Assembly: GCA_903899825.1 (NCBI GenBank)
Contig: CAIUKU010000370.1
Location: 1-37,638 of the forward strand
Length of the DNA stretch: 37,638 nt
Source of the DNA: an uncultured Bacteroidales bacterium
GTDB taxonomy: Bacteria > Bacteroidota > Bacteroidia > Bacteroidales > JACABE01
Reading direction: 5' to 3'
In this document: positions 1 to 37,638 of the stretch, piece by piece
How positions within the stretch are numbered: the first letter of the stretch is position 1
Layout: each line of letters starts with the position of its first letter
Translations under genes and position numbers: made by a program
Notes under the pieces: model-generated
The model's input: the letters and a program-made list of their open reading frames with translations, nothing else
Databases searched by the model: none
Told to the model about the DNA's origin: nothing

Positions 1-1466
1 AAACCTTTAAGTAAGAATCTTCGGAACCCCTTGTTTTGTTTGAGTATTCCAAAAACAGGTTCAACGTCAACTGGTCTCTTACTTCGATGTATTTTCCCTT
101 CTTCGCTTAGTAATCGTTCTCTAGCTTTGGCTTTTAGCTCATTTAAGCGGTGACTGACTTCTATAATCCGATTGCCTTTACTTTTATGACACTGACCACG
201 GACTGGACAGCCATTACAGTTTTGTGCCCGATAACGAGAGATTGTCTTTTCGTAGCCTGCCTCAGTGGCTTCAATTTTATTACCAATAAAATTCATACAT
301 TGTCCCATTGGACAGTAGTAGCAGTTCTGTTGTTTGTTGTAGTAAAGATTGTCCACATGGAAGATAGGTTTAGCTTTATCTTTTTCCCTTAGTTCCTTAT
401 CAAAATAATTATACTTGACAAACGCCTCAACTTCATTTTCTTCCAGGTATTCATAATTTTCTTCTGAGCCATAACCAGCATCTGCAGTGAGTTCTTTGGG
501 GAGAAAACCATATTCGTTCTTAAATGATTCCAGATGTGGTTTGAGTGTCTTTGTGTCTGTGGGGTTCTGGTGAATAGTATAATTGGCTATGATTTGGTCA
601 TTTGTGCTGATTTGTGCATTGTAGCCAGGTTTTAACTGACCGTTCCTCATATGATCTTCCTTCATGCGCATAAATGTCGCATCCGGATCTGTTTTAGAAT
701 AGCTGTTACGACCTTTGAGAATTTTCTCCTGTTGTTCATATTGTTCAAGTTTATCAGGCCAGTTCTTTTTTGCGTAATTGATTTTCTGCTTAATATCTTT
801 GTCAATATCTTTATCTTTCAATGCTTGATCAATTTGATTAATGGTCTGACGTACTTTTTCAGGGTCTATTTGCTCAAAGCTTGTGGGAGTGGTATCCTTT
901 AGCTCTTCTTTTGCTAATTCCTGTGTGTATTTCCATAAACCTTCTAGTTGTTGTGCAATGCGTTCTTTAGAGGTCTTTATTCGTTTACCCCAAACAAAGG
1001 TGTAACGATTAGCATTGGATTCTATCTTTGTCCCATCTGTATAAACGTTCTGCAAATCAACGTGCCCGCCTTCTGCCATAAATAATACAACCTGACTGAA
1101 TATTTTTTTAATGGCTCCTTTCAACCGGTCTGTACGAAAACGATTAATGGTATTATGATCTGGTTGTTCCATCCCGGCCAACCACATGAAATGAATGTTC
1201 TCTTTTACTGCAGCTTCAATCTTACGCGATGAGTAAATGTTACAGAGATATCCATAAACAAGAACCTTCAGAAGCATCCGCGGGTGATAGCTTGAACAGC
1301 CACGTGATTTATAATTTTTCAATAGAGGATCCAGATTAATATCCTCGATGATTTGGTTGACAACCCTTACCGGATGATTCTGAGGAATCAATTCATCAAA
1401 GGTTGGAGGGATTGCCATCAGCTGATTTTGCTGATATGGTTTGAATTTTATCCTTGAACTTTTCAT
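1..1466 (-). mobile_element. IS1182-type transposase, C-terminus cut by window edge
   Basis: An open frame starts at the ATG at 1466-1464 and stays open for 488 codons to the left edge, so the stop codon and the left end of the element lie outside the window. The N-terminus resembles the DUF772 domain of IS1182/IS5-like transposases. A DDE catalytic set can be read: D144 in a DGTK motif, D329 in DADAGYG-type context (TADAGYGSEE), and E469 in a VEPVFGILK motif. A cysteine cluster (CYYCPMGQC and CNGCPVRGQC) before the last acidic residue is usual for this family. I read the frame line by line and found no stop or frameshift, so the copy may be active. It would cut and paste DNA in the host chromosome. 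Family assignment is from motifs only. Confidence 0.88.
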
Positions 1467-1517
1467 AATACAAAGATAATAATTTAATACGCTAAATATC
1501 AAAGTTTTATGAAATCT

Positions 1518-1539
1518 TATCAACATTATATTGTTGATA
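1518..1539. repeat. Near-perfect dyad upstream of the transposase
   Basis: Two 8-base arms, TATCAACA and TGTTGATA, are separated by a 6-base AT loop. The dyad lies about 50 bases upstream of the transposase start, inside the insertion sequence. It could be a transposase binding site or a hairpin that limits read-in transcription. Both are inferences. Confidence 0.5.
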
Positions 1540-1554
1540 ACCAGTAAATTAAAA

Positions 1555-1580
1555 AGACTGCCCTTTTGAGACAGCCTCTT
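1555..1580. repeat. Probable right terminal end of the IS element
   Basis: On the minus strand this reads AAGAGGCTGTCTCAAAAGGG followed by CAGTCT. It contains two imperfect arms (AGACTGCC and GACAGCCT), a layout common at IS1182-type ends. The stop codon of the neighbouring cargo remnant begins 12 bases beyond it. The left end is outside the window, so neither the paired inverted repeat nor a target duplication can be confirmed. Confidence 0.45.
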
Positions 1581-1591
1581 AAAAAAGTTGT

Positions 1592-1910
1592 TTATTTGTT
1601 TACAATCGTTATTTTACCTGAAGTAATTTTATTGTTATTCAGTTTAAGCGAATAAAAATACAAACCGGAATTTAAACTGTTAATATTAATTTGCATTTCG
1701 TCAACACCTTTAGTAATCGTAGTTGAATAAACCAGATTGCCCATCATTCCATAAAATTCAATGCTACCATCGCAAGCAATGGTTTCGGTAAACTTAACCC
1801 CACCAAGCCTCCCCGAATGGAAGGCTTTCGCCTGAGTGTAAGATAGCATCATTTGTGTCATTTATTAAAGCGTCTAAAAACTTAAATCCGTAGTAAACTG
1901 CATTGCTTGT
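1592..1910 (-). pseudogene. Broken T9SS cargo gene, sorting-domain remnant
   Basis: The last 57 or so codons encode the second half of a type A T9SS sorting domain, with the typical sequence SLNSGLYFYSLKL and a basic end (TIVNK). The usual LYPNP start of that domain is absent. An ATG at 1861 opens an 89-codon frame, but its first 25 to 30 residues come from a palindromic repeat (1806-1828) and do not look like protein. A different frame upstream, about 1905 to 1800, reads like genuine cargo sequence (NAVYYGFKFLDALIND) and then stops inside the repeat. I read this as the 3' end of a cargo gene damaged by a frameshift and a repeat insertion, with the rest lost. It is unlikely to make an exported protein. 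Confidence 0.6.
1806..1828. repeat. Palindromic repeat inside the cargo remnant
   Basis: The arms AAGCCTCCC and GGAAGGCTT pair with one mismatch around a short loop. On the minus strand the palindrome is followed by TTGGTGGGG. The same layout, a GC-rich hairpin with a G-rich tail, recurs at 1917-1947 and 6782-6811, which suggests one family of REP-like elements. Confidence 0.55.
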
Positions 1911-1916
1911 TTTTCT

Positions 1917-1947
1917 CCCTCTCCTTTGGAGAGGGCCGGGGTGAGGT
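1917..1947. repeat. REP-like palindrome with G-rich tail
   Basis: The perfect 8-base arms CCCTCTCC and GGAGAGGG surround a TTT loop and are followed by CCGGGGTGAGG. The element lies directly after the stop codon of the type B cargo gene (1949) and may act as its transcript end. It also bounds the upstream side of the cargo remnant. Confidence 0.6.
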
Positions 1948-1948
1948 G

Positions 1949-3154
1949 CTATTTCATCACCGTCACGCTTCCCTTATACTCCTTCACATTCCCGTTTCGT
2001 TTGTTTTTTGCAATAAGCAGGTAATAATAAACACCCTCTCCGCATGATTTGCAGTTGAAATCATTTTGGTAGCTGGTATTTTGGTAAATCATATTGCCCC
2101 AACGGTTAAATATTTGCAGACTGAGTTCGTAATCAGTAGCATTGCCAATACTGAAATCATCATTGTTGCCATCACCATTTGGGGTGATAAAGTTAGGTAT
2201 TATTAATGGAGGATTGCAAATATTTTCATCTTCTGCACTTATTACAATGGTATCGGAAGTTGTAACATCATATTCTGCCACGTAAGCTCTTACCCAGTAA
2301 GTGCCGGGCTGTTTTACCTCATAAGTGGCAGCATGGCTGCTATCCTGCCAGGTATAGCTGGCACTTGGAAGCTTAGGGTTTAATAAAATACTTTCTCCCT
2401 CGCACAGGCTGGTATCCTGCCCAAGGTTTATCTCAAAACTGCACTCGCAGACTGAGACGTCGTCGATTAAATAGTATGCATAAAACATAGTTGAGTCGTC
2501 CATTGGCAGAATATTTGTTTGACTATCTCTTTTAAAATTACCAATTGTAATATATTCTTCTCCGCCATTAGCTATATAAAGACCTGATACTTTTGTCCAG
2601 TTTATAGTATCCGTAATAAGTCCATTTTTATTGCATATTTGAGGTATAGAATCTATAAAAGTTTCACCATGTGCTAATGGATTATATGAACAAACATAAG
2701 ATTGGGTGATCAATATGCCAAGATTTTCTACTGCAATATTGCCATACATAGATAAAACAGTATAAAAACTACCACAATACTTTTTAGCTTTAACAAATTT
2801 GTTCTTCAGTTTTACTTCCAGGTATTCTCTATAGTCGGGATAATTCGATGGATTAAAAAAAGGACATATTCCTGCACAAGCACTACCAGAGTTTGGCAAT
2901 TTAATTGATAAAATTTGTAATAAATTTGCATGATTTGTACAAATATTAAGATAATCAGTAGAGCCATTATCATTATTTCCTCTTGATGGATCCCATGGTA
3001 TTGCTTTACTAATTTGACTAATATCATTTGGACAAGTTGTAAAACCCTCAAAACCAGGATTAGGTACAAGATTATCCCCAATAATATGCTGAGAAAACAA
3101 ATTTATTAAATAAAAATTGAATAAAAAAGCAATAAAGATAATTTTAGTCTTCAT
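1949..3154 (-). CDS. T9SS type B cargo protein (gliding-associated C-terminal domain)
   Basis: The 401-residue product starts with a signal peptide (about 1-21, ending LINLFSQ). Residues 27-235 resemble the N-terminal region seen in many Bacteroidota surface proteins (NLVPNPGFEGFTTCP, later DDVSVCEC). An Ig/PKD-like segment follows at 243-306, with the hallmark LGQDTSLCEGES. Residues 315-401 are a CHU_C type B sorting domain, with PNGDGNND at 326-333 and FNRWGNMIYQ after it. Such proteins are exported by Sec, then moved across the outer membrane and attached or released by the type IX system. The substrate or partner of the N-terminal region is unknown. The gene follows the 949-residue cargo gene in the same direction, but a strong terminator lies between them, so it probably has its own promoter. 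Confidence 0.85.
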   Translation of the reverse strand: MKTKIIFIAFLFNFYLINLFSQHIIGDNLVPNPGFEGFTTCPNDISQISKAIPWDPSRGNNDNGSTDYLNICTNHANLLQILSIKLPNSGSACAGICPFFNPSNYPDYREYLEVKLKNKFVKAKKYCGSFYTVLSMYGNIAVENLGILITQSYVCSYNPLAHGETFIDSIPQICNKNGLITDTINWTKVSGLYIANGGEEYITIGNFKRDSQTNILPMDDSTMFYAYYLIDDVSVCECSFEINLGQDTSLCEGESILLNPKLPSASYTWQDSSHAATYEVKQPGTYWVRAYVAEYDVTTSDTIVISAEDENICNPPLIIPNFITPNGDGNNDDFSIGNATDYELSLQIFNRWGNMIYQNTSYQNDFNCKSCGEGVYYYLLIAKNKRNGNVKEYKGSVTVMK

Positions 3155-3166
3155 AAAAAGAAATAA

Positions 3167-3206
3167 AAAGGCACAAGTAGAAAAATTAATTTCTACTTAT
3201 GCCTTT
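3167..3206 (-). terminator. Strong hairpin terminator after the type A cargo gene
   Basis: The 17-base arms 3167-3183 and 3190-3206 pair at 16 positions around an AATTAA loop. On the minus strand the hairpin is followed by TTTATTTC. It begins six bases past the stop codon of the 949-residue gene and separates the two cargo genes. Confidence 0.8.
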
Positions 3207-3211
3207 GCTAA

Positions 3212-6061
3212 TTATTTAATGATTAAAAGTTTATTTTTACATACAACTTCGTTGACTGAGGTAATTTTATAAAAGTACAAACCGGCTTTTAAATCTTTAA
3301 CAGAAACCGAAATAAACTGATAGCCATACTTAAGTTGATTACTTTGCAATAAATTTCCAGTATATCCGTATATTTCCAATACTGCATTGGCATTTAAGGC
3401 ATTGTTAAATTCTATCATCACTTCATCAGATGCCGGATTTGGATACAATTTGGCATTCATGGTTTTTGCATTTGTTGGTTGGGTTTTTGGAGATTTGGCA
3501 AAATCGGCTTCTATAACTTCATCATCCAGATTGAGCATTTGTCGGGCAATATAAACCGCATCGCCACCTTCCCAGGGTGTGTAATTTACAGCAATTGGCA
3601 TCAATATTTCTATCTGTTCCTGTGTAAGCGAATAATTACCTTCGGCAAATGTATTGAGATAAATTTCATTAACTTGTTTACGGAAATAATCTATTAGTTT
3701 TTGATCCAGTAAAGTAGCATTCTTAATCATAGCCAGTGAATCCTGTTTATCTTTAATCAAAGCTTCTATTTCTGCTATTTTTTCGATATTTCCGGCAGCC
3801 TCTGCAACATAAAAATCCTGGTACAATATATCGCTACTGTCACCCAGATACATCATAGCCTGATTTTCCTTTATTGCCTTGTACAAGGCTTTTTTATCAT
3901 ATTCTTTGAATTGTTCCTCCAGTTGGGTATAGGTATTGGAGTCTCTAACAATTTTGCCGTATAATTCTTCTCTTTCATTGGCACTTATACCGATGGTAGT
4001 AAGTGGTACAGGCAAACCGGCACAGGGAGTTTGGGTATTAGTAGTAGTTGATTGAATGATATAGCCAATCGTAGGATTGGGGCTAATTCCATTTAGTAAC
4101 TGATATGTATAAGGAGTAGGATCACGTACAAACCAGCGTGTATTTCCGTTTAACAAATGCCCAGAGGCTGCCCACAAACGGCGGGTAGTATTTCCAAGAC
4201 TCCAGTTACCAAACCATTCGTTATCGGTAGGTATATTGGGCGATGGATAAGCATAGCCCTGTGAAGTAATGGTAGATTGATAATTAAACAAAAATCCGTA
4301 GTATCCATCATATATTTTATTGCAGAAAAACTGGGTAAAGTTGCAATCGCCATATACATTAATACCTGCACCATATCGGTTAATAAACGGATTGTTGGTA
4401 ATTAATCCGTTGTTTACCTGTGAAATATCTATCCCATAAAATAAATTTTCAAAATCAGGTATTGCCCAATTGGCAATAGACAAACTATTATCGTAAATAT
4501 TAATACCATAGCAACCATTAGCTTTAATAGCCGAATTTGGTTTATTTACAGGCGGATTGTTACCGTCAAGAAAAATGGTGTTGCTATATATCTGCACCAG
4601 CAAATTACGGGAAGCATTACTGTTGGCGCTTGTAATCATAATACCTCTGTTTATAGCATTTATAGAATTGCCATTAAGTTTTATATTGCAATCGCGAGGC
4701 TGTATGTTTGAAATGCTTATACCAGTCCGGGTATGATCAGTAGCACTGATAGGCCCTGCGATGGTATTGTTGCTAACATAAGAGTCATCAAACAAATCTT
4801 TTCCAACTATACCAAGATTGGTTGTATTCAGGTTGTTACTTTCAGTTTGCAATAGCTGATTATATGCATAAATTCCATTATAACAGTTATTGAAATTATT
4901 TCTATATAATCCACTCCCTCCTATTTTTAATCCATGCCATAAATTGCCTGAACTTAATATTGGATCGCCAATGGAAAATATTGCTGTAGAATTGTATTGA
5001 AATGTTGGATCATTTCCTGCAGGAGAAGTGTTTAAATTTATATTTCTAAATAAATTGTTATATATTTCAACATAAGATTGTTCTGTTTTAATACCACAAA
5101 ACATATCATTGAATTGATTAAGATAACTTGCACTGGAAGGATCTCCAATGATTAGTGAATCAGTTCTGAAAACATCAACACCACTATAAGTTTGAACACC
5201 CTGATAAGGATAATGTTGCAGGCTATTGCTTCCAACAAAAAAATTACCTCTTATGATTCCATTATACGGAGGTGTACCTCCACCTGAACCTTGGTAAATA
5301 TAGATATTCTTATAATTTTCTACAAACTCATTATCTTCAATCAAAAACGTAGAACCCTGGTAAATATTTACAGCATGTTGTGCATTTTTAATTGCTGAAG
5401 CTTGTATATTAATATGCTGCGTTAAATCATTGGTGTAAATTCCATCCCACATATTGCTGCAACAATTAATGGTATTATCTGAAATAATACTACCATTAAT
5501 TATTGATAAAGTAATATTAGGTTTATTAAGTATAATTTTAGAATTGGGTGAAACATATACAAATGCATGATCAAAACTTACATCATTATTTATAATAAAA
5601 TCACCATTGATAACTATTACATCATTGGGGTTAAAAGATAAATTAGTTGATGTACTATAATTTTTTAAAACATAATTAGCACCTGCATTATAACAGCAGG
5701 GATAAATTTCAAAATTTGCAGTAGCTGATGTACTTCCTTGATAATTAGCTGTTACAGACAATGAAGCATAATTACAATTTGTAATAGTATGATCAAAAAT
5801 AACTGTAATTTGTGGGCTACCATTCATATTTGAGATATACCCTCCTGCTGATAAAGTCCAAGTATAGGTATATAAAGAATTTGGATTTGAAACAGTGTAG
5901 GTAGCACTATTATCACAGTCATTATTATAACCTGATATTATGGGTGTAGGTATTTGCCCAAAACAATTGGCAGAAATTATCATAACTGCTAAAATTAGCG
6001 TAAATTTAAAATTTTGTATAAAATTACTATATATTTTGTGTTTAAACCTATTTTTTTTCAT
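3212..6061 (-). CDS. T9SS type A cargo protein with beta-helix-like region
   Basis: The 949-residue product has a long signal peptide (about 1-35, ending NCFGQ). A PKD/Ig-like segment follows (about 36-118). Residues about 130-640 hold many short N-rich strands with phrases such as IYNNLF, IRGNFF, LITNNPF and NNTIAG. This is the pattern of right-handed parallel beta-helix (NosD/pectate-lyase-like) proteins. Residues about 690-860 are charged and probably helical. A type A sorting domain closes the protein at 872-949 (LYPNPASDEV at its start, LKAGLYFYKI and a basic tail). Beta-helix cargo often binds or cleaves polysaccharide, but no catalytic residues can be assigned, so an adhesin or structural surface protein is equally possible. 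The start at 6061 fits the signal peptide. Confidence 0.8.
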   Translation of the reverse strand: MKKNRFKHKIYSNFIQNFKFTLILAVMIISANCFGQIPTPIISGYNNDCDNSATYTVSNPNSLYTYTWTLSAGGYISNMNGSPQITVIFDHTITNCNYASLSVTANYQGSTSATANFEIYPCCYNAGANYVLKNYSTSTNLSFNPNDVIVINGDFIINNDVSFDHAFVYVSPNSKIILNKPNITLSIINGSIISDNTINCCSNMWDGIYTNDLTQHINIQASAIKNAQHAVNIYQGSTFLIEDNEFVENYKNIYIYQGSGGGTPPYNGIIRGNFFVGSNSLQHYPYQGVQTYSGVDVFRTDSLIIGDPSSASYLNQFNDMFCGIKTEQSYVEIYNNLFRNINLNTSPAGNDPTFQYNSTAIFSIGDPILSSGNLWHGLKIGGSGLYRNNFNNCYNGIYAYNQLLQTESNNLNTTNLGIVGKDLFDDSYVSNNTIAGPISATDHTRTGISISNIQPRDCNIKLNGNSINAINRGIMITSANSNASRNLLVQIYSNTIFLDGNNPPVNKPNSAIKANGCYGINIYDNSLSIANWAIPDFENLFYGIDISQVNNGLITNNPFINRYGAGINVYGDCNFTQFFCNKIYDGYYGFLFNYQSTITSQGYAYPSPNIPTDNEWFGNWSLGNTTRRLWAASGHLLNGNTRWFVRDPTPYTYQLLNGISPNPTIGYIIQSTTTNTQTPCAGLPVPLTTIGISANEREELYGKIVRDSNTYTQLEEQFKEYDKKALYKAIKENQAMMYLGDSSDILYQDFYVAEAAGNIEKIAEIEALIKDKQDSLAMIKNATLLDQKLIDYFRKQVNEIYLNTFAEGNYSLTQEQIEILMPIAVNYTPWEGGDAVYIARQMLNLDDEVIEADFAKSPKTQPTNAKTMNAKLYPNPASDEVMIEFNNALNANAVLEIYGYTGNLLQSNQLKYGYQFISVSVKDLKAGLYFYKITSVNEVVCKNKLLIIK

Positions 6062-6149
6062 TTTTAAAAGTATTTAAATGCAAAAATTTTGAATAGCATC
6101 AAATGATTATTTATCAGCTACTCCTTTTATTTAAAAAAATCCTAAAGCA

Positions 6150-6166
6150 AAGCAACTGAGTTGCTT
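6150..6166. repeat. Perfect 8-bp dyad followed by a T run
   Basis: AAGCAACT and AGTTGCTT surround a single G, and CGCAGTTTTTT follows on the plus strand. The shape is terminator-like, but no plus-strand gene lies upstream. A related word combination (GAAGTTGCTTGACTTCGCAA) occurs at about 21028-21050. Confidence 0.4.
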
Positions 6167-6491
6167 CGCAGTTTTTTAGCGTATAATTAACGTATATTTA
6201 CACACTTAGCCTTTTAATTTATACTATTTTTGCATTGCCTCTTTTTTAATAACTGGCTTAAAGTTTTCGCGTTCCAAGCAAATTTTCAGGTATCGGTATT
6301 AGGGAGAGGCATTTTTTATGTATGCACTCAGCTGCAGGGTTTGCAAGCCCTTCAGTATCAATTCCAACATCTTTTCTTTAAACTTTGTTATTGGTTAATA
6401 GTTGTTTGTTTATTGTTTATTTGGTTTCTTAGTCGAAGTATAATAATTTATTTCCGCGTCAAAAGTAAACTATTACAATGTTTAAATGCAA

Positions 6492-6623
6492 GTTTTGTGA
6501 CATTTTAGTGACATTTATGTGGCATCGAAAAAGTTTATATTTTTAGATTGTTGATAATAAGATATATAAGCTGTCTTTTTTGTGAGATTTTTGTGGGATT
6601 TTTGTGACATCGGAGAAGTTTTA
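6492..6623. repeat. Two copies of a GTGACAT repeat cluster
   Basis: The right copy has three exact 11-base units at 6577-6609 (TTTTTGTGAGA, TTTTTGTGGGA, TTTTTGTGACA), then TCGGAGAAGTTTT. The left copy at 6492-6535 has three looser units of the same word (TTTTGTGACA, TTTTAGTGACA, TTTATGTGGCA), then TCGAAAAAGTTT. Both copies therefore share the three-unit head and the TCGRARAAGTTT tail. Confidence 0.65.
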
Positions 6624-6701
6624 AGAAAAAAAGTGTTAAGTGTTAAGTTGTGAGAAAATGGAAGATCGAAAATGGAAGTTTTGGGACGCTGATGCTTTTA
6701 C

Positions 6702-6764
6702 TTTATCCTTTTTACTTTAACCTTTTTCCTTTTTACTTTAACCTTTATCCTTTTTACTTTATCC
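6702..6764 (+). repeat. Phase-perfect heptamer array upstream of queA
   Basis: Nine consecutive 7-base units follow without an indel: TTTATCC, TTTTTAC, TTTAACC, TTTTTCC, TTTTTAC, TTTAACC, TTTATCC, TTTTTAC, TTTATCC. The same words occur on the opposite strand at 19625-19701, upstream of pgk. The pyrimidine-rich strand is the sense strand of the following gene in both places. Confidence 0.8.
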
Positions 6765-6781
6765 TTTACTTTTTCTTTTAC

Positions 6782-6811
6782 CCTTCCCTTCGGAAGGATT
6801 TAGGATGGGCC
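6782..6811. repeat. REP-like palindrome upstream of queA
   Basis: CCTTCC and GGAAGG pair around CTTC and are followed by ATTTAGGATGGGCC. It has the same layout as the elements at 1806 and 1917. It lies between the heptamer array and the queA promoter box. Confidence 0.5.
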
Positions 6812-6827
6812 TATTGTTTTTCTTTTT

Positions 6828-6835
6828 TACCTTTG
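6828..6835 (+). promoter_or_regulatory. Likely -7 box for queA
   Basis: TACCTTTG matches the Bacteroidota -7 consensus TAnnTTTG. The queA start codon begins 15 bases downstream, which would leave only a very short leader. A well-spaced -33 box is not evident; the nearest TTG is at 6814-6816, closer than usual. Confidence 0.45.
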
Positions 6836-6849
6836 CAAAAAAATAATAC

Positions 6850-8076
6850 ATGATTGATCCGTCCAAAATCAATATCAGGGATTTTGATTATCCCCTCACT
6901 GAAGAACGCATCGCTGGTTTTCCGCTTGAAAACCGTGATGCTTCCAAACTATTGCTGTATCAAAACGGTGAATATGCAACCCATCAGTTCAGCGAATTGC
7001 CCGATTTACTGCCGGATCATAGCTTGCTGATATTCAACAATACCAGGGTTATCCATGCCCGTATACTGTTCACTAAAGAAAAGGGAAGCATTATAGAGAT
7101 TTTTTGTCTGGAACCGGCTGATCATATTCCGGATATTCAGATGGCATTTCAGCAGCAGGGCAAATCTGTCTGGAAATGTTTGGTAGGTAACAACAAGCGA
7201 TGGAAAACTGTTTTTTTGGAAAAAGAATTTGAATACAGGGGGAAAACGCATTTATTAAAAGCAACACGCAAAGAGGCTGTTGAGAATGCATGGATGATTG
7301 AATTCAGCTGGGAGGATGCATTGCTTTCTTTTGCTGAGGTGTTAGCGCAATCCGGTGTAATTCCTTTGCCCCCTTACCTGAACAGAGAAGCTGAAGAAAC
7401 GGATACCATCCGTTATCAGACGGTATATGCTGCAGAAAATGGTTCTGTCGCCGCACCTACTGCCGGCTTGCATTTTACAGCAGACACTTTTGCCCGACTG
7501 GCATCCCGGGATATAGGCTGCGAAAACATTACCCTTCACGTGGGTGCAGGCACTTTCAAACCGGTAAGCTCTGAAACCATCGATCAGCATAGCATGCACA
7601 GCGAGAAACTCTATATCGAACGCAGCCTGATTGTTAAACTGATAGAAAACCCGGATAAAAATATCATTCCGGTGGGTACCACCAGTGCCAGAACACTTGA
7701 ATCACTCTTCTGGTTTGGCGTGAAGCTGGCTGTCGATGGACCAATATATGAAGAACTGGAAGTATTGCAATGGGACGCTTATCAGGAAAAATACAATATT
7801 CAAATGACGGCTGCCATGGCATTGGAGAACATCCTCAGCTATATGAAAAGTCGCGATATGAAAGTATTGAGCGGACAAACCCAGCTGATGATACTGCCGG
7901 GCTATCGCTTTAAAATTGCCAAAGGCATCATTACCAATTTTCACCAGCCCCGTTCTACGCTTTTACTGTTAATTACTGCTATGATTGGTGAGAAATGGAA
8001 AGAAATCTACGCTTATGCACTCGCCAACGATTATCGTTTTTTAAGCTATGGGGACAGTTGTTTGCTGCTTCCTTAA
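6850..8076 (+). CDS. queA: S-adenosylmethionine:tRNA ribosyltransferase-isomerase
   Basis: QueA moves the ribosyl part of S-adenosylmethionine to preQ1 at position 34 of certain tRNAs, giving epoxyqueuosine, in the cytoplasm. The 408-residue product carries family motifs in order: FNNTRV (62-67), IPLPPY (171-176), DTIRYQTVYA (185-194), APTAGLHFT (202-210), LHVGAGTFKPV (229-239), VGTTSARTLES (275-285) and TNFHQPRST (362-370). It is longer than the roughly 350 residues usual in Proteobacteria, which I believe is normal in this phylum. The ATG at 6850 lies just after a TACCTTTG box, which supports this start. It converges with the beta-lactamase gene, and no other queuosine gene is in the window. 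Confidence 0.95.
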   Translation: MIDPSKINIRDFDYPLTEERIAGFPLENRDASKLLLYQNGEYATHQFSELPDLLPDHSLLIFNNTRVIHARILFTKEKGSIIEIFCLEPADHIPDIQMAFQQQGKSVWKCLVGNNKRWKTVFLEKEFEYRGKTHLLKATRKEAVENAWMIEFSWEDALLSFAEVLAQSGVIPLPPYLNREAEETDTIRYQTVYAAENGSVAAPTAGLHFTADTFARLASRDIGCENITLHVGAGTFKPVSSETIDQHSMHSEKLYIERSLIVKLIENPDKNIIPVGTTSARTLESLFWFGVKLAVDGPIYEELEVLQWDAYQEKYNIQMTAAMALENILSYMKSRDMKVLSGQTQLMILPGYRFKIAKGIITNFHQPRSTLLLLITAMIGEKWKEIYAYALANDYRFLSYGDSCLLLP

Positions 8077-8125
8077 AGAATAATTTCCCGGTTTATAATT
8101 CAATGTCGTAAAATATCACATTTAA

Positions 8126-8224
8126 CCGCAAAGTCCCGCAAAGGTTTCCACAAAGTTCCGCAAAGAAATTCAACAAATTTAACTTCTGCAACTCTTTGCG
8201 AATTCTCAGCGTTCTTTGCGTTTA
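8126..8224. repeat. CGCAAAG words between convergent genes
   Basis: The left half carries four CGCAAAG-like words spaced 10 to 11 bases apart (8126-8165). The right half carries the complement CTTTGCG at 8194-8200 and 8214-8220. The inverted halves can fold into a hairpin, so the segment may serve as a two-way terminator for queA and the beta-lactamase gene. Confidence 0.55.
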
Positions 8225-8271
8225 AATCTTTTAATACTAAAAAACTTTAACTAAACAACATTGGTTTATTA

Positions 8272-9123
8272 TTATTGAATTATTTTTAAAACTTTCAGTG
8301 CATTCATCGTAATTTCCTTTCGTATCATGGGAAACATCTCCATATTAAATTTTTCACGGGCTTCCACATTGGTGGCAAAAAACCAGACTGAAGGACCTTT
8401 TTCAATATATCCTACAAACCATCCATTGTTGTTGCCATTTCTGATTGACCAACCGGTTTTTCCACTGATGGTGTAGGATACTGTGCTGTCGATTACCATT
8501 AATTCTTTCATGATTTTTTCTGTTCGGGGGGAGATGGGTAATTTCGAATCATAAAATCTTTTTAAAAAATCAATCTGTTGAAACTGACTGATTTTTGAAT
8601 CGCCTTCCAGCCAGAATACATCTATTGTATTCGAATCCACCACCATATTTCCATATTCAAATTTTTTAAGAAAGGCCTGCATTCTTTTGCTGCCAATTTT
8701 TCTTGCAATTTCCTGATAACATGGTACACAGGAAAGATGAAATGCTTCTCTGAAATTCATATCCTTCTCCCAGACAGCCAGTCTTCTTTTCTCACCCTTC
8801 CATTTGAAAAGGGTGGTATGATCCTTCACAACTCCGCTTTCTAGTGCAATGATTGAATTTGGAATTTTAAAAGTTGAAGCAGGCAGTTTTCCGGTTTCAG
8901 CCCATTTGAAATCATTGGAATAATACCATTGTTTTTGAGGGTCGAATATCAGCACACTACCCTCCACATTGGATGAATCAATGATAAACTGTAATTCAGG
9001 CTTATTTACTTCAATTTTTTTTGCATTTACGGTCTGAAGTAAAACGGTTTCTGGCTGTTTGGTGTTGGAACAGCCATAAAATACAGTCAAAAGTAATATC
9101 AGAAAGTTGTGTTTTGTTTTCAT
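8272..9123 (-). CDS. Class D (OXA-type) beta-lactamase, lipoprotein-like
   Basis: The 283-residue product has every class D signature: S83-TFK with the active serine and the lysine that is normally carboxylated (PASTFKIPNS), SCV at 131-133, YGN at 157-159, WLEG at 171-174 and KTG at 222-224. The enzyme would open beta-lactam rings by an acyl-serine route in the periplasm. The N-terminus (LLLTVFYGC18) looks like a lipoprotein signal with a loose lipobox, so it may be membrane-anchored. One oddity is SCVPCYQ: a second cysteine at 135 where most OXA enzymes have a hydrophobic residue. No mobile element flanks it, so it is probably resident. A regulator-type sensor domain such as BlaR1 is unlikely because the protein is only one domain long. 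Confidence 0.9.
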   Translation of the reverse strand: MKTKHNFLILLLTVFYGCSNTKQPETVLLQTVNAKKIEVNKPELQFIIDSSNVEGSVLIFDPQKQWYYSNDFKWAETGKLPASTFKIPNSIIALESGVVKDHTTLFKWKGEKRRLAVWEKDMNFREAFHLSCVPCYQEIARKIGSKRMQAFLKKFEYGNMVVDSNTIDVFWLEGDSKISQFQQIDFLKRFYDSKLPISPRTEKIMKELMVIDSTVSYTISGKTGWSIRNGNNNGWFVGYIEKGPSVWFFATNVEAREKFNMEMFPMIRKEITMNALKVLKIIQ

Positions 9124-9154
9124 ATTTATTGGATGGTAATCTGCTATTTAAGAA

Positions 9155-9245
9155 ATCCGTTTAATCTGTGTTTCCCGAATCTTCGGGATCAGCGTCATCC
9201 GCGTTCAATTTATAAATTTAATCTGCAATTTATGAATGTAAAACT
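9155..9245. repeat. Small palindrome and AATCTG words upstream of the beta-lactamase
   Basis: CCCGAA and TTCGGG (9174-9187) form a perfect short dyad set in text with repeated TTTAATCTG words (about 9160 and 9218). The segment lies between two minus-strand genes and may end the 7TM-HD transcript. Confidence 0.45.
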
Positions 9246-9260
9246 ATCATCATTCATGCT

Positions 9261-11336
9261 TTAAAAAACAGGATACTCAATACGGGTATGGTAGATATTG
9301 GCCAATTTCTTTTTTAATATGCTTTTTATTTTATCAATATCCCTGAAAGTGATATTTGAATTTAAAAATTGTTTAGTGCTGATCTGTTCGTCAATAATAT
9401 GCTCTACCAGATTGTTAATGCTCTGTTCATCGGGAAGTTTGATGCTTCTCGAAGCAGCTTCTACCGAATCCACCATCATTAAAACGGCTGTTTCTTTTGA
9501 AAAAGGAATCGGTCCTTTATAGGTATACACTTCTTCTTCCATATTTTCATCAGGATATTCGGTTTTGAACTTTGAATAAAAAAAAGTAGTTTTACGGGTT
9601 CCGTGGTGGGTTCTAATAAAATCAATGAGCAGCTCCGGAATATTGTGTTTGCGGGCTAACTTTATCCCTTTGCTTACATGACTGATAATAATTTCAGCAC
9701 TTTCATCATACGATAATTCATTGTGGGGATTGATGGCTGTATTTTGGTTTTCTATAAAATACATCGGCATTTCCATTTTCCCGATATCATGGTACAATGC
9801 GCCTGCACGAGCCAGCAATGCATTCCCGCCAATTTCAAAAATTACTTCTTCCACCAGGTTGGCAACCTGCATGGAATGCTGGAAAGTTCCCGGCGTTTTG
9901 CTTGCCATATCACGTAATAGTTTTGAATTGGTATTCGATAATTCCATCAGAGAAACATCGGTAACATAGCCAAATAATTTTTCAAACACAAAAATGAGAG
10001 GATATGCAAACAGGGTGAGCATGGCACTTCCGGCAAACATGGCAAAAACCCTGTAAGATTCATGTGTAAAATTCCCATCCTGTATCAGGGTGAGTCCGAT
10101 AAAAATGAATGAATAGGTAATAAAAATTAAAAATGAAGTCATAAAAAACTGAGCTCTTCTTTCAAGATTTACCACGCTTATAATGGTAATGATTCCGGCT
10201 ATCATTTGAATAAAAACAAAATCAAAGCTGTTGGGAACCAGAAATCCTATGATTATGATGGTTACCAGATGCACAAACAAAGCAAGGCGGGTATCAAAAA
10301 ATACACGTACGATAATCGCGACCAGGCACAAGGGTACCATGTAAATAAAACCGGCATCTGTTTTAATGACGATGCTGGTTATGAATACCATAATAAAGAT
10401 CAGGAAGAGCAAAAACAGATTGTTCTTGTTATCAGCCAGTATATCTTTACGGAAGGCATGCAGGAATAAGTACAATACAATGATTGAAATGGAAAGCAGA
10501 ATGATTTGACCCAATAATATTGAGTAATACTTTGAAGTTGAACCTAATTGTATTTCATATTCATTTTTTAAAGATTGTAATACCTGGTATTTTTCGTTTG
10601 TAATTAATTCTCCTTTGGAGATAATGCGCTGACCATTTTCTACCATGCCTTTGGTAGCGGAAATATTGGAAATGAGGTTTTGTTTTTCTTTTTCGGTAGT
10701 TGGCTGGTCATATTTAACATTTTGAAATAAAGCACCCTCTATCGCTCCTGTGAAGAAAATTTCCTCTTCCAAATTGTATTTACTGATTTCGGTTCGTATG
10801 TATTTATCTGCTGAGCCAATGGTAAAAAACTTTGAAATCTCTTTTTCTTCGGCAATATTATTTTTCAGCAATACTATTCCGAAATCACCGGGTTTGTTTT
10901 CAATTTCAGGAATGATTTCAATGATACCTGTATTGATCAACGAATCATAGATTCCTAAAACAATGGCTGTTATTTTAGGTTTATTTATATTTTCGTTTTT
11001 TACATTAAGGTATTTTTCCTGAAGTTTTTGGTTGAAGCGTGTTTTAAATTCGTTTCGTTGCTGCAGATTTAAAGCAGCATCCATTCTGAAATAAGGTTTT
11101 ACATTGGCCAGCAGTGCCTTTTTTTCAGCCGCCATCTCTTCTTCAGCTTTGATAATTGCGAAATCAAAGGGCGCAATCAAATCATTGTGCATCCAGTATT
11201 TGCCTTTTCGAAACTCATATTTGAAACTGGCTTCACGGGGGAAAAGTGAAACCAAAAGGAAAATGCTTGCCACAAACAGGAATGATCTGTATATTTTAGC
11301 ATAATGATTGCTGATTTTCCAGTTTTTTTTACCCAT
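9261..11336 (-). CDS. 7TM-HD family phosphohydrolase, probable c-di-AMP phosphodiesterase (PgpH-like)
   Basis: The 691-residue product has one N-terminal membrane segment (about 17-32), then an extracytoplasmic domain to about residue 268 of the 7TMR-HDED type. A block of some seven membrane segments follows (about 270-455). The cytoplasmic HD domain keeps its metal ligands: H487 (FQHSMQ), H516-D517 (YHDIGK), H553 (SHVSKG), H577-H578 (THHGT) and D623 (DSVEAASRS). This is the layout of PgpH, which hydrolyses cyclic di-AMP, a messenger tied to osmotic balance and wall homeostasis. The ligand of the outer domain is unknown. It lies 70 bases downstream of the MBOAT gene in the same direction, so the two may be co-transcribed. 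Confidence 0.88.
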   Translation of the reverse strand: MGKKNWKISNHYAKIYRSFLFVASIFLLVSLFPREASFKYEFRKGKYWMHNDLIAPFDFAIIKAEEEMAAEKKALLANVKPYFRMDAALNLQQRNEFKTRFNQKLQEKYLNVKNENINKPKITAIVLGIYDSLINTGIIEIIPEIENKPGDFGIVLLKNNIAEEKEISKFFTIGSADKYIRTEISKYNLEEEIFFTGAIEGALFQNVKYDQPTTEKEKQNLISNISATKGMVENGQRIISKGELITNEKYQVLQSLKNEYEIQLGSTSKYYSILLGQIILLSISIIVLYLFLHAFRKDILADNKNNLFLLFLIFIMVFITSIVIKTDAGFIYMVPLCLVAIIVRVFFDTRLALFVHLVTIIIIGFLVPNSFDFVFIQMIAGIITIISVVNLERRAQFFMTSFLIFITYSFIFIGLTLIQDGNFTHESYRVFAMFAGSAMLTLFAYPLIFVFEKLFGYVTDVSLMELSNTNSKLLRDMASKTPGTFQHSMQVANLVEEVIFEIGGNALLARAGALYHDIGKMEMPMYFIENQNTAINPHNELSYDESAEIIISHVSKGIKLARKHNIPELLIDFIRTHHGTRKTTFFYSKFKTEYPDENMEEEVYTYKGPIPFSKETAVLMMVDSVEAASRSIKLPDEQSINNLVEHIIDEQISTKQFLNSNITFRDIDKIKSILKKKLANIYHTRIEYPVF

Positions 11337-11406
11337 AAAAGAAATCGTTTTTCCTGAACGAAATTAAGAAAATAATGTATATGATCAATAATTGATGATA
11401 AATTTT

Positions 11407-12921
11407 CTAAAATTGAAAATAGATAAAAGGTTGTATTTCTGCTGATTTTACCTGATACAACATAAAAACAACCAATACCACTACCACTGCTTTCGCCAGA
11501 TAAGGTATATTTATGAAATAGTTTTTGTAATATTCCTTGGTAGATACCGGCAACCAGTGAATGATAAATCCCAGTAAAATCAGTGAAAAAACATTTTTAT
11601 AAGAAACAATTACATCAGGGATCATTTGCCAGTTGAAATGATAAAAAATCTGGGACAATATGGTTGAAACACTCCTCATGCTATCGGCTCTGAAAAATAT
11701 CCATGCAAATATCACGAAGTGAAAGGTGATAAATGCCGGCCAAAACCTGCTCCAAAGATTCGGGTTTTCTTTGGAAGGAAACCACTTCATCCAAAGTTTG
11801 TGCATCATCAGACCAAACCCATGCAGTGCTCCCCAAATGATGAATCTCACAGCAGCACCATGCCACAATCCGCCTATGAGCATCACCAAAAACAAATTGA
11901 TATAGGTTCTGATCTTCCCTTTTTTGTTACCTCCCAAAGGAATATATAAATAATCCCTCAGCCAGGTAGACAATGAAATATGCCAACGGTGCCAGAAATC
12001 GGTGATATTGGCCGCTTTATAAGGTGAATTGAAATTCACAGGTAAGCGGAAACCCAACAACAGAGCTACACCGATTGCAATATCGGTATAACCCGAAAAA
12101 TCGCAATAAATCTGTATCGTATAACCGTAAACGGCCATTAAATTTTCAAAACCGGAATACGACATCGGGCTATCGAAAACCCTGTCGACAAAATTGGTGG
12201 AAATATAATCCGAAATCAACATTTTCTTGATGAGACCATTCAATATCAGGAATAAAGCAAATCCGAATTCTTTTTTTGAAAGCACAAAATCTTTGTACAA
12301 TTGCGGAATAAAATCGTAAGCTTTTACGATAGGTCCTGCCACCAATTGAGGGAAAAAGGTAACAAAGCAACCATAATCCAAAATATTGTGCAAAGCAGCT
12401 ATCTTTTTACGATAAACAGAAACCGTGTAACTGATGGACTGAAAAGTATAGAATGAAATCCCGACAGGTAAGATGATAGAAGTAATATCAAGATGTGTAC
12501 CTGCTACTCCATTGGTCCAGAAAGCAAGGTAGTTTACCACTTTAAAATCACTGTGAAATATTGTATTGATGCTGTCAAGTAAGAAGTAGCTGTATTTGAA
12601 ATAGGCCAGTACACCCAGGTTCATGATAATACTCAGGATAAGATAAAGTTTCTTCCGACCCTGGGTTTTTGCCTGCTCTATCCATAAACCAACAGCAAAA
12701 TCGAAGAGAGTAGTAAAAGCAAGTATAAGAAAGAAGTAGCCCCCCGATTTATAATAAAAAAAGGAACTTACCAGTAAAAGATAGGCATTCCTGGCCGGCT
12801 TTTTCTTGTAAATTACAGAATAAAAGCTCAGTACTACCGCAAAAAATATCCAGAAATACATGCGGGTAAATATCATTGGCGCCTGGGGGTCGTAGGTGAA
12901 AATATCCTTTAGGTAATCCAT
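11407..12921 (-). CDS. MBOAT family O-acyltransferase (AlgI/PatA-like)
   Basis: The 504-residue protein is rich in membrane segments throughout. It carries the family motifs FFPQLVAGPI (about 189-198), YCDFSGYTDIAIG (272-284), DFWHRWHISLSTWLRDY (308-324) and GGLWHGA (350-356) with the expected catalytic histidine H354, plus GALHG with H367. AlgI and PatA use this fold to carry acetyl groups across the inner membrane for transfer to alginate or peptidoglycan by an SGNH partner. Two SGNH genes lie directly upstream on the same strand, which supports that role here. The glycan acceptor cannot be told from the sequence. A nonamer array lies just before the start codon. Confidence 0.92.
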   Translation of the reverse strand: MDYLKDIFTYDPQAPMIFTRMYFWIFFAVVLSFYSVIYKKKPARNAYLLLVSSFFYYKSGGYFFLILAFTTLFDFAVGLWIEQAKTQGRKKLYLILSIIMNLGVLAYFKYSYFLLDSINTIFHSDFKVVNYLAFWTNGVAGTHLDITSIILPVGISFYTFQSISYTVSVYRKKIAALHNILDYGCFVTFFPQLVAGPIVKAYDFIPQLYKDFVLSKKEFGFALFLILNGLIKKMLISDYISTNFVDRVFDSPMSYSGFENLMAVYGYTIQIYCDFSGYTDIAIGVALLLGFRLPVNFNSPYKAANITDFWHRWHISLSTWLRDYLYIPLGGNKKGKIRTYINLFLVMLIGGLWHGAAVRFIIWGALHGFGLMMHKLWMKWFPSKENPNLWSRFWPAFITFHFVIFAWIFFRADSMRSVSTILSQIFYHFNWQMIPDVIVSYKNVFSLILLGFIIHWLPVSTKEYYKNYFINIPYLAKAVVVVLVVFMLYQVKSAEIQPFIYFQF

Positions 12922-12940
12922 GTGTGAGTTAACAGTTTTT

Positions 12941-13003
12941 AAAGTTTATAAAGTTCATAAAGTTTATAAAGTTAGTAAAGTTAGTAAAGTTTGTAAAGTT
13001 TTA
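12941..13003 (-). repeat. Phase-perfect nonamer array upstream of the MBOAT gene
   Basis: Seven consecutive units of the form AAAGTTNRT are seen on the plus strand, with the last slightly degenerate. In the MBOAT sense direction this reads as ACTTTATAA-type pyrimidine-rich words ending about 19 bases before the ATG. The same words occur at 14767-14795 and 27071-27153. Confidence 0.8.
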
Positions 13004-13074
13004 AGACATTTAGATTTTTATTTATTTTGAATTCTTTTTATTATTTATTTAGTCATCATTCTGATAAAGTGTCA

Positions 13075-13200
13075 CTTCCATCTTCAATCTTCCATCTTCT
13101 TTCTTCCGTCTTCCGACTTCCATCTTCTGTCTTCCGACTTCCGACTTCCGACTTCCAACTTCCAACTTCCGACTTCCAACTTCCAACTTCCAACTTTTCA
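13075..13200. repeat. Phase-perfect heptamer array, 18 units of CTTCCRN
   Basis: Eighteen 7-base units follow one another with no indel. Most are CTTCCGA, CTTCCAA or CTTCCAT; the variants are CTTCAAT, CTTCTTT, CTTCTGT and a last CTTTTCA. The array touches the stop codon of the second SGNH gene (13204). Because 7 is not a multiple of 3, it opens a meaningless frame on the plus strand with a 7-residue repeat. Confidence 0.85.
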
Positions 13201-13203
13201 CAA

Positions 13204-14436
13204 CTACCAGCTTTTCTCAATAAACCGGTCGTAAGCTTTTAGAAATGCATTGAACAACAAATCGCCCTGTAGTTCATAACCGGCTTTTGAAAAATGAATC
13301 CTATCATTGGCAGCCAAACCTAATTTCTGCCATTTTTTCATTGACATAAAACCTCCCATTATTTGATACAAATCCCAAACAGCACATTCGTTTTGACCGG
13401 CAATATTTAGAATAGCCCGTTTAGCCAACATCATATCAGGGTTGGGATAACGCTTTTTACGATAACTGTCTGCCGGCGTTGTTAATAAAATAAAACTATG
13501 CGGTAAAGCATGTTTTATCCTTTGAATGAGCTGTTGGTAATGATTTTCAAAAACGACAGGGTCAAAGTTTTTACCGTATGCATCGTTGGTTCCCAGAGAA
13601 ACAATGATCCATTCCGGATTTAAAATCTTTAACTGTGCTTCCAGTAAACTGCATTTCAGGAAACTACTCACTTCAGCTCCATTCACACCTACAGCAGAGC
13701 AAATGATGCCCGGATCATCATTGTCTAATTCAATACCATACAATGCAAAATTCTTTTGCAGTGAATCGGTTTTCTGAAAAAACAAATTAAGTGTATCAAA
13801 ATGAGCATCTGAAGTAAATGAAGTATAGCCCAATGAATTGTATTCACCATTTATAATTTTGTCCTCCATTAGTTTAACCTTAAAAACTGTATCACCGGTA
13901 TTGTGAAATATTTTTACTTTATTAAAATCCTGAAAAGGATAGTTTCTATTGTTTAAAATGATTTGAATACTGGCATTTGAATCGGTAGTAGTTACTGAAA
14001 TCCCCGCAATTCCCAATTCACAGCCATTGAGATTCTGAATATTTCTGCAATGCTGCCACTTTCCGGTATATTTCACTTTATAGTTATCAGGATTGTTGGT
14101 AGCTGCCACATTGTACGGGAAGATAAATCCACGACTGCCCTGTATTCCCAAAGCAAAACGCTGAAGGTTTTCACGAAGCCTTCCCGAAAAAAAATCAGCC
14201 TGTATATGGGAATCCCCGATATGTAACACCCTTATTTGTCCTTTGCCCTTTAATATTAATTGATTCAGATTTTTACAGACATTGTTGAAATCATTTTGTG
14301 CATTCCCGAAAAAATGCAGACTGTCAGCATTCTGATTGATAAAAGAATAGACAATATGCTTGTAGGGTGTTTCCTGTGCATACACCGCTGCAGATAACAA
14401 AAAAATGAATATTATGAATATTAGCCTTTTTCCCAT
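13204..14436 (-). CDS. SGNH/GDSL-type hydrolase or acetyltransferase, second copy
   Basis: The 410-residue product begins MGKRLIFIIF with a signal peptide ending near AAVYAQ (about 1-21). I chose the ATG at 14436 over a TTG one codon upstream. SGNH blocks are clear: GDSHIQAD with S76, SLGTNDAYG with G282 and N284, and DRIHFSKAGY with D378 and H381. Between blocks I and III, about 120-240 looks like a beta-rich insert. In PatB, AlgJ and AlgX such enzymes pass acetyl groups to, or remove them from, envelope sugars in the periplasm. It shares this plan with the gene upstream at 14800-16293. The MBOAT gene follows it, supporting a shared pathway. Confidence 0.87.
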   Translation of the reverse strand: MGKRLIFIIFIFLLSAAVYAQETPYKHIVYSFINQNADSLHFFGNAQNDFNNVCKNLNQLILKGKGQIRVLHIGDSHIQADFFSGRLRENLQRFALGIQGSRGFIFPYNVAATNNPDNYKVKYTGKWQHCRNIQNLNGCELGIAGISVTTTDSNASIQIILNNRNYPFQDFNKVKIFHNTGDTVFKVKLMEDKIINGEYNSLGYTSFTSDAHFDTLNLFFQKTDSLQKNFALYGIELDNDDPGIICSAVGVNGAEVSSFLKCSLLEAQLKILNPEWIIVSLGTNDAYGKNFDPVVFENHYQQLIQRIKHALPHSFILLTTPADSYRKKRYPNPDMMLAKRAILNIAGQNECAVWDLYQIMGGFMSMKKWQKLGLAANDRIHFSKAGYELQGDLLFNAFLKAYDRFIEKSW

Positions 14437-14599
14437 CAATACGTAGTATCTTTATTCTTTAAAAATTAATGAAATAATACGCATGATATAAGTTGTATCT
14501 TAAAATAATACTGTAATTTACATATACCATAACATATTGAAAATAATAATTATACAAATGCTTGATTTTTATTTTTGGGCTAAAGACCATTTTGTCTGT

Positions 14600-14664
14600 T
14601 CATTTTTCAAACCCGACTTAAAAGTCGGGACTAATAAATAGCCACGTCCTTTAGTGAAAAATGA
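14600..14664. repeat. Nested palindromes, possible REP or MITE-like element
   Basis: An outer 10-base inverted repeat, TCATTTTTCA (14600-14609) and TGAAAAATGA (14655-14664), encloses a perfect 8-base dyad, CCCGACTT and AAGTCGGG (14612-14629). The words GCTAAAGAC (14579-14587) and GTCCTTTAG (14646-14654) add a further imperfect inverted pair. Confidence 0.6.
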
Positions 14665-14766
14665 TGAATATCAAATTGGCTTTAACCAAACTTATTATTA
14701 ATTTTTACAACGCAATATTCTACAATCATAATGTATTATAAACGCTTTAAACTATAAACTATACAA

Positions 14767-14795
14767 CTTTATAAACTTTATGAACTTTATAAACT
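14767..14795 (+). repeat. Short nonamer array, ACTTTATAA family
   Basis: Three exact units, CTTTATAAA, CTTTATGAA and CTTTATAAA, followed by CTA. It lies just past the stop codon of the first SGNH gene. The words match those upstream of the MBOAT gene and of nadK. Confidence 0.7.
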
Positions 14796-14799
14796 AATT

Positions 14800-16293
14800 C
14801 TATCTGTTCAATGCTATTTTCCCAATTCCGCTTTCTGATAATTTTACATATTGTAAATAGTCGTATATCAATGCATTGTAAAACATTTCGGCCACCATGC
14901 GGGAGCCTTTTTCATTAAAATGTGTAAAGTCTTTATTGGCCAAAGCGGGTGTTGCAAATACCCAACTTGGCATTGAATTTTCACCGCCCATGGCTTCAAA
15001 CAAATCCCAATAGGCACAGCCGGCTTTAAAAGCTGCATTTTTCTGGGCTTTCCTTATTTTTTCAATATTGGGATTGGTTTCGTAATTATCACCTGCTTTT
15101 CGTGATCGATCCGAAATCCCGATGACAATGACACAAATATTTTTATCTGTAGCTTTAATGGTTTTCAGTTGATTATAAAAACCCCTCTCGTAATAGGAAT
15201 AATCAGGTATTATGGTTTTTTCATTTTCAGGGACAGCATTCACGCCAAATTGCATGATAACAAGTTTTACATTCAGCAACTCATAAAATTTCTTTAAAAA
15301 ATCAAAATTCATCTGTGCAAATCCGTAACCTGAACTTCCTCTTAAAGGAATGTTATCCACAGCTAAGCCTTTGTCTGCATCCAGTGCAAATCCATAAATG
15401 TCGGGACTGTCTTTTCCTTTCAATTGCATGGTGAAGGATGAAGGAGATTTTTTAAAATCATATTCAAATACATTGAGATCTTTATTGGGAGGCAGCATTT
15501 CACTGCTGATTACTTCTTTATTTGCCAGAAGATTCAACCTGACCTCTTTTTTATTATAACCATAAAAAAGCCGAAGCTTTTGAAAATCGAGGGTATTGGC
15601 ATATCCCTGATTGGATTTGCTTATATAAATACTTCCATTGAAATGAGAGGAATCAGCAGATGATGAATCCTGAACAGCAGGCGAAAATCTGGCAAAACCC
15701 AGCATAGCTCCATACCTGCTATGACCGATTTTTGAAACAGGTTTACCAATAAGACTGTATTTAACACAATTGTCAGAAACCGATTCATTCAATGAAGCCG
15801 AAGGGGTTGCATTCAGTAACTGCATCAAACCAGAACCCTTACCTCCAAATTTTGCCTGTAACTTAAAGCGAAGATAACCGGTAATTCTGTCACCTTCTAT
15901 CTGAGAATCTCCATAATGTAAAATTCTGATGAGTTCATTGGCATCTTTTAATTTGTAAAGTGACTGGAAAACAGGGTATAAAATCGTAATATCATTGTTG
16001 GGATATTCAAGCTTACGGATGTTTTGAAGCAAGACATTGCGCGAAGCTTTGGAAGTATCATTTACCAATGAATCAATATTTAAGACTGTTTTAGTACTGT
16101 CCATAGGATCGGTTGTAATAGCAGAAATATCTGCGTAAGCTTGCTTTTTCGACGAAAAAACCTCTTCAAAATCAGGGCAGTATAGATTGATCTTTTGACT
16201 GATTTTAATTCCATTTTTAGGAAAAACCAACATCAAAAAACTAAATAATAGAAAAACAAAAAGAAGAAATAGCAGAATTTTACCGGGTTTCAT
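14800..16293 (-). CDS. SGNH/GDSL-type hydrolase or acetyltransferase, first copy
   Basis: The 497-residue product has an N-terminal membrane anchor (about 5-24) rather than a clear cleavage site, so it probably stays tethered to the inner membrane facing the periplasm. SGNH blocks are GDSQIEGD with S130, QFGVNAVP with G350 and N352, and DFTHFNEKG with D455 and H458. A beta-rich segment lies between the first two blocks, as in the second copy. It starts 41 bases after the lytic transglycosylase gene and is probably in its operon. The pairing with an MBOAT gene suggests acetyl transfer to or from an envelope glycan. Which copy transfers and which removes acetyl groups cannot be told. Confidence 0.87.
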   Translation of the reverse strand: MKPGKILLFLLFVFLLFSFLMLVFPKNGIKISQKINLYCPDFEEVFSSKKQAYADISAITTDPMDSTKTVLNIDSLVNDTSKASRNVLLQNIRKLEYPNNDITILYPVFQSLYKLKDANELIRILHYGDSQIEGDRITGYLRFKLQAKFGGKGSGLMQLLNATPSASLNESVSDNCVKYSLIGKPVSKIGHSRYGAMLGFARFSPAVQDSSSADSSHFNGSIYISKSNQGYANTLDFQKLRLFYGYNKKEVRLNLLANKEVISSEMLPPNKDLNVFEYDFKKSPSSFTMQLKGKDSPDIYGFALDADKGLAVDNIPLRGSSGYGFAQMNFDFLKKFYELLNVKLVIMQFGVNAVPENEKTIIPDYSYYERGFYNQLKTIKATDKNICVIVIGISDRSRKAGDNYETNPNIEKIRKAQKNAAFKAGCAYWDLFEAMGGENSMPSWVFATPALANKDFTHFNEKGSRMVAEMFYNALIYDYLQYVKLSESGIGKIALNR

Positions 16294-16334
16294 TCGTAAA
16301 TTAAAAGTTGATTTTGTTAGATAATATCAGGATT

Positions 16335-18056
16335 TTAATCCTTTGACTTAATTTTAAGCAGCTGTCCTGGTGTAATTTTCCCTTCTTTGTTCAAATTATT
16401 CCATTCAATGATATCTTTCACGGAAGTTCCTTCAAACTTTCTGGCAATTGTTGATAAGGATTCTCCTTTTTTAACTTTATAGCTGATTTCTTTGGATTTT
16501 TTCTCCTCTTTTTCGCTTTTCTCAAGGGTGTCAGTTGATTTCTTTGCTTTTGTATCTTCTTTTGAAACAGTTTTTTTAGATTTCGATTCTTTGTTTACAT
16601 CAGCTTTTTTGGTTTTTGCTTCTTCTTTTGAATTTGTCTGTTTCAGTATAGTTTCTCCTTTTAAGCCTGTCTTTTTTTCAGATGAATCTTGTTTATTGTC
16701 TGAATTATGAATGCTTTTTATAAAAGGTTTGGATTCTTTCTTTTCAGTTCTTTCTTTTTTGGTCGTATAAATTATCAATTTCTGACCAGGTTTGATTTTT
16801 TTGTTGCGCATTCTGTTCCATTCTTTAAGCGCATCAACATCCACCTGAAATTTATTGGCCAGTTTAAAAAAAGTATCTCCTTTTTTCGCCCTGTAGTTTA
16901 TCCTTATTATATCATCGGAAGGACTTATCTGAAGATAATTGCGGGAAGGTGCAACTTCTGTATATTTTATCATAGATTCCCTGGATTTTGCTGCAATGGT
17001 GTCTTCCATTCCTATAAACGTAGTTACCAGGTTGATGGGTAGTTTTAATGAATAGGATTCGCTGTTTCCGGGGATTACATCATTTTTATATTGCGGGTTC
17101 ATATCCCTGAGTTGTTGCACAGGCACATTTAATGCATCAGATATATCTTTAAAATTCATATCTGCATCAACCATCACAGTATCTGTAAGTGTAGGAAAAT
17201 CAATTTTTTGAGGGAAAAGATTGTGTTCTTTATAGTAGTTCATCATGTAATTGGCGGCAATAAATGCAGGGACATAGCTTCTGGTTTCAGCAGGTAAATA
17301 ATCATAGATATCCCAGAAATTGGTTTTGCCTTTTGATCTTTTGATGGCTTTGTTTACATTGCCCGGACCACAATTATAGGCTGCCAGCGCAAGTGTCCAG
17401 TCTTTGTAAATTCCGTATAAATCTTTTAAATATTTAGCAGCAGCATAACTGGCCTTGATAGGATCACGGCGCTCATCTACCAGTGAGTTCACCTGTAGAT
17501 CGTAGATTTTTCCGGTGGTATACATAAACTGCCATAAACCGGAAGCTCCGACACTGGATACTGCACGTGGATTTAAGGCAGATTCAATGATTGTTAAATA
17601 CTTCAGTTCCTGAGGTACCCCTTGCTGGTCTAATATTTCTTCGAAAATAGGGAAATAGTACTGGGACAATCCCAGCATCACCTTTACATTTTTACGTTTT
17701 TTATTCACATACAACTCTATAAATGCTTTTACTTTATCGTTGTAAGTCATATCAATTACAGAAGGGAGAGATTGTAATCTTTTGATATAAACAGAATCGG
17801 AAAAATGTGGAATTACATCGATGAATGCATCTGCATCCTGCGACATATTAATATTGTTGGTATTTATTTTCAATGACTGGCTTACAAAAAAATTATTCAG
17901 CAAACTATCGAGGTTTGCCTGAAAATCTTTACTGCTGATTTTTACCGTATCAATAGGCAAAGGAGACAAAACATAATTAGCAGAGAACAAAACACTTGTC
18001 TGAATAAAAACCCCTAAAAAAATAAATATATACCTAACGCGCTTAGCCAACATCAT
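16335..18056 (-). CDS. Membrane-bound lytic transglycosylase with two LysM domains (MltD-like)
   Basis: The enzyme cleaves the glycan strand of peptidoglycan in the periplasm and leaves 1,6-anhydromuramic ends. The 573-residue product has a signal peptide (about 1-26) and a GH23 domain (about 125-265). That domain shows the catalytic E158 in IIESALNP, then SSVGASGLWQFM (167-178) and AAYNCGPGNV (225-234). LysM domains lie at 387-430 and 526-570. They are joined by a Lys/Glu/Ser-rich repetitive linker of about 95 residues (431-524), longer than usual, which probably lets the second LysM reach across the wall. MltD-like enzymes often carry more than one LysM. The first SGNH gene follows after 41 bases. 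Confidence 0.93.
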   Translation of the reverse strand: MMLAKRVRYIFIFLGVFIQTSVLFSANYVLSPLPIDTVKISSKDFQANLDSLLNNFFVSQSLKINTNNINMSQDADAFIDVIPHFSDSVYIKRLQSLPSVIDMTYNDKVKAFIELYVNKKRKNVKVMLGLSQYYFPIFEEILDQQGVPQELKYLTIIESALNPRAVSSVGASGLWQFMYTTGKIYDLQVNSLVDERRDPIKASYAAAKYLKDLYGIYKDWTLALAAYNCGPGNVNKAIKRSKGKTNFWDIYDYLPAETRSYVPAFIAANYMMNYYKEHNLFPQKIDFPTLTDTVMVDADMNFKDISDALNVPVQQLRDMNPQYKNDVIPGNSESYSLKLPINLVTTFIGMEDTIAAKSRESMIKYTEVAPSRNYLQISPSDDIIRINYRAKKGDTFFKLANKFQVDVDALKEWNRMRNKKIKPGQKLIIYTTKKERTEKKESKPFIKSIHNSDNKQDSSEKKTGLKGETILKQTNSKEEAKTKKADVNKESKSKKTVSKEDTKAKKSTDTLEKSEKEEKKSKEISYKVKKGESLSTIARKFEGTSVKDIIEWNNLNKEGKITPGQLLKIKSKD

Positions 18057-18296
18057 GCTTGTTTTTTTTAAATTATTATCTTAATCTTTGCAAAATAAGC
18101 AAAAATTAATAAAATAGAGGAAATAAAATTCTTAAAAAAATGTAATAATATCAAATATTATAGATAACGCAGGCTTATTCTATTAATTGTTTGATTTGTT
18201 TAAGAATCAGATAATAAGGTACTTAACGTATAACAAGAATTAACTTAATATTCAAAAACCTAATGATAATTCAATCTTGAAAGTTTAAGATAATTT

Positions 18297-19610
18297 TTAT
18301 AATTTATGCTGCTTATTTTTTTCTCCGGAAACAATCAATGCCTTTACCGGAGCAAGTCCTGTAGTGGTCCCGTTTTCAATGGCTTTCAACACGGCACCGC
18401 CACCGGTAAATATGTAATAATTGGGACTGTCGAGGGCCGAAATATACAATCCCGGCAACAATCGTTTGAGTTCCTGCATGGTATCACCCCCTCCGTATAG
18501 TTTGATTGCATTCACATTGCTGTCGATCAGTTCATCCAGGGCAATGGTGCCTTCGTTAAAGAAAGGAGTATAGCCCATTACTGCATTTACAAATATCGTT
18601 TGAGCCTGATGGAAAACTTTTATCACATTTTTTTCGAGAAAAGATTCTTTGGCAATGTCCAACACATAATTCAGGGCAGTTCCGGCTTTGATTTCAGCTA
18701 TATTTCTTAGCCGGTTTTTCCCTTTCAGCTTGCCCTCCATGGTGTCAGATTCAATGATATAAGGCAATTCGATAATTTTATGCTTGTACTTTTTGGCAAA
18801 CTTAACAAATTCGAGGGCATGCTCCATATCGTCAGCTTCAATGCCTTTGATGGTAAAATTATATTTGGCACAGAGATAGGCATTGTAAATTACACCCCCC
18901 AATACCAGATAATCGGCTTTTTCGAGCAAGGCAAAAAGCGAATCAATTTTGGTATCGAATTTGGAACCCGCCACCACTGCAAGAAACGGACTTTCAGGTT
19001 GATAAATTCTTTCGAGATTGGTAATTTCCTTTTGCATCAGAAATCCGGCATAAGATGGCAAATATTGGCTGACCTGTACCGTGGAAGCATGCGCCTGCCA
19101 GGAGCCAAAAGCATCGTTGATAAAGATATCAGCCAGCCCCGCCAGCTGGTTGGCAAAGCGGTCAGCCTCTTCTCCTTTGGCTTCTTCACCTGAAAACCAA
19201 CGGGTATTCGGCAAATAAATACCATCTATCAAACCTTCCTTCAACTCACGGATGAGGTGATTTACAGATGTCTCTACCCCCAGATAACCTTGTTTTTCGC
19301 GGGCGAAAAACTCCGGAACTTTCAATGTAATATGCAATTTCTGTTGCAGATAATCTACAATAGGCTGAATTGCGGTTTTATCGCTGATGGTAATTTCTCC
19401 GGTTTTTTTATCTTTCGGACGACCTACATGGGTCATCAGTATAATTTTTCCACCTTTGGAAATAATATGAAACAAGGTTCCAATGGTAGCATCAATGCGG
19501 TAAGGATCGTGAATGACGCCGTTTTTCACCACATTGTGATCTACTCTCACCAGCACAACTTTGCCTTTCAAGTCAGCCTGTTGTATCAATGGTATCTGAA
19601 GATTTTCCAT
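18297..19610 (-). CDS. pgk: Phosphoglycerate kinase, divergent
   Basis: The family enzyme interconverts 1,3-bisphosphoglycerate and 3-phosphoglycerate with ADP/ATP in glycolysis. The 437-residue product aligns over the whole fold: VRVDHN (21-26), R38, THVGRP (H61, R64), NTRWF (R137), DAFG (166-169), AHAST, K217 and K221, YGGGDT (372-377) and TGGGA near the end. Several places differ from the usual enzyme. VRVDFN has H for F. TAHRAHAST is one residue shorter as SWQAHAST, so the arginine of the basic patch is replaced by Q172. WNGPMGVFE reads VNAVMGYTP. It is about 40 residues longer than normal. It could be a slow or altered kinase, or a paralogue of a normal pgk elsewhere. It is on the same strand as ilvE. 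Confidence 0.8.
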   Translation of the reverse strand: MENLQIPLIQQADLKGKVVLVRVDHNVVKNGVIHDPYRIDATIGTLFHIISKGGKIILMTHVGRPKDKKTGEITISDKTAIQPIVDYLQQKLHITLKVPEFFAREKQGYLGVETSVNHLIRELKEGLIDGIYLPNTRWFSGEEAKGEEADRFANQLAGLADIFINDAFGSWQAHASTVQVSQYLPSYAGFLMQKEITNLERIYQPESPFLAVVAGSKFDTKIDSLFALLEKADYLVLGGVIYNAYLCAKYNFTIKGIEADDMEHALEFVKFAKKYKHKIIELPYIIESDTMEGKLKGKNRLRNIAEIKAGTALNYVLDIAKESFLEKNVIKVFHQAQTIFVNAVMGYTPFFNEGTIALDELIDSNVNAIKLYGGGDTMQELKRLLPGLYISALDSPNYYIFTGGGAVLKAIENGTTTGLAPVKALIVSGEKNKQHKL

Positions 19611-19624
19611 AATGTTAGATTTTT

Positions 19625-19701
19625 AAAGGTTAAAGGATAAAGGATAAAGGTTAAAGGTTAAAGGATAAAGGTTAAAGGATAAAGGTTAAAGTAAAAAGTA
19701 A
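19625..19701 (-). repeat. Phase-perfect heptamer array upstream of pgk
   Basis: Nine units of AAAGGTT or AAAGGAT run without an indel from 19625 to 19687, then two AAAGTAA units. On the pgk sense strand these are TTTAACC, TTTATCC and TTACTTT words, the same as upstream of queA. The array ends about 14 bases before the start codon. A continuous stretch of about 25 bases is identical between the two loci. Confidence 0.85.
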
Positions 19702-19720
19702 AGCTGTATTTTCGTAATAA

Positions 19721-19774
19721 CTCCAAGTACTCTAAGTATTCTAAGTACTCCAGGCACTATAAGTACTCCAAGTA
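19721..19774. repeat. Phase-perfect nonamer array, CTCCAAGTA
   Basis: Six consecutive 9-base units: CTCCAAGTA, CTCTAAGTA, TTCTAAGTA, CTCCAGGCA, CTATAAGTA, CTCCAAGTA. The array follows the heptamer array after about 20 bases and precedes the ilvE terminator. Confidence 0.85.
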
Positions 19775-19792
19775 CTCACTTTCTTCTTCCAA

Positions 19793-19818
19793 TAAAAAAC
19801 GCCCCTTTCGGAGCGTTG
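19793..19818 (-). terminator. Rho-independent terminator of ilvE
   Basis: On the minus strand AACGCTCC pairs with GGGGCGTT around GAAA and is followed by a T run (TTTTT). It begins 16 bases past the ilvE stop codon. It makes shared transcription of ilvE and pgk less likely. Confidence 0.85.
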
Positions 19819-19833
19819 GTATATTTTTCGAAT

Positions 19834-20853
19834 TTATTCTACAATAGTATTCCAGTTGTATTTATCTTCAACTTCACCTTCCTGAATAGCTCTCAGCATA
19901 TTGTATAATTTAGTGGAAACAGGACCTGCTTTTCCGTCCTTACAATACAGGTATTCTTCTTTGGTATCGCGATCCTGAATTCTCTTAATAGGAGAAATTA
20001 CAGCAGCGGTTCCACAGGCACCTACTTCTTCAAAATCAGCAAGTTCTTCAACGCTGACATGACGTTGTTCTACGGTTAAGCCTATATCTTCGGCCAACTT
20101 GCGGAGACTCATATTGGTAATAGATGGTAATATAGAGTTTGATGAAGGTGTGATATATTTATTGTCTTTGATACCAAAAAAGTTGGCAGGACCTGCTTCA
20201 TCAATGTATTTCTTTTCTTTGGCATCTAAAAACAATACTGAAGCAAAACCTTCATCGTGTGCTCTTTCGCCGGCTCTTAAACTGGCAGCATAATTACCAC
20301 CTACTTTATAACAACCGGTTCCCAGTGGAGCAGCCCTGTCGAAATCGCGAACGATCTGAATGCTTACAGGGTTAAAACCTTCTTTAAAATAAGGACCTAC
20401 CGGACCTACAAATACGATAAACAAATACTCACTGGCCGGTTTTACCCCTACCTGAGGGCCTGAACCAAATAAAACGGGACGAATGTATAAAGAGGCACCT
20501 TCACCATAAGGCGGGATGTATCGCTCGTTCATTTTAACAGCCTTAAGTACAGCCTCTCTGAATAATTCAGTAGGAATATGGGCCATCATGATGCCAAAGG
20601 CAGAATTCTGCATACGTTTGGCATTTTCTTCCAGGCGGAAAATTCTGACTTTTCCGTCTTTTCCCCTGAATGCTTTTAAACCTTCAAATGCTTCCTGCCC
20701 GTAATGTAAAGCAGTGGCAGCCATGTGTATATTTACATATTCCGATGAGGAAATTTCGAGCTGACCCCATTCGTTGTTACGAAAAAAGCAGCGAACATTA
20801 TAATCGGTTTTAAAATAACCAAAAGGTAAATTTTTCCAATCAATAGTATTCAT
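19834..20853 (-). CDS. ilvE: Branched-chain amino acid aminotransferase
   Basis: IlvE is a PLP enzyme that moves the amino group between glutamate and the keto acids of leucine, isoleucine and valine in the cytoplasm. The 339-residue product is of the longer (BCAT II-like) fold-type IV form. It carries ALHYGQEAFEGLKAFR (48-63), LYIRPVLFG (122-130), the PLP lysine K183 in GCYKVGGNYAAS, and DEAGPANFFG later. Near the end GACGTAAVISPI is the usual phosphate-binding and substrate loop. Length and motifs are normal. A terminator follows it, and a 22-base perfect palindrome lies 56 bases upstream of the start. Confidence 0.95.
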   Translation of the reverse strand: MNTIDWKNLPFGYFKTDYNVRCFFRNNEWGQLEISSSEYVNIHMAATALHYGQEAFEGLKAFRGKDGKVRIFRLEENAKRMQNSAFGIMMAHIPTELFREAVLKAVKMNERYIPPYGEGASLYIRPVLFGSGPQVGVKPASEYLFIVFVGPVGPYFKEGFNPVSIQIVRDFDRAAPLGTGCYKVGGNYAASLRAGERAHDEGFASVLFLDAKEKKYIDEAGPANFFGIKDNKYITPSSNSILPSITNMSLRKLAEDIGLTVEQRHVSVEELADFEEVGACGTAAVISPIKRIQDRDTKEEYLYCKDGKAGPVSTKLYNMLRAIQEGEVEDKYNWNTIVE

Positions 20854-21438
20854 ATCTCTGAGTATTTGGATGTTAAAAATTTTTAAAACTGTTTTTAAAA
20901 CAAGGTAAAATTAGAAATTAATTTCTAATTAGCATGCATTTAATCGAAAATATTCAGATTATAAAACAATCACTATCTTATCGCATGATATTCAGATTTA
21001 TAAAAGCATAATGAATTTCTGCTTAAATTGAAGTTGCTTGACTTCGCAACAGCCTTATATTATTTTATTGTAAAAGCTAAGCAGAAAAAAAAATCTATTC
21101 TCTGTCCCAATGATGGGTGATAGATCATAATAACCCAACGTTTGGCAGGCAACATCTTTAATGTTATATTGAATTAATTTTTAAATGCAAAACATTGAAT
21201 AAAAAATGCTAATACATTTATTTATTTCTGATCAGCATTTTACCAATTTATGTATGAAATAATTTATAAATCAGTTTGGTATAATGTGTGAATCATACAA
21301 GTTTTTTCCGGAATTATATAATGCTTAACGCCAATAAACATCGCATCTTTGTAACTTGCAATTTTTATATATTGCATTTAATAAGAATTGACATACCATC
21401 ACAAAATGTGCAGAAATTAATTAAATAAAGGACGAAAA
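20854..21438. other. 585-bp gap between divergent genes
   Basis: This is the divergent space between ilvE (minus) and the small membrane protein (plus). It is very AT-rich and holds a 22-base palindrome (20909-20930), GCATGC beside it, a direct repeat of ATATTCAGATT (about 20951 and 20989), and a GTTGC/GCAAC word pair (about 21030-21050). A weak -7-like box, CATCTTTG, lies at about 21343-21350. No reading frame of interest was seen. Confidence 0.5.
20909..20930. promoter_or_regulatory. Perfect 22-bp palindrome upstream of ilvE, possible operator
   Basis: AATTAGAAATT and AATTTCTAATT form an uninterrupted palindrome. It lies about 56 bases upstream of the ilvE start, a usual place for a dimeric regulator. 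All-AT content apart from one G and one C weakens the case, but perfect symmetry over 22 bases is more than expected from AT bias alone. Confidence 0.4.
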
Positions 21439-21663
21439 ATGAATATAAACGGAAAAGAACAACCCAGACAAGACTGGCAGGATCATTTTACGGGTCATCA
21501 TCTCAATAAAGGAAGCTGGAGAAGGATACATCATTCCTGGATTTTTTGGGTTTTCTTTGTATTGACACTGGCAGCCATCACTTATTACATTACGAGTGTT
21601 GACTTTGCATTTGCACCCCGTAAACAAGCGGCACCACAAATGGAAAATAATGCTACACCCTAA
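21439..21663 (+). CDS. Small single-span membrane protein of unknown function
   Basis: The 74-residue product has a hydrophilic N-terminus with a His/Arg-rich stretch (GSWRRIHHS, about 25-33). One membrane segment follows (about 34-52, WIFWVFFVLTLAAITYYIT), then a short tail with a proline and charged residues. The positive-inside rule puts the N-terminus in the cytoplasm. AAAGGACG precedes the ATG by a few bases, one of the better ribosome-site-like sequences in the window. It lies 211 bases upstream of the cation ATPase in the same direction. I recognise no family. A role as an ATPase-associated micropeptide is only a guess. A longer frame on the opposite strand here is judged spurious. Confidence 0.6.
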   Translation: MNINGKEQPRQDWQDHFTGHHLNKGSWRRIHHSWIFWVFFVLTLAAITYYITSVDFAFAPRKQAAPQMENNATP

Positions 21664-21874
21664 ATGAGAGGTCCATTTTTTTGAAATCTGACATCCCTGG
21701 CGAAAAACAATGCTGAGCGTAAGTGCAATATGATATATGGTTTTGTGAAAGTTACATCGAATCTTTATAAAATTATATAATACCAACTGCATATGATGTA
21801 AAAATATACGGATTGTATTTTTTTGCTTAAATAACTTAATGAGTAAGGATAATATAACCCATTAATTGAGAAAA

Positions 21875-24610
21875 ATGGAATTTTACAAAGGAAACATTGA
21901 GGCTGTTGTAAAAGAATATAACAGCAATACTACGGAAGGATTAGATGATCGTAAAATTAAACAGTCAAGACAAAAATTTGGAAACAATGTGTTGAAATCA
22001 ACCGACAAAATTGGGTTTATAAAAATTCTTTTCCGTCAGTTTATCAGTCCGCTGGTTTTTATATTGATTGTTGCATCTGCAGTTTCGTTTTACTTAGGCC
22101 AGTTTAGGGATGGCTCTATACTTATTATCATTGTTATTATTAATGCAGCTATTGGTTTCTATCAGGAGTGGAAATCGGAGAATATTCTTGCTTCACTTAA
22201 GAGTTTGGTTGTGGAAAAATGCAATGTGATTAGGAATGGAAAGCTCATTGAGATTTATGTAGCAGATCTTGTACCGGGTGACATTGTTCAATTAAACGAA
22301 GGGGAAGGAATTCCCGCAGATATCCGCCTGATCACATCAGATAATTTTTCAGCCAATGAATTTATACTAACAGGAGAGTCGTTACCTGCCAATAAGGACT
22401 ATTTATTTACCACAGATAAAACCCTTGCATATAATGAAATAAAGAATAGTATTTATATGGGTACAACCGTTGCAAGAGGGAAAGCAACTGGTATTGTTTA
22501 TGCATGCGGTTTACAGACAGAGATTGGTAAAATTAATTCCAGTTCTCAAAAAATAAAATCAGCCAAAGCTCCAGTACAGATTGAAATAGCTGATGTTGCA
22601 AAAAAACTTACGTATATTACCCTTATTATTGCTGCCATTCTTTTGGTATCTCGCTTATTGATGAATGATACATTTGCAATGGCAGTTGTTTTTTCTGTAA
22701 GTGTAGCTGCAGCTATGGTTCCGGAGGGCTTGCCTGCACAAATTTCTATGGCACTTTCATTGGCTGTGGGACGACTGGCCAAAAGGAAGGCAATTGTAAA
22801 GATGATAGCTTCTTCTCAAACCTTGGGTTCAGCAACTGTAATTGCTTCAGACAAAACAGGAACGATTACAAAAAATGAAATGACCATTACCACTTGTTAT
22901 TTTAACGGTAACTCATTTACAGTTGATGGATTAGGTTATGAACCATCCGGTCAGATAACAGATGAAAATAACAAGGTCCTAAAAAAGGAATCTCTGGGTG
23001 ATTTGAAAATATTTTTCCTTTCCGGCTTTCTTTCATCTACCGGAAAAATCAGTCCCGCTGACAAATTTCATCCTTCGTGGTATTCTATCGGCGACCCGAC
23101 AGAAACAGCCTTCTCAACACTGGCAATGAAAGCCGGATATACACTGGATGAAATTGAAAAAGATTATCCATTACTACAAGCATTTGCCTTTGATTCGTTT
23201 CGTAAAAAAGCCACTATTATACGGACACATAAAAAGAAAGTCATCGCATTCGTAAAAGGTTCTATTGAGTCGGTACTGGAAGTATCCACAAAAATGATAA
23301 GCAATGGTAAAGTAGGTGAACTCACAACTGCAAAGAAAAAGGAAATACTCATAAAAGCGGCAGCATTTTCTGAACAGGCGCTGCGTGTTATAGCAATTGC
23401 TTACAAAGATCTTGAAAATAAAAAGGAATATAAAGTTGATGCTGTTGAAAAAGATTTAATCTTTGCAGGTTTTGTCACCATGTTCGATCCGCCCCATAAA
23501 GAAGTGAAAGCGGCCATTGAATCTGTTTTTAAAGCACATATTAAAGTGTTTATTATAACAGGGGATAATGAAATAACGGCCAAAGCCATTTCAAAAAATA
23601 TAGGACTGATGAATGAAAAGGATGTCTACCCTGTAATTGTAAATGGTGCCGATTTGCAATCTACTACGGATGCACAACTAAAAAAAGTATTTAAAAACAG
23701 GGCTGTAATATTTTCAAGGGTATCTCCTGATGATAAATACCGGCTGGTTGATTTGCTGATGAAACAAGGCGAAATTGTAGCCGTAACCGGTGATGGTGTG
23801 AATGATACATTGAGTCTGAAGAGAGCGGATATTGGCATTGCCATGGGTAAAAACGGCTCGAAAGTGGCACAGGAAGCAGCCAATATGATTTTACTGGACG
23901 ATAATTTTTCTACCATTGTGGTTGCCATCAAAGAAGGAAGAACCATTTTCAGAAACCTGGAAAAGACTATCATCACAAATCTGGGATCTAATATGGCAGA
24001 GCTTTTTTGCGTACTGACCGGTTTTGTGGGTGTATTTTTTGGTTTGCCGATTCCTATATTGGCAGTACAGATTTTATTGATTGACATTGTGGGTGAAATG
24101 GGTCCGCTGATCATGCTCACATATGATCCACCTGAAAAAAGCATAATGGAAAAACCACCCAGGAATCCAAAAGACAAAATACTCAATACAGCTACGATGA
24201 AAGGAATTGCTTTCTCCGGCATCATTATGGGACTTTCAGCCTATGGATGTTTTTTGTTTTCATATTTTCAAAATCAACAAAGCCCTCATTTTTATGAGAA
24301 GGCCATTACTATTACATTTATTTCAGTGATTTTCGGTCAGTTTGCCAATCTACTTTCGAGACGAACTTATGGGCATGCGTTGGGAAAATATTTATTTTCG
24401 AACAAAAACCTTCTGCTTGCTATTTTATTTTCTGTATCCTGCATTCTTCTTATTGTTTATGTACCATTGCTGAATTTATATTTCCATACTTCCTCATTGC
24501 GTCTTGTTGACTGGATATTACCAATAACAGCCGGAACCATTTGTCTTTCTGCATTCGAATTCAAAAAATGGATAAACCTGCGTAACAACAAACAGAAAAT
24601 TAATAATTAA
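21875..24610 (+). CDS. P2-type cation-transporting ATPase
   Basis: I chose the ATG at 21875; a TTG at 21866 would add three residues. Numbered from that TTG, the product of about 914 residues has TGES (169-172) in the actuator domain and DKTGT with the phosphorylated D329. FVKGSIES, DPPHKEVK (541-548), TGDN (565-568) and TGDGVND (641-647) follow in the P and N domains. About ten membrane segments are present. Ion-site positions look like P2 pumps: VPEGLP (M4, E287), S708-N709 and E712 (M5), D740 and E744 (M6). The M6 end (TYDPPEKSIMEKPPRNPKD) is shared by SERCA and Na,K-ATPases. Calcium or sodium are the likeliest ions, but the D/E pair in M6 matches neither exactly. The hinge after TGDGVND reads TLSLKRAD instead of the usual APALKKAD. 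Confidence 0.9.
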   Translation: MEFYKGNIEAVVKEYNSNTTEGLDDRKIKQSRQKFGNNVLKSTDKIGFIKILFRQFISPLVFILIVASAVSFYLGQFRDGSILIIIVIINAAIGFYQEWKSENILASLKSLVVEKCNVIRNGKLIEIYVADLVPGDIVQLNEGEGIPADIRLITSDNFSANEFILTGESLPANKDYLFTTDKTLAYNEIKNSIYMGTTVARGKATGIVYACGLQTEIGKINSSSQKIKSAKAPVQIEIADVAKKLTYITLIIAAILLVSRLLMNDTFAMAVVFSVSVAAAMVPEGLPAQISMALSLAVGRLAKRKAIVKMIASSQTLGSATVIASDKTGTITKNEMTITTCYFNGNSFTVDGLGYEPSGQITDENNKVLKKESLGDLKIFFLSGFLSSTGKISPADKFHPSWYSIGDPTETAFSTLAMKAGYTLDEIEKDYPLLQAFAFDSFRKKATIIRTHKKKVIAFVKGSIESVLEVSTKMISNGKVGELTTAKKKEILIKAAAFSEQALRVIAIAYKDLENKKEYKVDAVEKDLIFAGFVTMFDPPHKEVKAAIESVFKAHIKVFIITGDNEITAKAISKNIGLMNEKDVYPVIVNGADLQSTTDAQLKKVFKNRAVIFSRVSPDDKYRLVDLLMKQGEIVAVTGDGVNDTLSLKRADIGIAMGKNGSKVAQEAANMILLDDNFSTIVVAIKEGRTIFRNLEKTIITNLGSNMAELFCVLTGFVGVFFGLPIPILAVQILLIDIVGEMGPLIMLTYDPPEKSIMEKPPRNPKDKILNTATMKGIAFSGIIMGLSAYGCFLFSYFQNQQSPHFYEKAITITFISVIFGQFANLLSRRTYGHALGKYLFSNKNLLLAILFSVSCILLIVYVPLLNLYFHTSSLRLVDWILPITAGTICLSAFEFKKWINLRNNKQKINN

Positions 24611-24702
24611 GAATCGGGAATAAGTGAAGCTACATTCATCTCACTATAGATACCTCACTTCACCCAAAAATAAATCTCATATATCGATTTCTTCTCCGAT
24701 TA

Positions 24703-24731
24703 TTGTATAATTTTGTAGTATCAAAATACAA
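24703..24731 (+). promoter_or_regulatory. Promoter box and inverted repeat at umuD, possible SOS operator
   Basis: TAATTTTG (24708-24715) fits the -7 consensus TAnnTTTG. It lies inside an imperfect dyad, TTGTATaaTTTTG (24703-24715) and CAAAATACAA (24722-24731), that ends two bases before the umuD start codon. A repressor bound there would cover the promoter and the transcript start. LexA-type control is an inference from the damage-tolerance genes that follow. Confidence 0.5.
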
Positions 24732-24733
24732 TT

Positions 24734-25183
24734 ATGGATTTAGCAAAAATACATAGCTCAGCACATATCGATTTTTACTCGGTCAATACAGAAACTGAAC
24801 TTAAACTCACAGTAGTAGAAAGCGGTATATCCGCCGGTTTTCCTTCTCCTGCCGATGACTTTCTGGACAACAGTATCGATTTAAACAAAGCGTTGATAAA
24901 AAACCCCAACGCTACCTTTTACGGAAGGGTGAAAGGTGATTCGATGAAGGATGTAGGTATTCACCATGGTGATTTACTCATCATCGACAAAAGCCTCGAA
25001 CCTCAGGATGGCAAAATTGCTGTTTGTTATATTGACGGAGAGTTTCTGGTGAAGAAAATTAAAATAGAAAAAGATTGCTGCTGGCTGATTGCTGCCAACG
25101 AAAATTATTTACCCATTAAAGTAACTTCCGAAAACGAATTTATCATCTGGGGAATTGTTGTCCATGTTATTAAAAATTTTTAG
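24734..25183 (+). CDS. umuD: UmuD-like self-cleaving subunit of translesion polymerase
   Basis: The 149-residue product is an S24 peptidase of the LexA/UmuD type. The expected cleavage site is A34-G35 in ISAGFPSPADDF. The nucleophile is S70 in KGDSM and the general base is K107 in FLVKKIK. The 37-residue spacing between them equals that of E. coli UmuD (S60, K97). There is no DNA-binding domain, so it is UmuD rather than LexA. RecA filaments would trigger cleavage, and the trimmed dimer joins UmuC to form a Pol V-like enzyme. The stop codon is three bases from the umuC start. The promoter overlaps an inverted repeat. Confidence 0.93.
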   Translation: MDLAKIHSSAHIDFYSVNTETELKLTVVESGISAGFPSPADDFLDNSIDLNKALIKNPNATFYGRVKGDSMKDVGIHHGDLLIIDKSLEPQDGKIAVCYIDGEFLVKKIKIEKDCCWLIAANENYLPIKVTSENEFIIWGIVVHVIKNF

Positions 25184-25186
25184 GCT

Positions 25187-26446
25187 ATGTTTGCACTGCT
25201 AGATTGTAATAATTTTTATGCTTCCTGCGAGCGGGTTTTTCGTCCTGATCTCAATGGTAAGCCTATCGTAGTGCTTTCCAACAACGATGGTTGCGTGATT
25301 GCCCGAAGCAATGAAGCCAAAGCCGTGGGAGTTCCGATGGGAGCACCTGCTTTCAAATACCAGGAATTGTTCAATGAGCACAAAGTGAATGTATTTTCTG
25401 CCAATTTTGCCCTTTATGGCGATCTGAGTATGCGGGTGATGAACATCTTATCCACCTATTGTCCTGAAATGGAAATCTACAGCATTGACGAAGCCTTTCT
25501 CGATTTCAGGGGTTTCGATTATCAAGATTTACCAAAACTGGGAAAAGAAATTGCCATCAAGGTTCACAAATGGACAGGCATACCCGTAAGTATCGGCTTT
25601 GCAGAAACCAAGACCCTGGCCAAAGTTGCCAACCGTGTAGCCAAGAAATACCCTAAGCAAACCTCAAATGTTCATTTTATCGACAGTGATGAGAAACGCA
25701 TCAAGGCCCTTAAATGGCTGAAAGTAGAAGATATCTGGGGCATCGGCCGTCAGCTCAGCAAAAAGCTGAATGCCATCGGTGTGAATACAGCCTATGAATT
25801 TACACAACTTCCTGATGAATACGTCCGCAAACAAATGAGTGTGGTGGAACTGAGACTTAAGAATGAACTGGCAGGACAGCCTATGTTGCAGATTGAAAAG
25901 CGACAGGCGAAAAAGAACATCGCTACTACCCGTTCTTTTGAGAAAAACTATACCACTTTCGATGAACTGGCGGAAAGAGTGGTCACCTTTTCGGTAAGCT
26001 GTGCAGAAAAATTACGCAGGCAAAAATCCTGTTGTACTTCCCTGATGGTTTTTATCCATACCAATGGATTCCGTAAAGAAATGCCGCAATACAGCCGTAA
26101 TATTGTAGTTAAGTTGCCCTATGCCAGCAATTCAGGGATAGAGTTGGCTAAATTTGCATTGCAGGCATTGCAAAGAATTTACAAACAAGGATATCTTTAC
26201 AAAAAAGCGGGTATCATCGTAATGGATTTTTGTCCTGAAAACGAGGTACAACACAGCTTGTTCGAAAACTCAGATCCAAGGCATAAAGTCCTGATGAAAA
26301 CCATGGATGGCATCAATGCCCGCATAGGGCAGCAAAAAATAAAACTCGGCAGTCAGGACCGCGACAGGATATGGAAAATGAAACAGGAAAGATTGTCGCC
26401 GAGATACACTACTAAACTTTCGGAAATCATCATTGTAAATAGCTGA
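25187..26446 (+). CDS. umuC: Y-family translesion DNA polymerase, UmuC subunit
   Basis: UmuC is the catalytic subunit of Pol V and copies past damaged bases at the cost of mutations. The 419-residue product opens with LLDCNNFYASCERVF (D6 binds metal) and VLSNNDGCVIARSNEAK. The second metal pair is D101-E102 in YSIDEAFLDF. The helix-hairpin region (IWGIGRQLSKKLNAIG) and the little-finger domain follow. The C-terminal part with FCPENEVQHSLFEN and a basic end matches the DUF4113 tail of UmuC. Length is normal. It lies three bases after umuD and two bases before the SRAP gene, so the three are an operon. Confidence 0.95.
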   Translation: MFALLDCNNFYASCERVFRPDLNGKPIVVLSNNDGCVIARSNEAKAVGVPMGAPAFKYQELFNEHKVNVFSANFALYGDLSMRVMNILSTYCPEMEIYSIDEAFLDFRGFDYQDLPKLGKEIAIKVHKWTGIPVSIGFAETKTLAKVANRVAKKYPKQTSNVHFIDSDEKRIKALKWLKVEDIWGIGRQLSKKLNAIGVNTAYEFTQLPDEYVRKQMSVVELRLKNELAGQPMLQIEKRQAKKNIATTRSFEKNYTTFDELAERVVTFSVSCAEKLRRQKSCCTSLMVFIHTNGFRKEMPQYSRNIVVKLPYASNSGIELAKFALQALQRIYKQGYLYKKAGIIVMDFCPENEVQHSLFENSDPRHKVLMKTMDGINARIGQQKIKLGSQDRDRIWKMKQERLSPRYTTKLSEIIIVNS

Positions 26447-26448
26447 TT

Positions 26449-27063
26449 ATGTGTTTTCATTCCAAACAAAGCAAAAAAGCCCAAACCCTTGAAAACCGCT
26501 TCAAAGCAGAATTCCTGGATATTGATATATTTATTCCTACCGATCATTACAATGGCTTCAGCCATCCTCAGACACCGGTGATCACCAATAAGCACGCTGA
26601 CAAAATACAACTATTCCATTGGGGACTTATGCCTGATTGGGCCAACGATAAATCCTTAATGAAAAATACTCTGAATGCCAAAATTGAAACCATTCATGAA
26701 AAACCCAGTTTCAGAAATTCAATCAATCAGCGTTGTCTGGTATTGGTGGATGGATTTTATGAATGGCAATGGCTGGATGAGAAAGGAAAAAATAAACAGA
26801 AATATTTAATCACAATGCCTGATGAAGAAGCATTTGCAATGGCCGGTCTTTGGAATACATGGACTGACAGAAAGAGCGGTGAAATCATAAATACTTATAC
26901 CATATTAACTACTGTAGCCAACGAAGCCATGAGCATCATTCATAATTCAAAAAAGAGAATGCCTGTGATACTTAAACCGGAAGAAGAAAGTATATGGCTC
27001 GGAAATCAGGATATTGACATGAATAGAAATATGAAATTATCAGCAGTGAAATTAGACAAATAA
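26449..27063 (+). CDS. SRAP/HMCES family abasic-site protein (YedK-like)
   Basis: HMCES/YedK proteins form a covalent link between their second-residue cysteine and abasic sites in single-stranded DNA, shielding them from breakage. The 204-residue product has C2 exposed after removal of the start methionine, N76 in LNAKIET, E105 in DGFYEWQW and H165 in IIHNSKKRMP. These are the equivalents of the YedK active-site residues (C2, N75, E105, H160). FHWGLMPDW is also a family hallmark. The gene starts two bases after the umuC stop and so is co-expressed with the translesion polymerase. The name SOS response-associated peptidase is historical. Confidence 0.93.
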   Translation: MCFHSKQSKKAQTLENRFKAEFLDIDIFIPTDHYNGFSHPQTPVITNKHADKIQLFHWGLMPDWANDKSLMKNTLNAKIETIHEKPSFRNSINQRCLVLVDGFYEWQWLDEKGKNKQKYLITMPDEEAFAMAGLWNTWTDRKSGEIINTYTILTTVANEAMSIIHNSKKRMPVILKPEEESIWLGNQDIDMNRNMKLSAVKLDK

Positions 27064-27070
27064 AAATGAG

Positions 27071-27153
27071 AAATTTATAAACTTTATACTTTATGAACTT
27101 TACAAACTAAATATCTGTTACTTTTACAAACTTTATTAACGTTACAAACTTAA
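27071..27153 (+). repeat. Nonamer words upstream of nadK, ACTTTATAA family
   Basis: Less regular than the array upstream of the MBOAT gene, but built from the same words: AACTTTATA, CTTTATGAA, CTTTACAAA, then TTACAAACT, TTATTAACG, TTACAAACT. It ends about 8 bases before the nadK start, with the pyrimidine-rich strand again on the sense side. CTTTATGAACTTTA is shared exactly with the arrays at 12941 and 14767. Confidence 0.7.
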
Positions 27154-27160
27154 TACATCC

Positions 27161-28039
27161 ATGAAGATAGCATTATTCGGTAAAAGCATCAGTAGCGACA
27201 GTATGGATTACCTTAAATTACTGGTCGAAAATTTAGAAACCGCAGGTATTTCCATTACGGTGTATGAACCCTATTTGAAAACCATTGGAAAGTATTTATT
27301 TTTTAATAAAGAAGTTGAGGTTTTTTCAGATCACACCCAAATCCGGCATAAGGTTGATTTTCTGTTGTCTATTGGTGGTGATGGTACTTTACTGGATACT
27401 ATTACTTTGCTGAGAGATTCAGGTGTACCGGTATTGGGAATCAATCTGGGAAGGCTGGGATTTTTGGCAAGTATCAATAAAGATATGATTATTCCTGCCA
27501 TTCATGCCATGGTAGAAGGGAATTACAGTCTCGATAAACGTACACTGGTAAAAATAGAAACCGAAAACAATCTGTTTGGTGGGTATAATTATGCACTTAA
27601 TGAAATGACGGTTTATAAAAAGAATCCGCATTCGATGCTGACCATAAAAGTTTTTGTTAACAATGAATTTCTGAATGCCTACTGGGCAGATGGTTTAATT
27701 ATAGCAACCCCGACTGGTTCTACCGCCTACTCGCTCAGTTGTGGCGGACCCATCATTACACCCGATTCAGAAAATTTTATCATCACTCCAATTTCCTCAC
27801 ACAATCTTACCGTACGTCCTATTGTAATACCTGATAACAGTCTGATTAAAATACAGGTAGTATCCCGTGAAAGCGATTATTATGCCAGTCTCGATTCACG
27901 CTCTATCAGCGTTCCCTCAGATACAGAGCTTTGGGTAAAAAAAGAAAGTTTTCACATTAATTTAGTGAAAATGAACAACCAAAACTTTTTTTCTACCCTC
28001 CGCCACAAACTTTTATGGGGTAACGATGCAAGAAATTAA
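27161..28039 (+). CDS. nadK: NAD kinase
   Basis: NadK phosphorylates NAD to NADP in the cytoplasm. The 292-residue product has the diphosphate-binding GGDGT at 72-76, GINLGRLGFLA (93-103), LNEMTVYK (146-153) and the conserved ATPTGSTAYSLSCGGP (182-197). These are in the normal order and spacing for the bacterial family. The start at 27161 fits the usual MKIALFGK N-terminus. In related genomes nadK often precedes the porG-uppS-bamA block, as here, but a 343-bp gap with its own promoter separates them. Confidence 0.95.
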   Translation: MKIALFGKSISSDSMDYLKLLVENLETAGISITVYEPYLKTIGKYLFFNKEVEVFSDHTQIRHKVDFLLSIGGDGTLLDTITLLRDSGVPVLGINLGRLGFLASINKDMIIPAIHAMVEGNYSLDKRTLVKIETENNLFGGYNYALNEMTVYKKNPHSMLTIKVFVNNEFLNAYWADGLIIATPTGSTAYSLSCGGPIITPDSENFIITPISSHNLTVRPIVIPDNSLIKIQVVSRESDYYASLDSRSISVPSDTELWVKKESFHINLVKMNNQNFFSTLRHKLLWGNDARN

Positions 28040-28263
28040 CTATTTTAGCGTTATATCATACTATTTGCATTGTAATCAATGGATATGTAAGTTCAATATT
28101 CTACTTGATAAATTAATGATGCTGTTTAATTTTATAAGTATACAGAAGTATTTATAAATATATAAACCACTTATCAATGCAGAAAAATGGAGTAAACTAT
28201 CTGTTATTAAAGCATAATAAATGTTAAAAGCACAGTGCTTAAAGATTAATTCTCTCAATAATA

Positions 28264-28294
28264 TTGTTTTAAAGCAAAAAAAAAATTACTTTTG
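28264..28294 (+). promoter_or_regulatory. Promoter of the porG-uppS-bamA block
   Basis: TTG at 28264-28266 and TACTTTTG at 28287-28294 are separated by 20 bases. This matches the Bacteroidota sigma-A consensus (TTTG, 19-21 bases, TAnnTTTG). It is the best-formed promoter in the window. The predicted start is at about 28300, leaving a leader of some 80 bases before porG. Confidence 0.65.
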
Positions 28295-28301
28295 CTGACT
28301 T

Positions 28302-28352
28302 ATGATAAAACCGACTTTGAAACAGTAGAAGCATTGTTAAATGCTGTTTTTT
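28302..28352 (+). promoter_or_regulatory. Short leader frame plus hairpin, possible attenuator of porG
   Basis: An 8-codon frame (MIKPTLKQ, 28302-28328) begins at about the predicted transcript start. One base after its stop codon AGCATT (28330-28335) and AATGCT (28340-28345) form a 6-bp stem with a GTTA loop, followed by GTTTTTT. The layout resembles a translation-coupled attenuator, but the stem is short and AT-rich. Confidence 0.3.
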
Positions 28353-28382
28353 AATCTTTTTCAATATAATAAAGTAAAGAAA

Positions 28383-29270
28383 ATGAAGAAAGTAATCATC
28401 ATTATTTGCGGAATATTTTTAACGATAAGCACATACGCACAACGTTCAGAACTTGGCGTAATGCTCGGAACATCTTATTATTTGGGCGACATAAACCCTT
28501 CAGGACAATTCTACAGTCCAAATTTTGCAGCGGGTCTTATTTATCGTTATAATCTGAGTCCACACTGGGCAATAAAATTTGATGCACTTTACGGTACCGT
28601 TGAAGGCAGTGATGCTGATTTTGGAAATATCAGAAATTTGAGTTTCAAATCTCATATTTTAGAATTTTCTTCCCAAATCGAATTGAATTTCTGGGAATAT
28701 TTTACAGGTAGCAGAAGTCATCGTTTTTCGCCTTATATATTTGCAGGGCTGGCTGTATTTAATTACAATCCTCAGGCCATGGACAGTACGGGTACCTGGC
28801 ATGATTTACAGCCATTAGGTACTGAAGGCCAAGGAACTATCAATTATCCGACACGAAAGGTCTACAGTCTTACCCAATTAGCAATCCCATTTGGTGTAGG
28901 ATTTAAATACAGTGTTTCAAAAGCCATCTGTGTTGGCATTGAATGGGGACTGCGTAAAACCTTTGTAGATTATATTGATGATATTAGCACAACTTATGCC
29001 GACAGAAGTTTATTGGCCAATGAAAAAGGCTTTATTGCAGGTTATCTTTCGGATCGTACACCTGAACTTTTTTATCCAGATCCTAATAATCCGACAGATC
29101 CTGTTTTAATACATCGGCCTGCTCACCTTGAAGATGAGCAAAGAGGCACTTCATCCAAAGATGACTGGTATTCTTTTGCAGGAATTACGATTACCTTTAA
29201 ATTGGGTTACAAATCTAAACCTAGCTGTTTTGACAAAGGATTTAATTACAAAGAAAATATATATTACTAA
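28383..29270 (+). CDS. porG: DUF6089 outer-membrane beta-barrel, PorG-like T9SS component
   Basis: I chose the ATG at 28383 (MKKVIIIICG), because it begins a normal signal peptide ending TYAQ; a start at 28341 would lie inside the leader hairpin. The 295-residue product has an N-terminal segment typical of the family (LGVMLGTSYYLGDINPSGQF), then alternating strands, as expected for an eight-strand or similar barrel. Family DUF6089 includes PorG of Porphyromonas gingivalis, which sits in the outer membrane and supports the PorK/PorN ring of the type IX system. In that species porG is likewise followed by uppS, bamA and two ompH genes. Gene order is therefore strong support. The window also encodes T9SS cargo. 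Confidence 0.82.
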   Translation: MKKVIIIICGIFLTISTYAQRSELGVMLGTSYYLGDINPSGQFYSPNFAAGLIYRYNLSPHWAIKFDALYGTVEGSDADFGNIRNLSFKSHILEFSSQIELNFWEYFTGSRSHRFSPYIFAGLAVFNYNPQAMDSTGTWHDLQPLGTEGQGTINYPTRKVYSLTQLAIPFGVGFKYSVSKAICVGIEWGLRKTFVDYIDDISTTYADRSLLANEKGFIAGYLSDRTPELFYPDPNNPTDPVLIHRPAHLEDEQRGTSSKDDWYSFAGITITFKLGYKSKPSCFDKGFNYKENIYY

Positions 29271-29361
29271 TTGGTTTAGTTATTAGTAATTGGTAATTGA
29301 GTTATTAAATGACTATTAAAGGTTTACATTAAATACTAATATTATTATTGCAAGAAGGATA

Positions 29362-30108
29362 ATGAGTTTGAAGGAACAAATAGACAAAAGCAAAATACCT
29401 CAACATGTTGCCATTATTATGGATGGAAATGGCAGATGGGCAAAACAGCGCCAACACGATCGTACTTTTGGTCACGAAAGTGGAGTAATATCAGTAAAAG
29501 AAACGGTAGAAACCGCTGCCGAAATTGGAATAAAATACCTTACATTGTATGCTTTTTCTTCCGAAAACTGGAATCGTCCTAAATCTGAAGTTGATGCGTT
29601 GATGAGTTTATTGGTTAAAACCATTAATCAGGAAACAAAAACTTTAAATGATAACAATATAAGACTGAAAGCTATTGGCGATTTACAAAGTCTGGAATCA
29701 CAAACCTTTGCTGAATTACAAAAAGCGATTGAAAACACGGCTTCTAATACGCAAATGACCCTAATACTGGCATTAAGTTATAGCTCAAGATGGGAAATTA
29801 CGAAAGCCATAGAACAAATTGCAATTAAATTAAAAAACAAAGAATTACAAATAGAAGAAATTAACCAGGATTTGGTTTCCTCTTTTTTAAATACAGCCCC
29901 TTATCCTGATCCTGAACTTTTAATCAGAACCAGTGGTGAATACCGTATCAGTAATTTCTTACTATGGCAAATTGCATATACTGAGCTTTATTTTACACCC
30001 ATTTTATGGCCTGACTTCCGCAGTGAAAATCTCTATGAAGCGATATTGGATTATCAAAACAGAGAAAGACGATTCGGAATGACCAGCGAACAACTATTAA
30101 ACTTTTAA
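29362..30108 (+). CDS. uppS: Undecaprenyl diphosphate synthase (isoprenyl transferase)
   Basis: UppS extends farnesyl diphosphate with isopentenyl units to make the lipid carrier for wall and surface polysaccharide synthesis. The 248-residue product has IIMDGNGRWAKQR (18-30) with the magnesium-binding D21, the FSSENW loop (65-70), and RTSGE (189-193) followed by RISNFLLWQ, where the IPP diphosphate binds. AGAAGGAT lies a few bases before the ATG. It has normal length and is second in the porG-uppS-bamA block, 91 bases after porG. Confidence 0.95.
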   Translation: MSLKEQIDKSKIPQHVAIIMDGNGRWAKQRQHDRTFGHESGVISVKETVETAAEIGIKYLTLYAFSSENWNRPKSEVDALMSLLVKTINQETKTLNDNNIRLKAIGDLQSLESQTFAELQKAIENTASNTQMTLILALSYSSRWEITKAIEQIAIKLKNKELQIEEINQDLVSSFLNTAPYPDPELLIRTSGEYRISNFLLWQIAYTELYFTPILWPDFRSENLYEAILDYQNRERRFGMTSEQLLNF

Positions 30109-30296
30109 ACGCCAGAAGTGATCAAACCCAATACACAGCTCTCTAAAATATAAATTAATAAATTTAATAAATTGCATAACTGCAATTTAATTATACATAT
30201 ACGAATAAAATAAAATAAGAACTATTCCGTTTCACTTTGGCAAAAGGGATGGCTTATTCCAGATGACAAATAAAAAATAATAATAAAAAATAACAA

Positions 30297-32795
30297 ATGA
30301 AAATCAGATTATTTTTGCTTCTTTTATTAATAATATTTTCTGCAGGTATTACCAATGCTCAAATATCATTAGGTAACGACTTATCAGAATTAGATTATTC
30401 AAATCCAAAAGAATATGAAATCGGAGGAATCACTGTTTCAGGCGTTCTGTTCTTAGATAATAATATGCTTATATTAATATCAGGATTATCGGTAGGCGAA
30501 AAAATCACCATCCCCGGCGACAAAATATCCGGAGCAATTGATAAACTCTGGGAACAAGGTTTGTTCGAAAATATTAAAATTTCGGCTACAAAAATACAAG
30601 GACGTACTATTTTCCTGGATATTTTTTTACAGGAAAGACCCAGACTTTCAAAATACAGATTTACAGGAATACGTAAGGGTGAAGCAGAAAAATTAAGAGA
30701 AGAGATTAAGATTACCAGCGGGGATGTTATTACCGAAAATATTATTACCCGTACATCCAACAGCATTTTCAACTATTTTAATAAAAAAGGTTATTTAAAT
30801 ACAACAGTTGATATTAAACAAATTTTAGACACTGCTGTCACCAATAGTGTGATACTGCTTATTGATGTTCATAAAAACAAAAAAGTTAAAATAGCAGAAA
30901 TCAATATTCACGATAATCAATTTTTAAGCGATAATAAAGTACGAAAAGCATTTAAAGAGACCAAACGCAAAAGGATTTATCATATTTTCAAATCTTCAAA
31001 ATTTATTGAAGAAGACTATAAAGCAGATCTGGAAAAAGTTATTGCGAAATACAATGAACTGGGGTTCAGGGATGCTATCATTGTAAAAGATACAGTTACT
31101 AAAATCAACAACAAATTAATCAACGTTGATGTATGGATACACGAAGGCAAAAAGTTTTATTTTAACAATATAACTTTTGTCGGTAACACCAAATATTCAT
31201 CTAAACAATTGGGAGATATTTTAAAAATACGCAAAGGTGATGTATACAATCAAAGCGCATTGAATCAGAATTTATCCTTTAATCCTAATGGTTACGACAT
31301 TAGTTCATTATATATGGATGATGGTTATCTTTTCTTTCAGGCAATTCCGGTTGAAGTACAGGTAAATAATGATTCTATTGATATTGAAATCAGAATACGG
31401 GAAGGCAAACAAGCACGTATCAATAAAGTTACCATAAAGGGAAACACTAAAACCAACGACCATGTGGTTATCAGGGAAATAAAAACAATACCCGGTCAGT
31501 TGTTCAGTCGTGCCGACATTATCAGAACCACCCGTGAATTAGCACAATTGCGTTATTTTAATGCAGAAACAATCAAACCGGTCCCTACTCCAGATCCTGA
31601 AAACGGAACTGTTGACATTGAGTATCAGGTTGAAGAAACCTCTTCAGACCAGGTTGAAATCTCAGGTGGCTGGGGTGGAGGCATGGTTGTAGGAACACTC
31701 GGCCTTTCTTTCAATAATTTTTCAGCAAAAAATATTTTTAACGGTAAGGCATGGAAACCATTACCCTCCGGTGACGGACAAAAACTCAGTCTGAGAGGTC
31801 AAACCAACGGACAATACTATTATTCGGTAAGCGCATCGTTCACTGAGCCATGGTTAGGAGGCAAAAAACCTAATGCTTTCAGTGTTTCTGTATATCATTC
31901 CAAACAATCCAATGGTGTTGCCTCTGATAATGCTTCTTATGCTTCATTAACTATTAATGGTATCACAGTGGGTTTAGGTAAAAGAGTTAAATGGCCTGAT
32001 GATTACTTCACCATTTATCATGCTGTCAGTTTACAAAACTATACCTTAAACAACTACGGATCCTTATTTTCATTCAGCAACGGATATTCAAACAATCTAA
32101 ATTATGGTTTAACAATATCCCGTAATTCAATAGATGCGCCAATCTATGCACGATCTGGCTCAGAATTGTCTTTGTCAATGCAATTTACCCCTCCTTATTC
32201 TGCATTTTCAAAAAAGGATTATACTACCCTTTCTGATCAGGAAAAATACAGGTTTTTAGAATACCACAAATGGAAATTCAAAGCATCCTGGTTTTTCAAT
32301 TTAACTGGTAAATGGGTGTTAAATACAAAAGCTAAATTTGGATTTGTCGGCTATTACAATAAAGAAGTGGGTTATCCTCCTTTTGAGAGATTTTATCTGG
32401 GTGGTGACGGACTTTCGGGTTATGCACTGGACGGAAGAGAACTTATAGCCATGAGAGGTTATGGAAACAACTCTCTTACTCCAAAGACAGGACAAAACTA
32501 TACCGGTGGAAATGTATATGATAAATACACTGTTGAATTACGTTACCCATTGTCACTCAACCCAAATGCAACCATTTACGGACTTGCTTTTGTTGAAGGT
32601 GGAAATGCATGGTCAAGTTTCAAGGAATATAACCCGTTTAACATGTATAAATCTGCCGGATTCGGTGTCAGAATCTTCTTACCTATGTTTGGAATGCTTG
32701 GTTTAGACTGGGGTTATGGATTCGATAAAGTACCCGGTTTCATTGATGCTTCAGGAGGTCAGTTCCATTTCTCTATCAATCAATCTATTGATTAA
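30297..32795 (+). CDS. bamA: BamA outer-membrane assembly factor (Omp85)
   Basis: BamA folds and inserts beta-barrel proteins into the outer membrane. The 832-residue product has a signal peptide (about 1-22), a periplasmic array of POTRA domains (about 40-455) and a C-terminal barrel (about 470-832). POTRA boundaries show as repeated units such as ITFVGNTKYSS and VTIKGNTKTND. The barrel carries the lid-lock type motif YLGGDGLSGYALDGRE (about 700-715). Its last strand ends FHFSINQSID, so the final residue is not aromatic, which is unusual for the last strand of Omp85 proteins. Two periplasmic chaperone genes follow it. Confidence 0.95.
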   Translation: MKIRLFLLLLLIIFSAGITNAQISLGNDLSELDYSNPKEYEIGGITVSGVLFLDNNMLILISGLSVGEKITIPGDKISGAIDKLWEQGLFENIKISATKIQGRTIFLDIFLQERPRLSKYRFTGIRKGEAEKLREEIKITSGDVITENIITRTSNSIFNYFNKKGYLNTTVDIKQILDTAVTNSVILLIDVHKNKKVKIAEINIHDNQFLSDNKVRKAFKETKRKRIYHIFKSSKFIEEDYKADLEKVIAKYNELGFRDAIIVKDTVTKINNKLINVDVWIHEGKKFYFNNITFVGNTKYSSKQLGDILKIRKGDVYNQSALNQNLSFNPNGYDISSLYMDDGYLFFQAIPVEVQVNNDSIDIEIRIREGKQARINKVTIKGNTKTNDHVVIREIKTIPGQLFSRADIIRTTRELAQLRYFNAETIKPVPTPDPENGTVDIEYQVEETSSDQVEISGGWGGGMVVGTLGLSFNNFSAKNIFNGKAWKPLPSGDGQKLSLRGQTNGQYYYSVSASFTEPWLGGKKPNAFSVSVYHSKQSNGVASDNASYASLTINGITVGLGKRVKWPDDYFTIYHAVSLQNYTLNNYGSLFSFSNGYSNNLNYGLTISRNSIDAPIYARSGSELSLSMQFTPPYSAFSKKDYTTLSDQEKYRFLEYHKWKFKASWFFNLTGKWVLNTKAKFGFVGYYNKEVGYPPFERFYLGGDGLSGYALDGRELIAMRGYGNNSLTPKTGQNYTGGNVYDKYTVELRYPLSLNPNATIYGLAFVEGGNAWSSFKEYNPFNMYKSAGFGVRIFLPMFGMLGLDWGYGFDKVPGFIDASGGQFHFSINQSID

Positions 32796-32864
32796 TTATT
32801 ATAAAGAAAAATTTCTGGCACATTATTTGCAAAACCTAATACATAAATTTAAAATTTTAATATC

Positions 32865-33494
32865 ATGAAGAAAATATTTTTTAGTTTACTTTTTTTACTC
32901 TTTATAACAGGAGTGAGTTATTCGCAAAAATATGCATATGTCGACTCTGAATATATTATGGATAATATTCCTGAATACAAAGATGCACAATCAGAAATCG
33001 ACGCTTTATCCAAACAATGGCAAAAAGAGATTGAGCAAAAATTCAAAGAAATCGACAACCTTTACAAATCATTCCAGGCTGAATCTGTACTTTTGCCTGA
33101 AGAAGTGAAGAAAAAAAGAGAAAACGAAATCATTGCATCAGAAAAAGAAGCAAAAGATTTACAGAAAAAAAGATTTGGTAAAGATGGCGATTTATATAAA
33201 AGACGTCAGGATCTGGTAAAGCCACTGCAGGATAAGGTTTACAATGCCATCGAAAAAAGAGCACAGGATAAAAATTACATCTTTGTTTTTGATAAAGCCG
33301 GTAGCCTGAGCATAATGTATGCTGATGCAAAATATGACATCAGTGATGATATATTAAATGATTTAGGATATAAACTCAATAAAGCAGCAACAAAAACCAC
33401 AAATACAAATACGAACACAAATACGAATACAGATTCAAAACAAACAACACCTTCACCCCGCAATCCAAATCAAAGACAGGGAGAGAGAAAATAA
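32865..33494 (+). CDS. OmpH/Skp-family periplasmic chaperone, first copy
   Basis: Skp/OmpH proteins form trimers whose coiled-coil tentacles hold unfolded outer-membrane proteins in the periplasm. The 209-residue product has a signal peptide (about 1-20, ending SYSQ), the family start KYAYVDSEYIMDNIPEY, and a long charged helix (about 45-125). The last strand region is NYIFVFDKAGSLSIMYAD. The final 35 residues are an extra tail rich in Thr, Asn and Pro, with TNTNTNTNTNTD encoded by a hexanucleotide repeat. Proximity to bamA supports the role. Confidence 0.9.
   Translation: MKKIFFSLLFLLFITGVSYSQKYAYVDSEYIMDNIPEYKDAQSEIDALSKQWQKEIEQKFKEIDNLYKSFQAESVLLPEEVKKKRENEIIASEKEAKDLQKKRFGKDGDLYKRRQDLVKPLQDKVYNAIEKRAQDKNYIFVFDKAGSLSIMYADAKYDISDDILNDLGYKLNKAATKTTNTNTNTNTNTDSKQTTPSPRNPNQRQGERK
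33399..33434 (+). repeat. Hexanucleotide microsatellite within the first skp gene
   Basis: Six 6-base units follow in phase: ACAAAT, ACAAAT, ACGAAC, ACAAAT, ACGAAT, ACAGAT. They encode the alternating Thr-Asn tail. Changes in copy number would keep the frame and only alter tail length. Confidence 0.7.
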
Positions 33495-33548
33495 TAGAAA
33501 TATTATCAATTTTTAAAAGGATGTAATATTTTAATTTATTAATTTTTA

Positions 33549-33556
33549 TATCTTTG
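33549..33556 (+). promoter_or_regulatory. -7 box upstream of the second skp gene
   Basis: TATCTTTG is an exact match to TAnnTTTG, 36 bases before the start codon. No clear -33 box was found at the usual distance. It suggests extra transcription of the second chaperone gene. Confidence 0.45.
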
Positions 33557-33592
33557 CAAGCGGAAATTTATTAATAAAAACACAATAAAAAA

Positions 33593-34108
33593 ATGAAAAA
33601 CGTTTTAAAAATCATTCTTATTATAGGTATTTTTAGCATGCCTTTGTTTTCAAACGCACAAAAAGCTATTAAACTAGGTCATATCAATTCTAATGACTTA
33701 TTAAAAATTATGCCGGGTCGTGATTCTGCTCAGAAAGTGTTGGAAAAACATGCTAAAGAACTGGAAACTACCTTAAAAGGAATGCAAAATGAGTTAGAAA
33801 CCAGGTACCAGGAATTTACTACCAATCAATCTCAAATGTCGGAATTGATTAAACAAACCAAAACCAAAGAATTGCAGGATATGCAGGCAAGAATTCAGGA
33901 TTTTCAGGACAATGCCCAAAAAGATTATCAGGATAAAGAAAAAAAATTATTGACTCCCATCATCGATAAAGCTAAGAAAGCCATTGAAGATGTAGCCTCC
34001 GAAAATAAATATTCTTATATTTTTGACAGCGGGGTAGGTAGTTTACTCTATCAGGATGCAAGTGATGATATTTTACCTATGGTTAAGAAAAAATTAAATT
34101 TAAAATAA
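33593..34108 (+). CDS. OmpH/Skp-family periplasmic chaperone, second copy
   Basis: The 171-residue product has a signal peptide (about 1-23, ending SNAQ) and the family start IKLGHINSNDLLKIMPGRDSA. A long coiled-coil-type helix follows (about 50-120, rich in Lys, Glu and Gln), then YSYIFDSGVGSLLYQDASDDI. It ends without the Thr/Asn tail of the first copy and is the standard form. Tandem skp genes after bamA are the rule in this phylum. A strong terminator closes the block eight bases after the stop codon. Confidence 0.93.
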   Translation: MKNVLKIILIIGIFSMPLFSNAQKAIKLGHINSNDLLKIMPGRDSAQKVLEKHAKELETTLKGMQNELETRYQEFTTNQSQMSELIKQTKTKELQDMQARIQDFQDNAQKDYQDKEKKLLTPIIDKAKKAIEDVASENKYSYIFDSGVGSLLYQDASDDILPMVKKKLNLK

Positions 34109-34115
34109 AAAAATT

Positions 34116-34141
34116 AAAGCTGTCTTATGGCAGCTTTTTTT
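34116..34141 (+). terminator. Terminator of the bamA-skp block
   Basis: AAAGCTGTC and GGCAGCTTT pair over 9 bp (one T-G) around TTAT and run into a T stretch. It is placed directly after the second skp gene. Confidence 0.9.
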
Positions 34142-34193
34142 ATACTAAGGTGTTAAATTTAGGTTAATTCAAATTTTGCCTTTTCTTCTTTTG

Positions 34194-34201
34194 TAACTTT
34201 G
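34194..34201 (+). promoter_or_regulatory. -7 box upstream of the TlpA-like gene
   Basis: TAACTTTG matches TAnnTTTG and lies 20 bases before the start codon. A TTTTG lies upstream at 34174-34178, somewhat closer than the usual -33 spacing. It follows the block terminator, so a new transcript begins here. Confidence 0.5.
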
Positions 34202-34221
34202 AAAAATTAAAAAATATTTTT

Positions 34222-34752
34222 ATGAAAAGAATAACTCTGATAGTATCTTGTTTATTAATAATCAGTTACTGTTTTTCACAAACTTCAGCACCAAAATCAA
34301 AAAAACTACCTTCAGTAACCATTAAAACCGTTGATGGGAAGACAATTAAAACATCCGATATTTCAAACAACGGTAAACCAATCATTATCAGTTTCTGGGC
34401 ATTATGGTGCAAACCCTGTCAAAAAGAATTATCCACCATTGCAGAAGTATACGATGAATGGCAAAAAGAAACCGGAGTTAAATTAGTAGCCGTTTCAATT
34501 GATGATGCACGTTCATCAGCCAGAGTGTTACCTACTGTAAATGGTAACAATTGGTCTTATGAAGTTTTACTGGACGTAAATGGTGATTTTAAAAGAGCCA
34601 TGAATGTAAACATGATTCCACATACATTTCTACTGAATGGTAATGGCGAAATCGTCTGGCAACACACATCATTTGCTGAAGGCAGCGAACTGGAACTGAT
34701 AGAATTGGTCAGAAAACTTAATAGAGGTGAAGATATTTCAGAAAAGAAATAA
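34222..34752 (+). CDS. TlpA-like periplasmic thiol-disulfide oxidoreductase
   Basis: The 176-residue product has a signal peptide (about 1-20, ending CFSQ) and a single thioredoxin fold. The active site is W62-C63-K-P-C66 in SFWALWCKPCQKEL, and the cis-proline loop is NMIPHTFLL. TlpA/ResA-type proteins reduce or exchange disulfides of periplasmic proteins, including cytochrome maturation partners. No such partner is nearby. Instead an outer-membrane barrel and a second CxxC protein follow, so it may act on those. It begins after the block terminator with its own promoter box. Confidence 0.9.
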   Translation: MKRITLIVSCLLIISYCFSQTSAPKSKKLPSVTIKTVDGKTIKTSDISNNGKPIIISFWALWCKPCQKELSTIAEVYDEWQKETGVKLVAVSIDDARSSARVLPTVNGNNWSYEVLLDVNGDFKRAMNVNMIPHTFLLNGNGEIVWQHTSFAEGSELELIELVRKLNRGEDISEKK

Positions 34753-34918
34753 TTCAGTTTTTCCTGATTTAATTTTGATGATTTATTACATTAGTAAATT
34801 TAATTATTTCTTATATAGCTATAAATACTTTATCATAAGTTATAAACCGGAATAAAAAAAACGAACCTTTTAAAATCCACTTCTCTTATTATCATTTGAA
34901 AATAAAAAAAACCAAAAG

Positions 34919-36601
34919 ATGAATATTAAATTACTGATTAGAGGTCTGAAAATCATAATTTTTATTGGATGCTTCCCAATGCTTGGATTATCTCAAAACT
35001 TCTTAAATTCAGGAAGTGTACAGGGAAATTTTCAGCTAGATGCACAATATTACCAAAAGGACAGTGCGATAGGTGCCAATGAGGTTTCTGAAAAAATGCT
35101 GATGAATGCTTTTGCCAATATTATTTATACCAATGGCAATTTTAGTACCGGCCTGAGATACGAAAGCTATCGCAATCCAATGTTGGGTTTCGACAATCGT
35201 TACAAAGGCAGTGGAATAGCATACCGCTATGCCACTTATAAAGCAGATGAGTTTGAAATTACAGTAGGTAATTTTTACGAACAATTTGGCAGTGGTATGA
35301 TTTTCAGAAGTTACGAGGAAAGAAACCTGGGTTATGACAATGCCATGGATGGTATCCGTGTTAAATTTAATCCTATTCAGGGTATATTATTAAAGGCTAT
35401 TATAGGTACGCAACGTTTCTTTTGGGATGTAGGACCCGGTATTGTAAGAGGTGGTGATGCTGAATTTGCTATTAACGAATTTATTCCTAGCTTTTCTGAA
35501 AGCAAAACAAGAGTAACCATAGGTGGAAGCGTAATAAGCAAATACCAGCCCACAGAGGAAATATTGTACGATGTTACAAAAATGTATAATTTGCCTGAAA
35601 ATGTTGCTGCTTTTGCAGGAAGAATGAATGTTTCGAGAGGAAAAATAAATATAAATGCTGAATATGCTTACAAAAGTAATGATCCAAATGCTCAGAACAA
35701 CTATATTTACAGACATGGTGAAGCTTTATTAGTTTCAGCTGCATACTCAAAAAAAGGATTAGGAATCATTTTATCTGGTAAACGTGTTGACAATATGGCT
35801 TTTAAATCAAGAAGAACAGAAGCCGGAAATATGTTAAATGTCAATTATTTACCTACCTTAACCAAACAACATGCCTACAGTCTTTCGGCCATTTATCCAT
35901 ACGCTACCCAACCCAACGGAGAAATGGGAGTTCAGGGTGAAATCGTATATTCAATTCCTAAAAACACTTTACTGGGTGGCAAGTATGGCACAGAAGTCAA
36001 ATTGAATTATTCAAGAGCCAACTCAATAGAAAACGATACTTCAGGTTTAAATATTACCGGTTATCAGGGAGGTTCAAAAGGTTATACATCAGGATTTTTA
36101 AAATTTGGTGATCAGTTATACTTTCAGGACTTTAATATAGAAATTTCAAAAAAAATCAATAACCGGATTAAAGGATCACTCTCCTGGGTTAATTTGATAT
36201 ATAATCAGGCAGTTATTGAAGGTCATCCAGGTTTACCTACAGTATATGCCAATGTTTTAATAGCAGATGTAAATTATAAAATTACCCCGCTAAAATCTTT
36301 AAGAACAGAAATTCAGTTTTTAAGTACTCAACAGGATGAAGGAAACTGGATAATGGGAATGCTGGAATATTCTATCGCACCTCAATGGTTTTTCTCTGTT
36401 TCTGATCAATATAATTATGGAAATGAAATAGATGCAAAAAAAATTCATTATTATAACCTCGGATTTGGCTTTAACAGAAATTCAAGCAGGGTTCAAATGT
36501 CGTATGGAAAACAACGTGAAGGTATATTATGTGTTGGAGGTGTTTGTAGGCAAGTTCCTGCAGCTTATGGACTTAACATTACAATTACCAGTAGTTTTTA
36601 A
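34919..36601 (+). CDS. DUF6029-type outer-membrane barrel protein
   Basis: The 560-residue product has a signal peptide (about 1-26, ending LGLSQ). It then shows alternating strands with many Tyr, Gly and Asn residues through to the end (GLNITITSSF), which ends in phenylalanine as outer-membrane barrels do. The N-terminal text (GSVQGNFQLDAQYYQKDS) and NFYEQFGSGMIFRSYEER match what I know of DUF6029 proteins of Bacteroidota. Function is unknown; a porin-like or channel role is possible. The Omp28-like lipoprotein gene begins 20 bases later, so they are probably co-transcribed. Confidence 0.75.
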   Translation: MNIKLLIRGLKIIIFIGCFPMLGLSQNFLNSGSVQGNFQLDAQYYQKDSAIGANEVSEKMLMNAFANIIYTNGNFSTGLRYESYRNPMLGFDNRYKGSGIAYRYATYKADEFEITVGNFYEQFGSGMIFRSYEERNLGYDNAMDGIRVKFNPIQGILLKAIIGTQRFFWDVGPGIVRGGDAEFAINEFIPSFSESKTRVTIGGSVISKYQPTEEILYDVTKMYNLPENVAAFAGRMNVSRGKININAEYAYKSNDPNAQNNYIYRHGEALLVSAAYSKKGLGIILSGKRVDNMAFKSRRTEAGNMLNVNYLPTLTKQHAYSLSAIYPYATQPNGEMGVQGEIVYSIPKNTLLGGKYGTEVKLNYSRANSIENDTSGLNITGYQGGSKGYTSGFLKFGDQLYFQDFNIEISKKINNRIKGSLSWVNLIYNQAVIEGHPGLPTVYANVLIADVNYKITPLKSLRTEIQFLSTQQDEGNWIMGMLEYSIAPQWFFSVSDQYNYGNEIDAKKIHYYNLGFGFNRNSSRVQMSYGKQREGILCVGGVCRQVPAAYGLNITITSSF

Positions 36602-36620
36602 TTTTTAATTTCGTTATATC

Positions 36621-37436
36621 ATGAAAAATATATTTTTAATATTTCTGTTTATTGCTTCTGTTTTTCTTTTATCCTGTGATAAAATTGAGGATCCGTTTAT
36701 TCCTCTTCCTCAAAAAGACTGGTATGGAAAAAGAGTATTAATTGAAGATTATACCGGTCATACCTGCATTAATTGTCCTGCTGCAGCGGTTATAGCTGCA
36801 AATATTAAAGCTTTGTACGGAGAAAAGCTTATTATTATATCAGTACATGCTGATTATTTTGCTAAACCTGTAACAGGTTTTCCTGAAGATTTCAGAACAA
36901 CAGCCGGTGAAATCTGGTATAAGTTTTTCGGAGTCCCAAATAACCCTAAAGGTATGATTAACAGAAAAGGAGTCTTAAATAAACCAACTATATTGGATCC
37001 TGGTGGCTGGGCCTCCATGGTAGGTAATGTAATGTCAGAAATTCCTGAAGTAGATATTGAAATTACACCTGATTATGATACAACAACAAGGATATTAAAA
37101 GGAAGTGTTAAAACTAAATTTCTAAAAACAATCAGAAAAAAATTAAAATTACAGCTCGTTATAACTGAAGATAGTATTATTGCTCCACAAAAAAATGGGA
37201 CAACTACTATTGTTGATTATGTTCATCGTCATGTAATGAGAGGAGATATAAACGGAAGCTGGGGCGAAGTTTTGACCAATGGCCAGAGTAATACGACTAT
37301 TGATACTGAATTATCCAAGAATATGCAGTTTACTTTTGACCCTTCATGGAAAAGTAAACATTGTACAGTTGTTGCTTTTGTTTATGATGCCGATACTTAT
37401 GAAATTCTTCAGGTGGCTGAAAAACATATTGAATAA
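36621..37436 (+). CDS. Omp28-like lipoprotein with thioredoxin-type CxxC
   Basis: The 271-residue product has a lipoprotein signal (FLLSC19). The first half is thioredoxin-like: VLIEDYTGHTCINCPAAA with C49 and C52, followed by VSVHADYFAKP, where family members place the next strand and helix. This is the pattern of Omp28-related outer-membrane proteins (PF11551 by memory). The second half is beta-rich and of unknown role. Length is somewhat short of some family members, but the end looks natural (VAEKHIE). It probably faces the periplasm or the surface, anchored to the outer membrane. Its placement after the DUF6029 barrel suggests a shared job. Confidence 0.85.
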   Translation: MKNIFLIFLFIASVFLLSCDKIEDPFIPLPQKDWYGKRVLIEDYTGHTCINCPAAAVIAANIKALYGEKLIIISVHADYFAKPVTGFPEDFRTTAGEIWYKFFGVPNNPKGMINRKGVLNKPTILDPGGWASMVGNVMSEIPEVDIEITPDYDTTTRILKGSVKTKFLKTIRKKLKLQLVITEDSIIAPQKNGTTTIVDYVHRHVMRGDINGSWGEVLTNGQSNTTIDTELSKNMQFTFDPSWKSKHCTVVAFVYDADTYEILQVAEKHIE

Positions 37437-37573
37437 AATCAAATTTGATATTACAAAATAAACTTATGACCCATTAAATGAAAGTTTTAAAGGATAAGAT
37501 ACGTTTTTTTAGGTATAATAGCAAAAAATGGTTGGTAGAAACTTCTAAAATAACTATTAATATTGATATATAG

Positions 37574-37610
37574 AAAAGTTTATTGAAACGAATTTCAATA
37601 AACTTTTTTT
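37574..37610 (+). terminator. Perfect 15-bp hairpin terminator at the right end
   Basis: Arms at 37574-37588 and 37593-37607 pair fully around CGAA and lead into seven T residues (37604-37610). It lies about 140 bases after the Omp28-like gene. The A run on the other side could let it stop transcription from the right as well. Confidence 0.85.
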
Positions 37611-37638
37611 ATATGAAAAATACTAAGAAAAAACGATG

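Follow-up and report, generated by a model that had tools for sequence, protein, structure and literature searches.

PGK-B, a divergent phosphoglycerate kinase subfamily of Bacteroidales and Cloacimonadota with changes in both substrate pockets

Phosphoglycerate kinase (PGK, EC 2.7.2.3, PF00162) is described as having substrate-binding sites conserved between organisms (PMC7729029, section 3.1). The same section names R65, R122 and R170 as ligands of the 3-phosphate, with further contacts from H62 and D23/N25, and an acidic residue as ligand of the ribose. In the part of that paper cited here, salt bridges from R65 and R170 to D218 stabilize the closed form of human PGK, and the PGK of the anaerobe Entamoeba histolytica is GTP-selective and reported as canonical in structure. 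The algal proteins PGK3 and PGK4 are PGK-like and linked to arsenate resistance, and their genes adjoin those of ArsJ and GAPDH3 (PMC7826186, in the part cited). For Cloacimonadota, the phylum of Ca. Tenebribacter, the cited part of PMC13082233 (2026) reports from one genome a complete glycolysis in which pyruvate orthophosphate dikinase replaces pyruvate kinase.

Here we analyze a PGK homolog encoded in the window (the whole stretch of 37,638 nucleotides, from an uncultured Bacteroidales bacterium), together with the clade to which it belongs, for which we use the name PGK-B: a second PGK subfamily, recognized by a Trp-Gln pair in the basic patch. With canonical PGK it shares the fold (Z about 37-42 to the PGK structures listed), a full-length PF00162 match, and residues D23, N25, R38, H62, R65, R122, K215, K219, N336 and the GGGD loop (mammalian numbering). 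It differs in the replacement of R170 by Gln, H169 by Trp and F24 by His, in the absence of E343, and in two loops that are shorter by one and two residues. The window protein is about 25-34% identical to solved PGKs in the structural alignments listed, and falls in a separate clade. By description it resembles algal PGK3 and PGK4 in being a non-canonical PGK paralog beside a canonical one, but neither ArsJ nor GAPDH3 is among the PGK-B neighbor clusters listed, and these clusters contain no neighbor supporting an arsenate-resistance role like that of PGK3. With the Entamoeba enzyme, likewise compared by description, it may share a change on the nucleotide side, although the Entamoeba enzyme is reported to have a canonical structure. 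A search of the open-access literature, which mostly leaves subscription papers outside its coverage, returned no description of the PGK-B family.

The window protein and its substrate sites

The window open reading frame is an intact PGK homolog, lying downstream of an aminotransferase gene that is read in the same direction:

18297..19610, minus strand: PGK-B gene, ATG start, 437 amino acids plus stop, PF00162 match, AlphaFold model
19834..20853, minus strand: class IV aminotransferase (PF01063), upstream of PGK-B, same direction

The plus strand of 18297-19610 is interrupted by stops. The protein matches PF00162 with about 276 bits (Pfam gathering cut-off 27) over model positions 1-377 of 379. 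Among the NCBIfam models, the bifunctional PGK/TIM model NF010569 is matched far below its cut-off (208.9 vs 883 bits), and no other model is matched at E 0.001. An AlphaFold2 model built from a 59-row alignment (pLDDT 93.2, pTM 0.89) fits the two-domain PGK fold, and all 50 of the best solved matches listed are PGKs (Foldseek, structural alignment). The best of these is 3q3v_A (Z 41.9, rmsd 2.1 over 384 residues), and 1php gives Z 40.7. The initial annotation held that the gene had not decayed, and we likewise reject decay, since the frame is open and conservation in the clade extends to members with 50% identity.

Residues were compared in a single alignment of 129 PGK-B rows and 102 canonical rows. 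The PGK-B rows comprise the window protein and 128 open reading frames of 405-520 amino acids without X; they contain 124 distinct sequences, a few genes having entered twice from two collections, and the loci L040 and L125 were dropped. The canonical rows are the 106 domains found with the canonical PGK of the window's genome, minus four PGK-B; very divergent PGK-like proteins are absent from them. They comprise 49 from Bacteroidia, 5 further from Bacteroidales, 11 from Cloacimonadota, 12 from Spirochaetota and 25 from Altiarchaeota, with group names taken from record titles or from the group searched. The sites concerned are as follows (window numbering, mammalian equivalents in brackets):

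19536..19538, minus strand: codon of H25 (F24), between the conserved Asp and Asn; His in 129/129 PGK-B rows
19497..19499, minus strand: codon of the catalytic Arg R38, retained; Arg in 100% of PGK-B and 99% of canonical rows
19419..19430, minus strand: H61-V-G-R64, basic-patch His and Arg (H62, R65), retained in 100% of PGK-B rows
19200..19202, minus strand: R137, basic-patch Arg (R122), retained in 100% of PGK-B and canonical rows
19095..19100, minus strand: W171-Q172, replacing His169-Arg170 in a loop shortened by one residue; Trp-Gln in 129/129 PGK-B rows
18948..18962, minus strand: K217-F-D-T-K221, both catalytic Lys (K215, K219) retained in 100% of PGK-B rows
18564..18590, minus strand: VNAVMGYTP, changed loop on the nucleotide side, shortened by two residues and lacking the ribose-binding Glu; gap in the Glu column of 129/129 PGK-B rows
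18480..18494, minus strand: GGGDT (G373-G-G-D-T377), phosphate and Mg loop, retained in 100% of PGK-B rows

On the triose-phosphate side, the segment G169-S-W-Q-A-H-A-S176 stands against canonical G-T-A-H-R-A-H-A-S, with Trp for His, Gln for Arg and one residue fewer; the pair is Trp-Gln in 129/129 PGK-B rows and His-Arg in 102/102 canonical rows. The window protein has D24-H25-N26 where canonical PGK mostly has DFN, and the canonical residue in the H25 column is Phe in 76, Ile in 13, Leu in 11 and Tyr in 2 of the 102 rows. The initial annotation had picked out the Arg-to-Gln change (SWQAHAS for TAHRAHAS), the His for Phe in VRVDFN and an altered WNGPMG, and had listed R38, H61, R64, R137, both active lysines and the GGGD loop as present; all of this is borne out in the window protein, and the first two changes hold throughout the PGK-B rows. 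H25, W171 and Q172 are also invariant in the separate 59-row alignment, whose most distant members are 50% identical to the window protein, and such invariance across PGK-B speaks against both chance and sequencing error. Further fixed differences include Val for P27, Pro for the Glu before N-x-R and Trp for the Phe after that Arg (both near R122), and Phe for the Ser before TGGG. Among the basic residues gained are K29 (128/129), three residues after the conserved Asn, and K68 (129/129).

The initial annotation dealt with the triose-phosphate side only, but the nucleotide side is changed as well. The window protein reads V341-N-A-V-M-G346 for canonical WNGPMG, the loop following MG is shorter by two residues, and the GGG after the adenine strand is GGV. 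In the column of the ribose-binding Glu (E343), 129/129 PGK-B rows show a gap, against Glu in 102/102 canonical rows; gap placement inside this loop is uncertain, and residues 347-352 of the window protein include no acidic residue. The alpha-phosphate contacts N342 and T377 are retained. At the sequence level, PGK-B has lost one universally kept anchor for each substrate, R170 on the triose-phosphate side and E343 on the ribose side, while the residues that carry the chemistry stay in place.

These changes suggest that PGK-B might catalyze the same triose-phosphate reaction with a different nucleotide (guanine or other, in preference to adenine), a special case of an active PGK that we regard as possible but doubtful. 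The E343 gap, the changes of GGG to GGV and WNGP to VNAV and the Phe before TGGG are all consistent with it, and the Entamoeba enzyme offers a precedent for GTP selectivity. That enzyme is nevertheless called canonical in structure in the cited part of PMC7729029, which means that these residues need not reveal which nucleotide is used, and the kept alpha-phosphate contacts favor some nucleotide without indicating which. Pyrophosphate was also considered as the phosphoryl partner because of the pyruvate orthophosphate dikinase reported, in the part cited, for Cloacimonadota (PMC13082233), and appears unlikely, since the alpha-phosphate contacts are retained.

The loss of two universally kept anchors could also point to a catalytically dead or regulatory PGK-like protein, and the active site is indeed broken in some PGK-like proteins (L299-L302, L304-L308). 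The catalytic residues of PGK-B are retained in 100% of the 129 rows, and many genomes have no other PGK, which makes a dead protein very improbable. The second, divergent PGK-like proteins of Spirochaetota (L299-L302, L308), comparable to PGK-B in being such, show the opposite pattern: they keep H169, R170 and mostly E343, with R65 replaced by Asp and K219 by Ala. That divergent PGK-like proteins elsewhere lose R65 or K219, while PGK-B does not, supports an active PGK-B. The PGK-like proteins L303-L307 are still more divergent than L299-L302 and L308, which come from the phylum of genome G359. Among the ten very divergent PGK-like proteins read, R170 is kept in five, is Lys in three, and is Tyr or Glu in two.

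If PGK-B is active, its 3-phosphate may be held by R65, R122 and H62, perhaps together with the new H25, K29 or Q172, and domain closure would be stabilized otherwise than by the R65/R170-D218 salt bridges. With R170 and E343 lost and both pocket and closure changed, substrate affinity, product release or nucleotide preference would be expected to differ from those of canonical PGK. The altered kinetics proposed in the initial annotation are plausible on these residues.

Clade, tree and distribution

A maximum-likelihood tree of 41 rows (25 PGK-B, 11 bacterial canonical and 5 archaeal) separates PGK-B from the other rows by a branch supported at 100/100, its stem measuring 2.65 changes per site; the bacterial canonical rows cohere with 90/98 and the archaeal rows with 100/99. 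We regard PGK-B as a real PGK subfamily, ancient and distinct, in which both substrate pockets have been rebuilt. The window sequence groups with the Cloacimonadota copy from G413 (set support 93/99, not starred), a grouping that suggests transfer of PGK-B between phyla.

The genome of the window has two PF00162 matches: the PGK-B gene at 276.2 bits, and a standard pgk on contig C48 at 512.7 bits, in which RVDFN and the basic-patch His-Arg are both present. With this second gene present and PGK-B in its own clade rather than a normal Bacteroidota pgk clade, the case that the initial annotation had named as refuting its reading, a sole pgk inside such a normal clade, does not apply.

In the sample of relatives, the PGK-B type occurs in 10 of 40 genomes; a canonical PGK accompanies it in nine of them, all but G004, from the window's family. 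All three other genomes of the window's genus and the one other of the family sampled carry it (G001-G004). The ten proteins are 66-91% identical to the window protein, the copy at L040 being incomplete. The window's genome is a metagenome bin of 526 contigs with 2.12% contamination, which raises the possibility of a contaminating contig or misbinned gene. We give this negligible weight and reject it, since PGK-B is found in the sampled relatives of genus and family, several of which share the same aminotransferase neighbor.

When 344 genomes of the window's order were searched with a clade profile, 48 contained PGK-B (39 of the 284 better ones). In a comparison of the window protein with 295 genomes of its class, matches outside its own genome were no better than E 1.3e-44, whereas the self-match reached 5.6e-293. 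Scanning named genome contigs yielded 276 relatives; the best 80 of these 276 were retained and are mostly Bacteroidales/Bacteroidetes bins, the others being labeled Spirochaetes, Cloacimonadota, Aminicenantes, Delongbacteria and more. The named loci come from 50 genomes, of which 44 encode a canonical PGK in addition to PGK-B and six lack one, with one PGK-B in G343, G357 and G365 and two in G353, G372 and G374; in some of these six, the canonical PGK may be missing because the genomes are incomplete.

The Altiarchaeales single-cell genome G341 is the only carrier of PGK-B among 29 genomes of its phylum, which makes a contaminated genome the likely explanation. Of 100 genomes sampled from the phylum of G359, itself a Spirochaetes record, G359 alone has PGK-B; a 273-bit match in G760 was rejected on reading the sequence, which is not PGK-B. 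Four other records titled Spirochaet* among the best 80 of 276 carry it. Spread by viruses was also rejected, as none of the 23 viral-contig stretches that matched the peptide patterns encodes a relative.

The PGK step in Cloacimonadota and Bacteroidales

The role of PGK-B was approached through 78 Cloacimonadota genomes, mostly metagenome bins of unstated completeness. In 57 of these the only full-length matches are of the PGK-B type (244-302 bits), 11 have a canonical PGK above 500 bits (one of them has both), five have only fragments and five have none. Reading the PGK sequence from 56 of these 57 genomes showed the PGK-B motif in every one. Forty Cloacimonadota regions were used, with the PGKs of L239 and L255 read separately as L310 and L311; several genomes hold PGK-B copies as tandem pairs. 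GAPDH (PF02800) is present in 74 of the 78 genomes and enolase (PF00113) in 76. Both are present in 56 of the 57 sole-PGK-B genomes; across the 57, the GAPDH match is weak only in two and missing in one.

With PGK-B as the sole full-length PGK alongside GAPDH and enolase, the step between 1,3-bisphosphoglycerate and 3-phosphoglycerate has no other visible enzyme in these genomes, and we infer that PGK-B performs it. Being the only version in most sampled Cloacimonadota genomes, it very probably still does the job of PGK. We consider it most likely that PGK-B in general still transfers a phosphoryl group reversibly between 1,3-bisphosphoglycerate and a nucleoside diphosphate. Several observations count against this reading: GAPDH is weakly matched or missing in three of the 57 genomes, which like the rest are mostly metagenome bins; R170 and E343 are the same in 102/102 canonical rows, so their double loss could mean a changed reaction; the stem of 2.65 is as expected for a change of function; and the canonical PGK of the window's genome could do the glycolytic step alone. 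The preference for another substrate floated in the initial annotation sits poorly with the 57 of 78 Cloacimonadota genomes in which this is the only full-length PGK type.

An active PGK-B would serve as the only PGK in Cloacimonadota, and in Bacteroidales would work beside the canonical enzyme, perhaps, as a guess, in one direction (gluconeogenesis) or with one nucleotide pool. We tentatively entertain a more specific reading, in which PGK-B offers another way of carrying out the PGK step, one that prefers a different phosphoryl carrier (e.g. GDP/GTP) or is mainly gluconeogenic, and which replaced canonical PGK outright in most Cloacimonadota and runs parallel to it in some Bacteroidales. If PGK-B is an active PGK, R170 and E343 would be dispensable for the glycolytic reaction, and PGK-B would provide a natural system for studying PGK closure and nucleotide choice. 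For annotation, Pfam names these genes plain pgk; where a genome has both types, its two enzymes ought not to be equated in flux models.

Gene neighborhoods and PGK duplications

In 24 of the 38 Cloacimonadota loci read, genes for methylmalonyl-CoA mutase lie directly downstream of PGK-B on the same strand, with only a few bases between the PGK-B stop and the next open frame in most of them; PF01642 is matched in both loci tested by Pfam. MeaB trails the mutase genes in many of the 24, and L222 (1147-7773) shows the order PGK-B, mutase subunit, second subunit with B12 domain, MeaB. A connection between PGK-B and gluconeogenesis that starts from propionate or succinate is a guess.

The same neighborhood raises the alternative that PGK-B phosphorylates another carboxylic acid, e.g. 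the phosphate of another sugar acid or one of the acids on the propionate/succinate route, for which the long stem and the retention of PGK-B beside canonical PGK in Bacteroidales also speak. We consider it unlikely: in 57 of 78 Cloacimonadota genomes PGK-B is accompanied by no other full-length PGK type, and 56 of the 57 encode both GAPDH and enolase; the holders of the 3-phosphate (R65, R122, H62) and of the C2 oxygen (D23, N25) are present in all PGK-B rows, and methylmalonyl-CoA mutase was not recognized among the top 25 neighbor clusters of the 90 other loci, judged by eye from first residues. The readings weighed here are not mutually exclusive: the nucleotide case lies within that of PGK-B as an active PGK.

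In 12 of these 90 loci, PGK-B directly follows a fused canonical double PGK (795-838 amino acids) on the same strand, with two full PF00162 domains in one frame (e.g. L077:5420-7825, L128:5505-7958). In six more, a canonical PGK lies within four open reading frames of PGK-B, and adjacent PGK-B copies occur in four (L103, L135, L139, L146). Frames of 650-654 amino acids in G371, G373, G378 and G379 (loci L129, L136, L145 and L147) have a partial PGK before a full canonical PGK; the partial match covers model positions of about 171-367, i.e. half a PGK fused to a whole one. A 237-amino-acid PGK protein at L115:6171-6881 (minus strand), in an Aminicenantes-labeled bin, covers only model positions 184-366 and sits near PGK-B and a double PGK.

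The aminotransferase cluster upstream of the window gene is shared by L032, L033, L040, L072 and L073, L033 and L072 being from one genome. The aminotransferase is thus a neighbor in related genomes, without a proven functional link to PGK-B. Elsewhere in the window, 8272-9123 (minus strand) encodes a penicillin-binding transpeptidase-type protein (PF00905, 123 bits) with an STFK-like stretch that, we presume, resembles class D beta-lactamase. At 11407-16293 (minus strand), an MBOAT acyltransferase (PF03062) adjoins two GDSL/SGNH-type proteins (PF13472, the second just below the cut-off), an arrangement that we take to resemble polysaccharide O-acetylation sets.
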